Shown here: piece by piece, positions 1 to 64,000 of the stretch | Numbering within the stretch: the stretch's first letter is position 1 | How the letters are laid out: every line of letters begins with the position of its first letter | Assembly (NCBI RefSeq): GCF_002844555.1 | Contig: NZ_PJNI01000009.1 | Span: 1-64,000, forward strand | Length of the DNA stretch: 64,000 nt | Reading direction: 5' to 3' | Source: Brumimicrobium salinarum | GTDB taxonomy: Bacteria > Bacteroidota > Bacteroidia > Flavobacteriales_D > Crocinitomicaceae | The notes under the pieces: model-generated | The model's database searches: none | Told to the model about the DNA's origin: nothing | The model's input: only the letters and a program-made list of their open reading frames with translations | Program-made: the position numbers and the translations under genes

Positions 1-2100
1 ATCTCCGATACATTGCACTGTTAGGTCAGCTGGTGCTGTTCCGGTTGGCGCTATTAAATCATTAATGGTGATGGTTTGCGTACACGTTTCTGTATTTCCA
101 CAATCATCTTCAATTTGATAAGTACGCGTAATCACCTCAGGACATGTATTTCCATCAGAAACCTCGCTAAGCAAAGTAAAAGTAGCGGGAAGCACTGAAG
201 CCCCTCCAGTTGTAGATGCTGAACCACCTGCCGCTTGGAAAGCCGCAAAGTTTGCATAAGCAGGTTGTTCAGAAATATCACACACTGCAGTTAAAGCAGG
301 TGGACAATTCATGGTTAGCACTGCATTAATTATAGTAATTGTAAATGATGTTTCATTTTCACAAAACGGAGCTACAGTAGCTCTATCATAAATATATAAA
401 GTAGTTGTTGCAGAAATCACATCACCAGGATTGTATTGCGTACCTGTACCATTCATTCCTGTATAATACGCTTCATTCCCTGTCAAATTAACACCTGTAA
501 TTGCAGGCAGTGTATAAGGATTACATTGAGTTACATCAGCAACTGGGTCGATCACTGGAGAAGGATCTACAGTAATACATACCGTTGTATCATAGTCACA
601 TCCAAAATTATCTGTTACTTCAAAAGTATAACATGCATTACCTGTTGAAGTAGGTTCAACAGTAATAGGATTTGTACCACCAACTATTGTGGGGTCAGCT
701 TGCCATCCTTCAGTAACAATTGTCGGTGTAAATGTAATTGCGGGTGGCAGAATAGCTGGATCGAAGTTCAGGCTCCAGTCAAAAATAAATCCGTTATCAC
801 TTCCCATATGGTCTGTAATAATTAAAGTCCAGTCTCCATTTAAATCGCAACCTATCAGTCCTCCCATAGAGTTTGCAGACTCATATGAACCAGCTGGCAA
901 ACTTACACCACCAGTTCCGTTAGCGACTAGTGTTCCATTTGTAGCTGTTGGATCAAAACAGTAATTGTATCCTACCCCTTGAACCGTAGGTTGCCCATCA
1001 TCATCAACAGGTTCTCCAAGAAATGTATTAGACCCTCCAGGATAATCTTTTAAAGAAACAGTCTGCCCGTTTGGACATTCAATAACCATATCTAAGTCTC
1101 CCAAAAAAGAATGTTCAATTTCAAGACATATAGATACAATATCACTAATATTCGTTACAGTTTGAGATGCTCCATAACAATCGATATTAACACTTGTTTG
1201 ATAAGAAACTCCCGAACCATCTGGTAGAGATATAGGTGGAAAGTTAGGTTGATTACATGTTTTTTCATAAGTTACAGGAGTAACCACACCGTTAAAACTA
1301 GCTTGTTCCCCCAAACATATAGGGTCTGGACTTCCAATAGTACCAGAGAAATTTGGTGTTGTAGAAACTCGGATTTCTTGATCTATATCATTAGCGTTAG
1401 AACAACCTTGGACATCTTCAATTTCAAGCTGTACAATATATGCACCCTCAGTTGTATATGTATGTGTAACACTTTGTCCCACAATAGCAGGGCCATCTTG
1501 CGTGCTCCATGTAAAGGTAGAAGTAGCATCAGATTGTGGGTAGGAGGTATTATTATCTGGATAAACTCCAGTTCCATTCATGGTTACTGCAGTCCCTTGA
1601 CAGATTCTAATAATTCCATCTCCATCAGGAGCAGGAGAAAAAATTGCGTTCGCAATAATATCCTGACAAGGTTGAGTACAAGCGATGTTAGCACTCCAAC
1701 CGGCATTATTCACAGACCCATCAGATGTAAAAACAAAGGTCAAACACCCAGAAGTATTACTTGCCGTTGCGCCAACAAACCCAGGACTTGTGGTTCCTGT
1801 ATAAGATCCTAATGTAGGAGCAGCGGTACTATTCCCGTCATAAATGGTTAAAAAATCCCAACTATTCTCAATATCGAAAGACGTAAAATCTGCTGTTAAC
1901 TTCCCTCCATTATCTGGACAGATGGTATAGGTCAAATTTTCACTACCACTATAACTCCCTCCACTTCCTCCAGAATCATAAAAGGTACCACTACATGTTG
2001 AAATAGAACCTCCATTCGTCATATTGTAATTTTGCGCTTGTAGGATATTCATTCCTAAAAATAGGAACAGCAATGTCATTGCCAATTTAGCATGTTTCAT
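1..2100 (-). CDS. Secreted modular adhesin-like protein: CUB, PKD, P-domain, HYR-like (C-terminus beyond window)
   Basis: On the minus strand an open frame runs from ATG at 2100 to the window edge, 700 codons without a stop, so it is 3'-truncated by the window. Residues 1-23 are a signal peptide ending LQAQ. Residues about 33-135 resemble a CUB domain (CSGTFYDSGG, WDFLTIYDG). A PKD-like module with a YTTEGAYIVQLEIED strand follows at about 170-215. Residues about 285-445 look like a proprotein-convertase P-domain (FLGDLDMVIECPNG, GDWTLIITDH). Ig/HYR-like modules ending DDCGNTETCTQTITI then run to the edge. These folds are typical of T9SS-exported surface proteins in Bacteroidota; the expected C-terminal sorting domain lies outside. 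The small secreted gene 38 bp upstream is probably co-transcribed. Adhesion is an inference. Confidence 0.85.
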   Translation of the reverse strand, partial: MKHAKLAMTLLFLFLGMNILQAQNYNMTNGGSISTCSGTFYDSGGSGGSYSGSENLTYTICPDNGGKLTADFTSFDIENSWDFLTIYDGNSTAAPTLGSYTGTTSPGFVGATASNTSGCLTFVFTSDGSVNNAGWSANIACTQPCQDIIANAIFSPAPDGDGIIRICQGTAVTMNGTGVYPDNNTSYPQSDATSTFTWSTQDGPAIVGQSVTHTYTTEGAYIVQLEIEDVQGCSNANDIDQEIRVSTTPNFSGTIGSPDPICLGEQASFNGVVTPVTYEKTCNQPNFPPISLPDGSGVSYQTSVNIDCYGASQTVTNISDIVSICLEIEHSFLGDLDMVIECPNGQTVSLKDYPGGSNTFLGEPVDDDGQPTVQGVGYNYCFDPTATNGTLVANGTGGVSLPAGSYESANSMGGLIGCDLNGDWTLIITDHMGSDNGFIFDWSLNFDPAILPPAITFTPTIVTEGWQADPTIVGGTNPITVEPTSTGNACYTFEVTDNFGCDYDTTVCITVDPSPVIDPVADVTQCNPYTLPAITGVNLTGNEAYYTGMNGTGTQYNPGDVISATTTLYIYDRATVAPFCENETSFTITIINAVLTMNCPPALTAVCDISEQPAYANFAAFQAAGGSASTTGGASVLPATFTLLSEVSDGNTCPEVITRTYQIEDDCGNTETCTQTITINDLIAPTGTAPADLTVQCIGD

Positions 2101-2138
2101 ATAAAGGTTTTAGCTTTAGTAGTTTTGTAAAAGATGGC

Positions 2139-2567
2139 TTACCTGTTTCTCACTTGTTTATTAATGTATTCGTTGGATTGAATAACAATGATCGTGTTAT
2201 CGCTCGCATCTAAACGAAAAACACCCTCCTCAATCGCAGGAAAAGAATACTGTAAAAAATTGAAATCATCAGTTTTAGCTGCTGCTGCAAACTCACTTGG
2301 AGTAATTTCATTTTTCATGTATAAGGTTTGAGGTAAAATTGGTAATTGATTGAATTTCTCTATAGCAACCGTATCAATTTTGTACCCTTCTGTTGATTTA
2401 ATTTTTAGGTATTCAATCAATCCCGGATTATCCGATAAACTTGATTGGTATTTTTGATCTCCTAAAAATTCTTTAACAAGTTGATCAACTGGTGGTGATT
2501 GAGCGTTTAATTGTATAGAAATAAAAAATGTAAATAGTAACAATGCACACGTTGTTATCTGTTTCAT
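2139..2567 (-). CDS. Hypothetical secreted protein
   Basis: The 142-residue product starts with a clear signal peptide (hydrophobic core then LNAQ, cleavage near residue 22), so it is exported to the periplasm or beyond. I recognise no family. It has no cysteine after the signal, so it is not an obvious lipoprotein. The mature part is mixed alpha/beta in composition and ends with a basic NKQVRNR tail. It lies 38 bp upstream of the CUB/P-domain adhesin on the same strand, which suggests a shared transcript and perhaps a helper role for that surface protein, but nothing in the sequence proves this. Confidence 0.7.
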   Translation of the reverse strand: MKQITTCALLLFTFFISIQLNAQSPPVDQLVKEFLGDQKYQSSLSDNPGLIEYLKIKSTEGYKIDTVAIEKFNQLPILPQTLYMKNEITPSEFAAAAKTDDFNFLQYSFPAIEEGVFRLDASDNTIIVIQSNEYINKQVRNR

Positions 2568-2706
2568 AAATGTAGTTTTGTGTTTAACAAGTTTTTAACG
2601 CTATTCAACTTTTAAAGTTGCTTAGAATTAAGTTTTTATCGATAAAAAAACATTACATTTTTATTAACAACATGTTAAAAACAATCTCAAAAAAACTGAT
2701 AATCAA

Positions 2707-2721
2707 GAGGGTTAACCCCTC
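2707..2721. repeat. Short GC-rich palindrome in an AT-rich gap
   Basis: GAGGG and CCCTC arms flank a GTTAAC core in the 233-bp gap between the CDF gene end and the secreted-protein start. It stands out against AT-rich flanks. There is no T-run directly after it on either strand, so it could be a weak terminator for the CDF gene or a protein-binding site. Confidence 0.25.
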
Positions 2722-2800
2722 ATTTTATTTGGTGTTTTTTCTGGCTTTTATTTTAAAATTTTAAAAAATAAAAATAATGACATTTATAAACCTTTAAAAA

Positions 2801-3679
2801 TTAACTAAAAGAACATTTCTCCTTATCTAATTCTGTTTCCACTGTGTAATGGCTAAATTGATTATCCTTTAATATAGTTTTAACCTTATCTTTTACTTCA
2901 ATAATCTCATCAAACTTGTTTATATGTTCTAATTTTAAATGTGTCGTAAATACATGGTTCTCTCCATCTAAAGACCAGCAGTGCGTATGATGCATCGACT
3001 GAACGTTGGGGAGATTAATAATTTCTTTTCTTATTTTACTTAAATCAATCTCTTTAGGCATTCCTTGTAAAAAGAAATAAAGTGTTTCTTTTAATCGTCC
3101 AATTACTCCGTAAAGAATATAAGCTGTAATGGCCAAAGATAAAATGGGATCAATATATGGTGTTGGATAAAAATAAATAACTATCGCGGCAATTAAAACA
3201 GCAACCCAACCTAAGACGTCTTCTAACATGTGCCAAAACACAACGCGTTCGTTTAATTTTGTTGAAGACCGCATTCGCAGAACAACAATACCATTAACAA
3301 TTACCCCAACAACTGCAAAAGCAATCATTCCAAGCGCATCAGAATCTTCTGGATAAATAAGTCGATCGATGGCAGCATAAATAACAAATCCGGAACCCAC
3401 CATCAAAATCAAACTATTAATTAATGCACCTAATAAAGAATATCGTGCATAACCAAAAGAGAACTTTTTATCGGCTGATTGTTTTGATTTTTTCTCTAGA
3501 TACCACGCAGAACCTAAAGATAAACTATCGCCTAAATCATGAATTGCATCAGAAATAATTGCAACACTATTAACGTAAATTCCACCAATAATTTCGAAAA
3601 TTGAAAAACCTAAATTCATCCAAAAAGCCAGCTTTAGGTTTTTGGTAGAAGAGTGATCATGCGAATGATTGTGAGCCAT
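2801..3679 (-). CDS. Cation diffusion facilitator (CDF) family metal exporter
   Basis: This 292-residue protein exports divalent metals, probably Zn2+ (perhaps Co2+ or Cd2+), across the inner membrane in exchange for protons. It begins with a histidine-rich stretch (AHNHSHDHSS). About six hydrophobic segments follow, with the CDF metal-site motifs SDAIHDLGDSLSLG in TM2 and HMLEDVLGW in TM5. A cytoplasmic domain of about 90 residues contains HHTHCWSLDGENHVFTTH, a pattern typical of CDF C-terminal metal-binding domains. Its length is normal for CzcD/ZitB-type members. It stands alone, with a TATATTTG promoter box upstream. Substrate choice cannot be read from the sequence. Confidence 0.92.
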   Translation of the reverse strand: MAHNHSHDHSSTKNLKLAFWMNLGFSIFEIIGGIYVNSVAIISDAIHDLGDSLSLGSAWYLEKKSKQSADKKFSFGYARYSLLGALINSLILMVGSGFVIYAAIDRLIYPEDSDALGMIAFAVVGVIVNGIVVLRMRSSTKLNERVVFWHMLEDVLGWVAVLIAAIVIYFYPTPYIDPILSLAITAYILYGVIGRLKETLYFFLQGMPKEIDLSKIRKEIINLPNVQSMHHTHCWSLDGENHVFTTHLKLEHINKFDEIIEVKDKVKTILKDNQFSHYTVETELDKEKCSFS

Positions 3680-3712
3680 AATTAGCTGTATATTATTTAT
3701 TTTGTCTTATCT

Positions 3713-3720
3713 CAAATATA
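3713..3720 (-). promoter_or_regulatory. Bacteroidota -7 box (TATATTTG) for the CDF gene
   Basis: TATATTTG matches TAnnTTTG and lies 33 bp before the ATG at 3679, predicting a leader of roughly 25-30 nt. No good -33 TTG is seen at the usual spacing. Confidence 0.45.
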
Positions 3721-3770
3721 CTTAAAATATGACCAAAAAGAATTGTAAAAAAACTGTTCAATTGATCGAC

Positions 3771-5393
3771 CTATTCAAACAAAGAAACAAATTCAAATTT
3801 TGATCCATCAAACAAACCTTTATCACTTAATTTTAATTGTGGTATAACCAACAAAGCACAAAAAGAGAGCGTCATGTAGGGAGAAGTTAATTTCGAGCCT
3901 AATTTTTTAGCTCTTTTGTCTAAGAACTCATAAAGCGCGGCAACTTTCTCACCATCATCTGTTGTCATGATTCCAGCAACTGGTAAACCGAGGACTTCTT
4001 CTTCTTTGCCATTGGCTAAAGAAATTCCTCCTTTTTCTTTAATAATAAGATTAATGGCTTTTTGTAAGTCAAAATCGTTTGTTCCTACCGCAATAATGTT
4101 GTGACTGTCATGAGCCACACAAGATGCAATGGCTCCTTCCTTCAATCCGAAGTTTTTGATGAATGCCACTGCTGGTTCCGCGTCAAAATAGCGATTGACA
4201 ACAACCACTTTCAGCACATCGTTTTCAACGTCAGCTAAAAGCTCTCCGTTTTCAGGTTTTATTGTTTGGATTGTTTCTTTAGTTACTAATTGACCGTCTT
4301 CCACTACAATTACGCGGACAGTATCACCAGTTGCAGGTACTTTCAATTGTGACAATTCAATAGGTTTACAATTGAAGTTATTAGGCACCTCTGCTTCTAC
4401 TCTTGGGAATTTCACCTCATCATTTTCAAAAACAATTTTTCCATCGATAATGGTTTGACTAACATTAAAATCTTTTAAATCCTCAACGATACAGAAGTCA
4501 GCTTGATCGCCGATACGCAGTTGCCCCACATCCATTCTATAATGTTCAATTGGATTCAAACAAGCCGCTTGCAATACATTGAATAAATTACAGCCTTTTG
4601 TAATTGCTCTGGCTACCAATTTATTAATATGCCCAACAACAAAGTCATTTGGATGTTTATCATCGGAACACAACATGATTTCATTTGGATATTCATCAAT
4701 TAAGGTCCACAACGCTTCGAAGTTCTTTGCTGCGCTTCCTTCACGAATAAGAATTTTCATCCCATGTTTCAATTTATCAAGTGCTTCCTCTTTGGTAAAA
4801 CATTCGTGATCTGTTTCTATTCCTGCTTCGATGTATTTCTTGGCATCTTCCCCTCGCAATCCAGGCGCATGACCGTCCACTCTTTTATTTAAGCTTTTTG
4901 CCAATTCAATTTTTGCCATAACATTCTTATCACGAAAAAGAACGCCAGGATAATTCATCATTTCAGCTAAATAATTTACACGTGGTAATTTAAACAATTC
5001 ACGCAAGTCTTCTAAATCGATTTCTGCACCAGCCGTTTCAAAAGTAGTTGCGGGAACACACGAAGGAGCTCCAAAGAAAAATTTAAAAGGTGTTTTATTT
5101 CCATTTTTCACCATGTACTCCACTCCACTTCTTCCCAAAACATTTCCAATTTCATGCGGATCAGATATCGTAGCAACCGTACCTTGTTTTACCGCTAATC
5201 GGGCGAACTCTGAAGGTATTAACATTGAACTTTCAACGTGAACATGCGCATCTATAAACCCTGGGAGTATATATTGATTCGGGACATCATTGTGCGGTGT
5301 TATTGAATGAATTTTTCCTTTTTCAACTTTTAATACTCCTTTAATGATTTTCTTATTTTGTATATCTACGATGTTTCCTTTAAATTCTTGCAT
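3771..5393 (-). CDS. ade: Adenine deaminase
   Basis: Adenine deaminase hydrolyses adenine to hypoxanthine and ammonia in purine salvage. The 540-residue product has the amidohydrolase metal-binding motif GFIDAHVHVESSM near residues 46-58, then SDPHEIGNV, VDGHAPGLRG and SDDKHPNDFVVGH, in the order seen in the AdeC/Ade family. The C-terminal half carries SCVAHDSHNIIAVG and the family's terminal domain. The length is slightly below the usual 550-600 residues but nothing looks missing. The gene is monocistronic here, on the same strand as the CDF gene. I see no purine riboswitch upstream. Confidence 0.95.
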   Translation of the reverse strand: MQEFKGNIVDIQNKKIIKGVLKVEKGKIHSITPHNDVPNQYILPGFIDAHVHVESSMLIPSEFARLAVKQGTVATISDPHEIGNVLGRSGVEYMVKNGNKTPFKFFFGAPSCVPATTFETAGAEIDLEDLRELFKLPRVNYLAEMMNYPGVLFRDKNVMAKIELAKSLNKRVDGHAPGLRGEDAKKYIEAGIETDHECFTKEEALDKLKHGMKILIREGSAAKNFEALWTLIDEYPNEIMLCSDDKHPNDFVVGHINKLVARAITKGCNLFNVLQAACLNPIEHYRMDVGQLRIGDQADFCIVEDLKDFNVSQTIIDGKIVFENDEVKFPRVEAEVPNNFNCKPIELSQLKVPATGDTVRVIVVEDGQLVTKETIQTIKPENGELLADVENDVLKVVVVNRYFDAEPAVAFIKNFGLKEGAIASCVAHDSHNIIAVGTNDFDLQKAINLIIKEKGGISLANGKEEEVLGLPVAGIMTTDDGEKVAALYEFLDKRAKKLGSKLTSPYMTLSFCALLVIPQLKLSDKGLFDGSKFEFVSLFE

Positions 5394-5579
5394 GCTCTAA
5401 TATTTATAAGCTAAAAATAAAAAATCATTGGTGCTCTTCCTACTTTAAAACAAGAAATCGATATGGAAAATTACTTTTTATTTCCTTACTGTTTTCTGAG
5501 AACTAAAATCACAATTGAATAAAAATGGATAATTAGAAATATAATTAAATAGAAAAACAGAATTTAATAAGTATAGTTG

Positions 5580-8249
5580 TTATCTAATAATATTAACATG
5601 ACCTACTATTTCAATTTTGTCTTCATTCTTATCTCTTTTAAAATTGATCTTGTAAACATAAGTACCTTCTTTAACTTTTCCATGCCCATTAAGACCATAA
5701 GTTCCATCCCACCCAAAGCTTGCATCATAACTTTCAAAAACTTTTTCTCCCCATCGATTAAAAATTAATAAACGATAATCTTGTGGATCAAAGCCTGAAT
5801 CAAAAATAGGTTGGAAAGTTTGGTTAATCTCATTACCATCTGGCGTAAAAGTATTTGGAATATAATAAACTAATTCCTCTTCTACGTAAATAACCATTGA
5901 AGTAGTATCAATACACCCTAACTCACTCACTGCAGTAAGTGTTACTGTGTATTTATTTTCTTCTAGCTCATATTCATGATTGGGATTAGTTTCGCTACTT
6001 ATTGTTTCGTCTCCAAATGACCATATATAGGTTTCTGCATTATGTGATGTATTTGTAAACTCAACTTCCCTGTAAAAATCAGTAACCACATCTGAGTCAA
6101 CGGTAAATCCAGCTTGTGGAACAGCGTCTACACAAATATAATTAGTCTCTGTTTTCGTCCCGAAACAACCCGCATTATTCTCTAACTCTAATGTAACATC
6201 ATAGCAACCAGGCTCTGTAAAAGTATGTGTCAAATCACATCCATTTAATTCGGTTCCGTCACTAAACGTATACTTACAACTGCCAGGTGTACTTGAGTTG
6301 TTGGAAAATTCTACCGTTAGAGGAGCGCATCCAGATGTAAAATCTGCAGTAAACTCAACGTCTGCTACGTCGGAAACATTTACAGTAACAAAATCTTCAC
6401 CAACGCAACCAAAACTATTCGTAACACTTGCGGTATATACAGTTGTTCCAACAGGCGGCGTAAAAGGTTGGCCATCTACCACATTATTATCCCATATATA
6501 ATTTTGATTTCCATTTCCAGATAATGTAATTTGTTCCCCAGTACAAACGGAAATATCACTTCCTGCATCAACTACTGGAACAGGATTAACCGTTACGTCA
6601 AGCTCATCACTAGCGATACAACCAGATAAATTGGCTGTTACAGTATAAGTTGTCGTACCTAGAGTTGGGGAGAACTCAACACCATCAACAACCCCATTGT
6701 CCCATGAAATTTGAGCTCCATCGGGATTATTTGCCGTCAAATCAATAAGATCTCCTTCGCAAGCTACTATGTCTTGACCAGCATCAATAGTTGGTATATC
6801 TGGTGAAATTAAGGTTATTGTTTGCGCGTTTGTACCAATACAACCGTCGATACTTACAACAAAATTGGTGTATGTTCCATTCGTTAGATTATTAACAATA
6901 CCTTCTCCTACGGCATCAGTATTTACCGTAATTGGCCCTATATTGTTTCCGTTTTCATCAACATACTCAACCGAATAAGTTGCATTTGGGTTTAATCCTT
7001 CAATTGTTATTTGACCATCAGACAAATTACACGCTGAAGGTGCTGTTCCTAAAAGAGTAAAAACAGGTGTCGGTTCTACAAAGACATCTAATGTTGTAGT
7101 TGATGCACAACCTCCATCAGGTGTAAATGTATAAGTTGTTGTCCCACCAGTATTACTTACTGTAGATGGATTCCAGCTACCATCGATACCATTTGTTGAT
7201 GTTGTGGGTAAGACTGGTGGTGTCGTGGTTTCACAAAAAGAAGGTATAGGATCAAACGTTGGTGTTACCTCGGAATTAACCGTGAGATTAACTGTTTGAG
7301 GACAACCACTAAGGTCGTAAGTTATTGTTGTGGTTCCAGGACCGACTGATGTGACTTCACCAGCAGCATCAATAGTTGCTATTGTTGGGTCTGATGAACT
7401 CCATGTTCCTCCTCCGGGACTTCCGACTAACGTTTGCGTATCACCTGCACCACACATATCTGTTGGAGTTGTAATCGTAGCTTGATTCAGTCTTTCCTCT
7501 ACCTGAAAAGTGGTAGCTATACAACTGTTCACTCCAATTTCCAAACTGTAGGTTTGTCCAAAATTTACATTATCAATTTCTCCCGATGGATCAATAGTTG
7601 GACCAGCAGGTGTAAAAGTGTAAGTTTCATTAATATCGTAATTCAAGATGGTCGCCACACCATCTTCAGTACAAGTTGGGGGATCAATATTTATATATGC
7701 TGTATTTGGTAAACTTGTTGAGGAAACAACCGCATCCCATCCTTCTCTATTTACAACACTTGAAGCATAAAAACGAAACGTATAACATTGATCAACTGCA
7801 CAAAATTCGGTAGAGGTGTCAAAATTACAACTAGTCCCATAAGGATTGTTTGGCCCACCATTTCTATTATCAAATAAGATATTTCCGCTTGTCGTAGGAC
7901 CTTCGTAAATAACCATCCAATCAAAACCACTTGATGTCGCAAACATTGAAAGAACAAGGAACTGTACGCTTAAGACTTCTCCTGGCGCAGGACAAATAGT
8001 CGTTATGGTTTCACAACCTGAATTAGAAAAATTACCCGAAGCTCCACTTGTACTGCAATCACCTCCCGGGCCACCATCGTCGTAGAAATGAATTGTTGAT
8101 CCAGGACTCAACGTATACGTTGCTGTTGCACAAGCTGTAGGAATAATATCACCTTGTTGGGCCTTCAAATGCGGGGAAACACCCATTAAAAGAAGTAAAA
8201 ACACCCATAAAATGTTTAAAGAAGCTAATATTTTTTCAATTTTATTCAT
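5580..8249 (-). CDS. T9SS type B (gliding-motility-type) secreted modular adhesin, 889 aa
   Basis: A signal peptide covers about residues 1-31. A CUB-like region follows at about 40-180 (HFYDDGGPGGDCS, FDWMVIYEGP). A Big2-like segment is near 275-325 (SSDPTIATIDAAGEVTS). Several Ig-like modules repeat the pattern DAG-(D/S)-CxGE...TTTYTVTA. Two PKD-type modules lie near 640-790 (HTFTEPGCYDVTLELENN, YIWSFGDE). The last about 90 residues are a gliding-motility/T9SS type B sorting domain (YYIPNTFTPDGNEINQ, IFNRWGEKVFES, WDGTYG, GTYVYKINF). The protein should therefore cross the outer membrane by T9SS and act at the cell surface. Its C-terminal about 340 residues are closely paralogous to those of the 13842-17756 product. 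Confidence 0.93.
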   Translation of the reverse strand: MNKIEKILASLNILWVFLLLLMGVSPHLKAQQGDIIPTACATATYTLSPGSTIHFYDDGGPGGDCSTSGASGNFSNSGCETITTICPAPGEVLSVQFLVLSMFATSSGFDWMVIYEGPTTSGNILFDNRNGGPNNPYGTSCNFDTSTEFCAVDQCYTFRFYASSVVNREGWDAVVSSTSLPNTAYINIDPPTCTEDGVATILNYDINETYTFTPAGPTIDPSGEIDNVNFGQTYSLEIGVNSCIATTFQVEERLNQATITTPTDMCGAGDTQTLVGSPGGGTWSSSDPTIATIDAAGEVTSVGPGTTTITYDLSGCPQTVNLTVNSEVTPTFDPIPSFCETTTPPVLPTTSTNGIDGSWNPSTVSNTGGTTTYTFTPDGGCASTTTLDVFVEPTPVFTLLGTAPSACNLSDGQITIEGLNPNATYSVEYVDENGNNIGPITVNTDAVGEGIVNNLTNGTYTNFVVSIDGCIGTNAQTITLISPDIPTIDAGQDIVACEGDLIDLTANNPDGAQISWDNGVVDGVEFSPTLGTTTYTVTANLSGCIASDELDVTVNPVPVVDAGSDISVCTGEQITLSGNGNQNYIWDNNVVDGQPFTPPVGTTVYTASVTNSFGCVGEDFVTVNVSDVADVEFTADFTSGCAPLTVEFSNNSSTPGSCKYTFSDGTELNGCDLTHTFTEPGCYDVTLELENNAGCFGTKTETNYICVDAVPQAGFTVDSDVVTDFYREVEFTNTSHNAETYIWSFGDETISSETNPNHEYELEENKYTVTLTAVSELGCIDTTSMVIYVEEELVYYIPNTFTPDGNEINQTFQPIFDSGFDPQDYRLLIFNRWGEKVFESYDASFGWDGTYGLNGHGKVKEGTYVYKINFKRDKNEDKIEIVGHVNIIR

Positions 8250-8307
8250 TCAATTATGATTTGTGATGTCGCTGATCGAATTATACAAGTTTTAAAGTCT
8301 TCATTTA

Positions 8308-8315
8308 CAAAAATA
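8308..8315 (-). promoter_or_regulatory. -7 box (TATTTTTG) for the 889-residue adhesin
   Basis: Exact TAnnTTTG match on the minus strand, about 58 bp before the ATG at 8249. No clear -33 TTG at 17-23 bp. Confidence 0.4.
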
Positions 8316-8704
8316 CAAATGTACTTTGACTAGAAGCTAAAAAAAGATCCCAACATTTATTGTAGACTTAACGTTTATCGCTCGATTAGGTTGCTATAAT
8401 CCTCAGTCTATTTTTACATCTTGTCTAACTTTAAATCAAAAGCTATCCTACTTTATTAATACAAAACAATAACACAGTAGTTTACAGAATCTTGTTTTTT
8501 TTAACTGTAATCATGTGATCTGAGAATTTTATTAAATAAACTGAAAAAGTTATGGATTTATTCGCTTGACACTACCAGTAAAATAATAGATAAGTATAAA
8601 ATGTTATACTCAAAGGTCTACAAAATACAAGTTACGTCAGATTATAATGATTAATTACTAACTTAGCGCAGTAGAATAAAGCTACTAAACCGCATTAAGA
8701 GCAG
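8316..8704. other. Intergenic region, no gene seen
   Basis: This AT-rich gap separates the adhesin promoter from the frameshifted methyltransferase gene. I find no convincing ORF or RNA structure. A TTGACA at 8566-8571 is followed by TATAAA at 8595-8600, but the spacing (23 bp) is wrong for a sigma-70-type promoter. Confidence 0.4.
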
Positions 8705-9423
8705 ATGAAAAAGAAAAACATAAAACGAATTAGAAAAGCTAAATATTTTTTTACAAGAATAGGGTTCATAAGGTTCTACCTACGAAAAAACTCAATTTTA
8801 TTGGACATTTAGGTGGTGTATCCAAATGGATTGCTGAAAATCCAGCTAAGGATTTTTCAGACTTTCCCGTTAAAAATTTTGATTATAATCGACGTTATGA
8901 ACTTTACAAACACCTCATTGAACATGAAGTTTCTGGAGAAGCTATCGACTATTTGGAATTTGGTGTTGCAAAAGGACAATCTTTTAAGTGGTGGATAGAA
9001 CACATAGAACATGATGATTCGTTTTTTTATGGTTTTGATACCTTCAATGGTCTTCCTGAAGATTGGGGTTCATTTAAGAAGGGAGACATGTCTAACGGTA
9101 ACGAACCTCCTAAAATAGATGATTCAAGACATCAGTTTTTTCAGGGAGTCTTTCAAAAGACCCTACCTGATTTTCTAAAAACCTATCAATCCAAAAAGAA
9201 AAAGATAATTCACTTAGATGCTGATTTGTATTCTGCTACATTATTCGTGCTTGCTTCAATGTCACCGTTTTTAAACAAAGGAGACATTCTTCTATTTGAT
9301 GAATTCAACGTTCCTATGCATGAGTTTAAGGCATTTAATGAATGGGCTAATTCATTTTATATTAAATATACAGTGATAGGAGAAGTTAATAATTACTTTC
9401 AGGTTGCAATACGAATCGACTAG
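8705..9423 (+). pseudogene. TylF/macrocin-O-methyltransferase-like SAM methyltransferase, split by a -1 frameshift
   Basis: The conserved frame encodes KLNFIGHLGGVSKWI, DYLEFGVAKGQSFKWW, GFDTFNGLPEDWG, IHLDADLYSATLF and LFDEFNVPMHEFKAF, ending at 9423. This is the pattern of TylF-like class I SAM-dependent methyltransferases often found among surface-glycan genes. That frame has no ATG early enough: upstream it meets stops at 8731 and 8740. A start at 8705 (MKKKNIKRIRKAKYF) lies in another frame, which terminates at 8810-8812. Moving -1 at the A AAA AAC heptamer, 8785-8791, joins both parts into a normal-looking protein of about 240 residues. Explanations are a real inactivating deletion, a homopolymer sequencing error, or programmed frameshifting. 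The methyltransferase fold is clear; the acceptor is unknown. Confidence 0.75.
8785..8825 (+). promoter_or_regulatory. Candidate -1 ribosomal slippery site with downstream stem
   Basis: The heptamer A AAA AAC (8785-8791) is in the correct zero-frame phase (codons CGA AAA AAC). Nine bases later TTGGA (8801-8805) can pair with TCCAA (8821-8825), a weak five-bp stem. The zero-frame stop lies 18 nt after the heptamer. This geometry fits programmed frameshifting, but a missing A in the run gives the same picture. Confidence 0.3.
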
Positions 9424-9716
9424 GACTTAACAACCTAATAATTATCAATTATAAATAGAAATATTCAAAATAAGCACAACCTTAATTGGCCCTTATTACC
9501 CCATAAACAATTCAAAATCTATTAGATAGACTTATGATCTTAAAGTAACTGTCCCTACTTTAATACTACAGTAGCTAAAGGTATAAATGAACTTATTAAA
9601 TCTGTAATTAGCTTTGATCAAAATTTCTAATTGGAAACATCGATAATTTATTTACGTCCTTAATCCGCATTCCCATAACTTGCGCATGTCAAAATCAAAA
9701 TAAATCATAAAATCAC
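9424..9716. other. Intergenic region, no gene seen
   Basis: AT-rich sequence between the methyltransferase and the ohrR promoter. A stop-bounded stretch of about 28 codons near 9555-9630 (…TVAKGINELIKSVISF) looks faintly protein-like, perhaps the tail of a decayed gene, but it is too short to call. Confidence 0.35.
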
Positions 9717-9745
9717 ACAATTATATTGTACACAATTTAATTTTG
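9717..9745 (+). promoter_or_regulatory. ohrR promoter with OhrR-like operator
   Basis: TAATTTTG at 9738-9745 matches TAnnTTTG, about 33 bp before the ATG at 9779. Just upstream is a perfect inverted repeat ACAAT-TAT-ATTGT (9717-9729), followed by a partly matching ACAATTTAATTTTG. This resembles the AT-rich TACAATT/AATTGTA operators known for OhrR-type MarR regulators, so autoregulation of the operon is likely. Confidence 0.55.
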
Positions 9746-9778
9746 CACTACATTTGTTGCAGATTTAAAAATAGAACT

Positions 9779-10213
9779 ATGTCTGAAGAATTAAAGTTAA
9801 AAAACCAAGTATGCTTTCCGGTGTACAACCTGGCAAAGGAAATAATCAGTCTTTATCGACCGATATTAAAAGACTTAGACCTTACCTACTCCCAATACAT
9901 AGTTATGCTGGTTTTATGGGAAAATGAAGAACAAAATGTATCAGAAATTGGGTCACTATTAAACTTAGACAGTGGTACGCTAACTCCTTTGTTAAAAAGA
10001 TTAGAATTAAAAGGATTTATAGAAAGAAAAAGAAAAGCGACAGATGAAAGGGTGGTTTCCATCACACTGACAGAAGAAGGAAGGAATAAAAAGGAAAAAG
10101 CAGAATGTATTCCTACTCAATTGGTGGAGGCTTTGGATATTTCTATTGAAGATTTAAGTGAATTAAAAAGAATAACTGAAAAAATTACAAATCAAATAAA
10201 TAAAATAAAATGA
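9779..10213 (+). CDS. ohrR: MarR-family regulator, OhrR-like peroxide sensor
   Basis: This 144-residue winged-helix regulator has a cysteine in the N-terminal helix (NQVCFPVYNLAKEI), at the position of the redox-sensing cysteine of OhrR. The DNA-binding part reads LNLDSGTLTPLLKRLELKGFI and the wing ERKRKATDERVVSITLT, both typical of MarR/OhrR. I chose ATG 9779 (MSEELKLKN) over an ATG 12 codons earlier because family members start there. Its stop overlaps the ohr start (ATGA), so the two are translationally coupled. It probably represses ohr until organic hydroperoxides oxidise the cysteine. Confidence 0.9.
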   Translation: MSEELKLKNQVCFPVYNLAKEIISLYRPILKDLDLTYSQYIVMLVLWENEEQNVSEIGSLLNLDSGTLTPLLKRLELKGFIERKRKATDERVVSITLTEEGRNKKEKAECIPTQLVEALDISIEDLSELKRITEKITNQINKIK

Positions 10214-10632
10214 AAACGATGTATACGATTGGCGCAAAAGCCACAGGAGGAAGAAACGGACACGTAAAAAGTGAAAATGGAATAATAGACATTGAAGTAA
10301 GACACCCAAAAGCACTTGGTGGAGCGAATGACGATTATGCAAATCCAGAAATGCTATTTGCTGCAGGTTATTCCGCTTGTTTTGATAGTGCATTAAATCT
10401 CGTAATTCAAAAAAGTAAAAAGAAGACGGGAACAACATCAGTTACCGCAAAAGTGAGCATTGGTCAAATCGAAAATGGTGGATTTGGTCTTGCCGTAGAA
10501 TTGGATGTAAACATTCCTGATGTTTCACTCGAAGAAGCTGAAGAACTAACAGCACAAGCACACCAAGTTTGTCCATATTCAAATGCAACGAGAGGTAATA
10601 TTGAAGTTAAACTAAATACAACAAATAAATAA
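10210..10632 (+). CDS. ohr: Organic hydroperoxide resistance protein Ohr (OsmC family)
   Basis: Ohr is a thiol peroxidase that reduces organic and lipid hydroperoxides in the cytoplasm. The 140-residue protein has the N-terminal ATGGRNGHVKSENGIIDI strand region, the first active-site cysteine in FAAGYSACFDSALNL and the second in AHQVCPYSNATRGNIEV, all hallmark Ohr motifs. Length is standard. It overlaps ohrR by 4 bp and is followed 8 bp later by a nitroreductase, forming a three-gene oxidative or electrophile stress operon. Confidence 0.95.
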   Translation: MKTMYTIGAKATGGRNGHVKSENGIIDIEVRHPKALGGANDDYANPEMLFAAGYSACFDSALNLVIQKSKKKTGTTSVTAKVSIGQIENGGFGLAVELDVNIPDVSLEEAEELTAQAHQVCPYSNATRGNIEVKLNTTNK

Positions 10633-10640
10633 ACAAAATT

Positions 10641-11276
10641 ATGTCATTAATTGAAGATTTAAATTGGAGACACGCAGTAAAAGCCTTTAATCCAGATAAA
10701 AAAGTCAGTGAAGAAAACATTGAAAAAATAATTGAAGCGGCTAGATTAGCTCCAACATCCTCAGGATTACAGCCATTTAGAATTATTAATGTTTCTGATC
10801 AAGAGACAAAAGAAAAGTTGGTCACAGGAGCATTGAATCCTGACTCCATGAAAGAATGTTCAAATGTATTAGTGTTTGCAGCTTGGGATAATTATACAGC
10901 CGAGAGAATTGACAAAGTATATGATTTCACAACTGAAGAAAGAGATTTACCAAAAGGTCGATTTGATTCTTATACTGATAAACTTAAGGAAATGTATTTG
11001 AATCAACCTGCAGAATACAATTTTGCACATACCGCCCGACAATCTTATATTGGTTTAGGTTTGGCTTTGGCAGAGGCAGCTGAATTAAGAGTTGATTCTT
11101 GTCCAGCCGAAGGAATTAATAATCAATTGGTAGACGAAGTACTTGAACTCGGAAAACATGGATTAAAAAGTGTTTCGGTTATGTATGTTGGCTATGCAGA
11201 TGAATCAAGAGATTGGGTAAAACCAATGAAAAAAGTTAGAATACCAAGAAGTGAATTCGTAATTGATGTAAAATAA
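10641..11276 (+). CDS. Nitroreductase-family NAD(P)H-dependent oxidoreductase
   Basis: A 211-residue FMN-dependent nitroreductase-like protein. The N-terminal NWRHAVKAFNPDKKVSEENI and the RLAPTSSGLQPFRI motif (FMN contact) match the NfsB/YdgI-type family. The C-terminal part has GLGLALAEAAELRVDSCPAEG and a GYADE-type segment. Family members reduce nitroaromatics, quinones or other electrophiles. Position directly behind ohr suggests it is induced with the peroxide response. The natural substrate is unknown. Confidence 0.9.
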   Translation: MSLIEDLNWRHAVKAFNPDKKVSEENIEKIIEAARLAPTSSGLQPFRIINVSDQETKEKLVTGALNPDSMKECSNVLVFAAWDNYTAERIDKVYDFTTEERDLPKGRFDSYTDKLKEMYLNQPAEYNFAHTARQSYIGLGLALAEAAELRVDSCPAEGINNQLVDEVLELGKHGLKSVSVMYVGYADESRDWVKPMKKVRIPRSEFVIDVK

Positions 11277-11352
11277 AACAAATACTTGTTCATAGGATTT
11301 CCTTTGATACATTTCAAAAACTGATTCCTTGCAATTATACCAGTTTATTTTT

Positions 11353-11410
11353 AATGTCATTCTGAATTTTTATTTCCAACCAATTGAAAAGAGAAATTCA
11401 GAATGACATT
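11353..11410. terminator. Perfect 17-bp inverted repeat between convergent genes
   Basis: Arms at 11353-11369 and 11394-11410 pair over 17 bp without mismatch, with two more possible pairs inside and a loop of about 20 nt. The arm core TGTCATTCTGAA resembles intergenic palindromes I recall from other Flavobacteriia. It lies between the nitroreductase stop and the M3 peptidase stop, so a bidirectional terminator or transcript-stabilising hairpin is likely. Confidence 0.6.
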
Positions 11411-11419
11411 TATATATAA

Positions 11420-11464
11420 AAGCAGCATTTGACAAGCTATTTCTCAACTTGTCAAACACTGCTT
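11420..11464. terminator. Second hairpin between convergent genes
   Basis: AAGCAG-CA-TTTGACAAG (11420-11436) pairs with CTTGTCAAA-CA-CTGCTT (11448-11464): 15 pairs with one 2x2 internal mismatch and an 11-nt loop. It directly follows the first inverted repeat. Confidence 0.5.
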
Positions 11465-11511
11465 ATCAATTAAGCTCTAAATCAGAAAAATGAATAAAAT
11501 CCACGCGAATT

Positions 11512-11613
11512 CATCATTCATGGTTCACAATTAAAACCACACCCAACCGCATTCATAATTCATCGTTCATAACTCATAATTACCGTCAATCATCGTTCAT
11601 AACTCATAATTAC
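11512..11613. repeat. Direct repeats (23 bp, two exact and one degenerate copy)
   Basis: An identical 23-mer beginning CATCGTTCATAACTCATAAT occurs at 11561-11583 and 11591-11613, 30 bp apart. A degenerate third copy (CATCATTCATGGTTCACAAT…) starts at 11512. The last copy covers the stop codon of the M3 peptidase. It looks like slippage-type expansion of CATAATT-like sequence. Confidence 0.75.
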
Positions 11614-13742
11614 TCAAGCCCTCTAGCCTTAATCATAGGTGCAATCTGAGGATCTCTTCCGCTCCAATCTTTGTAAAGCGCATCATACTCCAAGGTATTT
11701 CCAACTGAAAGCACCATGTCTCTAAAACGCTGACCATTTTCTCTTGTGAGTCCGCCGTTGTTTTCAAACCAAACATAAGCGTCGTGGTGCAACATTTCTG
11801 TCCATAGGTAAGAATAATATCCAGCGCCATATCCTCCTGCAAAAATGTGAGAAAAGTAGGTTGACCTATAACGAGGCTTTACCGCATGTACTTTGTCTAA
11901 GCCATGTTTATTTAAAGCGTCTTTCTCAAATTGATTCGCATCTTTTATTTCTTGATTGGCAGAAATTGTGTGCCATTCGAAATCTAAATTTGAAGCAGCT
12001 AAATTTTCAGTAATTCCATAACCTTGATTAAATGTTCCAGCGGCTTTGATTTTGTCTAACAAAGCGCTTGGAATCACTTCTCCCGTTTCGTAATGCTTAG
12101 CATAATTCTTTAAAATATCTGGATGCGTTGCCCAGTTTTCATTAAACTGAGATGGAAACTCAACAAAATCTCTCGCTACATTCGTACCTGATAAAGTCGG
12201 ATATTTTTGATCTGCAAAGAAACCGTGAAGCGCATGTCCGAATTCATGGAACATGGTAATTGCATTATCAAAACTCAACAATGTGGGTTCTCCTTCTGCT
12301 GGTTTTGGGTAATTACACACATTGTAAATCACTGGTCTTGTGTCATACAAATGCGATTGATCCACAAAGTTACTCATCCAAGCTCCTCCTCTTTTGCTTT
12401 CTCTAGAATAGAAATCGGCATAAAATAGACCTAACTGAGATCCGTCCTCTTCGAATAATTCATACACCAACACATCGTCGTGATAAACAGGAATATCTTC
12501 ACGCTTTTTGTAGGTAATTCCATATAATTTTTCAGCTGCGTAGAAAACTCCATTTTCTAAAACAGACATCATTTCAAAATACGGTTTAATTTCATCCTCA
12601 TCCAAGTCGTATTTTGCTTTACGCACCATTTCTGCATAATAATTCCAATCCCAAGGTTCGAGCTGACCTTCTTGACCTTCACTGTGCATCATTTCTTCAA
12701 TCATTTCTGATTCTTTTTGTGCTTTAACCACGCCTGCTGGAATTAATCCATCAAAAAATTCTCGAACATTTTCTTTGTTCTGAATCATGGTTGTTTGCAA
12801 ACTCCAATCGGCGTAAGTATCAAATCCTAATAATTTAGCTTTCTCTGCTCTTTTATGTGCAATCTCAATCACTAAATCTTTTGTATCATTTTCAGAACCG
12901 TCTGCGCGCATCCAAGCATTTTCAAAAACCATTTTACGCGTATCTCTATTATCTAGAGAAGCTAAGGTTGGCTGTTGCGTTGTGTTTTGAATTGGAATTC
13001 GATAGTTTCCGTCATCTGTTTTTAAAGAAGCCAAAGTAGATTCACTCAATCCTTTCAATTTTGCCTTGTCTTCAATAATTAAAGCGCCTTCGTTTGTTGC
13101 AGCCAAAAGTGTTTTTCCAAATTCAGCAGAAAGAGAGGCTAATTTAGAATTGATTGCTTTAAGTTTTTCTTTATCTTCACTCTTCAGTTCCGCTCCGGCA
13201 ATCACAAATTTCTTGTGATATTCCTCCAACAACTTTTTCGATTCGGCATCAAGACCCAATTCATCTTTTTTGTTGTTTAATTCTTGAATACGTTCAAAAA
13301 GCTTCTCATTCAAATAAACCTCATCATTTAATTCTGATAGTTGAGGAGCCAATTTTTGATTCAAATCTTGAAGTGTATCATTGGTGTGGGCTCCAGTTAG
13401 AGCTGAAAAAACATTGGTCACTTTACTCAATTGATGTCCACTTTTTTCCAAAGCAACGATTGTATTTTCAAAAGTAGGTGCTTCTTCACTTTCTACAATT
13501 TCTTTCAGTCTTTCACGTTTAATTCGAATTCCTTCCATAATGGCTGGCTCGAAATGCTGATTGCGTATTTTAGAAAAATCTGGTGCTCCATAGGGTAGTG
13601 TACTCTTCTGAAGCAAAGGATTACTCGATAAATCTTTCGATCCAACATCTTTATTTGTCATTTTATCATCTGTATTAACTTCAGTTTCACAGCTTAAAAA
13701 GCAAAAAACCAAAAGAAAAGCAACTGCACTATAAATTTTCAT
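11610..13742 (-). CDS. M3-family metallopeptidase (dipeptidyl carboxypeptidase/oligopeptidase) lipoprotein
   Basis: The 710-residue product starts with a lipoprotein signal (FLLVFCFLSCETE, lipid cysteine near residue 18), so it is probably anchored in the outer membrane or periplasm. The zinc motif FHEFGHALHGFF lies near residue 500. The regions around it (ETRPVIYNVCNYP-like segment, DFVEFPSQFNENW, YYSYLWTEMLHHDAY) match M3 oligopeptidases of the Dcp/OpdA type. It should cleave short peptides, Dcp types removing C-terminal dipeptides. It is monocistronic, and its 3' end runs into tandem direct repeats. Confidence 0.93.
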   Translation of the reverse strand: MKIYSAVAFLLVFCFLSCETEVNTDDKMTNKDVGSKDLSSNPLLQKSTLPYGAPDFSKIRNQHFEPAIMEGIRIKRERLKEIVESEEAPTFENTIVALEKSGHQLSKVTNVFSALTGAHTNDTLQDLNQKLAPQLSELNDEVYLNEKLFERIQELNNKKDELGLDAESKKLLEEYHKKFVIAGAELKSEDKEKLKAINSKLASLSAEFGKTLLAATNEGALIIEDKAKLKGLSESTLASLKTDDGNYRIPIQNTTQQPTLASLDNRDTRKMVFENAWMRADGSENDTKDLVIEIAHKRAEKAKLLGFDTYADWSLQTTMIQNKENVREFFDGLIPAGVVKAQKESEMIEEMMHSEGQEGQLEPWDWNYYAEMVRKAKYDLDEDEIKPYFEMMSVLENGVFYAAEKLYGITYKKREDIPVYHDDVLVYELFEEDGSQLGLFYADFYSRESKRGGAWMSNFVDQSHLYDTRPVIYNVCNYPKPAEGEPTLLSFDNAITMFHEFGHALHGFFADQKYPTLSGTNVARDFVEFPSQFNENWATHPDILKNYAKHYETGEVIPSALLDKIKAAGTFNQGYGITENLAASNLDFEWHTISANQEIKDANQFEKDALNKHGLDKVHAVKPRYRSTYFSHIFAGGYGAGYYSYLWTEMLHHDAYVWFENNGGLTRENGQRFRDMVLSVGNTLEYDALYKDWSGRDPQIAPMIKARGLE

Positions 13743-13841
13743 TCTTTATTTATTTTTTGATTACATGCATATTTAGTAATTAAATGATTAAAAAAGAAGT
13801 AAATAATAAAGAAAGAAATCTTGGTAAAATGAATTCATGTT

Positions 13842-16800
13842 TTATTTAATGACATTTACATGCCCAGAAATTTCTTGACGTTTATCATTATTGCTTCGTT
13901 TAAAGTCTATTTTATAGATATAGGTACCATCTTTAACGACACCATGTCCATCATAGCCATAAGTTCCATCCCATCCAAAATCAACGTTATAACTTTCAAA
14001 AACAATCTCTCCCCATCTATTAAAAACAGTAAAATGATAATCCATTGGGTCAAAACCAGAAGTGAAAATAGGTTTAAATACCTGATTAACATTATTACCA
14101 TCTGGTGTAAAGGTATTTGGTATATAGTAGATCAACTCTTCCTCAACCTCTATGATCAAAAAAGTAGTATCCATACAACCAGCACTACTTTCTGCTATTA
14201 AAGTAACTTCATAAAATTCCTCCTCAACGTCATATTCATGACTTGGATTTACATCTGTACTTATTGTACTATCTCCAAAAATCCATTGATAAGTATCTCC
14301 TCCTGTCGAGTTATTTAAAAAGTCAACCTCATTTGTTAATCCTCCAATTACCATTGGATTTGCAATAAAGCTTGCTTTTGGAATTTCATCTACACAGATA
14401 AAATCGATGGCGGTAAAAGATCCTTCACAGCCTTGATTATCCGTAATCGTTAAGGTTACATCCATGCAACCCGCATTTTCAAAAACATGAACTGGATTAC
14501 AGCCGTTGATAACTGTTCCGTCGCTAAAAGTGTAAACACAATCCCCATTGGTCGTAGAAGTATTCGTGAGATTAACCGTTAATGGAGCACATCCTTTATC
14601 AACATCTGAAATAAAGGATACATCTGGTCCTGTCGCGACATTTACATCAACCTGATCAGTGCCTTCACACCCTTCACTCGTCACCCCTACAACTTCGTAT
14701 GTGGTTGTACCTAGTGATGGTGAAAATGGTTGTCCGTCTACCACTCCGTTATTCCATGTATAAGTATCTGCACCACTAGCTGAAAGTGTTACTTGTTGGC
14801 CTTCACACACATCTATATCGACTCCTGCATCAACAATTGGATTACTAACTACAGTAACACGAACAACATCTGTTGCAACACATCCTAACAAGTCTCCTGT
14901 AACAGTGTATTCAGTTGTACCTACTACTGGTGTAAAAGCAACACCATCTGTAATAGCATTATCCCATGAGATCGTTGCCCCATCAGGATTATCAGCGACC
15001 AATATAACCGTCTCACCTTCACAAACCTCCACATCTGGACCAGCATCTATATTGGGTACGCCAAGTACATCTAAAGTTATGGTTGTATTATCCGTAGTTG
15101 AACATCCATCTAAAACAACTTCAAAATTTAAATAATCTCCATGACCCAAGTTTGAAATTATGACATTTCCAGTAGCATCGCTTGTCAGATTAACAGGTCC
15201 AATAACATTTCCAGAGGCATCTTGATAACTCACTTCATAAGTAGTGCTGGCCTGCAAACCTTCTATAGTAATTGAGCCATCGGTCGTCAGACATGAAGTT
15301 GGATCGTTAGAAGTCAATGTAAAACTAGGACCAGCGACAACGTTTACAATTGTTGTTACGGAATTTGAACATCCGTTTGCATCTGTATAATCATAAGTTA
15401 AGGTATGATTACCTATCCCTGCCAACGATGGATCAAAGTTCGTTCCTGAAACAGCTGTACCCGAAAAAGTTCCTCCTGATGGATTTCCGGATAAAGTAAC
15501 GGTAGTTTCATTTTCACATTGATCCGCAATCGGATTAATTGTTGGACTTGGAAGAGGATTAACAGTAACCACCACCACGTCCGTTGAAGTACATCCAGAT
15601 AAATCTGCAGTAACGGTATATGTAGTTGTACCAGTTGGTGGAGTAAATGCAACACCATCTGTCACACCATTGTTCCAAGAAATTGTAGCTCCATCCGGAT
15701 TAAAAGCTGTTAAAACCACTGTAGACCCAACACAAACTGTTTGATCACTTCCAGCATCAATTGTTGCAGCTGCACCAGAATTTAAAGAAATTCCAGCAAC
15801 ATCCGACCCAACACAACTTGAACAAGTTGATAAACTAATTAAGAAATCAGTGTAACTTCCTTCTGGTAAGCCAGCAATAGTATATTGACCCGAAACATTT
15901 GTTGTTATACTTGTTGGCCCCATAACGGTTCCATTTTGAATATAAGTAAGGTTGAAGGTTGTATTTGGATCAAGACCATCTATAATAATCTCTCCATCTG
16001 TTCCTCCACAAATAGTAGGATCGTTTGCAGTTAAAGTAAATGTAGGATTAGTTGCATCTACATTTATTAATTGTGTCACATTCACATGACCTCCACAATC
16101 ATCTTCTACCCGATAGGTTCTTGTTATTTGTTCACCTTGACACACATTACCATCAGAAACGTCAGAAACAAACGTTATTGTAGGAGGCGTACCACAAACA
16201 CTCGTCGCACCTGTCACTACTGATGGGTCTGGAGCAGGTATATTGTTATTACAATCAATATTTATAGCTGCAGGATTAGATGCTGTGGGTGGAGTTGGGT
16301 CACAACAAGTATATGGAGCATTTAGAGAAAATGAACAAGCAACCGGAGAACCAACCATTTGATCAAAAACGACATCAATTGTGGTGGTAAAATCAGCTGT
16401 CCATTCTCCATCAGCTAAATTTGAACATGTTTTGTTAGGTGCAAAAGTTGTATAAATAGTAGGGTCCCAGGGCCAAAAACCAGGGACACTAAAAATATTC
16501 GGCAATACATAAACCTCAACTGTACTAGACTGTGTATACCCTCCTGGTACATCTAAGAGATTAATACAAACATTATGAGAATTACCTGTAAGTTGTGGAC
16601 TCATGTATACCTGATTACCATCTATAAATATAATCACATAAAATGATTGATCTGTTTCTGTACTTGGAGGATCAAAACAAAAACCGCTAACATCTACACA
16701 CAAATCTAACGAAGTAGCATTTCCACCTGAGTTATTTGGTGGTATAGTAATTAAAGCAGAGTTATTAGTTCCTCCAAATGGTGAACTTGCAACCACAGCA

Positions 16801-17756
16801 TCAGAGGATGTTAAAGATTGATCATAAGTTTCATTCACCAAAGGCCCAGCAGTTTCACAACAATTTGGAGCACCTGAGACACCTAAATAATCAACCGTGA
16901 AGTTTTCATTACCATTTCCACAAGCGCCGGTGCTTAAACCTGCTGGATCAGGAGAAATCGTAAAGATATTTCCAATATCTAAAAGATCACAATCATTTTC
17001 TGGTGATACCTCCCATGAACATGAAGTCGTGTTCCAAGTAATATCTACCAAGTCACTAACATCTGTAGGCACTTGAGGGTTTACTGTAACGGCATGTGTA
17101 CCACTAGAGATTGTTGTTCCAGAAACATCACAAGTAATCGTCCAAGGAAGATTAACATTAATAGGCGTACAAAAATTAGCATTTGATAGAGGAACTTGCA
17201 CAATAAAATCATTACAATTATTGGCTACTGCTGTTACTGGTCCGGAAGGTGTTGTAACTGTAATGGTAGCTGAACTTATCACTATATTTGCATTAAAAAT
17301 TATATGACTTTCCGCTCCAAAATCGCCATTTATATCTGCTAAAACAATTCCCCCTTGTTGGGTTTGTATGAAACCACCGCCAGAGAAGCCATCCCCATAG
17401 GAGTCATACACCTTTAAATCAAAAACATTTCCATGAACATTTGGATCTAATGGTCCAATAGTTGTATTAATCGCTCCGTTACTTACACCTGGTCCTCCAC
17501 TTGCTACAATTGCCCCTGAAGTATTACTAACTACTTCCCATGTTATTTCGCTTCCATAAGAACCGTAATTTCCAACAACATCGAAATAAACTTCGCCATT
17601 ACAAGAGGTATTGTCAACTGAAAAGGAATAATCTTGATTTCCGCAAGCTTCACCACTAGACGAAGATGTCGAAGCGTAACTTGGACAGTTTTGAGCGTTT
17701 AACTCAAAAAATGAAAAAAATAAAATTAAAACAATAAGTAATGCAGAATTTTTCAT
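13842..17756 (-). CDS. T9SS type B secreted modular adhesin, about 1304 aa
   Basis: I start at ATG 17756 (MKNSALLIVLILFFSFFELNAQ) because the signal peptide begins there; an ATG six codons earlier is possible. The N-terminal about 500 residues are cysteine-rich beta modules (YDSYGDGFSGGGF suggests a CUB-like or calcium-loop fold). An HYR-like unit (TRTYRVEDDCGG) and at least five Ig-like repeats follow (VDAG-D--VCEG---L-----W-NGV-DG-PF-P--GTTTY). Two PKD-type modules then precede a gliding-motility T9SS type B sorting domain at the C-terminus (YYIPNTFTPDGNNVNQ, FNRWGEIVFES, WDGTYGYDG). It is a paralogue of the 5580-8249 protein. A surface adhesin or gliding-associated role is inferred. Confidence 0.92.
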   Translation of the reverse strand: MKNSALLIVLILFFSFFELNAQNCPSYASTSSSSGEACGNQDYSFSVDNTSCNGEVYFDVVGNYGSYGSEITWEVVSNTSGAIVASGGPGVSNGAINTTIGPLDPNVHGNVFDLKVYDSYGDGFSGGGFIQTQQGGIVLADINGDFGAESHIIFNANIVISSATITVTTPSGPVTAVANNCNDFIVQVPLSNANFCTPINVNLPWTITCDVSGTTISSGTHAVTVNPQVPTDVSDLVDITWNTTSCSWEVSPENDCDLLDIGNIFTISPDPAGLSTGACGNGNENFTVDYLGVSGAPNCCETAGPLVNETYDQSLTSSDAVVASSPFGGTNNSALITIPPNNSGGNATSLDLCVDVSGFCFDPPSTETDQSFYVIIFIDGNQVYMSPQLTGNSHNVCINLLDVPGGYTQSSTVEVYVLPNIFSVPGFWPWDPTIYTTFAPNKTCSNLADGEWTADFTTTIDVVFDQMVGSPVACSFSLNAPYTCCDPTPPTASNPAAINIDCNNNIPAPDPSVVTGATSVCGTPPTITFVSDVSDGNVCQGEQITRTYRVEDDCGGHVNVTQLINVDATNPTFTLTANDPTICGGTDGEIIIDGLDPNTTFNLTYIQNGTVMGPTSITTNVSGQYTIAGLPEGSYTDFLISLSTCSSCVGSDVAGISLNSGAAATIDAGSDQTVCVGSTVVLTAFNPDGATISWNNGVTDGVAFTPPTGTTTYTVTADLSGCTSTDVVVVTVNPLPSPTINPIADQCENETTVTLSGNPSGGTFSGTAVSGTNFDPSLAGIGNHTLTYDYTDANGCSNSVTTIVNVVAGPSFTLTSNDPTSCLTTDGSITIEGLQASTTYEVSYQDASGNVIGPVNLTSDATGNVIISNLGHGDYLNFEVVLDGCSTTDNTTITLDVLGVPNIDAGPDVEVCEGETVILVADNPDGATISWDNAITDGVAFTPVVGTTEYTVTGDLLGCVATDVVRVTVVSNPIVDAGVDIDVCEGQQVTLSASGADTYTWNNGVVDGQPFSPSLGTTTYEVVGVTSEGCEGTDQVDVNVATGPDVSFISDVDKGCAPLTVNLTNTSTTNGDCVYTFSDGTVINGCNPVHVFENAGCMDVTLTITDNQGCEGSFTAIDFICVDEIPKASFIANPMVIGGLTNEVDFLNNSTGGDTYQWIFGDSTISTDVNPSHEYDVEEEFYEVTLIAESSAGCMDTTFLIIEVEEELIYYIPNTFTPDGNNVNQVFKPIFTSGFDPMDYHFTVFNRWGEIVFESYNVDFGWDGTYGYDGHGVVKDGTYIYKIDFKRSNNDKRQEISGHVNVIK

Positions 17757-18076
17757 AGTGCGTGATATTAACATTTTTTAAACGTCTCAAAATTCATTTA
17801 GTTGCCATAAAATGGAATTAAAACAAATAAAATGGTAGTCTATTGATTCACTTGTATTTAAGCAAAACACAAAGCATGAAACTTACAAAACCGAAAATCT
17901 AATCTTTCATTTAGTTCTACATTAACATAATTAAGCAAACGGAAAGTAGATTTTAAATAAAGTTAAGCCCCCTTAATTTAACAAGAAATTGAGACAGAAC
18001 GTGGATTAATGAAATTAACAGTGAAAATTCATATTATTTTTTTATTATTTTGGACACTTTGAATTTTAAAAAAAGT
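17757..18076. other. Divergent intergenic region
   Basis: About 320 bp between the 1304-residue adhesin and a plus-strand lipoprotein. It should hold divergent promoters, but I find no exact TAnnTTTG box at sensible spacing on either strand; TATTTTG near 18048 is one base short. No ORF or hairpin stands out. Confidence 0.35.
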
Positions 18077-18685
18077 ATGAGAAAAATCTTATATACAGCA
18101 TTAATAACATCTCTCTTTCTTATAGGATGCAAAAACGAAAACACCTTAAGTAAGCAAGAGATTAACTCATTTTTAAAAATCTGTTTTGAGGATTATTACC
18201 TCAATTTTGATGTAGAAATAACAGCTTTATTAAATGATTTTGAACATCACCTAGTGAAAGAAGGTCATTTAAAAGACACGACAGGAAAGTCTTATAAAAA
18301 ACTATTAAAATCACTTCAAAAAAACAGTTACTTCAATCCACCACTTGAGAAAAATAATTTCAATGAAGTTTTGCTTTACGCAAATCCCAGTAACATTATA
18401 GCGTGTGTCAAAGAAACATTTGCCATTGATTCCGTCGAAATAGTAAAAACTAAATTTCACAAAATTAGCATGACCATAAAGAATGAAATTGAAAAAAAAG
18501 AAGATCTTTCAATACATTTCATCTTTGAACAATATATAAATGAACTAAAAAACTCAGAATTTAAATACGATTACAATAAACAATCTATTCAACTACTATT
18601 ATATAGATGGTATTTCAAAAGTAAAAATGTTTTAAACGCTAAAGAAACAGATTATTCGCCCAAAGAAAAACACATTAAAAGATAG
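18077..18685 (+). CDS. Hypothetical lipoprotein
   Basis: Start chosen at ATG 18077, which gives a clean lipoprotein signal (MRKILYTALITSLFLIGCKN, lipid cysteine at 18); an upstream in-frame start adds nine residues that break it. The mature about 185 residues are charged, probably alpha-helical and lysine-rich. I recognise no family. It lies 66 bp upstream of the IF2_N protein gene, but an intervening TATCTTTG box suggests separate transcription. Confidence 0.75.
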   Translation: MRKILYTALITSLFLIGCKNENTLSKQEINSFLKICFEDYYLNFDVEITALLNDFEHHLVKEGHLKDTTGKSYKKLLKSLQKNSYFNPPLEKNNFNEVLLYANPSNIIACVKETFAIDSVEIVKTKFHKISMTIKNEIEKKEDLSIHFIFEQYINELKNSEFKYDYNKQSIQLLLYRWYFKSKNVLNAKETDYSPKEKHIKR

Positions 18686-18723
18686 TAATTTTAACATTTT
18701 AAAAGTTTTTCCTTTCATTCAAT

Positions 18724-18731
18724 TATCTTTG
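18724..18731 (+). promoter_or_regulatory. -7 box (TATCTTTG) for the IF2_N protein gene
   Basis: Exact TAnnTTTG match 20 bp before ATG 18752, implying a short leader of about 13 nt. Confidence 0.45.
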
Positions 18732-18751
18732 TAGAAACTTATTTTGATATT

Positions 18752-19585
18752 ATGAGACTTGCCCAAATTTCTAGGAAATTAAATGTAAAACCAACAAAAG
18801 TGGTTCACTACCTGAAGAATGAGTTAGGAGTAGAGATTACAAACGCTCCAAACACAAAAATTCCCGATGAAAATGTTGAACAAATACTTATTCACTTCAA
18901 TAATGAAAACAAAGAAGCACCAACATCTCATGAACACGCTATAAATGAAGAAACAAAAAACAAAGAAACGAATAAAGTTGAAGAAGAAGCTAAAATTGAA
19001 ATAGCAGCAAACAATAGCGCATCAACAGAGGTTGAAGCAGAAGAAAATACTGAAGACAACTTGGACGGTCTAAACATTGAGGATGGTGTTATTAAAGCTC
19101 CAAAAGCGGAAATAAAAGGTGTAAAAGTTGTTGGTAAAGTGGATTTGCCAAAACCCAAATCAAAACCCGAAGAAACAACCGCAGAAAAAGAAAAAGAAGA
19201 AGAAACTGTTAAAGAAACGATGGAGGATGCTCAAGATAATTCTACCTCTTTGTCGAAATCACCTCAAGAAAAACATTCTAATCATAAGAAAAGAACTAAA
19301 CATAAAGGTAAGTCGAGTAAAAAACGAAAAAATACCACAGGCCTAACGAAAGAGAAATCTGAAAAAGAACAAAAGTTAGCACTTGAAAAACAAAAAGAGC
19401 TTAAAAAGAAAAAGGGAAAAGAACGATATGAGCAAATGATTCAAGAGCGGAATAAAAAGGCCCATGTCAAATCTAAAAAGAAATCAAAAAAGAAAAACTC
19501 CAAAATCAAAGAAATAGAATCGGCAACAAAAAAAGAGAAGCCCACCTCTATTTGGGGTCGTTTTATTTATTGGTTGAATCATTAA
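18752..19585 (+). CDS. Free-standing IF2_N-domain protein with charged tail
   Basis: Residues 1-50 (MRLAQISRKLNVKPTKVVHY, then LKNELGVEITNAPNTKI) match the IF2_N helical domain found at the N-terminus of translation initiation factor IF-2 and some RNA-associated proteins. About 200 residues of low-complexity Glu/Lys/Thr sequence follow, becoming strongly basic after residue 165 (KKRTKHKGKSSKKRK). The C-terminus is a short aromatic helix (SIWGRFIYWLNH). There is no GTPase domain, so this is not IF-2. An RNA- or ribosome-associated role is plausible but unproven. The gene is followed 3 bp later by a DUF4268 gene, so the two are surely co-transcribed. Confidence 0.75.
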   Translation: MRLAQISRKLNVKPTKVVHYLKNELGVEITNAPNTKIPDENVEQILIHFNNENKEAPTSHEHAINEETKNKETNKVEEEAKIEIAANNSASTEVEAEENTEDNLDGLNIEDGVIKAPKAEIKGVKVVGKVDLPKPKSKPEETTAEKEKEEETVKETMEDAQDNSTSLSKSPQEKHSNHKKRTKHKGKSSKKRKNTTGLTKEKSEKEQKLALEKQKELKKKKGKERYEQMIQERNKKAHVKSKKKSKKKNSKIKEIESATKKEKPTSIWGRFIYWLNH

Positions 19586-19588
19586 ATC

Positions 19589-20053
19589 ATGTTATCTAAA
19601 GAAGAACGAAAATTAATGAATCAAGTATTTTGGACTCGATTCAAAGAACAAGCCGGGATTTTTAAAGGTGAAAACGGAAATAAAATCAATTGGGTAAATT
19701 ATCCAACACGTTTAAAACCCCTTTACATTCGTCTCACTGTTGATAAAACATGTGCTCGTTTTTCGATTGAAATACAAGACAAAGATGAAGGAATTCGAGA
19801 CATCATCTGGGAGCAAATGATTGAATTAAAGAAAGTACTTGAGACAGAAATGGGAACTTATGGGGAATGGGAGAAAATTCAATTTAACCTTTCAAATCAA
19901 CCTATATCTAGAATTTCTTGGATAAAAGAAGACATTAATATTTATCATAAAGAAGATCATCAAAAGGCTTATGACTTTTTGATTGATACATTAAGAAGAT
20001 TCGATCGTTTTTACAACACCTATGGTGATATTCTGATTGGTTTGGTGAAATAG
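19589..20053 (+). CDS. DUF4268 domain-containing protein
   Basis: The 154-residue product matches the pattern I know for DUF4268: LSKEERKLMNQVFWTRFKE at the N-terminus, then RFSIEIQDKDEGIRDIIWEQ and YGEWEKIQF. Proteins with this domain are uncharacterised; some lie beside or are fused to restriction-like folds. No signal peptide is present, so it is cytoplasmic. Coupling to the IF2_N gene (3-bp gap) is the only functional hint. No restriction-modification genes are nearby. Confidence 0.75.
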   Translation: MLSKEERKLMNQVFWTRFKEQAGIFKGENGNKINWVNYPTRLKPLYIRLTVDKTCARFSIEIQDKDEGIRDIIWEQMIELKKVLETEMGTYGEWEKIQFNLSNQPISRISWIKEDINIYHKEDHQKAYDFLIDTLRRFDRFYNTYGDILIGLVK

Positions 20054-20160
20054 TTAACCAGTTTTAATATACTTTCAAATACCATTCAAAATAATTTTCT
20101 CAAAATCATCCTATAAAATCAACGATTTCGATTATTTTTAACGCACAACAAATTACAATT

Positions 20161-21804
20161 ATGGCGATCTCAAAAAAAGAATTAGAATTTAACAAAAATG
20201 ATGACGCTATGCGTCTAAAGATATCACAGCTTGAACGTGAATTAGCTAAGATTTATGAAGGTGGTGGAAAAGCCAAAATAGAAAAACATCATAAAAAAGG
20301 TAAACTTACGGCCAGAGAAAGAATTGAATTATTACTTGACAAAGACACTCCACGCTTCGAGGTTGCAGCATTTGCAGGAAAAGGAATGTACGAAGAATAC
20401 GGAGGGTGTCCTTCAGGAGGTGTTGTGATAAAGATCGGCTATGTATCAGGCAAACAATGTATTGTTGTAGCCAATGACGCAACTGTAAAAGCCGGAGCTT
20501 GGTTTCCCATAACAGGCAAAAAAAATCTTAGAGCACAAGAAATTGCAATGGAAAACAACCTTCCTATTATTTACTTAGTTGACTCCGCAGGAGTATTCTT
20601 ACCGATGCAGGATGAAATCTTTCCTGATAAAGAACATTTCGGTCGTATTTTTAGAAATAATGCAGTGATGAGCTCAAAGGGAATAACTCAAATTGCTGCA
20701 GTAATGGGAAGTTGTGTTGCTGGAGGTGCATATTTACCGATCATGTCAGACGAAAGTTTAATTGTTAATAAAACAGGAACGATTTTCTTAGCAGGTTCAT
20801 ATTTGGTGAAAGCTGCAATTGGTGAAAGTATAGACAACGAAACTTTAGGAGGTGCATCTACCCATACCGAAATATCTGGTGTTTGTGATTATAAGTCAGA
20901 AACAGATGAAGAATGTTTAGAAACAATTCGTGAGCTTATGGATCAAATTGGTGCGCCAGAATCTGCTGGTTTTGATAAAAAAGAAGCGATTGAACCAAAG
21001 GTTAAGCCCGAAAATATCTACGGAATTCTTCCCAAAGACAGAACTAAACCTTATGATGTTAAAGAAATCATCAAATGTATGGTTGACGATTCAAAATTCA
21101 CGGAATACAAAAAAGAATACGGTCAGACTATAGTAACAGGTTATGCAAGAATACAAGGTTGGAGTGTTGGAATTGTTGCCAATCAAAGAGTGCTAACCAA
21201 AACAGGCAAAGGAGAAATGCAGTTCGGAGGTGTTATATATTCGGATTCGGCTGATAAAGCTGCGCGATTCATAATGAATTGTAATCAAAAAAATATTCCG
21301 CTTGTGTTTCTTCAAGACGTTTCAGGATTTATGGTAGGTTCGAAAAGTGAACATGGAGGAATCATTAAAGACGGTGCTAAAATGGTAAGTGCCATGGCTA
21401 ATTCAGTTGTACCTAAATTTACTGTCGTAATGGGTAACTCTTATGGAGCAGGTAATTATGCAATGTGTGGAAAAGCCTACGATCCAAGATTAATGCTCGC
21501 ATGGCCTACTGCCGAACTCGCCGTTATGAGTGGAGCTTCAGCAGCAAAAACACTTTTACAGATTGAAGTAGCTTCTTTAAAAGCAAAAGGTGAAAAGATT
21601 ACTGAGAAAAAGGAAAAAGAAATGTATGATAAAATCAAAAACCGCTACGACGAACAAATTAGTCCATACTATGCTGCGTCAAGAATCTGGGTTGATGCAA
21701 TCATAGATCCTGCTGAAACTAGAAACATTATTGCTTTAGGAATTGAAGCGGCAAATCTAAAGCCAGCGGAAAGAGACTATAACGTTGGCGTTATTCAAAC
21801 TTAA
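20161..21804 (+). CDS. Acyl-CoA carboxylase, carboxyltransferase (beta) subunit
   Basis: This 547-residue carboxyltransferase moves CO2 from carboxybiotin to an acyl-CoA. Motifs include KGKLTARERIELLLD, GGCPSGGVV, IYLVDSAGVFLPMQDEIFPD, MGSCVAGGAYLPIMSDE and, in the second half, FLQDVSGFMVGSKSEHGG and GNSYGAGNYAMCGKAYDPR. The DSAG-PMQ-FPDKEHFGRIF pattern is closest to methylcrotonyl-CoA carboxylase beta chains, though propionyl-CoA cannot be excluded. The biotin carboxylase/BCCP subunit is not in this window. It heads a tight operon with elaA, the M13 peptidase and miaA (gaps of 11-14 bp). Confidence 0.9.
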   Translation: MAISKKELEFNKNDDAMRLKISQLERELAKIYEGGGKAKIEKHHKKGKLTARERIELLLDKDTPRFEVAAFAGKGMYEEYGGCPSGGVVIKIGYVSGKQCIVVANDATVKAGAWFPITGKKNLRAQEIAMENNLPIIYLVDSAGVFLPMQDEIFPDKEHFGRIFRNNAVMSSKGITQIAAVMGSCVAGGAYLPIMSDESLIVNKTGTIFLAGSYLVKAAIGESIDNETLGGASTHTEISGVCDYKSETDEECLETIRELMDQIGAPESAGFDKKEAIEPKVKPENIYGILPKDRTKPYDVKEIIKCMVDDSKFTEYKKEYGQTIVTGYARIQGWSVGIVANQRVLTKTGKGEMQFGGVIYSDSADKAARFIMNCNQKNIPLVFLQDVSGFMVGSKSEHGGIIKDGAKMVSAMANSVVPKFTVVMGNSYGAGNYAMCGKAYDPRLMLAWPTAELAVMSGASAAKTLLQIEVASLKAKGEKITEKKEKEMYDKIKNRYDEQISPYYAASRIWVDAIIDPAETRNIIALGIEAANLKPAERDYNVGVIQT

Positions 21805-21815
21805 TTCCTTCAATA

Positions 21816-22265
21816 ATGTTGAGCTGGCAATTTAAACATTTCGAAGATTTAGATATTTACGAACTTTATGATTTACTCGCTTTAAGAGTAAAAGTATTTG
21901 TTGTGGAACAAAATTGCCCCTATCAAGAGTTAGACCACAAAGATCAAGTCGCTTTTCATCTTGTTGCAAGAAATAAAAAGGGAAACATTGTGGGCACCAT
22001 GCGTATTTTACCACGTGGTGTTTCCTATGAAGAAATCTCTTTTGGAAGAATTGTTCTCGACAAAAGTGAAAGAGAGAAACAATTCGGTGACGAAATGATA
22101 GAAAAAGCAATGGATTATGTTAGAACCGTAATTGGTAAATATCCAATCAGACTGTCAGCACAAAAGCATTTGGAAAACTTTTATAAAAAACACAAATTCG
22201 TATCAACAGGAAAAGAATACCTTGAAGACAACATTCCGCACGTTGAAATGATTTACAAACCATAA
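21816..22265 (+). CDS. elaA: ElaA-like GNAT N-acetyltransferase
   Basis: The 149-residue protein has the ElaA signature LYDLLALRVKVFVVEQNCPYQELDHKD and the GNAT core around VGTMRILPRG and SFGRIVLDKSER, followed by a helix that contacts acetyl-CoA. ElaA proteins are small cytoplasmic acetyltransferases with poorly known substrates. It sits 11 bp after the carboxylase gene and 13 bp before the M13 peptidase, inside one operon. Confidence 0.88.
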   Translation: MLSWQFKHFEDLDIYELYDLLALRVKVFVVEQNCPYQELDHKDQVAFHLVARNKKGNIVGTMRILPRGVSYEEISFGRIVLDKSEREKQFGDEMIEKAMDYVRTVIGKYPIRLSAQKHLENFYKKHKFVSTGKEYLEDNIPHVEMIYKP

Positions 22266-22278
22266 TAGAAAAAATAAA

Positions 22279-24324
22279 ATGAATTTTAAAATTAATACCC
22301 TTGCATTAATTGCCATTAGTGCTTCACTATTCTCATGTAATAGCAACAAAGAAAAGCAAGACGCTGAGAACAATAACTCTAAATATACGATCAATGTTTC
22401 CTACATGGATACAACAACTTCACCAACAAAAGATTTTTTTCAATTTGCAAATGGAACTTGGATAAAAAACAATCCTGTTCCAGCTTCAGAATCTAGATGG
22501 GGGAGCTTCAATGAGTTAGATAAAATAAACAAAGAGAAACTTACTACCATCCTAGATGAGGCAATAGAGAAAGAGGCAGAAAAAGGAAGCGATATGCAAA
22601 TTATTGGTGATTATTATGCTGCCATGAAAAATAAAGTCGCTCGTAAGAAAAATTGCGATGAAGAAATGCAAAACATTAAGCAAGATATTAACAAACTACA
22701 GGAGTTCAAGGATCTACCTAAAGTTTTGTTTGACATGAAATCCAAAGGAATAACAGGATTTTACAGTCTTTATGTAGGTCAAGATTTAAAAAATGTAGAA
22801 AATCATGTGCTTAATCTTTCGCAAGGAGGTCTTGGAATGCCGAACCGTGAATACTACATGGATGAAAGCAAAAAAGAAATTCAAAATGCTTACATCGATT
22901 TCATGACAAAAGTATTTGACTATTTCGGTTATAAAAATCCCGAGAAAAAGGCACATTCCACTTATTCTTTAGAAAAAGAAATGGCCAAAAATATGATGAA
23001 ACCAGCGGAACTTAGGGTGCCTGAAAACACCTATAATCCTATCTCCATTTCTAACGCTCATCAATATTCTTCTTTTTTAGATTTACAAAAATACATCAAC
23101 ACTTTTGGAAATGATGAGGTAGATTCTTTAATCCTTGGACAACCAAAGTACCTTAACGCACTAAAAACCATCATAAATGAAAGTAATTTCGAAAATATTA
23201 AAAACTACATCACTTGGAAATACATCAATCATTATTCATCGTATCTAAACACTGATCTTGTTAATTTTCATTTTGACTTTTACGGAAAAACTTTGTCTGG
23301 TAAAAAGGAAATGAAACCTATAAATGAACAAGCAATTGAAGAAATGACGAATAAAGCCGTGAAGACAGCTCTAGCAAAAGAATTTGTAGCACGTCATTTC
23401 TCTGAAGAAGCCAAAGAAAAGGTAAATACAATGGTTGATCATTTGTTAACCGTTTATGAACAACGACTGAATAATCTTGAGTGGATGACTGACCGAACAA
23501 AAGCAGAAGCTTTGAAAAAACTAAACGCAATTGGTCGAAAGTTAGGATATCCCGATGAATGGAAAGACCTCAGCGCATTATCAATATCTCCAGATAACTA
23601 CATCAGCAATATCGATGCATGCAATCACTTTTCGTATATGGACAATATGTCGAAATTAACCAAAAAAGTGAATAAAAATGAATGGGGAATGCCGGCGCAC
23701 ATGGTAAATGCTTATTATCACCCACTTTTAAATGAAATTGCATTTCCTGCTGGAATTATGCAACCTCCTTTTTTCGATGTTGATGCAGAAGATGCAGTAA
23801 ATTATGGTGGTATCGGGATGGTAATCGGTCATGAATTTACGCATGGTTTTGATGACATGGGAAGTAAATTTGCAGCAGATGGCTCATTCACAAATTGGTG
23901 GTCAGAAGAAGATAGAGAAAACTTTGAAAATAGAACAGCAAGATTAGGAAAAACATTTGCGGACTTCTGTCCTATTGACGGTCATTGTGTTAACCCTGAA
24001 TTAACAATGGGGGAAAATATTGCTGATTTAGGTGGAATAACGATGGCCTATCATGCTTACAAAATGACAGAGGAATACAAATCCAACAAAATGATTAACG
24101 GTTATACACCTTCGCAAAGATTTTTTATTGCTTACGCTCAACTTTGGAAAATCAATTACACAGATGCTGAATTAAAAAAACGAATAGCTACAGATCCACA
24201 CAGTCCAGGGAAATACCGTGTGAATGGACCGTTGATGAATTCTCCGGAATTCTTTAAAGCTTTTAACGTAAAAGAGGGCGACCCAATGCGTAAAAACGAA
24301 AAAGAGATTTCTAAAATCTGGTAG
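22279..24324 (+). CDS. M13-family (neprilysin/PepO-like) zinc metallopeptidase lipoprotein
   Basis: The 681-residue product begins with a lipoprotein signal (LALIAISASLFSCNSN, lipid cysteine near 20). It then shows the M13_N pattern (DFFQFANGTWIKNNPVPASE) and, in the catalytic domain, NEIAFPAGIMQPPFF, the zinc motif VIGHEFTHGFDD near residue 517 and the third ligand in MGENIADLGG near 578. A C-terminal PHSPGKYRVNG segment is also diagnostic. It should be an extracytoplasmic oligopeptidase. Neighbour spacing places it in the carboxylase-elaA-miaA operon. Confidence 0.94.
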   Translation: MNFKINTLALIAISASLFSCNSNKEKQDAENNNSKYTINVSYMDTTTSPTKDFFQFANGTWIKNNPVPASESRWGSFNELDKINKEKLTTILDEAIEKEAEKGSDMQIIGDYYAAMKNKVARKKNCDEEMQNIKQDINKLQEFKDLPKVLFDMKSKGITGFYSLYVGQDLKNVENHVLNLSQGGLGMPNREYYMDESKKEIQNAYIDFMTKVFDYFGYKNPEKKAHSTYSLEKEMAKNMMKPAELRVPENTYNPISISNAHQYSSFLDLQKYINTFGNDEVDSLILGQPKYLNALKTIINESNFENIKNYITWKYINHYSSYLNTDLVNFHFDFYGKTLSGKKEMKPINEQAIEEMTNKAVKTALAKEFVARHFSEEAKEKVNTMVDHLLTVYEQRLNNLEWMTDRTKAEALKKLNAIGRKLGYPDEWKDLSALSISPDNYISNIDACNHFSYMDNMSKLTKKVNKNEWGMPAHMVNAYYHPLLNEIAFPAGIMQPPFFDVDAEDAVNYGGIGMVIGHEFTHGFDDMGSKFAADGSFTNWWSEEDRENFENRTARLGKTFADFCPIDGHCVNPELTMGENIADLGGITMAYHAYKMTEEYKSNKMINGYTPSQRFFIAYAQLWKINYTDAELKKRIATDPHSPGKYRVNGPLMNSPEFFKAFNVKEGDPMRKNEKEISKIW

Positions 24325-24338
24325 AACCTGTAAGTAAA

Positions 24339-25232
24339 ATGAAGAAATTGATTGTAATAGCAGGCCCCACAGCGAGCGGAAAAACATCCCTTGCTGTGGC
24401 TGTTGCAAAACAACTGAAAGCACCTATAATTTCAGCTGATAGCAGACAATTTTACAAAGAACTTTCCATAGGAACTGCAAAGCCTACAAAAGAAGAAATG
24501 CAAGGCGTTCCGCATTATTTTGTAGACTCCCACTCTATTCACACCCCCTTAACCGCAGGACAATTTGAAAAAGAGGCCTTGGCAAAGGTCAATGAATTAT
24601 TTAAAACCAATGAATTCATTGTAATTGTTGGAGGCTCTGGAATGTTCATCAACGCATTAATTTACGGGACAGATCAATTGCCACACGATCCAAAAATCAG
24701 AGCATTTTGGAATGATAAATTAGAACACTATGGTATTGAATACCTTCAAGAAGAACTCAAGAAAGTAGATCTTGAATATTTTCAAAACTCAGACATTCAA
24801 AATCCAGTTAGAATTATCAGGGCATTAGAAGTCTTCGAAATTACTGGTACTCCCTACTCTCAATTAAGGAATCAAAAAAAGAAAACCCCACGCTTTCCCA
24901 CTGACTTTTACGTGTTAGATCATCCAAGAGAGGTTTTATACGAAAGAATTAATCATCGCGTAGATTTAATGATTGAAAATGGATTAATAGATGAAGTGAG
25001 AGCAAATAAAAAACACCAAAAACTACAACCATTAAACACCGTTGGCTACAAAGAAATATTTGAGTATTTAGATTATAACATCTCTTACGAAAAAGCAATA
25101 GAACTAGTAAAACAAAACACACGAAGATACGCCAAAAGACAACTCACTTGGTTTAGAAAAATTGAAGATGCGCAATGGATTAAACCAAACGCTTTGGATG
25201 AAATGACACAATTAATATGTAAGAATGTTTGA
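24339..25232 (+). CDS. miaA: tRNA dimethylallyltransferase
   Basis: MiaA transfers a dimethylallyl group to N6 of A37 in tRNAs reading UNN codons. The 297-residue protein has the P-loop IAGPTASGKTSLAVAVA, the SADSRQFYKELSIGTAKP motif, GGSGMFINAL, and the C-terminal TVGYKEIFEYLD and NTRRYAKRQLTWFRK tRNA-binding segments. Length is normal. It is the last gene of the operon that starts at 20161. Confidence 0.96.
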   Translation: MKKLIVIAGPTASGKTSLAVAVAKQLKAPIISADSRQFYKELSIGTAKPTKEEMQGVPHYFVDSHSIHTPLTAGQFEKEALAKVNELFKTNEFIVIVGGSGMFINALIYGTDQLPHDPKIRAFWNDKLEHYGIEYLQEELKKVDLEYFQNSDIQNPVRIIRALEVFEITGTPYSQLRNQKKKTPRFPTDFYVLDHPREVLYERINHRVDLMIENGLIDEVRANKKHQKLQPLNTVGYKEIFEYLDYNISYEKAIELVKQNTRRYAKRQLTWFRKIEDAQWIKPNALDEMTQLICKNV

Positions 25233-25258
25233 GTAAAAGCAGATGCTCTTTTAAGAAT

Positions 25259-25753
25259 ATGAAAATTAGAAAAGAAGTTCTTTATGGTTTAATTGGAGTT
25301 TTGACTATTGTAGAATTCTATTGGCAGCCAATATTTGGAGTTTACAACATAGTTAAACTAGGATAAGGATTATCTCTGTTGACTCTTACCATTTACATTT
25401 TATGGAACCAAATACGAAAGAAACTAGTAATTATAGCTTCTTTATTTGCATTTATGATTGGAATAATCTCCACTCAAATTAGTATCCTTAAATACGAAAT
25501 ATTAAACTCACCTTACAAAGGATATCTCACTATAAAAACCTGTCATAATGCCACAAAACTTGCAGAAAGAGATTTTAATAATGGACGTCTTAAATATTTT
25601 CAGTTAGGTGATTTTAAGGATACGACATTATTAAATATTTTAGAAAATAAAAACATTCAAATTATCGATTTGACAAGTTTTAATGCTGAACACCTAGAAT
25701 GTAATAACAGCATCACCACACTCAGTCTTTCTCAATATTCTCCCGTTCAGTAA
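25259..25753 (+). pseudogene. Small membrane-protein gene interrupted by an in-frame TAA
   Basis: ATG 25259 opens a frame encoding a hydrophobic N-terminus (VLYGLIGVLTIVEFYWQPIF…YNIVKLG) that stops at TAA 25364-25366. The same frame resumes at once with GLSLLTLTIYILWNQIRKK, a further hydrophobic span and a soluble tail to the stop at 25751. Read through, it is one 163-residue protein with about three membrane segments. The downstream part alone would need to start at CTG or TTG near 25376-25379. I take this as one gene broken by a nonsense mutation, or a sequencing error. No family is recognised. Confidence 0.6.
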
Positions 25754-25814
25754 AACAAGTTCCTATTTCGTCATTATTTTCCATTCAACACTAGGACTAA
25801 TTCTCTGATTTCTG

Positions 25815-25822
25815 TATATTTG
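25815..25822 (+). promoter_or_regulatory. -7 box (TATATTTG) for the 209-residue lipoprotein
   Basis: Exact TAnnTTTG, 17 bp before ATG 25840; predicts a leader of about 10 nt. Confidence 0.45.
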
Positions 25823-25839
25823 ATTTAAAATCAACAACT

Positions 25840-26469
25840 ATGAAAATTATATACTTCGCTCTTACTTTGTCTGTTTTGGCTTTATTTTCTTGTAAGAAAA
25901 AGGAATTAGAATTTAATTTAACAGGGTATGTATCCTCATCTATTTCTAATCAAGGCTTATCAAATGTTAATGTTGAAGTTTACACGATTGAAATAGGTAA
26001 AAACATTGAGTCACTAAAAGGAACTACACAAACAGATGGAGCAGGAAAGTATTCAATTAACATTGACAGGAGTAAGTTTGAAAAATTGATAATTGTTTTT
26101 ACCAAAGAAAATTACTTCAAGCATTCAAAAACATATTTTTTTGATGATTTAACAGCAGATGAGGAAAACGTTACCAATCCAACCTTAGAAGCAAAATCTT
26201 TCACTCGTTTTATAATTAAAAATCAACCGCCAAATAATGATCAAGATGTATTAAAAATTCAGAAGGTTAATGGCAAAACAGACTGTTCTGAATGCTGTCC
26301 AGACGGAGAAAGTTTTTACACAGGTAAAGTCGATACTATCTTCAAATGTGCAAATACTGGCGATACATATATGAAGTTTTACTGGTGGGTAAATGGAAGT
26401 GAGTCTTACGGCTATGACAGTGTTTTGAATGTACCTTTTGAAACCACTGACTATATTTTAGAATATTAA
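25840..26469 (+). CDS. Hypothetical lipoprotein with carboxypeptidase-regulatory-like domain
   Basis: A lipoprotein signal (LSVLALFSCKKKE, lipid cysteine near 18) is followed by a beta-sandwich-like region (NLTGYVSSSISNQGLSNVNV…GTTQTDGAGKYSINI), which resembles the carboxypeptidase-regulatory or transthyretin-like fold common in Bacteroidota surface proteins. The C-terminal part has a cysteine cluster (DCSECCPDGESFYTG) and another cysteine in FKCANTGD, possibly disulfides or a metal site. The gene is monocistronic with its own promoter. Function unknown. Confidence 0.78.
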   Translation: MKIIYFALTLSVLALFSCKKKELEFNLTGYVSSSISNQGLSNVNVEVYTIEIGKNIESLKGTTQTDGAGKYSINIDRSKFEKLIIVFTKENYFKHSKTYFFDDLTADEENVTNPTLEAKSFTRFIIKNQPPNNDQDVLKIQKVNGKTDCSECCPDGESFYTGKVDTIFKCANTGDTYMKFYWWVNGSESYGYDSVLNVPFETTDYILEY

Positions 26470-26674
26470 TTGTTTCATTGTAAACAAGCCATTAAACCAT
26501 TAGGAACTACACCTAGTAAACACAAATATACTCCTTATAAAAATTATCCGTTTCGTGATTTAGCGAATACTTCAATAAAATGTAGTTTAAGTAAAAAATA
26601 CATTGTAGGATAGGCCTTTCAAAATTGAATAAAACACTTCATTTTCAAGAAGTAATTAAATTTTTATCAATGTC

Positions 26675-26707
26675 TTTTGCCATTCAAATAAAATAAGTTT
26701 ACCTTTG
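26675..26707 (+). promoter_or_regulatory. rpsA promoter (TTTTG-N20-TACCTTTG)
   Basis: TTTTG at 26675-26679 and TACCTTTG at 26700-26707 are separated by 20 bp, matching the Bacteroidota primary-sigma consensus at both elements. The predicted transcript start near 26713 leaves a leader of about 105 nt before rpsA. The rest of 26470-26674 shows only a small TTGTTT/AAACAA hairpin just after the lipoprotein stop. Confidence 0.75.
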
Positions 26708-26711
26708 CACT

Positions 26712-26756
26712 CCAATTTAGAGAAAATTGGGCATCGTCAATCTTAATACAGACGAT
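26712..26756 (+). promoter_or_regulatory. Structured rpsA 5' leader: two tandem hairpins
   Basis: Hairpin 1 pairs CCAATTT (26712-26718) with AAATTGG (26724-26730) around a 5-nt loop. Hairpin 2 pairs ATCGTC (26733-26738) with GACGAT (26751-26756). Both start right at the predicted transcript start. In other bacteria S1 represses its own mRNA, so an autoregulatory leader is plausible; the second hairpin lacks a T-run, so attenuation is less likely. Confidence 0.45.
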
Positions 26757-26818
26757 TTTAATATAAACATCTTTCAGGTTTTTAAGATTACTTGAAATAC
26801 AATTAAATTATTGCCAAT

Positions 26819-28594
26819 ATGGCTGAAAACAAAATTATCGATCAGGGAAATCCTGAATTTGACTGGGAAGCGTTAGCAAACGAAGGATACAGTCAAGCAG
26901 AACACGCTGAATACGCTGATACGTATGAAGCAACTTTAACTTCTATCAATGAAAAGGAGGTAATCCTTGGAAAAGTAGTAGCGATTACAGACCGTGAAGT
27001 GGTTGTAAACATTGGTTACAAATCTGAAGGAGTTATTGCAATTAATGAATTTCGTTATAAAGACAACCTTGAGATAGGTGATGAAGTTGTTGTTTTTGTT
27101 GAGTCACAAGAAGACCGTAATGGTCAGCTTGTTGTTTCTCATAAAACAGCACGTATGCACCATGCTTGGGATCGTGTTAACGAAGTACTTAAAACTGGAG
27201 AAGTAATTACTGGACATGTTAAATGTAGAACTAAAGGTGGTTTAATCGTTGATGTATTTGGAATTGAGGCATTCTTGCCAGGTTCTCAAATCGATGTAAA
27301 ACCAATTCGTGACTACGACATGTATGTTGGTAAAGACATGGAATTCCGTGTTGTTAAAATTAACCAAGAATTTAGAAACGTTGTTGTTTCTCACAAAGCA
27401 CTTATTGAAGCTGAACTTGAAGAGCAGAAAAAACAAATTATTTCTGGTCTTGAAAAAGGACAGGTTCTTGAAGGTACAGTTAAAAACATCACTTCTTATG
27501 GTGTGTTTATTGACCTTGGTGGTGTTGATGGTTTAGTTCACATTACAGATCTTTCTTGGGGACGTGTAAACCACCCAGAAGAAATTGTAGAGCTTGATCA
27601 AAAATTAAATGTAGTTATTCTTGATTTTGATGACGACAAAAAACGTATTGCACTTGGATTAAAACAATTGCAAGCTCACCCTTGGGATGCGTTGGATGAA
27701 AACATGAATGTTGGAGACAAAGTAAAAGGTAAAGTAGTTGTACTTGCTGATTATGGTGCATTTGTTGAAATCGCACCTGGTGTTGAAGGATTAATTCACG
27801 TTTCTGAAATGAGTTGGTCACAACATTTAAGAACTGCGCAAGATTTCCTAGCAGTAGGAGATGAAGTTGAAGCAGTTGTTTTAACATTAGACCGTGAAGA
27901 GCGTAAAATGTCATTAGGAATCAAGCAATTGATGCCAGATCCATGGGAAGAAATCCAAAACCGTTACCCAGTTGAGTCTAAGCACAAAGCTAAGGTACGT
28001 AACTTCACTAACTTCGGTGTATTCGTTGAATTAGAAGAAGGTGTTGACGGATTGATTCACATCTCAGATCTTTCTTGGCAAAAGAAAATTAAACATCCAT
28101 CAGAATTCTGTAAAGTAGGAGAAGAAATGGAAGTTGTTGTTCTTGAAATCGACCAGGAAAACAGAAGAATCTCTTTAGGTCACAAACAATTAGAAGAAAA
28201 TCCATGGGATGTATTTGAAACAATCTTCGGAGAAGGTTCAGTACACCAAGGAACAATTGTTGAACAAAAAGATAAATCAGGTATCGTATCTTTACCATAC
28301 GGTGTAGAAGGGATTTGTCCTGCTAAGCACATGCGTAAAGAAGATGGTTCTAACGCGAAAGTAGAAGAACAACTTGATTTCAAAGTTATCGAATTCAACA
28401 AAGACGCTAAGAAAATTGTTGTTTCACACTTAAGAACTTTCGAAGAAGGAGAAGACAAACCAACGACTAAAAAGTCTGGTAAGTCAGGAGGTACTTCTAA
28501 AGCCATTAAAGATGTAAACAAAGGAGCTGAAAAATCAACTTTAGGTGATTTAGATGCACTTGCAGCGCTTAAAGATAAAATGGATGGAAAATAA
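26819..28594 (+). CDS. rpsA: 30S ribosomal protein S1
   Basis: S1 binds mRNA on the 30S subunit and helps initiation, which matters where Shine-Dalgarno sites are scarce, as here. Six S1/OB repeats are visible in 591 residues, beginning at about EVILGKVVAI, GEVITGHVKC, GQVLEGTVKN, GDKVKGKVVV, SKHKAKVRNF and GSVHQGTIVE. Repeats 3-5 carry the strongest consensus (GVFIDLGGVDGLVHITDLSW). A low-complexity Lys/Gly-rich tail follows. The gene is monocistronic with a strong promoter, long leader and strong terminator. Codon use is biased, as expected for a highly expressed gene. Confidence 0.97.
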   Translation: MAENKIIDQGNPEFDWEALANEGYSQAEHAEYADTYEATLTSINEKEVILGKVVAITDREVVVNIGYKSEGVIAINEFRYKDNLEIGDEVVVFVESQEDRNGQLVVSHKTARMHHAWDRVNEVLKTGEVITGHVKCRTKGGLIVDVFGIEAFLPGSQIDVKPIRDYDMYVGKDMEFRVVKINQEFRNVVVSHKALIEAELEEQKKQIISGLEKGQVLEGTVKNITSYGVFIDLGGVDGLVHITDLSWGRVNHPEEIVELDQKLNVVILDFDDDKKRIALGLKQLQAHPWDALDENMNVGDKVKGKVVVLADYGAFVEIAPGVEGLIHVSEMSWSQHLRTAQDFLAVGDEVEAVVLTLDREERKMSLGIKQLMPDPWEEIQNRYPVESKHKAKVRNFTNFGVFVELEEGVDGLIHISDLSWQKKIKHPSEFCKVGEEMEVVVLEIDQENRRISLGHKQLEENPWDVFETIFGEGSVHQGTIVEQKDKSGIVSLPYGVEGICPAKHMRKEDGSNAKVEEQLDFKVIEFNKDAKKIVVSHLRTFEEGEDKPTTKKSGKSGGTSKAIKDVNKGAEKSTLGDLDALAALKDKMDGK

Positions 28595-28616
28595 TCATTC
28601 CTCATTATAGAGATAC

Positions 28617-28646
28617 AATCCCGATTCTAAAGAATCGGGATTTTTT
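28617..28646 (+). terminator. Intrinsic terminator of rpsA
   Basis: A perfect 11-bp stem (AATCCCGATTC / GAATCGGGATT) with a 4-nt loop TAAA, followed by a T-run to 28646. It lies 22 bp after the rpsA stop. Confidence 0.92.
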
Positions 28647-28722
28647 ATTTTTAAACAAATCATCTTTATTACTGTATTATCCTATTAATTAAAATATCAT
28701 TAATTTTATAAAAAAATAAAAC

Positions 28723-30378
28723 ATGACATACATAGCAGCAATATTTTTAATTATTTCAGGAGTTTTATCTACCTTTTCTAGCGTAAAAAGAAAAGCACCC
28801 GCTACTCAAATGATTTCTTCATTCATTTTAGGGTTAATTACTTTAATACTTGCCAAAGACTTTTTCTCTGTTGCAGAAGAAACCAATTTCTTGATGGCTT
28901 TTATTTTAATTTCAATTCTTGGAATAAGCTTTGCCTTTGGAATCTTACTAAAGCATAAATCAAATAATATTTTTGTACTTATTCCACTCATTCTATCTTT
29001 TAGTTTCTTATTCTTTCCCCAAGTGAGCGCACATAGCTTTATGGATTTCCCTATAGAGGACCTGAAAGTTTTAATAATGATAGCAGCAATAAGTTCCTTA
29101 ACTCCACTCCTCATTTCATTAGTAAATAGCTTAATTAAACGGTTAGTGAATAAAATTTCGCCCATCAAATGGGAAACTCAAGATCAATATTTACTATACA
29201 ACGCATTTGGCTTTGTTTTTATAGGCCTCATTGCTGCAATCGGTAACTTTTTACTTGGTAAAGCTGGGGTTCTAATTGCTGCTACATTCTTTCTTTCGTC
29301 TGCTTTTCTTTTCAAAAACAAAACGATTAACTCAACAAATATTAACACGGCAACGGGTGGTTCGTTATTTTTAATAGTTGGTGCATTTATCATTTTAAAT
29401 AATGCAGGCTATGAAGCCTTAAACTTATCAAATGGTGAAGTACTTGAAGGTATTTTCTTCGCTGGTTTTAATATAATGGTATATGAAATTCTTATTCGTT
29501 TAGCAAAAAGAAGTTCGGGTAAATGGCAGTTATTATTTACACTAAAAGCACTTTTTGTTCCTGCAGTAATTATTTTGTTACTTGGGTTTGCTTACACACA
29601 ACTAGAACGACTAGGAGGTGTATTAACTTTAACAGCTTTGCTTATTTCAACAGGTTTGGTTGGGTTGCTATATGCTGGTTTTAAAAATACATCAAATGCA
29701 ATTGGATTGAAATTATTTTCCTTTGGCTTAATTCTTATAGTTGCCCCTATCTTCTCTCCTGTTAAACAAACCTCGGGTATTGATTTAGGTGCACTTGGAA
29801 TTGAAGATAATAAAGGAAAAAGTAAAACAACGGTCAAAAGTTATCATGATCAATTAGAAGAACCTAATGGAAAAGATTTAGAACAAGCATTGGGTAAATG
29901 GAAAATCGATGAAGAGGTTTCTAAGATTTTCTTTGAATTGGGACCACAAGGAGGTAGAACAAACGGTGAGTTTCAAAAAGTAAAAGGAACTTTTAATGTG
30001 GCACAAAACATTTCCAAGTCCAAAATAAAGGTTGTTATGCCTGTAAAAAATATTACCACCTTCAACTCAATGCGAGATGAATCCTTAATGGAAAATGATT
30101 ATTTAAATGAAAAAGAACATCCCGAAATGATATTTAAAGCCAATCAGTTTAAGCCTAAAAACGATGGATATGAAGTTCAGGGAGATTTCACATTACTTGG
30201 AGTAACTAAGCCTTTAAACCTTACTTTAAAATTAGTTGGAGTTGGAGAAAAAAATAACGAAAAAATCATGGTGCTTTGGGGGAAAGCTTCTCTAAACAGA
30301 ACTGATTATGGTATGGCTTCCTCAGCAAAAATTGGTGATATCGTAGATTTTCATTTTGAAGTACAGTTAAAGCAATAA
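28723..30378 (+). CDS. Polytopic membrane protein fused to a YceI domain
   Basis: Residues 1 to about 350 form roughly ten hydrophobic segments with short charged loops and no recognised family. A linker (GIDLGALGIEDNKGKSKTT) leads to a C-terminal YceI-like domain from about residue 388 (LGKWKIDEEVSKIFFELG, then FNSMRDESLMENDYLNEKEHPEMIF, GDFTLLGVTKPLNL, RTDYGMAS). YceI is a lipocalin-like barrel that binds isoprenoid or amphiphilic lipids, usually as a secreted single-domain protein. Fusion to a large membrane region suggests lipid or quinone handling at the inner membrane. It is followed 22 bp later by the DUF2279 gene. Confidence 0.8.
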   Translation: MTYIAAIFLIISGVLSTFSSVKRKAPATQMISSFILGLITLILAKDFFSVAEETNFLMAFILISILGISFAFGILLKHKSNNIFVLIPLILSFSFLFFPQVSAHSFMDFPIEDLKVLIMIAAISSLTPLLISLVNSLIKRLVNKISPIKWETQDQYLLYNAFGFVFIGLIAAIGNFLLGKAGVLIAATFFLSSAFLFKNKTINSTNINTATGGSLFLIVGAFIILNNAGYEALNLSNGEVLEGIFFAGFNIMVYEILIRLAKRSSGKWQLLFTLKALFVPAVIILLLGFAYTQLERLGGVLTLTALLISTGLVGLLYAGFKNTSNAIGLKLFSFGLILIVAPIFSPVKQTSGIDLGALGIEDNKGKSKTTVKSYHDQLEEPNGKDLEQALGKWKIDEEVSKIFFELGPQGGRTNGEFQKVKGTFNVAQNISKSKIKVVMPVKNITTFNSMRDESLMENDYLNEKEHPEMIFKANQFKPKNDGYEVQGDFTLLGVTKPLNLTLKLVGVGEKNNEKIMVLWGKASLNRTDYGMASSAKIGDIVDFHFEVQLKQ

Positions 30379-30400
30379 ACTTTGGTAAGTCTAATAAATT

Positions 30401-31231
30401 TTGAAACAAACATTACTCATACTCTTTTCATGCCTGACTTTGAATCTTCAAGCGCAAACATTTTTTGAAAAGGATTCCGTTTTCAATGTAAAACGAACGG
30501 CATGGACAAGTGGAGTAATTGGCGCAGGATGGTTAGGCAGCGTTGTGTCCTTGAAAAATATTTGGTATAAAGAAAATTGGACAAATAAATTCCACACTTT
30601 TGACGACTCAAAACAATGGTTAGGAATGGATAAAGTAGGCCATTTTTATACTGGAAATATGATTACCAAAAACATCTCTTCTGTTTATGATTGGTCTGGC
30701 ATGAATAGGTCTCAGCGTCTAATCATCGGTTCTACAGTTGGATTTGGATATTTAACCACATTAGAGATTTTGGATGGTTACTCTGAAGAATGGGGCTTTT
30801 CATGGGCAGACCTTGGTGCTAATGCGCTTGGAGTAGCTTGGTATGTTTGGCAAGATTTGGTATGGGAAGAACAAAGATTCAAATTAAAATTCAGTGCTCA
30901 TTTGACACCTTATGCATCGTATCGTCCAGAAGTCTTAGGTAGTTCTTTTCCAGAAAGGTTACTTAAAGATTACAATGGTCAAACCTATTGGCTTTCATTT
31001 ACGCCAAGTCAGTTTCTAAACTCATCTTCTTTTTTCCCGAATTGGCTTAGCTTTAGTTTTGGTTATAGTGTGGACAAAAAACTACATGGCGATCTCAACG
31101 TATATAACCACATCGATAGTAAATTAGGGATTGAGACTTTTAATGCGGAACGGCAATTTCTATTTTCTTTAGATATTGACTTTGAACAGTTTAGTCCTGA
31201 AAAAAATGGATATCAACCCTTTTCAAAGTGA
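30401..31231 (+). CDS. DUF2279 (YfiM-like) envelope protein
   Basis: Translation probably starts at TTG 30401, which gives a signal peptide (KQTLLILFSCLTLNLQAQ). The body has the DUF2279 pattern MDKVGHFYTGNMITK…LEILDGYSEEWGFSWADLGANALGVAWYV. The C-terminal half is aromatic-rich and beta-like (SFSFGYSVDKKLHGDLNVYN), fitting an outer-membrane location. Function is unknown for the family. It overlaps no gene but follows the YceI fusion by 22 bp, so co-transcription is likely. Confidence 0.82.
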   Translation: MKQTLLILFSCLTLNLQAQTFFEKDSVFNVKRTAWTSGVIGAGWLGSVVSLKNIWYKENWTNKFHTFDDSKQWLGMDKVGHFYTGNMITKNISSVYDWSGMNRSQRLIIGSTVGFGYLTTLEILDGYSEEWGFSWADLGANALGVAWYVWQDLVWEEQRFKLKFSAHLTPYASYRPEVLGSSFPERLLKDYNGQTYWLSFTPSQFLNSSSFFPNWLSFSFGYSVDKKLHGDLNVYNHIDSKLGIETFNAERQFLFSLDIDFEQFSPEKNGYQPFSK

Positions 31232-31443
31232 TTAATCACATAAAAATACCATTTCCTGCATTGATCTTTAACGGTAAACAATTAATTGTACATCCTTTGT
31301 ACTTCTAATTTACACCGGATATTTTATACATCTTTAAAGCAAAAATATAGAGAGGTCAATCAATAAAGGTTCACTTACTTGAGAATCTGTAAATATTGTA
31401 ATTACAAAAATATTCCAATTCTTAATATGAGCAAATACTCGTA

Positions 31444-34065
31444 TTACTTCCCTCCTACCATTTTCTTAATTTCATTAAGTTTAAAAAGAGCTTCTACTGG
31501 AGTTAGTGTATCGATATCCATGTTGGTAACTTCATCACGAATACTTTCTAAAACAGGATCATCTAATTGGAAAAAACTCAATTGCATATCATCTGCATCA
31601 CCTGCCGCCTTAACTTTTTCTTTTTCACTCCCTCGATTCGACGTTTCAAGTTCTTTTAACATTTTTGTTGCACGTTCAACAACAGGGTTTGGCATTCCAG
31701 CAAGTTTCGCAACGTGAATCCCAAAACTGTGTTCACTTCCCCCTTCAATTAGTTTACGTAAAAACAGAATTTTTGTCCCCACTTCCTTTACAGATACGGT
31801 ATAATTCTTTATCCGTGGAAACTTATTCGTCATTTCATTTAACTCATGGTAATGTGTAGCGAAAAGTGTTTTGCAATGCGCCTTTGGATGTTGATGAATG
31901 TATTCTGCAATTGCCCATGCAATAGATATTCCATCATACGTACTTGTTCCTCGACCAATTTCATCTAAAAGCACTAAACTTCTACGGGAAAGATTATTTA
32001 AGATACTCGCCGTTTCGTTCATTTCTACCATGAACGTTGATTCCCCTGAAGAAATATTATCTGAGGCTCCCACCCTCGTAAATACTTTGTCTACAATTCC
32101 TAATTTTGCTGAGGCTGCGGGAACAAAACTTCCCATTTGAGCCATTAAAGAAATCAAGGCTGTTTGACGTAAAATAGCACTTTTACCCGACATATTTGGT
32201 CCGGTAATCATAATGATTTGCTGGGTATCGTTATCTAAAAAAACATCATTTGGGATATAATCCTCACCAATACCCATTTGTTTTTCAATCACAGGATGAC
32301 GGCCTTCTTTAATATCAATTGCAACACCATCATTAAGCTCTGGCATGTTGTATTGATTTTGCTTTGCTACAGTTGAAAAAGATAAAAAACAATCCAATTG
32401 CCCAATCAGAAATGCATTAAATTGAATAGGATGTATATAATCAGCCATTGCGAGAACCAATTCTGAAAACAATCGCCTTTCGATGAGATCAATTTTCTCT
32501 TCTGCGCCAAGGATTTTCTGTTCGTATTCTTTAAGCTCTTCTGTAATGTATCTTTCTGCACTTACAAGAGTTTGCTTACGTATCCAATCTTCAGGAACTT
32601 TGTCTTTATGGGTATTCCTAACTTCCAGGTAGTACCCAAAAACATTATTAAAAGCCACTTTTAAACTAGGAATCCCCGTTCTTTCAGACTCTCTTTGTTG
32701 CAATTCCTCTAAAAAGGTTCGCCCAGAATTAGATAATTTACGTAATTCATCCAACTCTTCATCAAATCCATCTGCAATGACTTTTCCTTTTCCAACTTGG
32801 ATAGCTGCATCATCATGCAGTTGCTCGGTAATCAAAGCAATCAATTGTTCACATGGATTAATACGATCTACAATGCTCAACAACGCTTTAGCTTGGGTAC
32901 TTTTCAAAAGGTTTTGAATTGGTTTCAACTCTAATAATGTTCCCTTTAATTGGTTAACCTCTTTAGGATTTACCTTTCCTACAGCAATTTTTGAAGCCAA
33001 ACGTTCTAAATCATAAATATTACTCAGGCGTTGATTCAACTCAAATGAAACCTCTTCATTTTCGATTAAAGCTTTCACCGCTTGTTGCCTCGCTTCAATT
33101 GTTTTTAAATCTTTAAGAGGCAAAACCATCCATCTTTTCATCATTCGTCCACCCATTGGAGTGATCGTTTGATCGAGAACAGACAATAAAGTTGCTCCAT
33201 TCTCATGTGGGGAATTGATAAGTTCGAGGTTCCGCGTTGTAAAGCGATCCAACCAAACATACTTATCCTCCTCAATTCTACTGATTTTTGATATATGCCC
33301 TAAATCTTTGTGTTGTGCTTCAGAAATGTATTGCAAAATTGAACCAGCTGCTATAATTCCTGCACTTAGTTCTTCAACTCCAAAACCTTTTAAATTCTTA
33401 GTTTGAAAGTGTTTATTCAAAGATTCACGTCCAAAATCTTCCGTGAAAATCCAGTCTTCTTGGCGGAAGCTATAAAAGCGTTCGCCAAATATTTCTTTAA
33501 ACTTTTGGTCTTGTTGTCGTGCATATAAAACTTCACTAGGTTCAAAACCTTGTAAAAGTTTATCCAAATACTCTGTATCTCCTTGGGCTACAAGAAACTC
33601 CCCTGTTGAAATATCAAGAAAAGCCACACCATGTTCCTTTTTACCTAAAAAAACAGAAGCTAAAAAGTTATTCTTATTATGTTCTAAAACTTGATCATTC
33701 ATCGCAACTCCTGGAGTAACAACCTCAGTGACACCACGCTTAACGATTTTTTTCGTCATTTTCGGGTCTTCCAGTTGATCGCAAATTGCTACGCGTTCTC
33801 CTGCACGAACTAATTTTGGCAAATACGTTTGCAAAGAATGATGAGGAAAGCCAGCCAATTCAATATGGGCAGCAGTTCCATTTTTTCTTTTAGTGAGAAT
33901 AATTCCAAGTATTTTAGAGGCTTTAACAGCATCTTCTCCAAAGGTTTCATAAAAATCTCCAACTCTAAAAAGAAGCATGGCTGTTGGATGTTTTGCCTTG
34001 ATCTGATTATATTGCTTCATCAGTGGAGTTTCACTTGATTTTTTTTCTTTCTTTGTTTTCGCCAA
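31444..34065 (-). CDS. mutS: DNA mismatch repair protein MutS
   Basis: MutS recognises base mismatches and recruits MutL. The 873-residue protein has the mismatch-binding motif [16 protein letters not shown] near residues 30-45 (Phe-x-Glu), and the ATPase motifs [14 protein letters not shown] near 615-628, the ST motif [25 protein letters not shown] near 700 and [10 protein letters not shown]. Domain order and length are normal for MutS1. The start is TTG at 34065, since no upstream ATG is in frame. It is monocistronic and convergent with the DUF2279 gene. It differs from the MutS2-like gene at 52047-54161. Confidence 0.96.
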
Positions 34066-34156
34066 AATGAATTTGTTTATGTTATTTTGCAGTGCGTAAA
34101 CATACTGGTTTCAGTAGATATTTCAGCAAAAAAAACAGGTCCAATTATCAATACTT

Positions 34157-34699
34157 ATGAACAGAAAGTTAAAATTATGGGAGTTAAATCGCCCAACAGT
34201 AGAGGAGTTTAAAGAAAAAGAGAAGTTTCCACTTGTGGTGGTACTTGATAACATTAGAAGTTTAGCCAATGTGGGCACGTTTTTCCGTACTGCTGATGCT
34301 TTTAATGTTTCTAAAATTATTCTTGGGGGAATTACCGCCCAGCCACCTCACCGTGAAATTCAAAAGACAGCGTTGGGTGCAACAGAGTCAATTGAATGGG
34401 AATATCACGAGAGCTTAGTTGATTTGCTAAAGAAATATCAATCAGAAGGATGGAAAGTCTATGCTGTTGAGCAAGCAGAGAAAACACAAATGTTACATGA
34501 AATCAAAATAAAATCTGATGAAAAGCACATTTTGGTTTTCGGAAACGAAGTGGATGGTGTACAACAAGAAATCATTGATATTGCAGATGTTGTTTTGGAA
34601 ATCCCTCAATTTGGGACGAAGCACAGTTTAAATGTTTCAGTTTGTGCTGGAGTAGTACTTTGGGAGTTTGTAAGAGAAATTTCGGTCAGAAATGTGTAG
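34157..34699 (+). CDS. SpoU/TrmH-family RNA 2'-O-methyltransferase
   Basis: The 180-residue SPOUT methyltransferase has the three knot motifs: LDNIRSLANVGTFFRTADAF (motif 1), HILVFGNEVDGVQQEI (motif 2) and EIPQFGTKHSLNVSVCAGVVLWE (motif 3). Family members 2'-O-methylate tRNA or rRNA using SAM. It lacks the N-terminal substrate-binding domain of rRNA-type RlmB, so a tRNA target is somewhat more likely, but this is not provable here. It is divergent from mutS with a gap of about 90 bp. Confidence 0.9.
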   Translation: MNRKLKLWELNRPTVEEFKEKEKFPLVVVLDNIRSLANVGTFFRTADAFNVSKIILGGITAQPPHREIQKTALGATESIEWEYHESLVDLLKKYQSEGWKVYAVEQAEKTQMLHEIKIKSDEKHILVFGNEVDGVQQEIIDIADVVLEIPQFGTKHSLNVSVCAGVVLWEFVREISVRNV

Positions 34700-34850
34700 T
34701 TATTGAAGAGTTAACTCCCTTGGTTTCCTTCATTATGATGTATTAAATTTTGTCGAAATGAACCCGTAAGCTTGGTTTAGCGTACTTCTTGCTTCATAAC
34801 AGCTTATCAGCTAATTTATAAACACCTATCTTGTTTCGATAAAATACAAC

Positions 34851-35555
34851 TCAAATTCCTAAAATCAAAGGTGGTATTTCCTTTAAATGCTCGACGCGTT
34901 CAATAGTTGTATTGGTGTGGTATTTCTTATTAGGATCAAATAAAACACCTCGAATTCCAGCATTTTCTGCACCAATTACATCTGCTTTAAAATCATCTCC
35001 AATCATAATCGAATGATTTGCTGCAGCTCTAGTTCTTGCCAATGCACCTTGAAAAACAGATGGATGGGGTTTTGCTTTACCCACTTCCTCGCTACATAGT
35101 ACATCATCAAAAAAATGAAGTATTCCACTATTTTTTAGTTTAATGAATTGAACTTCTTTAAACCCATTTGTAATAATATGTAAGCGGTAATTTTGCTCTT
35201 TTAATTCAGATAGTACCTCTTTGGTAGAAGGAAAAAGATGTGTTTGATAAGGAGAAATTTCGAGATATCGATCGTTCATTTCTTGGCCTAATTGTTCGTC
35301 ATCAATATTAAAAATCTTTAATGTATCTGTAAAACGACCATTTCTTAATTGTATTTTATCAATTTTTCCTTGTCCGTAATCGTTCCAATACTTGGCATTT
35401 ACTTGTTTATAATTATTCAAAAAATCCTGAAATGATGACGCATGATTTTCTAGTTTTAAATCATCAAAGATAATTCGCAAAGCGCTTTCAGAGTTTCTAT
35501 CAAAATCCCAAAGTGTTCGATCCAGATCGAAAAAAACATCTTTTATAACATTCAT
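34851..35555 (-). CDS. yjjG: YjjG-family noncanonical pyrimidine nucleotidase (HAD)
   Basis: A HAD-superfamily phosphatase of 234 residues with the nucleophile motif FFDLDRTLWDFDRNSE at residues 8-23, motif II in LHIITNGFKE, the lysine in GKAKPHPSVF, and motif IV in MIGDDFKADVIGAENAG. The LWDFDRN cap-entry pattern fits YjjG, which dephosphorylates noncanonical pyrimidine nucleotides and protects against mutagenic bases. Its ATG overlaps the stop of the frameshifted membrane-protein gene (ATGA), in an operon headed by upp, which fits a pyrimidine theme. Confidence 0.9.
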   Translation of the reverse strand: MNVIKDVFFDLDRTLWDFDRNSESALRIIFDDLKLENHASSFQDFLNNYKQVNAKYWNDYGQGKIDKIQLRNGRFTDTLKIFNIDDEQLGQEMNDRYLEISPYQTHLFPSTKEVLSELKEQNYRLHIITNGFKEVQFIKLKNSGILHFFDDVLCSEEVGKAKPHPSVFQGALARTRAAANHSIMIGDDFKADVIGAENAGIRGVLFDPNKKYHTNTTIERVEHLKEIPPLILGI

Positions 35556-36018
35556 ATAACTAAATCTTTAACAAAGTAAGTGCCACCTGTAATAATAAAG
35601 CAATCTAAGGTAAGGAATAAAATAATGAATGGGAAAGTTTGCTTATGATGTTTATAAAACTTTGCGGTAATAATCGTCCCTAGAGGAATAGATAAGAACA
35701 AAGGAAAAGCCCAATACGTAAAATAACGACCTATTTTTTGTTTAAAATAAATGATACGTCGGTTTGTTTTTGTAAAGACTCTGTATTTCGGGATAACCTT
35801 ACCTTTCGCTATTGCCTTTTTGGTTTTTTTGCCCTTCGTTGAACAGAGAGCTGCATAAAGTAACTACTTCCAAAGTAAAAAATAGAGGCTGAAAAATATC
35901 CACCCACACAACACGATATAAATGTTTCCCAAAAACTTAATCCAGCAGCAGGTCCTGCTAAGGGAGTGAACATAAATTTCCAAGAACTAAATAAAGCAAA
36001 ACTGAAGTATGTTAACAT
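35552..36018 (-). pseudogene. Small membrane protein split by a -1 frameshift
   Basis: From ATG 36018 the frame encodes a hydrophobic N-terminus (MLTYFSFALFSSWKFMFTPL, then AGPAAGLSFWETF, YFGSSYFMQLSVQRRAKKPK) and stops at TAG soon after residue 69. A -1 shift at the seven-A run (35824-35830) continues as KKTKKAIAKGKVIPKYRVFT, then RRIIYFKQKIGRYFTYWAFP and two hydrophobic spans, to a TGA that overlaps the yjjG ATG. The rejoined protein would be about 155 residues with three to four membrane segments. That the second part is intact and coupled to yjjG argues for one functional or recently functional gene. Family unknown. Confidence 0.65.
35824..35830 (-). promoter_or_regulatory. Candidate -1 slippery heptamer A AAA AAA
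   Basis: On the minus strand the zero-frame codons GCA AAA AAA place A AAA AAA in the phase needed for -1 slippage. The new frame stays open to the yjjG start. A sequencing error of one missing A would look identical. Confidence 0.3.
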
Positions 36019-36034
36019 TTGTCTATTACTTTAC

Positions 36035-36682
36035 TTACACCTTTTCTCCGTAAGCTAAATCTCCTGCATCGCCCAAACCTGGAACAATATATGACTGAGC
36101 TGTGAGTTCATTATCTACCGCTCCTACCCATATTTTGGTAGATTTTGGTAGTTTTTTCTCTATAAAACCTAGTCCCTGCTCTGTGGCAATTCCAAAAACT
36201 AAATGCAATTGTTTAGGCGTTCCATATTTTTTAAGCACCTCGTAAACAGCAGCTAATGAATTACCTGTGGCCAACATAGGATCACTAATAATAAGTACTT
36301 TCCCGTCTAAGCTTGGTGATGCACAATATTCTACATCGATTTCAAAGTCTTCTTTTGAAGAATGATTTCTATATGCACTCACAAATGCTGAATCCGCTTG
36401 ATCAAAGTAATTGAGTAACCCTTGATGCATAGGAACTCCAGCACGTAAAATTGTTGCCAAAACAATTTCATCATCACACGTATGCATCATAGCTTCGCCT
36501 AATGGTGTGGTGATTTCTTTTTCTGAGTATTTCAACGTCTTGGACAATTCGTACGCCATTATTTCGGCTATTCGTTCAATATTACGTCTGAACCTCAATC
36601 GGTCTTTTTGAATTTTAGCATCTCGAATTTCAGCCAAGAATTGGTTGAAAATTGAATTGGTTTTTGAGAAATTAGTTATCAT
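36035..36682 (-). CDS. upp: Uracil phosphoribosyltransferase
   Basis: Upp makes UMP from uracil and PRPP in pyrimidine salvage. The 215-residue protein has the PRTase PRPP-binding motif VLIISDPMLATGNSLAAVYE, an upstream TILRAGVPMHQGLLNYF, and the uracil-recognition C-terminal YIVPGLGDAGDLAYG. It heads an operon with the membrane protein (16 bp downstream) and yjjG. A TAAATTTG promoter box ends 5 bp before its ATG, predicting a leaderless transcript, and a structured RNA element lies farther upstream. Confidence 0.95.
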   Translation of the reverse strand: MITNFSKTNSIFNQFLAEIRDAKIQKDRLRFRRNIERIAEIMAYELSKTLKYSEKEITTPLGEAMMHTCDDEIVLATILRAGVPMHQGLLNYFDQADSAFVSAYRNHSSKEDFEIDVEYCASPSLDGKVLIISDPMLATGNSLAAVYEVLKKYGTPKQLHLVFGIATEQGLGFIEKKLPKSTKIWVGAVDNELTAQSYIVPGLGDAGDLAYGEKV

Positions 36683-36687
36683 GATTG

Positions 36688-36720
36688 CAAATTTAATTCT
36701 AAATTACAATCATTTTACAA
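36688..36720 (-). promoter_or_regulatory. upp promoter, leaderless architecture
   Basis: On the minus strand TTG (36720-36718), a 22-bp spacer and TAAATTTG (36695-36688) precede the ATG at 36682 by only 5 nt, so transcription should begin at or next to the start codon. Confidence 0.6.
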
Positions 36721-36770
36721 TTAATGAAATTAAAATGAAAAGATGTTGCTATGATAAACAGGAATAAAAT

Positions 36771-36814
36771 AAAAAAACCATGTAGCTTAAATCTGAAAGC
36801 CTCAGATCGACATG
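36771..36814 (-). terminator. Terminator-like hairpin of the RNA candidate
   Basis: On the minus strand CATGT…ACATG (outer) and ATCTGA…TCAGAT (inner, 5-nt loop) form an interrupted stem, followed by G and seven T. Confidence 0.55.
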
Positions 36815-36903
36815 TGTAGAACCTCCGACTTATTTCTGTAATCCTCTGGGTTATCCTTTTCGTAAAACGACGAAGGGAGGCTCGCCATAGACAAGTCAAG
36901 TAC
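36771..36903 (-). ncRNA. Structured small RNA candidate upstream of upp (family unassigned)
   Basis: A minus-strand unit of about 130 nt sits between its own promoter (next entry) and a terminator-like hairpin with a T-run (36771-36814). GAGCCTCC (36883-36876) can pair with GGAGGTTC (36826-36819), with an outer GACTTGT/ACATGTC stem and an inner hairpin around CGTTTTACG, giving one long irregular rod. GC content is clearly above the flanks. The shape is reminiscent of a 6S-type RNA, and a 6S-Flavo family is known, but I cannot assign it by eye. It lacks the conserved signatures of tmRNA, SRP RNA and RNase P. Readthrough could also make it a upp leader. Confidence 0.45.
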
Positions 36904-36908
36904 AGTTC

Positions 36909-36936
36909 TAAAGGTAAAATTTTAAGCTTCAAACAA
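36909..36936 (-). promoter_or_regulatory. Promoter of the RNA candidate (TTG-N17-TACCTTTA)
   Basis: TTG (36936-36934), 17-bp spacer, TACCTTTA (36916-36909): one mismatch to TAnnTTTG. A similar TACCTTAC lies farther upstream at 37000-36993. Confidence 0.45.
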
Positions 36937-36947
36937 CGCTACATGGC

Positions 36948-36993
36948 GGTCTTGCGACCTCAAACAAATCGAACACCTCTGTGTGATTGTTTG
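36948..36993 (-). other. Two further hairpins upstream of the RNA candidate
   Basis: On the minus strand, CAAACAA/TTGTTTG (36993-36987 with 36967-36961) encloses ACAC-AGAG-GTGT. It is followed by GGTC-GCAA-GACC (36959-36948), a stem capped by a GNRA-type GCAA loop. They may belong to a longer RNA that begins near 36990. Confidence 0.4.
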
Positions 36994-37071
36994 TAAGGTA
37001 AAAATAATACTTTTTTTTGACTCCCCGCTATAATTTTGCTAACAATTTTACGTGTTTAAACAATCATATCC

Positions 37072-37108
37072 AAAAAAAAAGGTGCCCATAATAAATATGG
37101 ACACCTTG
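37072..37108 (-). terminator. Intrinsic terminator of the DUF4836 gene
   Basis: On the minus strand a 12-bp stem (AAGGTGTCCATA / TATGGGCACCTT, one G-U pair) with loop TTTAT is followed by a run of T (37080-37072). It lies 21 bp after the stop. Confidence 0.9.
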
Positions 37109-37128
37109 AAAATAAATTAATCCGTTAA

Positions 37129-38649
37129 CTAAAACGAAACATTACCCATTTGATTAATTAGGTCTTCTTGAAATGCATTTGTAATTTGTTTAAGAACGTT
37201 TACATCCTTATTTTTCATCACAATTTTCAGAACAAACTCCTCGTTATTTCCTGTCAATGACAGATGATCGGCTAAACCAAGAATCAAATCATACCTACCT
37301 CCTGAAACAGGTAAATCGTTTTCTGCAAAATGTTTTAAATCAACATAAAATGAAAAAGGTGGATTCCCAATTTCTTTCATATTTGATGTTTTGGTAAGAC
37401 CTTCCACTTTAAAATTTTCTTTTAGCGTGTCATTACTATGTAAAATAACCGCATTTTCTTGTACCAGCATCATTGCTTGATCTTGGCGATAATATCCATC
37501 TCCTAAATCTTTTACAGTTCCTTCTTCTGCATACGTTTCTAACAAATCCATCATATTTTCAGTCTTATTACCTAGCCCAATATACATGTGCATTTTCGGA
37601 ACGTTTTGCATATTAATATTATCTGGCACTGCTTCCTTACCGACCATTAATCCGATATTACCATTTATGGCATCTGTCAGATGCTCACCCACAAGAGATT
37701 CCATCATTTGTCCTTGCTTACCAAACATTTGAAAAACAGAAAGCTCTGGTTTTGGAGAAAAAGTCAGCATCAATTCTTCCATCTTTTTCAAATCAACGGA
37801 CAAATTCATGTGTACTGAAGGTTCACCTGGTCCGAGGTTTTTATTAATTTTCGCATCAGCTTCTTCTTGAAAAAAGAACGTTGATTTCATTTCTTCGTTT
37901 ACATTAGATATATCAAATTTGGAAATCAATTGACCTTCTTCAAACCCTAAACTAAAAGCAACATGGCTATTTTTCACCAAGCTTTGAATCTCATCTTGTT
38001 TGTCTGCAGATAAATTGGCTAAAGACGTATTAGAGGTTCCGTACATTTGCTCTAAATTAGAAGCAATAAGAATATCTGTTGGTGTATTCAAAATACTTTC
38101 AACACGGTCATTAATCTCACCATCACCTATCATAGTTTGATGAATATCAGCAATCAATTCAGCTCCTTTTCCTTTTAGACCACCATACGCCAAAACCATA
38201 GTTTTATCATTAAAGCCTATTGCAAAATCACCTTCCTCATAAGTCATTAAATCATTTTCTTCCTCGAAAAAGAATCCCATGTCATCAAACATGGCTGCTA
38301 AGCTATCCTTATTAGCTACACTCATAAATACATAGGCATTTTTAGGAACTCCATTTCTATCGAGCGGTCCTTGCAAGGCATAATGTATCATATCTTCAAA
38401 CTTCAAGCCTTGTTCTATCGTGGATAATTGCTCTTGAATTAACGCTCCAAAATCAGGAATTTCAGTTAATGCAGACTTATCCTTTATTGCTTTAAAGTCA
38501 ATATATCCATAACCGACAATACTATCTGTTTGGCTAACAAATTTTGTTACACCTTTATTCAAATCGCTATCAACTTCAGACTTGCAACTCGCCAAAAAAA
38601 CAAGCATGAATAAAGTTGAAATAAACATTAATTTTCTGTAATCTCTCAT
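37129..38649 (-). CDS. DUF4836-family lipoprotein
   Basis: The 506-residue product has a lipoprotein signal (LFMLVFLASCKSE, lipid cysteine near 22). The pattern after it (PDFGALIQEQLSTIEQGLKF…AYVFMSVANKDSLAAMFDDMG, FAIGFNDKTMVLAYGG) fits DUF4836, a Bacteroidota-restricted family of unknown function. It is mostly soluble and acidic. The C-terminal half repeats an amphipathic sheet/helix style (GEPSVHMNLSVDLKKMEELM). The gene is monocistronic with a strong terminator. Assignment to DUF4836 is from memory of the pattern and is moderate. Confidence 0.78.
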   Translation of the reverse strand: MRDYRKLMFISTLFMLVFLASCKSEVDSDLNKGVTKFVSQTDSIVGYGYIDFKAIKDKSALTEIPDFGALIQEQLSTIEQGLKFEDMIHYALQGPLDRNGVPKNAYVFMSVANKDSLAAMFDDMGFFFEEENDLMTYEEGDFAIGFNDKTMVLAYGGLKGKGAELIADIHQTMIGDGEINDRVESILNTPTDILIASNLEQMYGTSNTSLANLSADKQDEIQSLVKNSHVAFSLGFEEGQLISKFDISNVNEEMKSTFFFQEEADAKINKNLGPGEPSVHMNLSVDLKKMEELMLTFSPKPELSVFQMFGKQGQMMESLVGEHLTDAINGNIGLMVGKEAVPDNINMQNVPKMHMYIGLGNKTENMMDLLETYAEEGTVKDLGDGYYRQDQAMMLVQENAVILHSNDTLKENFKVEGLTKTSNMKEIGNPPFSFYVDLKHFAENDLPVSGGRYDLILGLADHLSLTGNNEEFVLKIVMKNKDVNVLKQITNAFQEDLINQMGNVSF

Positions 38650-38796
38650 TGATTTAATTTTAGATTTTTTTTGATAAATATATACATTCTGAATTAATTA
38701 CGTCTGCTCAACTAAATTTTACCCTTTAAAATCAAAGATAAAATTAATCATTTTAAAACTATCAGCATAAAGTTTATCATTCTTCAATTGTTGTCA

Positions 38797-38804
38797 TACC
38801 TTTG
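38797..38804 (+). promoter_or_regulatory. -7 box (TACCTTTG) next to a start codon
   Basis: TACCTTTG ends 4 bp before ATG 38809, so the mRNA is predicted to be leaderless. It also shows that translation cannot start at the upstream TTG 38788, which lies inside the promoter. Confidence 0.6.
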
Positions 38805-38808
38805 TAAT

Positions 38809-39375
38809 ATGCATGAAATAGAGCCTTATTTTAATTGGAGAGATCATTATATTTCATCTGAAGATGAGCGTTCACCTTTTTATGAAAAAGAATATAGTGA
38901 ATTTGAATTTTCGGACCAAGTCTATAATTATTTATTACATCCCCAGTGGGATAACTTTGGTTCTTCTACTTTATTCATGAAAATTCTTTACACTGACTAT
39001 CATGAGGGATATACCGTCATTGAATTAATTGGAGAGTGGAATGATGCAATTAATAACGACATTATGACCTTTAAGAGAGATATTGTTGAGCATCTGATGT
39101 TTGAAGGGATAGATAAATTTATTCTTATAGGTGAAAATGTACTTAATTTTCATTATTCTGATGATTGTTACTACGAAGAATGGTTTGATGAACTCGATGA
39201 TGGATATATTGCCATGGTAAATTTTCACGAACATGTCATACGTGAGTTCAATGAAATCCATCTTGATCAGTACTTTGTTCTTGGTGGTGAATTAGAAGAC
39301 GTTTCGTGGAGAACCTATTCTCCAGAGCAGTTTTACACCAAAATCAATGCTTACGTTCAAAAAAGACTTGCATAA
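38809..39375 (+). CDS. Conserved hypothetical cytoplasmic protein
   Basis: I place the start at ATG 38809 (MHEIEPYFNWRDHYISSEDE), giving 188 residues, because the promoter box at 38797-38804 overlaps any earlier start. The protein is very acidic and aromatic (YYEEWFDELDDGYIAMVNFH), has no signal peptide or membrane segment, and contains the striking IELIGEWNDAINNDIMTFKR and GIDKFILIGENVLNFH segments. I recall similar uncharacterised proteins across Flavobacteriia but no function. It is convergent with the NUDIX gene. Confidence 0.78.
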   Translation: MHEIEPYFNWRDHYISSEDERSPFYEKEYSEFEFSDQVYNYLLHPQWDNFGSSTLFMKILYTDYHEGYTVIELIGEWNDAINNDIMTFKRDIVEHLMFEGIDKFILIGENVLNFHYSDDCYYEEWFDELDDGYIAMVNFHEHVIREFNEIHLDQYFVLGGELEDVSWRTYSPEQFYTKINAYVQKRLA

Positions 39376-39397
39376 CTCTTTTTTTTGATTCGTATTC

Positions 39398-39832
39398 TCA
39401 AGAGTTCTTAATCAATAATTCAACCACATGCTTATCTATTGGGAAAGTTACCTCGTCCGTACTTAACTCAGATAGTTTCATCCAGCGGTGCGACTCTATT
39501 TCATTCTCTTTAAAGTCAAATGGAGTGTTTTTTACTTGAATTAAATCGAGATGAGGAGAAAATACGGAATAATAAACACTTATAATTTGGTCGTTTTCAT
39601 TAAAGGCTGATGGCTGATAGAAATCGGTTAAATAAATGAGTTCTTTTACTTCAATTGGAAGGTTCAACTCCTCTTCAAACTCGCGAATCAAACAATCTTT
39701 AATCCCTTCGCCCTGTTCTAAACCTCCTCCTGGAAATTTAGTAAATCTTTTCCCAAAACGCCTTTCATCCGAAAGCAAAATCTCGTCTTTGTCATTTCTC
39801 AGAATACCATAAACACGAATATTAAATGCCAT
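39398..39832 (-). CDS. NUDIX hydrolase
   Basis: The 144-residue protein contains a full Nudix box (GGLEQGEGIKDCLIREFEEE at about residues 38-57, matching GX5EX7REUXEE), which binds Mg2+ and hydrolyses nucleoside-diphosphate-linked substrates. The N-terminal IRVYGILRNDKDEILLSDER is typical of house-cleaning ADP-ribose or (d)NTP pyrophosphatases. It overlaps the upstream MazG-like gene by 11 bp, so the two nucleotide-hydrolysing enzymes are translationally coupled. Confidence 0.92.
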   Translation of the reverse strand: MAFNIRVYGILRNDKDEILLSDERRFGKRFTKFPGGGLEQGEGIKDCLIREFEEELNLPIEVKELIYLTDFYQPSAFNENDQIISVYYSVFSPHLDLIQVKNTPFDFKENEIESHRWMKLSELSTDEVTFPIDKHVVELLIKNS

Positions 39833-40229
39833 ATTTTTCTATTATTGATTGAATATTTGGCGCAACATAAGCATTTCCTTTCCCTACCTTCCCGTCTTGT
39901 CGGTAAACAGGTTTTCCATTCAAATCTAATTTACTCATGTTTGCCCTATGAATTTCTTGAAAGACCTCTACAATCACATCTTCCATTCCGTGTTTGAGAA
40001 TAGTACCAAGTAATACATACAACTGATCTCCTAGCGCATCTGCCACTTCGGTAACATCGTCATTTTTTGCGGCAGATAAATATTCTTCATTTTCCTCCCG
40101 CATTAATCGATAACGTAATTCAATTGCATCATTACCAATATTGGCGCATGGAGCATTTGCATTTTCAATCGAAAAGCAGGAATGAAACGCTGAAACACAC
40201 TTTATTAATTGCGATAATGATTTTTCCAT
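39822..40229 (-). CDS. MazG-like NTP pyrophosphohydrolase
   Basis: A 135-residue all-alpha NTP pyrophosphohydrolase. The metal-binding pattern EENEEYLSAAKNDDVTEVADALGD (ExxE then ExxxD) is typical of MazG/HisE-like proteins, and the C-terminal MSKLDLNGKPVYRQDGKVGKG is a common extension in this subgroup. It probably hydrolyses noncanonical or surplus nucleoside triphosphates. It is the first gene of a two-gene operon with the NUDIX hydrolase, a plausible nucleotide-pool sanitation pair. Confidence 0.85.
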   Translation of the reverse strand: MEKSLSQLIKCVSAFHSCFSIENANAPCANIGNDAIELRYRLMREENEEYLSAAKNDDVTEVADALGDQLYVLLGTILKHGMEDVIVEVFQEIHRANMSKLDLNGKPVYRQDGKVGKGNAYVAPNIQSIIEKYGI

Positions 40230-40310
40230 TTTACAGTATTGTTTTTATAAAAAAACGAAGTTAAGAAATCCTATCTAGCCAATACAAAGAATTCTATTTT
40301 TTGAATATAT

Positions 40311-40342
40311 TTGAACAAAATCATTTGATTTTCTTTACTTTG
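40311..40342 (+). promoter_or_regulatory. Promoter of the sensor phosphatase gene (TTG-N21-TTACTTTG)
   Basis: TTG at 40311-40313 and TTACTTTG at 40335-40342 (one mismatch to TAnnTTTG) are 21 bp apart. The box ends 4 bp before ATG 40347, again a leaderless layout. Confidence 0.45.
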
Positions 40343-40346
40343 TATT

Positions 40347-43300
40347 ATGAAACGATTGCTAAAACACCTATTACTTTATGTGAGTATTTTTCCTTGGTTA
40401 TGGGCCAATGCTCAAAATGAATTTCCACCAATTACCAATTTCAATGCTGATGATTACGGTCATCAATTCTCGCCAGAAAACATTGGAATCTGTCAAGACA
40501 ATAGAGGTGTCATGTATTTTGGTAACACGGGAAACATTCTCACTTTTGATGGAAATAGATGGGATTCGATTTCTGTGGTTCCTACACGCGCTTGTTATGC
40601 TCTACACCATTCAAAAAAAGGGAATATATATGTTGGCACATTAGGCGATTTCGGTCAATTAAAGCCAAATAAATATGGCAAATACGTATATCATTCCTTA
40701 ATAGATTCGGCATTTAGAAAAGATTATTCTTTTCATGAAATTTGGGATATTCATGAAACACCTGATGGAATATTTTTTCAAAGTGAGGAACAAATTTTTC
40801 TTTTAAAAGAAAACAAAATTACCGCTCTTGAAATGCCTTCAACAGCCCATACTACATTTAATGTTAATCAACAATTAGTTGCAAGGATGCGTGGCATAGG
40901 TTTAATGACTTGGAAAAACAAGCAGTGGATTAAGGTAGAGAATAGTGAAGCCATAAAGGATTATGGTGTTTTTGGTATTGTTCCAACACAAGAAAAGCAT
41001 ATAAAGATTGTTATTACCCAGGAATTGGGTCTATTCAAACTCAATACAAAAAGTAACACACTTTATCCGCATCCTACAGCGCATGATAAACAAATCTTAA
41101 GTTATATTTTATATGGTGCAAAAGCAATTGGAGATCAAAAAATCAGTCTACAAACCAGAGGGAAAGGATTGATTATAATCAACCATGAAGGTAAAGAGCT
41201 ATATAGAATAGATAATCGAATGGGACTTGTTTCTAATGATATCGAAAGACAGTTTATCGATGTAGATGGTAACTTGTGGATTACAACGGCTAATGGTATT
41301 TCTTTAATTAACCAAACATCAAGACTGTCATATTTTTCTGCTAAGCAAGGCGTACACGGAGGTGTAGAAGCAATTCTCCATGATGTTTATAAAGACCGAG
41401 AACTCTTATACATAGGAACCAATGAAGGTTTGTTTAGATTAACACAGTCACATAAGAAATCGATCCGAATTTTTGAGAAAATAGAAGGTATAAATTATTC
41501 TGTTTGGGACTTAAGCAGGCATAAAAACCATCTTTTTATTAGTACAAGCGAAGGCTTTTTCGTTGCCGATATAGAGGACGCACAATTGAAAATAACCAAA
41601 ATAAACAGAGAGAATACCAATAAATCCTACCTAGATCAAGCAAACAATATTCTCGTAAATGCTGGAATGAACGGTGTTTCTGTTTATGACCTAACGACAC
41701 TCACGCTTCTGTACCGTTATAAAAATGAATTAACTACAATTTCTGGCATTGAAAAACAAATTACTGAGGATGGCACAAATTATTGGATTGGTGCGATAGG
41801 TCAAGGAGTTATAAAACTTAAGAAGACCGATCATTTTGATGTAGAACTTTTTATGGGAACAGAACTTGGGTTTCCGCAAGACCATATTTTAGTACCTCAA
41901 ATACTAAATAAAAAAGTCGTTTTGGGTTCAACGCAAGGCGTTTTAAGCGTAGATGAAACAGAAATGGATGGCGAAACTTATACTTTCTTTATGCCTACCA
42001 CATTAGGAGACAGCTTACTTGAAGGGCCAATCTTTGACTTACATGATGAGGCAGATCGCACATGGTACAGCATAGATAACCAAGTTGGTGTATTCGACAA
42101 AAAGAAAAATACATTTACCAATCGACCATTTTGGGGAATTAAAAAAGGGCGCATCAATACTTTGTATCGTTCTAGCGACGCTCCTTATCTTTGGATAGGG
42201 TCATCTGATGGACTTATACGCTACCAAATTGAAGGGGAAATTCCATTTAAAAATGATTTTAAAGCCATTATAAGCGCTGTGAAAAACAAGGCTAATCAAA
42301 CAATTTTTGGTGGCATTCATCATGAAGAATTCATTCCAATTAATATGGAATACAAAAAAAACTACTTGAATATTGAATTCAGTGCACCTTATTTTGAAGA
42401 TCGACAAGCGCTAGAATATACATATTGGTTAAAGAATTACGAAAAAGATTGGTCAGCTTGGAGTAATAAAACAAAAATAGAGTTAACTAATTTACCAGAT
42501 GGGAAGTACACCTTTAAAGTTAAGGCTAGAAATGTTTATCATCAGGAATCTGAAATTGCTGAAATCTCATTCACTATTCTTACTCCTTGGTATAAAACAT
42601 CCTATGCTATTTTAGGATACTTTATTATTCTATTATTACTCATTTATGGAATTGTGAAAATTAGTCTCTACCGTTTAAAACAACAAAATAAACGACTTGA
42701 AGTAGCGGTAACGGAACGAACACACGAAATTGCATTAAAAAATACGCGTTTAGAAGAGCAAAAAGCAGAAATTATTCATCAAAAAACAGAAATTGAAGAC
42801 AGTATAAATTATGCACAACGAATTCAATCTGCTATTTTGCCCATCAAAGAAGAAATGCTTCAAAAACTAGGGGATGCTTTTGTTTTATTTTGGCCAAAAG
42901 ATGTCGTAAGTGGTGATTTTTACTGGTATTATCGACAGAATGATATTTCAGTTGTAGTTTGTGCAGACTGCACTGGACATGGTGTTCCTGGAGCATTTAT
43001 GTCAATGATCGGAGTTGACAAACTTAATGTATGCGTACAAGAAAAAGGCATTACCAATCCAAGTGAGATTTTGAGTTTTCTCAATCAAGGTATAAAAACT
43101 TCTTTACGACAAGATGAAACTAAGAATGCAACAAGAGATGGAATGGATGCTGCAATTCTGACTATTAATCACAGTACCCAAAGAATTCAATACGCAGGAG
43201 CTAACAGACCGCTATGGATGATGAGTAATAACGAGTTTAGTGAAATCAAAGCTACTAAAGTTGCCGTAGGCGGATTTACACCTGCTGATCAAGTTTTTGA

Positions 43301-43556
43301 ATTACATGAGTTTAATCTAATTAATACAACTCGTTTTTATATGAGTTCTGATGGTTACGCTGATCAATTTGGAGGCCCAAAAGGAAAAAAGTTTAAAATT
43401 AAAAAGATGAAAAACTTAATTATCGAAAACCATAAGCGACCTATGCAGGAGCAGCAAGAACTTTTAGAAAATACGATGAAAAAATGGGCTGAAGGTCATG
43501 AACAAATTGATGATATTTGTGTAATTGGATTAACCATAGAAAAACAGAATACGTAA
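40347..43556 (+). CDS. Beta-propeller/Y_Y_Y sensor with SpoIIE-type PP2C phosphatase
   Basis: Residues 1-23 are a signal peptide (SIFPWLWANAQ). Residues about 35-640 form a periplasmic two-component-regulator-type beta-propeller (repeats such as GNLWITTANGISL, ELLYIGTNEGLFRL). A Y_Y_Y beta-sandwich is at about 660-745 (YTYWLKNYEKDWSAWSNKTK), one membrane helix at about 751-775, and a coiled coil at about 780-830. A SpoIIE/PP2C phosphatase domain runs from about 835 to 1065 (DVVSGDFYW, CADCTGHGVPGAFMSM, MSSDGYADQFGG). It should sense an external signal and dephosphorylate a cytoplasmic partner, classically an anti-sigma antagonist. No partner gene is adjacent. Confidence 0.9.
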   Translation: MKRLLKHLLLYVSIFPWLWANAQNEFPPITNFNADDYGHQFSPENIGICQDNRGVMYFGNTGNILTFDGNRWDSISVVPTRACYALHHSKKGNIYVGTLGDFGQLKPNKYGKYVYHSLIDSAFRKDYSFHEIWDIHETPDGIFFQSEEQIFLLKENKITALEMPSTAHTTFNVNQQLVARMRGIGLMTWKNKQWIKVENSEAIKDYGVFGIVPTQEKHIKIVITQELGLFKLNTKSNTLYPHPTAHDKQILSYILYGAKAIGDQKISLQTRGKGLIIINHEGKELYRIDNRMGLVSNDIERQFIDVDGNLWITTANGISLINQTSRLSYFSAKQGVHGGVEAILHDVYKDRELLYIGTNEGLFRLTQSHKKSIRIFEKIEGINYSVWDLSRHKNHLFISTSEGFFVADIEDAQLKITKINRENTNKSYLDQANNILVNAGMNGVSVYDLTTLTLLYRYKNELTTISGIEKQITEDGTNYWIGAIGQGVIKLKKTDHFDVELFMGTELGFPQDHILVPQILNKKVVLGSTQGVLSVDETEMDGETYTFFMPTTLGDSLLEGPIFDLHDEADRTWYSIDNQVGVFDKKKNTFTNRPFWGIKKGRINTLYRSSDAPYLWIGSSDGLIRYQIEGEIPFKNDFKAIISAVKNKANQTIFGGIHHEEFIPINMEYKKNYLNIEFSAPYFEDRQALEYTYWLKNYEKDWSAWSNKTKIELTNLPDGKYTFKVKARNVYHQESEIAEISFTILTPWYKTSYAILGYFIILLLLIYGIVKISLYRLKQQNKRLEVAVTERTHEIALKNTRLEEQKAEIIHQKTEIEDSINYAQRIQSAILPIKEEMLQKLGDAFVLFWPKDVVSGDFYWYYRQNDISVVVCADCTGHGVPGAFMSMIGVDKLNVCVQEKGITNPSEILSFLNQGIKTSLRQDETKNATRDGMDAAILTINHSTQRIQYAGANRPLWMMSNNEFSEIKATKVAVGGFTPADQVFELHEFNLINTTRFYMSSDGYADQFGGPKGKKFKIKKMKNLIIENHKRPMQEQQELLENTMKKWAEGHEQIDDICVIGLTIEKQNT

Positions 43557-43608
43557 CATTCATTACGAACTAAAACCAATAAATAAGTTATTCTTGTAGA
43601 AAAAAGTC

Positions 43609-43782
43609 ATGGCAGCAATTCACTATTTATATGCGTTTATTGGCGGATTGATTTTTGGCGGTTTAAATAGTTGGTATTGGTACACAAAAGGATACAGAGG
43701 CGGAAAATTATTTTTTCTTGGTACAATTGGTTTTTTTGGGATTATCGTATTAATTTTAAAGTTGTTTAATCCCCATTCATGA
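43609..43782 (+). CDS. Small two-helix membrane protein (57 aa)
   Basis: ATG 43609 opens a 57-residue frame with two hydrophobic segments (HYLYAFIGGLIFGGLNSWYW and LFFLGTIGFFGIIVLILKLF) separated by the basic loop TKGYRGGK. Its TGA overlaps the ATG of the EI24 gene (ATGA), so the two are translationally coupled. That coupling and the membrane pattern support it as real. It is perhaps a partner or assembly subunit of the EI24 protein. Confidence 0.7.
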   Translation: MAAIHYLYAFIGGLIFGGLNSWYWYTKGYRGGKLFFLGTIGFFGIIVLILKLFNPHS

Positions 43783-44522
43783 ATGCATTAAAAGATCATT
43801 TATTCGCATTAAAACGCAGCCTCTTTCTATTGAGAAAACGCGCATTTTTGATTTTTTTTATACCCGGACTTGTTGTGGCAAGTATTTTTATACTTTATGT
43901 TGTCGGTCTTTCTATATTAAATGATGGGCTGCGTTTTTTCGCCAAGCTGCCTTGGATAGGAATTTACCTAGGCTCAACCATCAACACCGTTTTTAATTGG
44001 ATCAACAGCCTATCTTTATTCATTTATCAATTTACAATCATTACTTTATTATCTCCTTTTAACACCTTGCTGAGTCAACGCGTTGAAACTACAGAAACAG
44101 GAAGAGATTTTCCTGATGGTTGGACGAAATTTTTTAAAGATATCTTGCGTACTTTAGGTGTAATAATTTTCGGTGGTTTACTTTATTTCTCGTGCTACTT
44201 ATTATGGTCAATCATTGCATGGTTATTTGGCCTTACAATCCTTTCGCCCTTCGTAGCTCTAGTTTTACTAAGTTTCTTTACCGGCTTTAATAGCTACGAT
44301 TATTCACTCGAAAGACACAACATCAGTGTAATAAACAGCTGGAAGTACGCATTTCAGCATCCACTTCAAATGATCTTTACGGGTCTAATCTTCACCATCT
44401 TACTTTACATTCCTTTTATTGGAGTAGTTTTAGCTCCCGTTATTTTAACGATGGTAGGAACCATAAACTTTTTAGAATTACAAAAAAAGAAAGTAAAAAA
44501 AGAGAAATCAATCGAATCATAA
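43779..44522 (+). CDS. EI24-domain (CysZ-like) integral membrane protein
   Basis: The 247-residue protein has about five hydrophobic segments and a pattern typical of EI24/CysZ-like proteins: an N-terminal cytoplasmic helix, FFIPGLVVASIFILYVV, a central amphipathic region (FNTLLSQRVETTETGRDFPD) and FTGFNSYDYSLERHNISV…GLIFTILLYIPFIGVVLAPV. CysZ members import sulfate; for this broad domain the substrate is unknown. It overlaps the upstream 57-residue membrane protein by 4 bp. Confidence 0.82.
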   Translation: MNALKDHLFALKRSLFLLRKRAFLIFFIPGLVVASIFILYVVGLSILNDGLRFFAKLPWIGIYLGSTINTVFNWINSLSLFIYQFTIITLLSPFNTLLSQRVETTETGRDFPDGWTKFFKDILRTLGVIIFGGLLYFSCYLLWSIIAWLFGLTILSPFVALVLLSFFTGFNSYDYSLERHNISVINSWKYAFQHPLQMIFTGLIFTILLYIPFIGVVLAPVILTMVGTINFLELQKKKVKKEKSIES

Positions 44523-44853
44523 AACAATTAAAACATATATAAAGCTTTAGGAGATATACACTACTATCTGAAAACTTAAAAATAGCCCAGTACTTTATCT
44601 TTTATAAATAATGGAAGGTAAGAAAAGTAGGCTACTTCGTAAAACGAAAAAAAGGTCCTTCGTGTATCAATTAGCAAACGAAGGTTGACAATAGCATAAG
44701 GAAAGCAATCAAAATCTTTCGGGTGAATATCGGGATAAAATCTAAAAGTTTAAATTTCATATTGTTGCTTTCTTAGAAATGTATCGACCATTATATATCA
44801 ATAGATTGCTTATTTCTTTTGTTAAAACAATATGTTTTTAATTAGAATTGATT
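44523..44853. other. Intergenic region with a hairpin and a possible mini-gene
   Basis: About 330 bp between the EI24 gene and the DUF1800 promoter. It contains a minus-strand mini-ORF with terminator (separate entry). A plus-strand 25-codon basic ORF at about 44611-44688 is too short to support. Confidence 0.35.
44651..44760 (-). other. Possible 29-residue hydrophobic peptide gene ending in a terminator hairpin
   Basis: On the minus strand ATG 44760 opens a 29-codon frame (MKFKLLDFIPIFTRKILIAF…LLSTFVC) ending at TAA 44673-44671. The last codons overlap the stem CCTTCGT/ACGAAGG (44684-44678 with 44663-44657), which is followed by ACC and seven T: an intrinsic terminator in the right place. 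The peptide is one amphipathic or transmembrane helix. No exact promoter box is seen. It could equally be a small RNA. Confidence 0.35.
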
Positions 44854-44861
44854 TATTTTTG
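44854..44861 (+). promoter_or_regulatory. -7 box (TATTTTTG) for the DUF1800 operon
   Basis: Exact TAnnTTTG, 17 bp before ATG 44879, predicting a leader of about 11 nt for the four-gene operon. Confidence 0.5.
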
Positions 44862-44878
44862 AGGTAAACATTACAACT

Positions 44879-46522
44879 ATGGCATCTCTCAATCCCATAA
44901 CTGGAAATCTAGGAAATCAACGTGCTGCTCATTTACTGCGTAGGGCGACCTTTGGTTTTCAAACAGCAGATATTCAGGCTTTTTCAGGTCTTACAGCAAC
45001 AGCGGCTTTTCAACAATTAATTCAGCCACAACCAACTCCTGCATTGCCCATTGATTATTTAAGTGGAACTGACTGGGTTCATCCCAACACTAAACATCCT
45101 GATCGTTTCACAACTACTCTATCAAACTTTACAAGCAGTTGGTGGATTGAATCTATGCGAACGTCAGGCGCAAACCTAACCGAACGAATGGTATGGTTTT
45201 ATCACACACATTTTCCATTAATCATTTCTCGTGTAGAGAGCAATCCCCAATTTTCATTAAATTATATTCGACTTCTTCGTTTTTATGCACTTGGAAATTA
45301 TAAAGCATTAGCTAAAGCATTTTGTATTGATAACGGCGTACTTGTACATTTAGACGGAAAACTTAATATAAAAGGCGTTCCGCAAGAAAATTTTGGACGT
45401 GAATTTTTAGAGTTATTTACTGTTGGAAAAGGACCACAGATAGGTCCAGAGGATTATACCAACTTTACAGAAACCGACGTAAAGGCCTTAACAAAAGTCC
45501 TCACTGGATGGGGAACTGATACTTCCTACCAGACCATAGATCCAAATACAAATTTACCAACGGGAAAAGTCAAAGGTAACGGCACAATGTCCACTCAGCA
45601 TGATGTTTCTGACAAACAGTTTTCTGCTGCTTTTAACAACACACTCATTCAAACGCCTAATGTTTCAGGAAGCAATACAACTGTTCAAGGAGTATATGAC
45701 GAGCTAGATGATGCAATTGATATGATATTTGATTCTCCGCATACGGCAACAAATATTTGTAGACGAGTTTATAGGTCTTTTGTATATTATGACATCACAC
45801 CTGAAATAGAAACCGATATTATAACTCCGCTGGCACAAATTTTAAGAAATAACAATTATGAAATTACATCTGTTTTAGAGGTTTTATTTTCAAGTGAACA
45901 TTTCTATGATCAAGACAACACCATTACTAGCGATAATAATATTGGAGCTATTATAAAATCTCCGTTAGATCTAATCATAGGAACACTGCGTTTATTCGAG
46001 CTTAATGTGCCCGATCAGACCACAGACTTGGAAAATCATTATAATTTATATGGTCAAATATTAAACCAACTTAATTTACAAGGATTAAACTTCTTTGAAC
46101 CTTATGATGTGGCTGGATACGATCCTTATTTTCAAGTACCCGATTTTCAAAGGTATTGGATTTCCTCTAACTATTTGGCGAATCGATATAAGTTTGCCGA
46201 ATTGTTAATCAACGGTTTTTCTGCCAACGGCACTACTCTACTAAAGTTAGACTTCGTTCAATTTGTAAGAGATAAATGTACTGACCCTGCAGATCCTAAT
46301 GTTTTGATTCAAGAATTAATGGACTGGATGATTCCGATTACTTTGACTACAGACCGTTTTAATTACTTTAAAGACACCGTGTTATTAGATCAACTTTCTG
46401 CCATCAATTGGTCTATTGAATGGAATAACTATATCAACACAAACAATGACACAAATGTAAGAATCCAGTTAGAACGTTTAGCCCTCGCAATAATGCAATC
46501 ACCAGAGTACCAACTCTATTAA
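44879..46522 (+). CDS. DUF1800 domain-containing protein
   Basis: The 547-residue protein shows the DUF1800 pattern: HLLRRATFGF near the N-terminus, ERMVWFYHTHFPL, NFGREFLELFTVGKGP, DVKALTKVLTGWGT and FSSEHFYDQ. DUF1800 proteins are found in pairs with DUF1501 proteins in many bacteria and are uncharacterised; some are linked to exported enzymes. No signal peptide is visible. It heads an operon with DUF1501 (9-bp gap), an outer-membrane barrel and a lipoprotein. Confidence 0.92.
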   Translation: MASLNPITGNLGNQRAAHLLRRATFGFQTADIQAFSGLTATAAFQQLIQPQPTPALPIDYLSGTDWVHPNTKHPDRFTTTLSNFTSSWWIESMRTSGANLTERMVWFYHTHFPLIISRVESNPQFSLNYIRLLRFYALGNYKALAKAFCIDNGVLVHLDGKLNIKGVPQENFGREFLELFTVGKGPQIGPEDYTNFTETDVKALTKVLTGWGTDTSYQTIDPNTNLPTGKVKGNGTMSTQHDVSDKQFSAAFNNTLIQTPNVSGSNTTVQGVYDELDDAIDMIFDSPHTATNICRRVYRSFVYYDITPEIETDIITPLAQILRNNNYEITSVLEVLFSSEHFYDQDNTITSDNNIGAIIKSPLDLIIGTLRLFELNVPDQTTDLENHYNLYGQILNQLNLQGLNFFEPYDVAGYDPYFQVPDFQRYWISSNYLANRYKFAELLINGFSANGTTLLKLDFVQFVRDKCTDPADPNVLIQELMDWMIPITLTTDRFNYFKDTVLLDQLSAINWSIEWNNYINTNNDTNVRIQLERLALAIMQSPEYQLY

Positions 46523-46531
46523 GCCAACATT

Positions 46532-48175
46532 ATGAATAGAAAAGATTTTTTACGATTATCCGGTCTAATGGGTTCCGGCATGTTATTAAAATTAAATGGA
46601 ATACCACTTCACGCAGCTCAAAACAATGGCTTTTTAGAGGAAATTGCTGCAAAAAGTTACAATGATCGTGTACTGATATTAATTGAACTACACGGTGGTA
46701 ATGATGGCTTAAACATGGTTATTCCAATTGATCAATATGGAAATTACTACAATTTGCGTCCGAATATTGCCATTCCTCAAATGGGAACTCGTAAATACAT
46801 TCAACTTGATTCAAATTTAGCAGACAACAAGCAAGTTGGACTTCATCCAGATATGGTAGGTGCCAAATCAATGTATGATGATGGAAACATGGCCGTTATT
46901 CAAAATGTTTCTTATGAAAACAGTAATGGTTCTCACTTTAGAAGTCGGGATATATGGCAAATGGGTGTAAGTTATGACGAATATGAAAGCTCTGGTTGGA
47001 TGGGAAGATATCTTGAACATTATTACCCTGGATATCCAATTAACTATCCTAATCCAACCGTTCCTGATCCGCTAGCTATTGAAATTGGAACAGGAGTTTC
47101 GCTGGCTTTTCACAGAGATCAAGGAATACCAGCTGGATTATCTATTCAGAACCCAGATGCATTTTACAACTTAATCAATAGCGTTGGTGTTGATGCGCCG
47201 ATAAATTTTCCAGACTCACATGCAGGGGATGAAATTGAATACATGATGCAAATTGAAAGACAATCAAATAGTTATGCCGACCGTTTGCGTGATGTATATA
47301 ACGCAGGAACAAATTCCTCTACCGTTTATCCGGACTTATATCCTTTTATTGCTCCATCTGCAGATTTGCATAATCCATTGGCTCCACAATTAAAAATCAT
47401 TTCTCGTTTACTGAGTGGAGGTATAAAAACTAAAATTTTTCTCTGTAGAATCGGAGGTTTTGATACACATGCCAATCAGGTCGTAAATAATGACAGTTCC
47501 ATGGGAAAACATGCCGCTTTAATGTATCACATTTCATCGGCTGTTAAGGCATTTTACCAAGATTTAGGAAATTTAGGTCTCGCAGACCGTGTATTAGCAA
47601 TGACATATTCAGAATTTGGAAGAAGAGCAGCCTCTAACGCCAGTTATGGCACAGATCACGGTAATGCTGCACCCATGCTAGTGTTTGGAACTTGTTTAAA
47701 TCCTGGTGTTTACGGTGAAAATCCAGACTTATCCAATCTTCAGAATGGAAACATACCTTTACAACATGATTACCGTCAAGTGTTTAGCTCAGTTGTTAAA
47801 GATTGGTTTGACGCTTCAGATGCGGCAATAAATGATGTTCGCTTTCAGGATTATATCAACGATCGAATTGATTATATAAAATGTAAACCTTTAAGTACAT
47901 CAGAATTATTTAAAGAAAATTTATGGATGAATTGTTTTCCAAATCCTAGTACATCACAAACTACGGTTGAATATTATCTTCAGAAAGGTGGATATGTTGA
48001 AATTAGCGTTGTTGATTTAACAGGTAGAACAATTGCGAAACTAGTCGACGAAAAGAGCAATCCTGGAAAACACAGTAAAGACTTTGATTTGTCAAAATTT
48101 CAAAGTGGAACTTATATTTTCACATTAACAACGAATAAGAATACCATTACAAAAAAAGTGATACTGCAAAAATGA
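46532..48175 (+). CDS. DUF1501 domain-containing protein with T9SS type A sorting domain
   Basis: The N-terminus MNRKDFLRLSGLMGSGMLLK resembles the Tat-like leader common in DUF1501 proteins, here with Arg-Lys rather than twin Arg. The body has LIELHGGNDGLNMVIPIDQY, the sulfatase/alkaline-phosphatase-like core (FLCRIGGFDTHANQ, MTYSEFGRRAASN…GTDHGNAAPMLVFG). The last about 80 residues are a T9SS type A sorting domain (NCFPNPSTSQTTVEYYL…GTYIFTLTTNKNTITKKVI). So the product is predicted to reach the cell surface or medium by T9SS. It is 547 residues long, as is its DUF1800 neighbour, by coincidence. Confidence 0.93.
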   Translation: MNRKDFLRLSGLMGSGMLLKLNGIPLHAAQNNGFLEEIAAKSYNDRVLILIELHGGNDGLNMVIPIDQYGNYYNLRPNIAIPQMGTRKYIQLDSNLADNKQVGLHPDMVGAKSMYDDGNMAVIQNVSYENSNGSHFRSRDIWQMGVSYDEYESSGWMGRYLEHYYPGYPINYPNPTVPDPLAIEIGTGVSLAFHRDQGIPAGLSIQNPDAFYNLINSVGVDAPINFPDSHAGDEIEYMMQIERQSNSYADRLRDVYNAGTNSSTVYPDLYPFIAPSADLHNPLAPQLKIISRLLSGGIKTKIFLCRIGGFDTHANQVVNNDSSMGKHAALMYHISSAVKAFYQDLGNLGLADRVLAMTYSEFGRRAASNASYGTDHGNAAPMLVFGTCLNPGVYGENPDLSNLQNGNIPLQHDYRQVFSSVVKDWFDASDAAINDVRFQDYINDRIDYIKCKPLSTSELFKENLWMNCFPNPSTSQTTVEYYLQKGGYVEISVVDLTGRTIAKLVDEKSNPGKHSKDFDLSKFQSGTYIFTLTTNKNTITKKVILQK

Positions 48176-49020
48176 AGATAGTAAAAATTATAATTACAAT
48201 TTCTTTGGGTTTGACCTTAGCGCCATTCGTTAGTGCTCAAAAATATACCGTTCATAAAAATAAAAAATCATACATTGCTGTTCATGGTGGTTTCAACTTT
48301 TCTATTCCACATGTTTCCGATCGCTATGCCATCTTAAGTCCGCAAAGTGAAGAGATGGAAAAAGATTACGGTAAACTTGGAAAAAATACAGGAGCCCAAT
48401 TTGGCATTCGGTATAGCTACAATTTCACCAATGCATTAGCTATAAATGCTGGAATAGGTTACCAAAGTTTTGGTTTTAAATATCGTACAGACTATTCATG
48501 GAATGACACGATAGCACAACAAAACCTAACCAAAGAAATGCATCATGAGCAAAAAGTAAGCTATTTCTCAATCCCTGTTATGGTAAGGTGGGATTTTTCA
48601 AGACAACAATTTATGCCGTATGCACAAGCAGGTATTTCTTTTGATTTTCGTCATCAGTCGAAAAAATCTATTCACCAGGATCAAATAATTGATGAAAAAA
48701 TTACAGAAAGTCAGTTTTCTTCTTTGGAAACTGCGGATATGACCGAACACATAAGAAAGTTCAACATGGGGATTATGGCTGGAATAGGTATTGAATATTA
48801 TACTAAATTTTTCACTTTTGGTGTTGAAAGCAATTTCAAGTATGGATTTTTTAAGTTGGTAAATGATGAAAACCGATATGCCGATATGACTGGTTTTGCC
48901 ATGAAGTACCTTGACGTGCTCGATCAACTTAAGCTTAGTAACTGGAACGTACAGTTTACACTTGCTATTCCCATTAATCACAGCGTAAAAACTAATATTT
49001 TACGTAAACGTCGCTATTAA
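48172..49020 (+). CDS. Outer-membrane beta-barrel protein (PorT-like)
   Basis: The 282-residue product has a signal peptide (VKIIITISLGLTLAPFVSAQ) and an outer-membrane barrel pattern of alternating aromatic strands (KKSYIAVHGGFNFSIPHVSD, GAQFGIRYSYNFTNALAINA, VSYFSIPVMVRWDF, FMPYAQAGISFDFRH, GIMAGIGIEYYTKFFTFGVE). The YFSIPVMVRW-type strand is typical of PorT-family barrels. Its ATG overlaps the DUF1501 stop (ATGA), so it is translationally coupled and probably works with the exported DUF1501 protein. Confidence 0.85.
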   Translation: MKIVKIIITISLGLTLAPFVSAQKYTVHKNKKSYIAVHGGFNFSIPHVSDRYAILSPQSEEMEKDYGKLGKNTGAQFGIRYSYNFTNALAINAGIGYQSFGFKYRTDYSWNDTIAQQNLTKEMHHEQKVSYFSIPVMVRWDFSRQQFMPYAQAGISFDFRHQSKKSIHQDQIIDEKITESQFSSLETADMTEHIRKFNMGIMAGIGIEYYTKFFTFGVESNFKYGFFKLVNDENRYADMTGFAMKYLDVLDQLKLSNWNVQFTLAIPINHSVKTNILRKRRY

Positions 49021-49032
49021 AAATCAATTGAA

Positions 49033-50217
49033 ATGAAATACATCAACACAACGTATATATTTATTCCACTGCTACTTACAGTTCTTTTATCTACTTTAAA
49101 TAGTTGTAAAAAAACATATAAACCAGAAAAGAGTTTTGTGAAAATTTATCACGATGAAAATGGAAATAAAAATGATCATCCTTTAAGTATTCATGCGACA
49201 AAAGATAATGGCTTTCTTATTCTAAATGCTTTTAATGGATGGAATATTGAAATTTTAAAAACGGATCAGTACGGTGAATTAGCTTGGAAATACGAATTAC
49301 CAGAGCAATATGTTAATGCCGTACCACATTTAATTTCCAAAAACGATGAGCTTTACTTTGTGTGTATGAATGCTGTTGGTTTATTTACATACATCATGAG
49401 AGTTGATGAAAATGGAAAGCAAGTAACGGAATTCGCTCAACATCAAAATATACAATATCCAACATCGGTCTTAAAAACTGGAAATGCTGTATATATTCAA
49501 AACTATAACAGAATATCTTTTGAAACAGGAATTTTTGAATTAAATACTGAGATGGACCAAATTATAAAAAGTGGTTCTGTGATGGTTTTTGCGGATGTCG
49601 AAGAGAAAATTGTAGACCATGTTCATTTTACAGGAAAACGCTTTCCTTTCTTTATCGAGAAAACAGATAACCATGTGATTGTAAATGGTTTCAACAATTA
49701 TAGTTTTTCTACTGTTTTTATGGATAATGACCTCAATTATACAGGAGTTTATAACGGTGCTGCTTTCGAGGGCGGTCTAAATGCCTTATTGCCGTTAAGT
49801 AATACTAATTTTGCAATTGCACGATTTTCTTTCTCAAATCTGTATTTCAATCCACGTGCAAAATTAACACCCACAGCAATAGAAATCGCTGAATCTATAC
49901 CCGCTGTAGGAATGTCAACGCTAGCTGCTGAAAACCCTGTGCTCATAAAAAGTATTAATATTAAAGGAGAAGTTTACACAACTTACTTAGCAACCACCAA
50001 AAGCAATCAGTTGATTTTACAATTATATCAAGCGGGAAATGAAGAACCTGTGGCCATTAAATATATGGGAGAAAGTGTTCCGCTCAAGGCAAGTGATTTC
50101 CTACAAACAAGTGATGAAGGGTTAATGATATTGGCACAAGTTGCTGTTATGGGAAGCTTTAACAGAGTAGCCACCATAAAACTAAGCGCAGAAGAATTGG
50201 AAGAATTAATCGAATAA
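49033..50217 (+). CDS. Hypothetical lipoprotein, last gene of DUF1800/DUF1501 operon
   Basis: The 394-residue product has a lipoprotein signal (LLLTVLLSTLNSCKK, lipid cysteine near 25). The rest resembles a PQQ/WD-type beta-propeller in rhythm (KDNGFLILNAFNGWNIEILK, DELYFVCMNAVGLFTYIMRV, SDEGLMILAQVAVMGSFNRV), with repeats of aspartate-glycine turns followed by hydrophobic strands. I cannot assign a family. It starts 12 bp after the barrel gene, so an envelope complex with the barrel and the DUF1501 protein is a reasonable guess. Confidence 0.75.
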   Translation: MKYINTTYIFIPLLLTVLLSTLNSCKKTYKPEKSFVKIYHDENGNKNDHPLSIHATKDNGFLILNAFNGWNIEILKTDQYGELAWKYELPEQYVNAVPHLISKNDELYFVCMNAVGLFTYIMRVDENGKQVTEFAQHQNIQYPTSVLKTGNAVYIQNYNRISFETGIFELNTEMDQIIKSGSVMVFADVEEKIVDHVHFTGKRFPFFIEKTDNHVIVNGFNNYSFSTVFMDNDLNYTGVYNGAAFEGGLNALLPLSNTNFAIARFSFSNLYFNPRAKLTPTAIEIAESIPAVGMSTLAAENPVLIKSINIKGEVYTTYLATTKSNQLILQLYQAGNEEPVAIKYMGESVPLKASDFLQTSDEGLMILAQVAVMGSFNRVATIKLSAEELEELIE

Positions 50218-50241
50218 GTAAAGTTCTTATATGCTAAGGAT

Positions 50242-51204
50242 TCATGAAGAACATTCCCAAATCATATCTTCAAAAATAAGCATGGCAGCCAATGCTAACT
50301 GAGAGTAATTTTGAGAGGCATTTCTAAAACGCCCGTTTTCGGTAATCCACATTTTTTGAATGAGTGTCATGCCTCCTTTATTTGGATTGATTTTGTTGAC
50401 TACACCAGCAACATTATAAGCGCCTGCGTGATAAACATGCATTACAAATAAACGGAACCATAAATCATTTTCTTTGTAGCTAATTCCTTTTTTATCGAGA
50501 ATAACTTTTGCTTCAGGAATGCAAACATTTTCAATTAAACTACTTGCTGCAACAGCCGATTTAACAAAGTCTTTTCGCTCGTCAACGTATCGGTTTACGG
50601 TTAAGCCTTGCGATCTCGCAACTGAGGCCATCAATTGAAAAGAACCAAAAGCACCAACGTTAGATTTGGCTAAACGACCTGGACTTTCTATCATTAAAAT
50701 AGCTTGAGCATACCAAGGATCTACGTTTTGTTGCTTAAACACCTCTACTCCTTTTGAAATGGTTGGTAAAACTCCTTCAAAAGTATAGAAATCTCTTTTT
50801 CCAGTCGTCATATATACTTTGGAATCATCGCTTAATCCTCTTACAGAACGTATGGAATCGCGATAAACAACTTTTGCATCATCAGATTTTTCATCCCATT
50901 CATCAAGGGTCATGTACTGCACAATTTCCCGCGTAGCTCCAATGTTAATCACACATGAATCGGGCGAAAGGGTCATTAAAGTTTTCCAGAAGACAGGATG
51001 CGCCAAGTGATCCCATTCTTCTTGAAAAAGTTGTGAATTGTTGACATAAAACAAATCCAAAGAATCGTTTAAATATCGAGATTCAACAAAATCTATTGAT
51101 GATGTTTTTTTATCTTTATTCGTCAAGGCTAAACTGTCATTCTCGCTGGCAAAAGAAAAGCCAAATGACAAACATGAAGCAAAAAGCAAAAAGTTTTTAA
51201 GCAT
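50242..51204 (-). CDS. Lytic transglycosylase (SLT) domain protein
   Basis: I prefer ATG 51204, which gives a regular signal peptide (MLKNFLLFASCLSFGFSFAS). An in-frame ATG at 51255 adds 17 basic residues, and a TAATTTTTG element close to it would make that start leaderless, so it remains possible. The catalytic region is MIESPGRLAKSNVGAFGSFQ, with Glu as the likely general acid, then LMASVARSQGLTVNRYVDER and a HVYHAGAYNVAGVVNKI segment. This fits SLT-family enzymes that cleave peptidoglycan to 1,6-anhydro products in the periplasm. Confidence 0.82.
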   Translation of the reverse strand: MLKNFLLFASCLSFGFSFASENDSLALTNKDKKTSSIDFVESRYLNDSLDLFYVNNSQLFQEEWDHLAHPVFWKTLMTLSPDSCVINIGATREIVQYMTLDEWDEKSDDAKVVYRDSIRSVRGLSDDSKVYMTTGKRDFYTFEGVLPTISKGVEVFKQQNVDPWYAQAILMIESPGRLAKSNVGAFGSFQLMASVARSQGLTVNRYVDERKDFVKSAVAASSLIENVCIPEAKVILDKKGISYKENDLWFRLFVMHVYHAGAYNVAGVVNKINPNKGGMTLIQKMWITENGRFRNASQNYSQLALAAMLIFEDMIWECSS

Positions 51205-51341
51205 AGTTTTAATTGATGTTTTATAGCTGAGTTTCATTTTCAAAATGTCCCTCATACAATAATAACAAAAATTAGGAAATTTGTTACACTTTCCTTCTGC
51301 TTTTTAAGTCACAAAAGATTGTTTGCAATTCTTGAGTAACC

Positions 51342-52025
51342 TTACTTTCTCTCTTCTACGAGTAATAAACTTTTTTCGAGTTGCTGTTTTGGTGTTAAGT
51401 TTGAATTATCTAGAACAACAGCGTCTTCGGTTTGAATCAATGGACTTTCTTCTCTACTGGCGTCCATTTCATCTCTTAATTTCAAATTGGCCTTCACCTC
51501 TTCTAAACTTACATTGTCGCCTTTTGCTTGCAATTCATCAAATCTTCTTTGTGCTCGAATTTCAGGATCGGCAGTTACGAACAATTTCAATTCGGCATTT
51601 GGAAAAACAACAGAGCCAATATCGCGGCCGTCCATCACAACACCGCCATTATTACCCATTTTACGTTGTTGTTTGACTAAAAATTGGCGGACTTCTTTGA
51701 TTTTAGCAACAGCACTTACCACATTTGAAACCTCAATGCTTCGAATTTGGTTTTCAACGTTTTCACCATTCAAAGAAAGTTCTGCAACACCATTTTCGTT
51801 ATTAGAAAAAGATAAATCGATGTTTGAAAGTTCATCAATTATTGCCCTTTCATCGACTCCATCTTCGGAGATTAAACCTTTTCTTTTTGCGTATAAAGTA
51901 ACGCCTCTGTACATTGCACCAGAATCAACATAAACATAATTGAGTTCCTTGGCAAGCGCTTTTGCCAATGTACTTTTACCGCAAGAAGACCATCCGTCAA
52001 TGGCAATTGTAATTTCTTTTTCCAT
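51342..52025 (-). CDS. cmk: (d)CMP kinase
   Basis: Cytidylate kinase phosphorylates CMP and dCMP to the diphosphates. The 227-residue protein has the P-loop IAIDGWSSCGKSTLAKALA, the CMP-binding YVDSGAMYRGVTLYA, VVMDGRDIGSVVFPNAELK and the lid region EIRAQRRFDELQAKG. Length is normal. It follows mutS2 by 21 bp, but a full promoter (TTTG-N22-TATCTTTG) reaching into the mutS2 stop region suggests its own leaderless transcript. Confidence 0.95.
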   Translation of the reverse strand: MEKEITIAIDGWSSCGKSTLAKALAKELNYVYVDSGAMYRGVTLYAKRKGLISEDGVDERAIIDELSNIDLSFSNNENGVAELSLNGENVENQIRSIEVSNVVSAVAKIKEVRQFLVKQQRKMGNNGGVVMDGRDIGSVVFPNAELKLFVTADPEIRAQRRFDELQAKGDNVSLEEVKANLKLRDEMDASREESPLIQTEDAVVLDNSNLTPKQQLEKSLLLVEERK

Positions 52026-52029
52026 GTGC

Positions 52030-52063
52030 CAAAGATATAAATTGAATCAATCAGAAACCCAAA
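52030..52063 (-). promoter_or_regulatory. cmk promoter, leaderless architecture
   Basis: On the minus strand TTTG (52063-52060), 22-bp spacer, TATCTTTG (52037-52030), then 4 nt to ATG 52025. The -33 element lies inside the 3' end of mutS2. Confidence 0.65.
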
Positions 52064-54161
52064 TCAGTTGTGATAATTTCACTTTCATTCTCGCAAAGCC
52101 AAGCAAAACAGTTACGTCTTCTCCTTTTATTTCTTCAACCTCACCTGTTTGTTTGGTGGAAATCATTTTTACTTTGCTTCCTACCTTTATTTTGGCTTGA
52201 TTGTATTGGTCTTTTACTTTCTTGGTTTTCTTCTTCTTATTGGCTTGCTTTTTCAGCCGAACTTCTTGTTTTACTTCTTCAATTTTAGATTTTTCCATAG
52301 CAATATACTTCTTCACCTCTTGCATAAGGTCGGCATTGCTATTTTTCTTCTTTGAACGAACTTTATAATCATTTATAAATTGCTGAAGCTTCTTTCCTAA
52401 ACTCACAAACTTACTTGTCTCCTCTGCCCTATCTTTTAAATTTTGGAGCTTTTGATCATACTTCTTTTTGGTCGTTTCATAAAACTGTCGATGTTCTTCT
52501 GCAGTTTCTTGCGCCAGAATATGCTCTTTCGTCAATCGATTCAAATAGGATTTCTCCTTTTGTAATTCATGCAAGAGCTCATCCATCTTTACCTTTTTAT
52601 GATCTAATTTAGATTTTGCTTTATTGATTAACTTTTTAGGAATTCCATTGATTTGAGCCACTTCAAAAGTAAAGGAGCTTCCGGGCTGTCCCATTGAAAA
52701 ACGAAATAAAGGATTCAATGTTTCAGTATCGAAAAGCATACATCCATTAATGGCTTCTGGCAGTTCGTCCGCTTTTAATTTAATATTTGCATAATGTGTT
52801 GTGATCACTCCAAAGGACTTTCTGTCATACAAAGTTTCAAAGAAAACCTCGGCCAATGCGCCACCTAAATCAGGATCGGAACCTGTTCCAAACTCATCTA
52901 ATAAAAGCAATGTATTTTCGTTGGAAACATTTAAGAAATGGCGCATTCTTTTCAATCGGTAGGAATAAGTACTCAACTCATCTACAATTGATTGATTATC
53001 TCCAATATCAGTCAGCAATGCATCAAAAAGACACATTTTACTATTCGGATGGAGTGGAACTAGGAGTCCGCATTGCAACATCAGTTGAAGTAATCCTACT
53101 GTTTTTAAGGTTATACTTTTCCCTCCAGCATTTGGTCCAGAAATCACGAGCATTCGTGCGTCCTTGTTCATGGAAATACGCTGTGGCACAGTGTTCTTAC
53201 CCAAGGATTTATTATTTAGCTTCAGCAGTGGATGATAACAATCTATCAATTCCATTTCCTTATTTTCATTGATGGAAGGCAAGTTTGCATCGAGTAATAA
53301 AGCCAAGCGAGACTTTGCATTGATGAAGTCTAATTTAGTCAACACTTGTTGATATGCTTTAATGAGTGGCAAATAAGCCAACATTTCAAAAGTTAATTGC
53401 TGAAGAATAACAAAGATTTCTTTACGCTCATCATCCAGTAACTGTTCATATTCATTGTTAAGCGGAATTGTCTCTCCAGGCTCAATGAAAGTAACATTTC
53501 CTGATTTCGAATTACTCACTACTTGACCATTTACTTCTCTTTTATAAGAAGAAAGCACTGCTAAAACCCTACGGTCATCAAAAAAACCTTCTTTAGTATC
53601 GCTTAAATATCCTTTTTTCAAATATTTACGCATACTTCTGTCAAAAGTAGAATGAATATGTCTTTTAACGGATTGCATTTGTTGTCTCACCCTTAACAAA
53701 TCTTCTGAGGCGTCATCTTTTACTTTTCCGTGTTTATCAAAAATTTCATCAATTTTATTGATTAAATCCTTGGTGTACTCAACTCCAGAAAGTAATTCAT
53801 ATAAATTTGGAAAATCTTCTTCTCGTTTATTGAAAAAGTAAATCAAGGAATTCACCATTACGGAAGCCATTCTAATTCTCGCAAAGCTCTCTTGAGGAAG
53901 ACTCGCATTTTGGACTGGCAACATTTTAATTTCACTTTTCAATTCTTCAAACTCAAGCCTTGGAAAGCGTTCAGCTTCTCGTCGAATCTCAACCAACTCA
54001 TTGGTTTGGTTCAAAAATTTAATCAGTTCGTCATTATTTTTGACGGGTTTTAATTGATCTACAATTTGAAGTGCAGAAGGACCAATACAATACTCTCGTA
54101 AAATATCTTGCAGCTTTTCAAGCTCTAAATCCTTATATGTTTGTGGGTCGCATTTTAACAT
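52047..54161 (-). CDS. MutS2-like DNA-binding ATPase lacking the Smr domain
   Basis: Start at ATG 54161 (MLKCDPQTYKDLELEKLQDI), just after a TAGCTTTG box. The 704-residue protein has the MutS2-type N-terminal helical region, the ATPase motifs ISGPNAGGKSITLKTVGLLQ, STYSYRLKRM and LLLLDEFGTGSDPDLGGALA, and a long coiled coil (KKVKMDELLHELQKEKSYLN). It ends with a KOW-like segment (GSKVKMISTKQTGEVEEI). Typical MutS2 continues into a C-terminal Smr nuclease domain, absent here, so ribosome-rescue or anti-recombination roles known for MutS2 may differ. Mismatch-binding domain I is also absent. Confidence 0.9.
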   Translation of the reverse strand: MLKCDPQTYKDLELEKLQDILREYCIGPSALQIVDQLKPVKNNDELIKFLNQTNELVEIRREAERFPRLEFEELKSEIKMLPVQNASLPQESFARIRMASVMVNSLIYFFNKREEDFPNLYELLSGVEYTKDLINKIDEIFDKHGKVKDDASEDLLRVRQQMQSVKRHIHSTFDRSMRKYLKKGYLSDTKEGFFDDRRVLAVLSSYKREVNGQVVSNSKSGNVTFIEPGETIPLNNEYEQLLDDERKEIFVILQQLTFEMLAYLPLIKAYQQVLTKLDFINAKSRLALLLDANLPSINENKEMELIDCYHPLLKLNNKSLGKNTVPQRISMNKDARMLVISGPNAGGKSITLKTVGLLQLMLQCGLLVPLHPNSKMCLFDALLTDIGDNQSIVDELSTYSYRLKRMRHFLNVSNENTLLLLDEFGTGSDPDLGGALAEVFFETLYDRKSFGVITTHYANIKLKADELPEAINGCMLFDTETLNPLFRFSMGQPGSSFTFEVAQINGIPKKLINKAKSKLDHKKVKMDELLHELQKEKSYLNRLTKEHILAQETAEEHRQFYETTKKKYDQKLQNLKDRAEETSKFVSLGKKLQQFINDYKVRSKKKNSNADLMQEVKKYIAMEKSKIEEVKQEVRLKKQANKKKKTKKVKDQYNQAKIKVGSKVKMISTKQTGEVEEIKGEDVTVLLGFARMKVKLSQLIWVSD

Positions 54162-54167
54162 TTCATA

Positions 54168-54175
54168 CAAAGCTA
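54168..54175 (-). promoter_or_regulatory. -7 box (TAGCTTTG) for mutS2, leaderless
   Basis: Exact TAnnTTTG ending 6 nt before ATG 54161. It lies back-to-back with the plus-strand box at 54185-54192. Confidence 0.6.
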
Positions 54176-54184
54176 AGAAATCAT

Positions 54185-54192
54185 TACATTTG
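54185..54192 (+). promoter_or_regulatory. -7 box (TACATTTG) for the 54197 gene, leaderless
   Basis: Exact TAnnTTTG ending 4 nt before ATG 54197. Only 35 bp separates the divergent start codons of this gene and mutS2. Confidence 0.6.
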
Positions 54193-54196
54193 TTAA

Positions 54197-54796
54197 ATGA
54201 AAAAGTTCACCGCATTCGCATTATCCATCCTTACAATTGTTCCATTTGTAGCAATTGCTTGGGTTTTATATTACAATTTTCACTCAACGCCTGTAGCAAT
54301 TATTAACTTATTAATTGTTATGACGGGAGTTTTATTAGCATTTATTGTATACAATCGAACATTAATCTCAAACGATGAAAACGTTTTAAAAATAGATATG
54401 GACCACTTTCCTTACATTGAAAGTGCATTGATTTATGTAATGCCACAAGATTTTGTAAGTAAACTTGATAAAAATACAGGTCATATTTTTATAGCAGCCT
54501 CTGAAGAAACAATTGATAATGTAACGCTAGTAGATGGAAATTTTGACAAACTTACCGATACAATCACTTTAAAATACACAAACGGAATCACCACTACAGT
54601 TCGTGGTTCGAGAACAGTAGCCGTTGGCGATAACCAGTTTTTATTTTATGGTTTTGATGAATTAATTCACAAAAAGGGCAGTAAAAAGTCGATATTTCAA
54701 TGGGAAGATGATCGTTTGATTCAGAAAAATGGTAATGAAATTTTCCCTATTTCCATTCCAGACCGCATGCCGGTTTATGTTTTTGATTGGAAGTAA
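54197..54796 (+). CDS. Hypothetical two-helix membrane-anchored protein
   Basis: Two N-terminal hydrophobic segments (FALSILTIVPFVAIAWVLYY and VAIINLLIVMTGVLLAFIVY) are followed by a soluble beta-rich domain of about 140 residues (HIFIAASEETIDNVTLVDGN, TITLKYTNGITTTVRGSRTV). There is no signal cleavage site, so it is probably anchored in the inner membrane. I recognise no family. It is followed 46 bp later by rlmF on the same strand. Confidence 0.75.
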   Translation: MKKFTAFALSILTIVPFVAIAWVLYYNFHSTPVAIINLLIVMTGVLLAFIVYNRTLISNDENVLKIDMDHFPYIESALIYVMPQDFVSKLDKNTGHIFIAASEETIDNVTLVDGNFDKLTDTITLKYTNGITTTVRGSRTVAVGDNQFLFYGFDELIHKKGSKKSIFQWEDDRLIQKNGNEIFPISIPDRMPVYVFDWK

Positions 54797-54842
54797 AAAG
54801 CTTTTTGCTAACCATATTAAAAGCAACATACATTTCATCAAT

Positions 54843-55754
54843 ATGTCTCAAAAAAGCAAATTACACCTCCATTCTAGAAATAAAAACAAGCTTCCGTATG
54901 ATTTATTGTCTTTGTTAAAAATCCAACCTAAATTAAAAAGCCATGTTACTTTAAACAAAATAGGGAAGCAGTCTATTAATTTTTCAGATTCAAGAGCTGT
55001 AAAACTATTAAATGAAGCTATTTTAAATCATTATTATGGAATAAAACATTGGGAATTTCCAGAAGAAAATCTAACGCCCCCGATTCCTGGTCGAGCTGAT
55101 TACATTCATCATATTGCTGATGTATTAGCAAAGGAAAACAATAATGAGATACCTTTTGGAGACAAAATTACTTGTTTAGATATTGGTGTTGGCGCAAGTT
55201 GTATTTATCCAATCATCGGAGTTGTGGAATATGGTTGGAACTTTATAGGCGTAGACGTAAATAAACAATCCCTAGAATCAGCAGAAGGAATTATTGCTAA
55301 AAATCCTACATTAAAGGGTAAGATTAAGCTGCGATTGCAAAGTAAAAAACAAAGTATTTTTAAAGGTATAATTAAAAGTGAGGATCAACTTGACATCACC
55401 ATTTGTAATCCACCTTTTCATGCAACAAAAGAAGACGCTTTAAAAGGAACACGCCGAAAAGTGAAAAATTTAACAGGGAAAAATACAAAAACACCTGTAC
55501 TCAATTTTGCTGGTGCTAAGAATGAATTGGTGTACAAAGGTGGAGAACTTGCTTTTATTCAAAAGATGATTGAAGAGAGTAAGCTTTATTCAAAACACAT
55601 TAAATGGTTTTCGACCTTGGTTTCAAAGCAGCTGAATAAAAGAAAGGTTGTTAAATATTTGGAACAAATTGGAGCGAAAAACATCATCGAAATACCCATG
55701 CAAACAGGAAATAAAATTACACGCATAATAGCATGGAGTTTTATTAGCAAATAA
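54843..55754 (+). CDS. rlmF: 23S rRNA (adenine(1618)-N6)-methyltransferase
   Basis: RlmF methylates A1618 of 23S rRNA. Start at ATG 54843 (MSQKSKLHLHSRNKNKLPYD), giving 303 residues, as in known RlmF; an open frame extends upstream into the previous gene but is not conserved-looking. Motifs: LLSLLKIQPKLKSHVTLNKI, PPIPGRADYIHHIADVL, the SAM motif CLDIGVGASCIYPIIGV and the catalytic ICNPPFHATKEDA (NPPF). Length and motif order are normal. Confidence 0.94.
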   Translation: MSQKSKLHLHSRNKNKLPYDLLSLLKIQPKLKSHVTLNKIGKQSINFSDSRAVKLLNEAILNHYYGIKHWEFPEENLTPPIPGRADYIHHIADVLAKENNNEIPFGDKITCLDIGVGASCIYPIIGVVEYGWNFIGVDVNKQSLESAEGIIAKNPTLKGKIKLRLQSKKQSIFKGIIKSEDQLDITICNPPFHATKEDALKGTRRKVKNLTGKNTKTPVLNFAGAKNELVYKGGELAFIQKMIEESKLYSKHIKWFSTLVSKQLNKRKVVKYLEQIGAKNIIEIPMQTGNKITRIIAWSFISK

Positions 55755-55759
55755 ACTAA

Positions 55760-55782
55760 CCTGTAACAGAATAGGTTTTTAT
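55760..55782 (+). terminator. Weak terminator after rlmF
   Basis: AACCTGT (55760-55766) pairs with ATAGGTT (55773-55779), one G-U pair, loop of 6 nt, then a short T-run. It lies just after the rlmF stop. Confidence 0.4.
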
Positions 55783-55821
55783 GGTTATAAATATACCCCA
55801 AACAATAAAAACCATACAATT

Positions 55822-56994
55822 ATGAAAACCTTATTCTTTATTCCCGTTTTATTTTTTTCTACAATTTTATTTAGTCAGTCCACGGTTCGAACAGTTGATG
55901 ATATAATCGACCAGCGTGAGAAAAAATCAGGTATCTATCGAATATCTGGAACCTATTTAAACACTGCAGTTGTAAATATGAATTATGGAAAAGCAGAAAT
56001 CTTATCTGTAATGAATAAAAAAGAGTTGAAAACCTCAAATATCATTCAGATAGATCTTGTTTACACCAATTATCCAAAAGGTGAAGACATTAGTGCCTTA
56101 AACAAACAACGTATTTTGAATATGTTAAGCATACGTCCAGATTTAATCAAAGCTGAAGGAATAACCTGGAGTTTAGTACGTCAAATGTATTGTAAAAATG
56201 AAGCACAAGCAAAATTAATGTTTCATGGCGCTGTAATTTATTACAAGCCTAATCAGGATCAAGAAATGAGAAAAATAGAACAAAAGAATTATCAATCGCT
56301 TCCCAAAGATGATTCAAAAAAGATAACTGAAAAAGATCTAGAAAAAGAATTTAGAAGTAATCCTGTAGTGATCAATGCTTTTAAACGAAATAAATGGGAG
56401 GATCCGGTAATTGTAGCCGATGTAACAGGAAGTATGTATCCTTATATGAGACAAGTAGCTTTTTGGTTTTTACTGAAAATGAATAAAAAAGAAGAAACAT
56501 ATATTGCCTTATTTAATGATGGTGATAGAACCCCGAACGATGAAAAAATTATAGGTCGAACCGGTGGTATATATACCATAAAAACAAAAGATTATTCTCA
56601 ATTTAGGGACGCTCTATTGAGAACTGTCTCTTTGGGTAACGGTGGAGACACACCTGAAAACGATGTGGAGGCTCTTTACAAAGCACAAAGAGACAATCCT
56701 GAAGCTGAAGAGCTTATTCTCATTGCTGATAATTTGGCAGACATGAGGGATCAAAAGTTAATTTCAAAAATAAAAAAACCTGTTCGCATTATTCTGTGTG
56801 GTACAAAGTATCGCATAAACATACAGTATCTCAATTTGGCTTTTGCCACAGGAGGTTCAATTCACACTTTAAAAGAGGACCTCAATGATTTAATTAACCA
56901 ATCAGAAGGAGATACTTTTGAATTTTTAGGAAAAAAATACACCATAAAAGATGGAGAAGTTGTTGAAAGACAGAATAGGAAAAAACGGATATAA
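55822..56994 (+). CDS. Secreted von Willebrand factor A-like protein
   Basis: The 390-residue product has a signal peptide (LFFIPVLFFSTILFSQS). The middle contains a VWA-like fold with a MIDAS-type motif DVTGSM (DxTxS variant) at about residue 199, later GNGGDTPENDVEALYKA, which supplies the downstream MIDAS residues, and ELILIADNLADMRD. A basic C-terminus follows. VWA domains bind metal and protein ligands. Its role here is unknown, and no co-operating MoxR ATPase is nearby. It is a single gene. Confidence 0.82.
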   Translation: MKTLFFIPVLFFSTILFSQSTVRTVDDIIDQREKKSGIYRISGTYLNTAVVNMNYGKAEILSVMNKKELKTSNIIQIDLVYTNYPKGEDISALNKQRILNMLSIRPDLIKAEGITWSLVRQMYCKNEAQAKLMFHGAVIYYKPNQDQEMRKIEQKNYQSLPKDDSKKITEKDLEKEFRSNPVVINAFKRNKWEDPVIVADVTGSMYPYMRQVAFWFLLKMNKKEETYIALFNDGDRTPNDEKIIGRTGGIYTIKTKDYSQFRDALLRTVSLGNGGDTPENDVEALYKAQRDNPEAEELILIADNLADMRDQKLISKIKKPVRIILCGTKYRINIQYLNLAFATGGSIHTLKEDLNDLINQSEGDTFEFLGKKYTIKDGEVVERQNRKKRI

Positions 56995-57088
56995 TATTCT
57001 GCTATGGTCTCAACTAAAAACGCAAAACATAATTCTAAGTTTTATCAACTTTTAAGAAACTAAAACAATCAACATTAGATTAAAGTTA

Positions 57089-57096
57089 TAGCTTTG
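57089..57096 (+). promoter_or_regulatory. -7 box (TAGCTTTG) for the thioredoxin-fold gene
   Basis: Exact TAnnTTTG, 14 bp before ATG 57111; short leader predicted. Confidence 0.5.
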
Positions 57097-57110
57097 TAAA
57101 AAAAGAAAAC

Positions 57111-57677
57111 ATGAGTAATACCACAACTTGGGCATCATATTTAGCAAAATTTGACGAAATACTTTCACAAGACAATCCTCCTGCGCCCTATGATGAAGCT
57201 GCTTTTTTAGATTATCTTAAATTAAATAGAAGTAGGCAAAAAAGATGGTTAAAAACAGCAAATATCGATATTGAACTCAAAAAAACAATTGAGAAAATTG
57301 ATCAAGAACAAACATGGTATGTTATCACTGAACCATGGTGTGGAGATGCAGCACACAGCGTACCATTCATCTATAAGATGACTCAATTGAATCCAAATAT
57401 CGATCTTAAAATTGTTTGGCGCGATACCGAACCTTACATGATTGAAGATTATCTAACGAATGGTGGTAAGTCCGTTCCAAAAGTTGTTATTCGTGACAAA
57501 AATGAAAATGACTTGCACGTTTGGGGACCAAGACCTGTTGAATGCCAAAAACTATATGAGGAATTAAAAGCAAAAGACGCAGATTTTGAAGAACAAAAAG
57601 TAGCACTTCAAAATTGGTACAACAAAGACAAGGGAGTTTCCATTCAAAAAGAGTTTAATGGACTTTTGCAGTCTTAA
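57111..57677 (+). CDS. Thioredoxin-family protein with a single active-site cysteine (CGDA)
   Basis: The 188-residue cytoplasmic protein has a thioredoxin-like core: WYVITEPWCGDAAHSVPFIY at the active-site position, then LKIVWRDTEPYMIEDYLTNG, the cis-proline-like SVPKVVI and GPRPVECQKLYEEL. The usual CxxC is CGDA, so the resolving cysteine is missing and ordinary disulfide exchange is unlikely; monothiol or peroxidase-like chemistry is possible. I recall this variant in other Bacteroidota, so it is probably a subfamily trait. Confidence 0.82.
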   Translation: MSNTTTWASYLAKFDEILSQDNPPAPYDEAAFLDYLKLNRSRQKRWLKTANIDIELKKTIEKIDQEQTWYVITEPWCGDAAHSVPFIYKMTQLNPNIDLKIVWRDTEPYMIEDYLTNGGKSVPKVVIRDKNENDLHVWGPRPVECQKLYEELKAKDADFEEQKVALQNWYNKDKGVSIQKEFNGLLQS

Positions 57678-57721
57678 TAGATTTAGATTGATTTAATAAC
57701 TTCCATTAAAATCATCACACA

Positions 57722-58198
57722 ATGCCTTGGTTTGTTCTTATTACCCAACCAAATTCAGAGAAAAAAGTAGAAAGTCGATTACAAAAAATGGGCATTAAAG
57801 CCTATTGTCCAACGCGCACTGAATATAGACAATGGAGCGACCGTATAAAAAAAGTACGTATTCCACTTTTACCTTCAATGATTCTTGTGAACATTGAAGC
57901 AGCAGAACGTTCAATAGTTTTTAACGCACCAGGCGTATTGCGCTACCTTTTTTGGATGGGAAAACCAGCAATTGTCCATAAACATGAAGTCGAAGCTTTA
58001 GAAGAGATTAGCGAAAAAGGAAGAGAAATCTTAGCAGTTGAGAAAATTGAAGAAGGAGATGAGATTAAAATAAATAACTTTGGTACCGAAGTTAAAGAAG
58101 GTGTTGTTCAAAAAGTTTCGGGAAATCAATGCTGGATTGCCCTAAAAAACTTGGGTTTTATTATTAAATTAAACACAAAAGTAAGTAACGAAAAATAA
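57722..58198 (+). CDS. UpxY/NusG-family transcription antiterminator
   Basis: The 158-residue protein is a specialised NusG paralogue: an NGN domain (PWFVLITQPNSEKKVESRLQ…GIKAYCPTRTEYRQWSDRIK, LLPSMILVNIE) and a C-terminal KOW-like segment (NFGTEVKEGVVQKVSGNQCW). UpxY/LoaP/RfaH-type factors usually precede long capsule or secondary-metabolite operons and let polymerase read through terminators. No such operon is adjacent here: the next gene, hemF, is convergent. So it may act in trans or be relocated. Confidence 0.85.
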   Translation: MPWFVLITQPNSEKKVESRLQKMGIKAYCPTRTEYRQWSDRIKKVRIPLLPSMILVNIEAAERSIVFNAPGVLRYLFWMGKPAIVHKHEVEALEEISEKGREILAVEKIEEGDEIKINNFGTEVKEGVVQKVSGNQCWIALKNLGFIIKLNTKVSNEK

Positions 58199-58274
58199 GT
58201 CACGTCAAGGATAAAACCAGAAAACAATAATTCTAATAAAATTGTAGGTTCAGTTCTTTAGATGACACTATTTT

Positions 58275-59177
58275 CTAGGTATTACGTATATAATCCACCT
58301 CTTTTCTTAAGCCGTGTAAGGTTTTTTCCTCAAGACTATCTTTTTTGGGTTTAAAATCATAAAACCATGATGCATCTTTCGGTAGACTCATTAGAATAGA
58401 TTCAATTCTTCCTCCGGTTTTAAGTCCAAACTTGGTTCCTCTATCATTTACTAGGTTAAACTCAACATACCGACCTCTACGCAAGTTTCTCCATTCTATA
58501 TTTTCATTAGAAAACTCAGGAGTTCTATTCTCATTAATTTGATCAGCATAAACCTTAGGAAACAATTCACCTAAATCAATAGCAAAATCTAATAATTGCG
58601 TTTTAGAAACACCATCCTTTTCTGTAAGTTTATCATAGAAAATACCTCCTACTCCTCGTGTTTCATTTCTATGTGGAATAAAAAAGTAATCATCTGCCCA
58701 TTTTTTAAATTTTAGGTAAAAATCAGGATGATATTGATCACAAACCTTTTTAAGGTCCAAATGAAAACGCTTTGCCAATTGGAAGTCAATATAATGAGGC
58801 GTCATATCAATTCCTCCACCAAACCAATACTCACCAGTATCCATCTCGAAATATCTAACATTCATGTGCATTATTGGATGAAATGGATTGTGTGGATGAA
58901 TTACAATAGAAACTCCTGTCGCCAAAAATTCGTTTCCATCTAGTCCTAATTGTTTATTCATAACCGTTGATACAGGTCCATGAACTGCAGAGAAGTTAAC
59001 ACCTCCTTTTTCTATAATGTTACCATCTGTAAGCACACGAGTTCTTCCGCCGCCGCCTTCTTCTCTATTCCAATTGTCTTCATGGAATTTAGATTTACCA
59101 TCAAGCTGTTCTAATGCATTACAAATATAATCTTGAACTTTTTTAAATCGATCAATTATTTCATTGCTTTCTAACAT
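58275..59177 (-). CDS. hemF: Oxygen-dependent coproporphyrinogen III oxidase
   Basis: HemF converts coproporphyrinogen III to protoporphyrinogen IX with O2, so the organism makes heme aerobically. The 300-residue protein has FHEDNWNREEGGGGRTRVLT, GVNFSAVHGP, IHPHNPFHPIMHMNVRYFE, WWFGGGIDMTPHY-like WFGGGIDMTPHYI and GTKFGLKTGGRIESILMSLP, all diagnostic. Length is normal. Its start overlaps the 3' end of the LysM gene by 17 bp, the third gene of the guaA-LysM-hemF operon. Confidence 0.96.
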   Translation of the reverse strand: MLESNEIIDRFKKVQDYICNALEQLDGKSKFHEDNWNREEGGGGRTRVLTDGNIIEKGGVNFSAVHGPVSTVMNKQLGLDGNEFLATGVSIVIHPHNPFHPIMHMNVRYFEMDTGEYWFGGGIDMTPHYIDFQLAKRFHLDLKKVCDQYHPDFYLKFKKWADDYFFIPHRNETRGVGGIFYDKLTEKDGVSKTQLLDFAIDLGELFPKVYADQINENRTPEFSNENIEWRNLRRGRYVEFNLVNDRGTKFGLKTGGRIESILMSLPKDASWFYDFKPKKDSLEEKTLHGLRKEVDYIRNT

Positions 59178-61086
59178 CGAAATTCTTTTTGTTGGTAATT
59201 ATATCTAATAATTCAATCTCGAAATCTTTCTGTTTAGAGATAAAAACACTGCTATTTTCATTTCCATGTTGATCTCCAACGGGAGTTACATCGAAAAAAT
59301 TCATTAAGCCATCATTTTGTGGATACCCCAATAGTAATTCAGAAAGTTGTGACAACATCACATCATAGCCATGAAATGCGTATTTCGACGGGTCTGAATT
59401 ATAGCGAGATCGGTACTCCTTAGTAAAAGCAAAAGTTTCAGGCAAATCATAATTTAGGTAATTTGATGCTGCAAAATGAAATGTAAAACGATTCTTATAA
59501 TAGCTATTGAGTGCATTAATCTCCCTCCATGATTGCAATCCAACCATTACAATATCAGATTTACCGTATTTTGGAGTGTAGTTTTTTGCAGCGTTCAAGG
59601 TATTCACAAATTTCATTATTTGTTGCACGTCGTCAGAAAGACATATCACAAAATTTTTACGATCAGTATCAATTGATTTAACCAAAACACGACCTGAAAC
59701 ATCTCCAAGCGCTGTCATCTTAATAGATGCAGTCGTATCCTTAGGTAAGTTTTTGTTGAAAACATCTTTAAAGAAAGAAATGCGTTGTTTAGTTTCATTA
59801 CTTTCCCCGTTAATCATCACAATACTTGCAGTAGCATGATTTTCGGCCAGATATTTTGCCATCCCTGCTATTAGGGTGAGTTCTGAAGGAATCATCGAAA
59901 GCACATAAGGATTATTTTCTAATACTTTGGTTGGTATTTTTGTTACTGCAACAACAGGCACCTTGTTATTCAGTCCCCAAGATGCAGTATACTCGATAAG
60001 CTTTGGATAAAATGGTCCAATCACAATATCAAAATTGTTGGTATTTCCATTTTCTAAGATAGTTTTAAGCTTTTTCAAATTGCCTTCTGTATCAAAAAAT
60101 TCAACAGAGGCATTTAAACCAAGTTTCTCCAATGAATCAATAGCCATTTGGGCGCCCATTAAAAACTCAACTGATAAATCTGTTAGTTTATTGAGTTTTG
60201 TTGAAGATGTATAAACTCCTGATAACACTTCGGCATTTTCATTAATCTTTAAAGGAAGTGCTACTAGAATCTTGTAGACTTCTTTTTTAGGCACCAGCAA
60301 AGGTCTGTTAGTAATTTGAGAGGAATCTAACTTTACAATCTCCCTAATTTCAACCTCTTTTATGCGTTCTTTCTTCAAAACAATTTGAAGCTCTTGCCCA
60401 GGTTTAATGGTGTTTTTACGTATTTTATTATCTTCAATAAGCTTTTCTATTGGAACCATAAATCGACGAGAAATAGAATATAAAGTTTCACCTTTTTGAA
60501 CAGTATATTCTACCACACTATCTTGAAATTCTACCTGATATTCAATTTTTGTAATTGAATCACCTGGTTGTATTGTAGAATCCTGAGCAATATCACGCTC
60601 CACATTTTTTTCGGGTTTCCTCTCTTCTTTCTGATTCTTGGCTGAATTGTCAATCGATGAAATTTCATCAGTTGGGATTTTTAATTCTCGCCCCACCTTT
60701 AACCCTTCTTCTACACCCGGATTCAGTTCAATTAATTCAGCTACTTTACAATCATATTGTTTTGAGATTCCATACAAAGTTTCTTTACGTTTTACCTTGT
60801 GTATTTTATGTACAAATGTTGTATCAACTTGTTTATTATCAATTTCAGCAACGAAAGGAATATACAGTTTTTGTCCAATTTTCAATCCTTCTTTTGTAGA
60901 TGGGTTAGCCTTAATAATATCATCGATGGCTACATTGTATTTACGATGTAGTCCATATAATGTGTTTCCCGCTTCAACAGCGTGAATTGTATATATTTTT
61001 CCATCACGTTTTTCTTTTCCCATTTCCTGCGCAGCGGCAAAAAATGAGATGCCTAAAGTTAAAACAAACAAAATCAATATTCTCAT
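59161..61086 (-). CDS. LysM protein with type-1 periplasmic-binding-fold domain (LpoA-like)
   Basis: Start chosen at ATG 61086, which overlaps the guaA TGA (ATGA) and gives a regular signal peptide ([20 protein letters not shown]); ATG 61092 is possible. Three LysM repeats bind peptidoglycan, at about residues 32-78 ([20 protein letters not shown]), 92-138 ([20 protein letters not shown]) and 190-238 ([20 protein letters not shown]). The C-terminal about 370 residues resemble a type-1 periplasmic binding protein ([61 protein letters not shown]), similar in kind to LpoA, the activator of PBP1A. A cell-wall role is likely. Confidence 0.88.
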
Positions 61087-62615
61087 TCCCATTCTATAGT
61101 TGCAGGTGGTTTAGAACTAATATCGTAGGTTACACGATTTATTCCTTTCACCTGATTAATAATTTTATTCGAAATCTTACCTAAAACTTCGTAAGGTAGA
61201 TGACACCAATCAGCAGTCATACCATCTGTTGATGTTACGGCACGCAATGCAACGGCATTTTCATAAGTTCGTTCGTCTCCCATCACACCAACAGTATTTA
61301 CAGGCAAGAAAATCGCTCCTGCTTGCCATACTTCGTCATACAAACCAGCCGTTTTTAATTCGTTAATAAAAATAGCATCTACTTCTTGAAGAATTTTGAC
61401 TTTGTCGGCGGTAACTTCTCCCAAAATCCTAATACCTAATCCTGGACCAGGAAACGGATGTCTACCTAAAATAGCAGGAGAAATTCCTAAGGATTTCCCT
61501 ACCCTTCTCACCTCATCTTTAAACAATAACTTCAATGGTTCTACCACTTTTAATTTCATATAATCTGGCAAACCACCAACATTATGGTGAGATTTTATGG
61601 TTTGTGAAGGTCCACCTGTTACGCTAACTGACTCAATCACATCGGGATAAATTGTTCCTTGCCCCAACCACTTTGCCTGATCGACTAATTTTGATTCTTG
61701 ATCAAACACATCTACAAAGACCTTGCCTATTGCTTTTCTTTTTTCTTCTGGATCTGTTAAACCTTTTAATGCTGCATAAAACTGCTCGGAAGCATCAACT
61801 CCCTTAACATTGAGTCCCATCCCCTTATAGCTTTCTAGTACTTGTTCGTACTCGTTTTTTCGTAGCAATCCATTATTTACAAAAATGCAATATAAATTAT
61901 CTCCGATAGCTTGATGCAGTATAGTTGCGGCAACTGAAGAGTCTACACCTCCAGAAAGTCCTAAAATCACCCGATCATTTCCGAGTTTCTTTTTTAAATC
62001 ATCAACAGTGGAATCTACAAAAGCATCAGGTGTCCAATCTTGAGCACACCCTGATATATTAACTACAAAATTGTAAATCATTGTACTGCCATCTGTGGAA
62101 TGATAAACCTCTGGATGAAATTGTATCCCGTAAGTTTTTTCATTTTTAACGGCGTAGGCTGCGTTTTTAACATCCTCTGTACTTGCTATAGTATAAAAAT
62201 CATTGGGTAGTGATTTTATTGAATCTCCATGAGACATCCAAACTTGAGATTTCTGCGGAACACCTTGCATGAGCTCATTTTCCAAATCATGTTCAACTAT
62301 ATTTGCACGACCATACTCTCTTGTATTAGAAGCGGCAACCTCTCCACCATAATTATGGGCCATATATTGCGCACCAAAACAAACGCCTAATAAAGGTACT
62401 TTTCCTTTAATATTTGATAAATCAATATTTGGTGCTTTTTCATCTCGAACGGAGAAAGGGCTCCCAGAAAGAATTACCCCTTTGATATTTTCGGTAATTT
62501 CAGGACACTTGTCCCATGGATGAATTTCACTATATATATTAAGTTCTCTTACACGTCGTGCAATTAATTGCGTGTACTGTGAACCAAAATCTAAAATTAA
62601 AATTGTGTCTTGCAT
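61083..62615 (-). CDS. guaA: GMP synthase (glutamine-hydrolysing)
   Basis: GuaA aminates XMP to GMP. The 510-residue protein has the class I amidotransferase triad (Cys in [14 protein letters not shown] near 80, His-Glu in [11 protein letters not shown] near 165), the ATP pyrophosphatase P-loop [17 protein letters not shown] near 217 and the C-terminal dimerisation domain ending [16 protein letters not shown]. Length and order are normal. Its stop overlaps the LysM-gene start. A TATCTTTG box ends 4 nt before its ATG, predicting a leaderless mRNA. Confidence 0.97.
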
Positions 62616-62619
62616 GGCG

Positions 62620-62627
62620 CAAAGATA
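62620..62627 (-). promoter_or_regulatory. -7 box (TATCTTTG) for guaA, leaderless
   Basis: Exact TAnnTTTG on the minus strand, ending 4 nt before ATG 62615. The same TATCTTTG-N4-ATG arrangement occurs at cmk. Confidence 0.6.
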
Positions 62628-62727
62628 ATAAACGCTTCATTTGAATACGAAGTTATTATGCTTTTTTATCTAAAGTTAAAACAAATGATATTCAAAAAAT
62701 AAAAAAATTAGAAGCACTATAGACGAA

Positions 62728-63174
62728 CTATTTTTGAGGTCCTTTATAATGTTCAAATGCCTTTTCTGCGGGGTAAGCATTAAAAGTACCACTTGCTTTT
62801 GCTACCAACACATCATTTTGATTGGTAACCGAAGCTTCTACATATATCAAGCTTTTTCCCGCAGAAATAACTTTACCTATTGCCACCAATTGATCATCTA
62901 AAACAACTGGTTTCAGGTAATTTACATGCAATTCAACAGTACTTACAACTTTGTTATTTTTTCCAGCAATTGACAAAGCGGCAACACCTAAAGTTCCATC
63001 AATCAAACCTGCAACAACACCACCATGTGCTGCTATTGGTGTGGCCAAGTGTTTTTCTTTTATATTTAAAGTATACTTAACTTCGCCTTCATTCAAAACC
63101 TCAAGGTCCATTTCCAAAAACGCACCAAAATTGTTTGACGCTTTATATAACTCCATTACTTTTTCATCAATCAT
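62728..63174 (-). CDS. PaaI-like hotdog-fold thioesterase
   Basis: Start at ATG 63174 (MIDEKVMELYKASNNFGAFL), 148 residues. The hotdog pattern is LATPIAAHGGVVAGLIDGTLGVAALS, where HGG(V)xxxL(I)D carries the catalytic residues of PaaI-type acyl-CoA thioesterases, followed by TVELHVNYLKPVVLDDQLVA and VAKASGTFNAYPAE. It hydrolyses an acyl-CoA in the cytoplasm; the substrate is unknown. It has its own promoter and no operon partner. Confidence 0.9.
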   Translation of the reverse strand: MIDEKVMELYKASNNFGAFLEMDLEVLNEGEVKYTLNIKEKHLATPIAAHGGVVAGLIDGTLGVAALSIAGKNNKVVSTVELHVNYLKPVVLDDQLVAIGKVISAGKSLIYVEASVTNQNDVLVAKASGTFNAYPAEKAFEHYKGPQK

Positions 63175-63191
63175 TCTCAAAAAATTTTCAA

Positions 63192-63221
63192 CAAAATTAA
63201 TACTTTGACCTATATTATCAA
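63192..63221 (-). promoter_or_regulatory. Thioesterase promoter (TTG-N19-TAATTTTG)
   Basis: TTG (63221-63219), 19-bp spacer and TAATTTTG (63199-63192) on the minus strand, 17 nt before ATG 63174. Both elements and spacing match the consensus. Confidence 0.6.
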
Positions 63222-63325
63222 TTTTGGTAGGATTCTAATAATATGGTTAAACACAATTATTATTTATTTAATCATTAAAAATAAAGAAAAGAATTAACTT
63301 TAAATTTTCCAAGTAGAATAATACC

Positions 63326-63811
63326 ATGAAACTTTTTAGAAGAAAGAAGAAATACAAAGGAGACGCAGACAAGAAGCCTGCGGCAAAACTAAGTGTCAAA
63401 CCACTAGAATATCATCCAAAAATACTATTAGCTTGGGCAAAAGGAATTGAAGGAAACCAAGAGCTTTTAAATTATTTATTAGAAAATGGTTATAAAGAAT
63501 TGGTAATGGCCACCCATGCAATTCGATTAAAAGACAAAGCACGAGATTGGTTGATGGAAAATGGTTACCCACACTTGATGGCAATGATTAACGCTGCTGA
63601 AGGAAACAAACAAGCATTAAGCTGGTTACGAAAAAACAATTTTCATTTACTTTACAATATGGCACGTGCGATAGATGGTGATGCAGAGGGTTTTAAATGG
63701 ATTAATACAAACAGTACACAAGAGTGGTTCTACCTAACAAAAGTAATCAAAGAAGTTAAAGATGAAATAGAAATGGGGCACAATGATATTCATAAAAGAA
63801 GTACAGATTAG
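63326..63811 (+). CDS. Protein with four tandem 25-residue helical repeats
   Basis: After a basic N-terminus (KLFRRKKKYKGDADKKPAAK) four repeats of exactly 25 residues run from about 54 to 153, starting LLAWAKGIEGNQELL, LVMATHAIRLKDKAR, LMAMINAAEGNKQAL and LYNMARAIDGDAEGF. The shared pattern is L-x2-A/M-x2-A-I/A-x-G-x5-L-x-W/Y-L-x2-N-G/N-Y/F. Each unit should form two short helices, in an ankyrin- or TPR-like solenoid. No signal peptide or known family is visible. Protein-protein binding is the likely role. Confidence 0.75.
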   Translation: MKLFRRKKKYKGDADKKPAAKLSVKPLEYHPKILLAWAKGIEGNQELLNYLLENGYKELVMATHAIRLKDKARDWLMENGYPHLMAMINAAEGNKQALSWLRKNNFHLLYNMARAIDGDAEGFKWINTNSTQEWFYLTKVIKEVKDEIEMGHNDIHKRSTD

Positions 63812-63832
63812 CGAGATTACAAATCAGTTCCG

Positions 63833-63840
63833 TATTTTTG
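63833..63840 (+). promoter_or_regulatory. -7 box (TATTTTTG) for the Sua5/YciO-family gene
   Basis: Exact TAnnTTTG, 18 bp before the GTG start at 63859. Confidence 0.5.
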
Positions 63841-63858
63841 CATTAAAATAATGATCAA

Positions 63859-64000
63859 GTGTCTAAAAAAGTAAATATTCATGAAGCCATAAAAGGCTTA
63901 AAAGAAGGAAATACCCTACTCTATCCAACAGACACAATTTGGGGGTTAGGCTGTGACGCTACTAATGAAGTAGCAATTGAATCTTTAAAAAAATTAAAAC
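63859..64000 (+). CDS. L-threonylcarbamoyladenylate synthase (Sua5/YciO/YrdC family), 5' part only
   Basis: The frame begins at GTG 63859 (an in-frame TAA at 63844 precludes an earlier start) and runs off the window after 47 codons. GNTLLYPTDTIWGLGCDATN is the hallmark YrdC/Sua5 nucleotide-binding motif. Family members make threonylcarbamoyl-AMP for the t6A37 modification of ANN-decoding tRNAs. Whether this is the TsaC-type enzyme or the related YciO paralogue cannot be decided from the fragment. Confidence 0.88.
   Translation, partial: MSKKVNIHEAIKGLKEGNTLLYPTDTIWGLGCDATNEVAIESLKKLK

Follow-up and report, generated by a model that had tools for sequence, protein, structure and literature searches.

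A very probable 6S RNA gene of Brumimicrobium salinarum preceded by a predicted two-hairpin leader

The gap upstream of upp in Brumimicrobium salinarum very probably contains the single-copy 6S RNA gene of this species, which would be read from the minus strand and have its own promoter and terminator. In other bacteria, 6S RNA ties up RNA polymerase when growth stops. The RNA is homologous to two RNA families of Bacteroidota, Bacteroidales-1 (RF01693) and 6S-Flavo (RF01685), and by sequence comparison it is nearer to Bacteroidales-1 than to 6S-Flavo. It has a rod-like fold with a closing stem, a central bubble and an apical stem, and this fold is supported by covariation. The finding would provide a Bacteroidota group, in which the B. 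salinarum copy lies under the Rfam cut-offs, with its 6S RNA.

Location and predicted features of the RNA

In the window (the whole 64,000-nt stretch of contig NZ_PJNI01000009.1 that was analyzed) a gap of 446 bp separates the start of upp (36682) from the stop (37129) of the neighboring gene, which we take to be DUF4836, a name taken over from the initial annotation. Both genes are located on the minus strand. The initial annotation had proposed that the gap holds a structured RNA and has a higher G+C content than the sequence on either side, and both points were confirmed. The minus strand folds better than shuffled sequences, with z −3.1 and 1 of 200 shuffles equally good for 36765–36960, and z −2.7 and 3 of 200 for 36765–37000. 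The G+C content is 0.409 at 36771–37000 vs. 0.186 at 36700–36769, 0.264 at 37000–37128 and 0.344 in the whole window. The stem, the GCAA-capped hairpin and the hairpin-plus-T7 terminator that had been described there are all present (closing stem at 36938–36946/36778–36786; 36948–36959; 36771–36777). As to the extent assigned to the RNA, 36771–37000, its lower end fits, while the upper end should reach about 37006.

The view that no protein explains the gap was upheld as well. The sole open reading frame of at least 60 aa inside the gap (36699–36932, 77 aa, TTG start) overlaps the RNA, and the core lengths of the relatives (176–183 nt) differ by non-multiples of three, which argues against a reading frame. 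No tRNA or tmRNA was found in the window. Several other candidates were rejected: an L10-leader match (26.8 bits, cut-off 44) covers the DUF4836 terminator, and the snoRNA and ctRNA matches are under the cut-off, with E above 4. It should be mentioned that this terminator, at 37072–37107 after the DUF4836 gene, is composed of a strong hairpin and nine consecutive T.

The features of the RNA and of its surroundings are listed below. H1 and H2 are the two hairpins of the leader, and R1 is a covariance model built from 12 cores, namely that of the B. salinarum locus and those of 11 relatives.

36999–37006, minus strand: predicted −7 box of the promoter, TATTTTTA (consensus in Bacteroidota, TAnnTTTG; conserved TAnnTTT(A/G), upstream of both 5′ hairpins)
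about 36992–36995, minus strand: predicted transcription start
36961–36993, minus strand: leader hairpin H1 (folding; two-sided changes in 9/9 pairs, 20 chosen leaders)
36948–36959, minus strand: leader hairpin H2, GGTC-GCAA-GACC (folding; two-hairpin leader in 87/95 family members)
36770–36947, minus strand: putative 6S RNA core of about 178 nt, from closing stem to terminator (RF01693, R1, covariation)
36938–36946, minus strand: closing stem, 5′ strand, CCATGTAGC (folding; helix 1, 6/10 pairs with two-sided changes)
36911–36922, minus strand: central bubble, 5′ side, presumed template of the product RNA (unpaired in the consensus)
36909–36936, minus strand: TTG-N17-TACCTTTA of the initial annotation (within the RNA, 5′ side of the central bubble)
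36859–36874, minus strand: apical hairpin with variable loop (helix 8, 3/3 pairs with two-sided changes)
36837–36844, minus strand: GGATTACA motif (identical in 12/12 aligned relatives; the consensus of Bacteroidales-1 has GGAUUACa)
36811–36818, minus strand: central bubble, 3′ side, TACACATG (consensus TAAnCnTG, resembles the −7 box)
36790–36808, minus strand: possible alternative hairpin of the 3′ bubble strand, GATCTGAG-GCT-TTCAGATT
36778–36786, minus strand: closing stem, 3′ strand, GCTACATGG (folding)
36771–36777, minus strand: T7 tract of the intrinsic terminator (sequence)
36688–36695, minus strand: separate predicted −7-like box TAAATTTG before upp (downstream of the terminator of the RNA)

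Relatives, Rfam families and fold of the core

The comparison with Rfam suggested in the initial annotation gave a divided answer. At gathering scores no family matched in the 64,000-nt window. When an E-value threshold was applied instead, RF01693 matched 36770–36948 over its full length (model 1–179/179, 30.6 bits, E 0.0023 with 481 bp scanned). The curated cut-offs are 60 bits for RF01693 and 85 bits for RF01685; at half of its cut-off, the RF01693 score misses the membership threshold, and we therefore file the RNA as a 6S RNA homologue that falls outside RF01693 as this family is currently defined. In the whole genome, the best RF01693 match is this very locus (E 0.0038), the next best being at chance level (E 1.84), and nothing credible was found for RF01685 (best match 22.9 bits, E 1.23, on another contig). 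The general 6S model was absent from the five Rfam matches obtained at the locus up to E 10. We take RF01693 to be a 6S RNA family, following the suggestion of Rfam (“6S-Bacteroidales RNA suggested”). A table of Weinberg et al. (2010; PMC2864571) includes both 6S-Flavo and Bacteroidales-1.

Relatives of the locus were revealed by DNA search in 13 of 59 genomes, own included, among them all nine other genomes of the genus that were sampled. The distribution given here rests on R1, which on its own locus, one of its 12 sequences, matched at 1–176/176 with 192.4 bits. In the family Crocinitomicaceae R1 matched 97 of 120 genomes (own included) belonging to 21 of the 24 genera, once each and at full length. 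Matches were also obtained in 26 of 39 genomes of the order and in at least 5 of 296 genomes of the phylum sample, own included in both cases, the phylum count being a lower bound from a limited first look. No R1 match was present in the remaining 23 of 120 family genomes; laxer filters applied to 20 of them yielded a match in one.

It should be mentioned that one genus (g22: G030, G070, G082, G093, G103, G110, G117, G124, G131) gave no R1 match, with laxer filters too. Its nine genomes are each listed as 99–100% complete, and the 6S RNA may have been lost or have strongly diverged in this genus.

The four other phylum matches of R1 are L055, L056, L057 and L058. Two of them, L055 and L056, are members of RF01693 (184.4 and 166.6 bits, cut-off 60), and L058 is a member of 6S-Flavo (97.7 bits, cut-off 85). 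For L057, no Rfam match was obtained at E 0.1. Thus, a model made from the kin of the B. salinarum RNA reaches both curated 6S families of Bacteroidota, and two separately curated families are linked through one model. When scanned against Rfam together with 15 other loci, the B. salinarum locus fell short of E 0.1; besides L055, L056 and L058, eight of these 16 loci gave RF01693 matches under the cut-off, and five, our locus and L057 included, gave nothing at E 0.1. Homology to an accepted 6S family is seen in the R1 matches and in the peak of RF01693 at this locus in the genome.

The covariation across relatives that the initial annotation had proposed to look for was observed. In the 12-row alignment of cores, 23 of 48 pairs have two-sided changes (0/500 shuffles). 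The covariation score of the core is 0.372 vs. 0.197 in shuffles and at most 0.127 for slid versions, over which the structure is favored, having been predicted on the same 12-row alignment that was used for counting. The predicted fold is a rod composed of the closing stem, the central bubble and the apical stem; a rod of about 200 nt with these three parts and a −10-like element are given as features of 6S RNA in PMC8876501.

The 3′ side of the bubble was read from alignment A5, whose 98 rows (95 from the family plus L055, L056 and L058; L120 was under the threshold and left out) were fitted to the model, and its composition is T(0.73)A(0.85)A(0.78)nC(0.80)nT(0.86)G(0.90). The −7 box of Bacteroidota is TAnnTTTG according to PMC9723704. 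The bubble sequence TAAnCnTG agrees with it at four of six fixed positions, in a model-fitted alignment and with the TA drawn as paired at the bubble edge.

Comparison with known 6S RNAs revealed that: (i) the B. salinarum RNA shares with Bacteroidales-1 a full-length alignment, the GGATTACA motif, the closing stem with its U tract and a similar length, but scores 30.6 bits vs. the 60-bit cut-off, and the 11 Bacteroidales-1 loci compared, by eye, are without the two-hairpin leader; (ii) it shares the general plan with 6S-Flavo, whose member L058 is recovered by R1, whereas the B. salinarum genome contains no credible RF01685 match and the 16 6S-Flavo loci compared are likewise without the two-hairpin leader by eye; (iii) it has the rod, closing stem, central bubble and apical stem in common with the 6S RNAs of Escherichia coli and Bacillus subtilis, and possibly the hairpin of the 3′ bubble strand (PMC8876501), while no general 6S model matches it up to E 10. 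In the same phylum, 6S RNA together with product RNAs has been detected by dRNA-seq in Bacteroides thetaiotaomicron, as stated in PMC7366714. Detection of 6S RNA in Flavobacterium psychrophilum is mentioned in PMC9723704.

A 6S-type RNA, the first suggestion of the initial annotation, is the best reading of the locus, its expression being presumed from the sequence. Among the literature matches listed, we recognized no description of a 6S RNA in Crocinitomicaceae or of a two-hairpin leader; either could be described by Wehner et al. (2014), whose subject is how widely 6S RNA occurs.

Predicted promoter and two-hairpin leader

The promoter originally placed at TTG-N17-TACCTTTA (36909–36936) fared less well. 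The sequence itself exists, but it lies inside the RNA and its form TTG-N17-TAnnTTTA is kept in only 2 of 12 relatives, own included; therefore, it is probably a part of the RNA and not a promoter. The real promoter box is likely the one predicted at 36999–37006. Of the 95 family members, 80 have a sequence TAnnTT[TC][GA] that starts 50–85 nt upstream of the core, vs. 11% of simple shuffles, and the distance from box to core is most often 59–63 nt. As judged by eye, the B. salinarum locus has no clear −33 TTTG, a weak one at best. The number of 95 was arrived at as follows: from the 97 family matches G125 was left out as lying near a contig end, and L113, whose upstream sequence is short, was left out of the leader counts.

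The predicted leader comprises about 50 nt between the −7-like box and the core and would fold into two adjacent hairpins. Two hairpins were found in 87 of 95 family members vs. 1295 of 19000 dinucleotide shuffles (6.8%), by criteria that were fixed after seeing the folds and were identical for the shuffles. Four of the eight members that failed (L033, L038, L089, L112) look two-hairpin by eye; what made them fail was the choice of box, the spacing or a fold that competes. An alignment of 92 leader sequences gave no usable consensus; folding was then performed for each sequence separately, and a subset of 20 leaders was chosen. In these 20 of 95 leaders, H1 has two-sided changes in 9 of 9 pairs, a count that 35 of 500 shuffles also reach, and 94.4% of its cells pair (shuffled mean 57.7). 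Its covariation score is 1.002 vs. at most 0.177 for slid versions, the H1 structure having been taken from two rows of this subset.

Could the 5′ hairpins be a separate element or a DNA feature outside the 6S transcript? The weak −33 box of the B. salinarum locus (by eye) and the 15 of 95 family members without a box of the searched form at 50–85 nt would agree with this. Nevertheless we consider it improbable: where the box is found it precedes the hairpins, most often at 59–63 nt from the core, in 92 of 95 members 0–4 nt separate the last pair of the leader from the core, and H1 covaries. The hairpins are accordingly treated below as the predicted leader of the 6S transcript.

Two minor features of the leader were noticed. 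In 74 of 95 members an AG is present in the loop of H1, frequently within CAGAG or CAAAG (counted with no shuffle control), and this loop may be a protein or nuclease site. In L100, L106, L114, L117, L125, L126 and L131–L135 the leader is longer and its first hairpin is of another sequence type; several of these loci can form a further hairpin close to where the 3′ strand of the closing stem lies.

In the order, outside the family, the leader was found in 5 of 16 loci (families f3, f7 and f11; shuffles 50/1600) and was absent in 11 (f2, f4, f5, f8 and f13). These 16 loci cover 16 of the 22 order matches outside the family, the other six having come without loci. A box of the searched form precedes two of the five leaders. 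Eleven RF01693 loci (order of G378; nine of them over the cut-off) have no two-hairpin leader by eye; a −7-like box of the same form is located 23–48 nt upstream in nine of them and none in two. Similarly, the 16 RF01685 loci inspected of 17 found, 14 of these 16 coming from one family, are without such a leader by eye. Thus, the leader, being absent by eye from these RF01693 and 6S-Flavo loci and from 11 of 16 loci of the order, is clade-restricted. If transcribed, it would represent a new architectural form of a global regulator of transcription, and the related families, some having it and some lacking it, would make a natural experiment.

A different element was noticed in family f17 (L136–L149), where 13 of 14 loci have GTTC(T/A)T no more than 80 nt upstream of the RF01685 match. 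By eye, it is located close before the RNA, often just past the apparent end of the upstream gene, and it could represent another type of promoter or else a signal for processing.

As for the role of the leader, we tentatively put first that it directs the maturation of the 5′ end or else shields this end, while being stacked on the closing stem; such a role is a guess. It is rather unlikely that in Crocinitomicaceae and some sister families the leader, with its strong covariation and recurrent loop, is a second domain of the 6S RNA that senses a partner (a protein, a ligand or a nuclease) and sets the amount of 6S RNA or its grip on the polymerase.

Proposed mode of action and genomic context

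The transcript is predicted to start at about 36994, with H1 and H2 preceding the core. By analogy with known 6S biology, the RNA would imitate an open promoter. The bubble, which has a −7-like TAnnnnTG in its 3′ strand, would be bound by RNA polymerase that contains the housekeeping sigma factor, and the enzyme would be held back in stationary phase. Release would then occur when the polymerase makes a short product RNA with the 5′ bubble strand as template; this product is predicted to begin at about AUUUUAAGCUUC, near AUUUUAAGC.

The 3′ bubble strand may then snap into a hairpin of its own, as in E. coli, for which PMC8876501 describes a 3′-bubble hairpin as a part of release. A 3′-bubble stem of at least eight pairs can be formed in 53 of 96 family members vs. 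439 of 9600 shuffles, the stem sequences being different. With a threshold of at least five pairs the numbers are 86 of 100 vs. 54% of shuffles, and this threshold says little. The hairpin competes with the consensus helix 17–26/155–167.

The weak RF01693 score and the extra two-hairpin leader might also be expected of an RNA that has the 6S shape but no longer the 6S function and serves as a regulatory RNA of another kind. This we regard as very improbable: the bubble, the GGATTACA motif and the closing stem are conserved, and the genome has no credible second RF01693 or RF01685 locus. The least credible reading of all, also offered in the initial annotation, is a cis-acting leader or riboswitch of upp that is read through into this gene: the RNA does lie upstream of upp on the same strand in the B. 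salinarum genome, but tblastn of the fetched loci (most with 1.5-kb flanks) revealed upp adjacent to the RNA in this genome only and elsewhere once, about 2.5 kb away (L065), while the closing stem of the RNA, followed by the T7 tract, forms a terminator at its end, and a separate −7-like box, TAAATTTG, precedes upp. On the upstream side, a DUF4836 protein is encoded within the fetched flank in seven of the nine other genomes of the genus.
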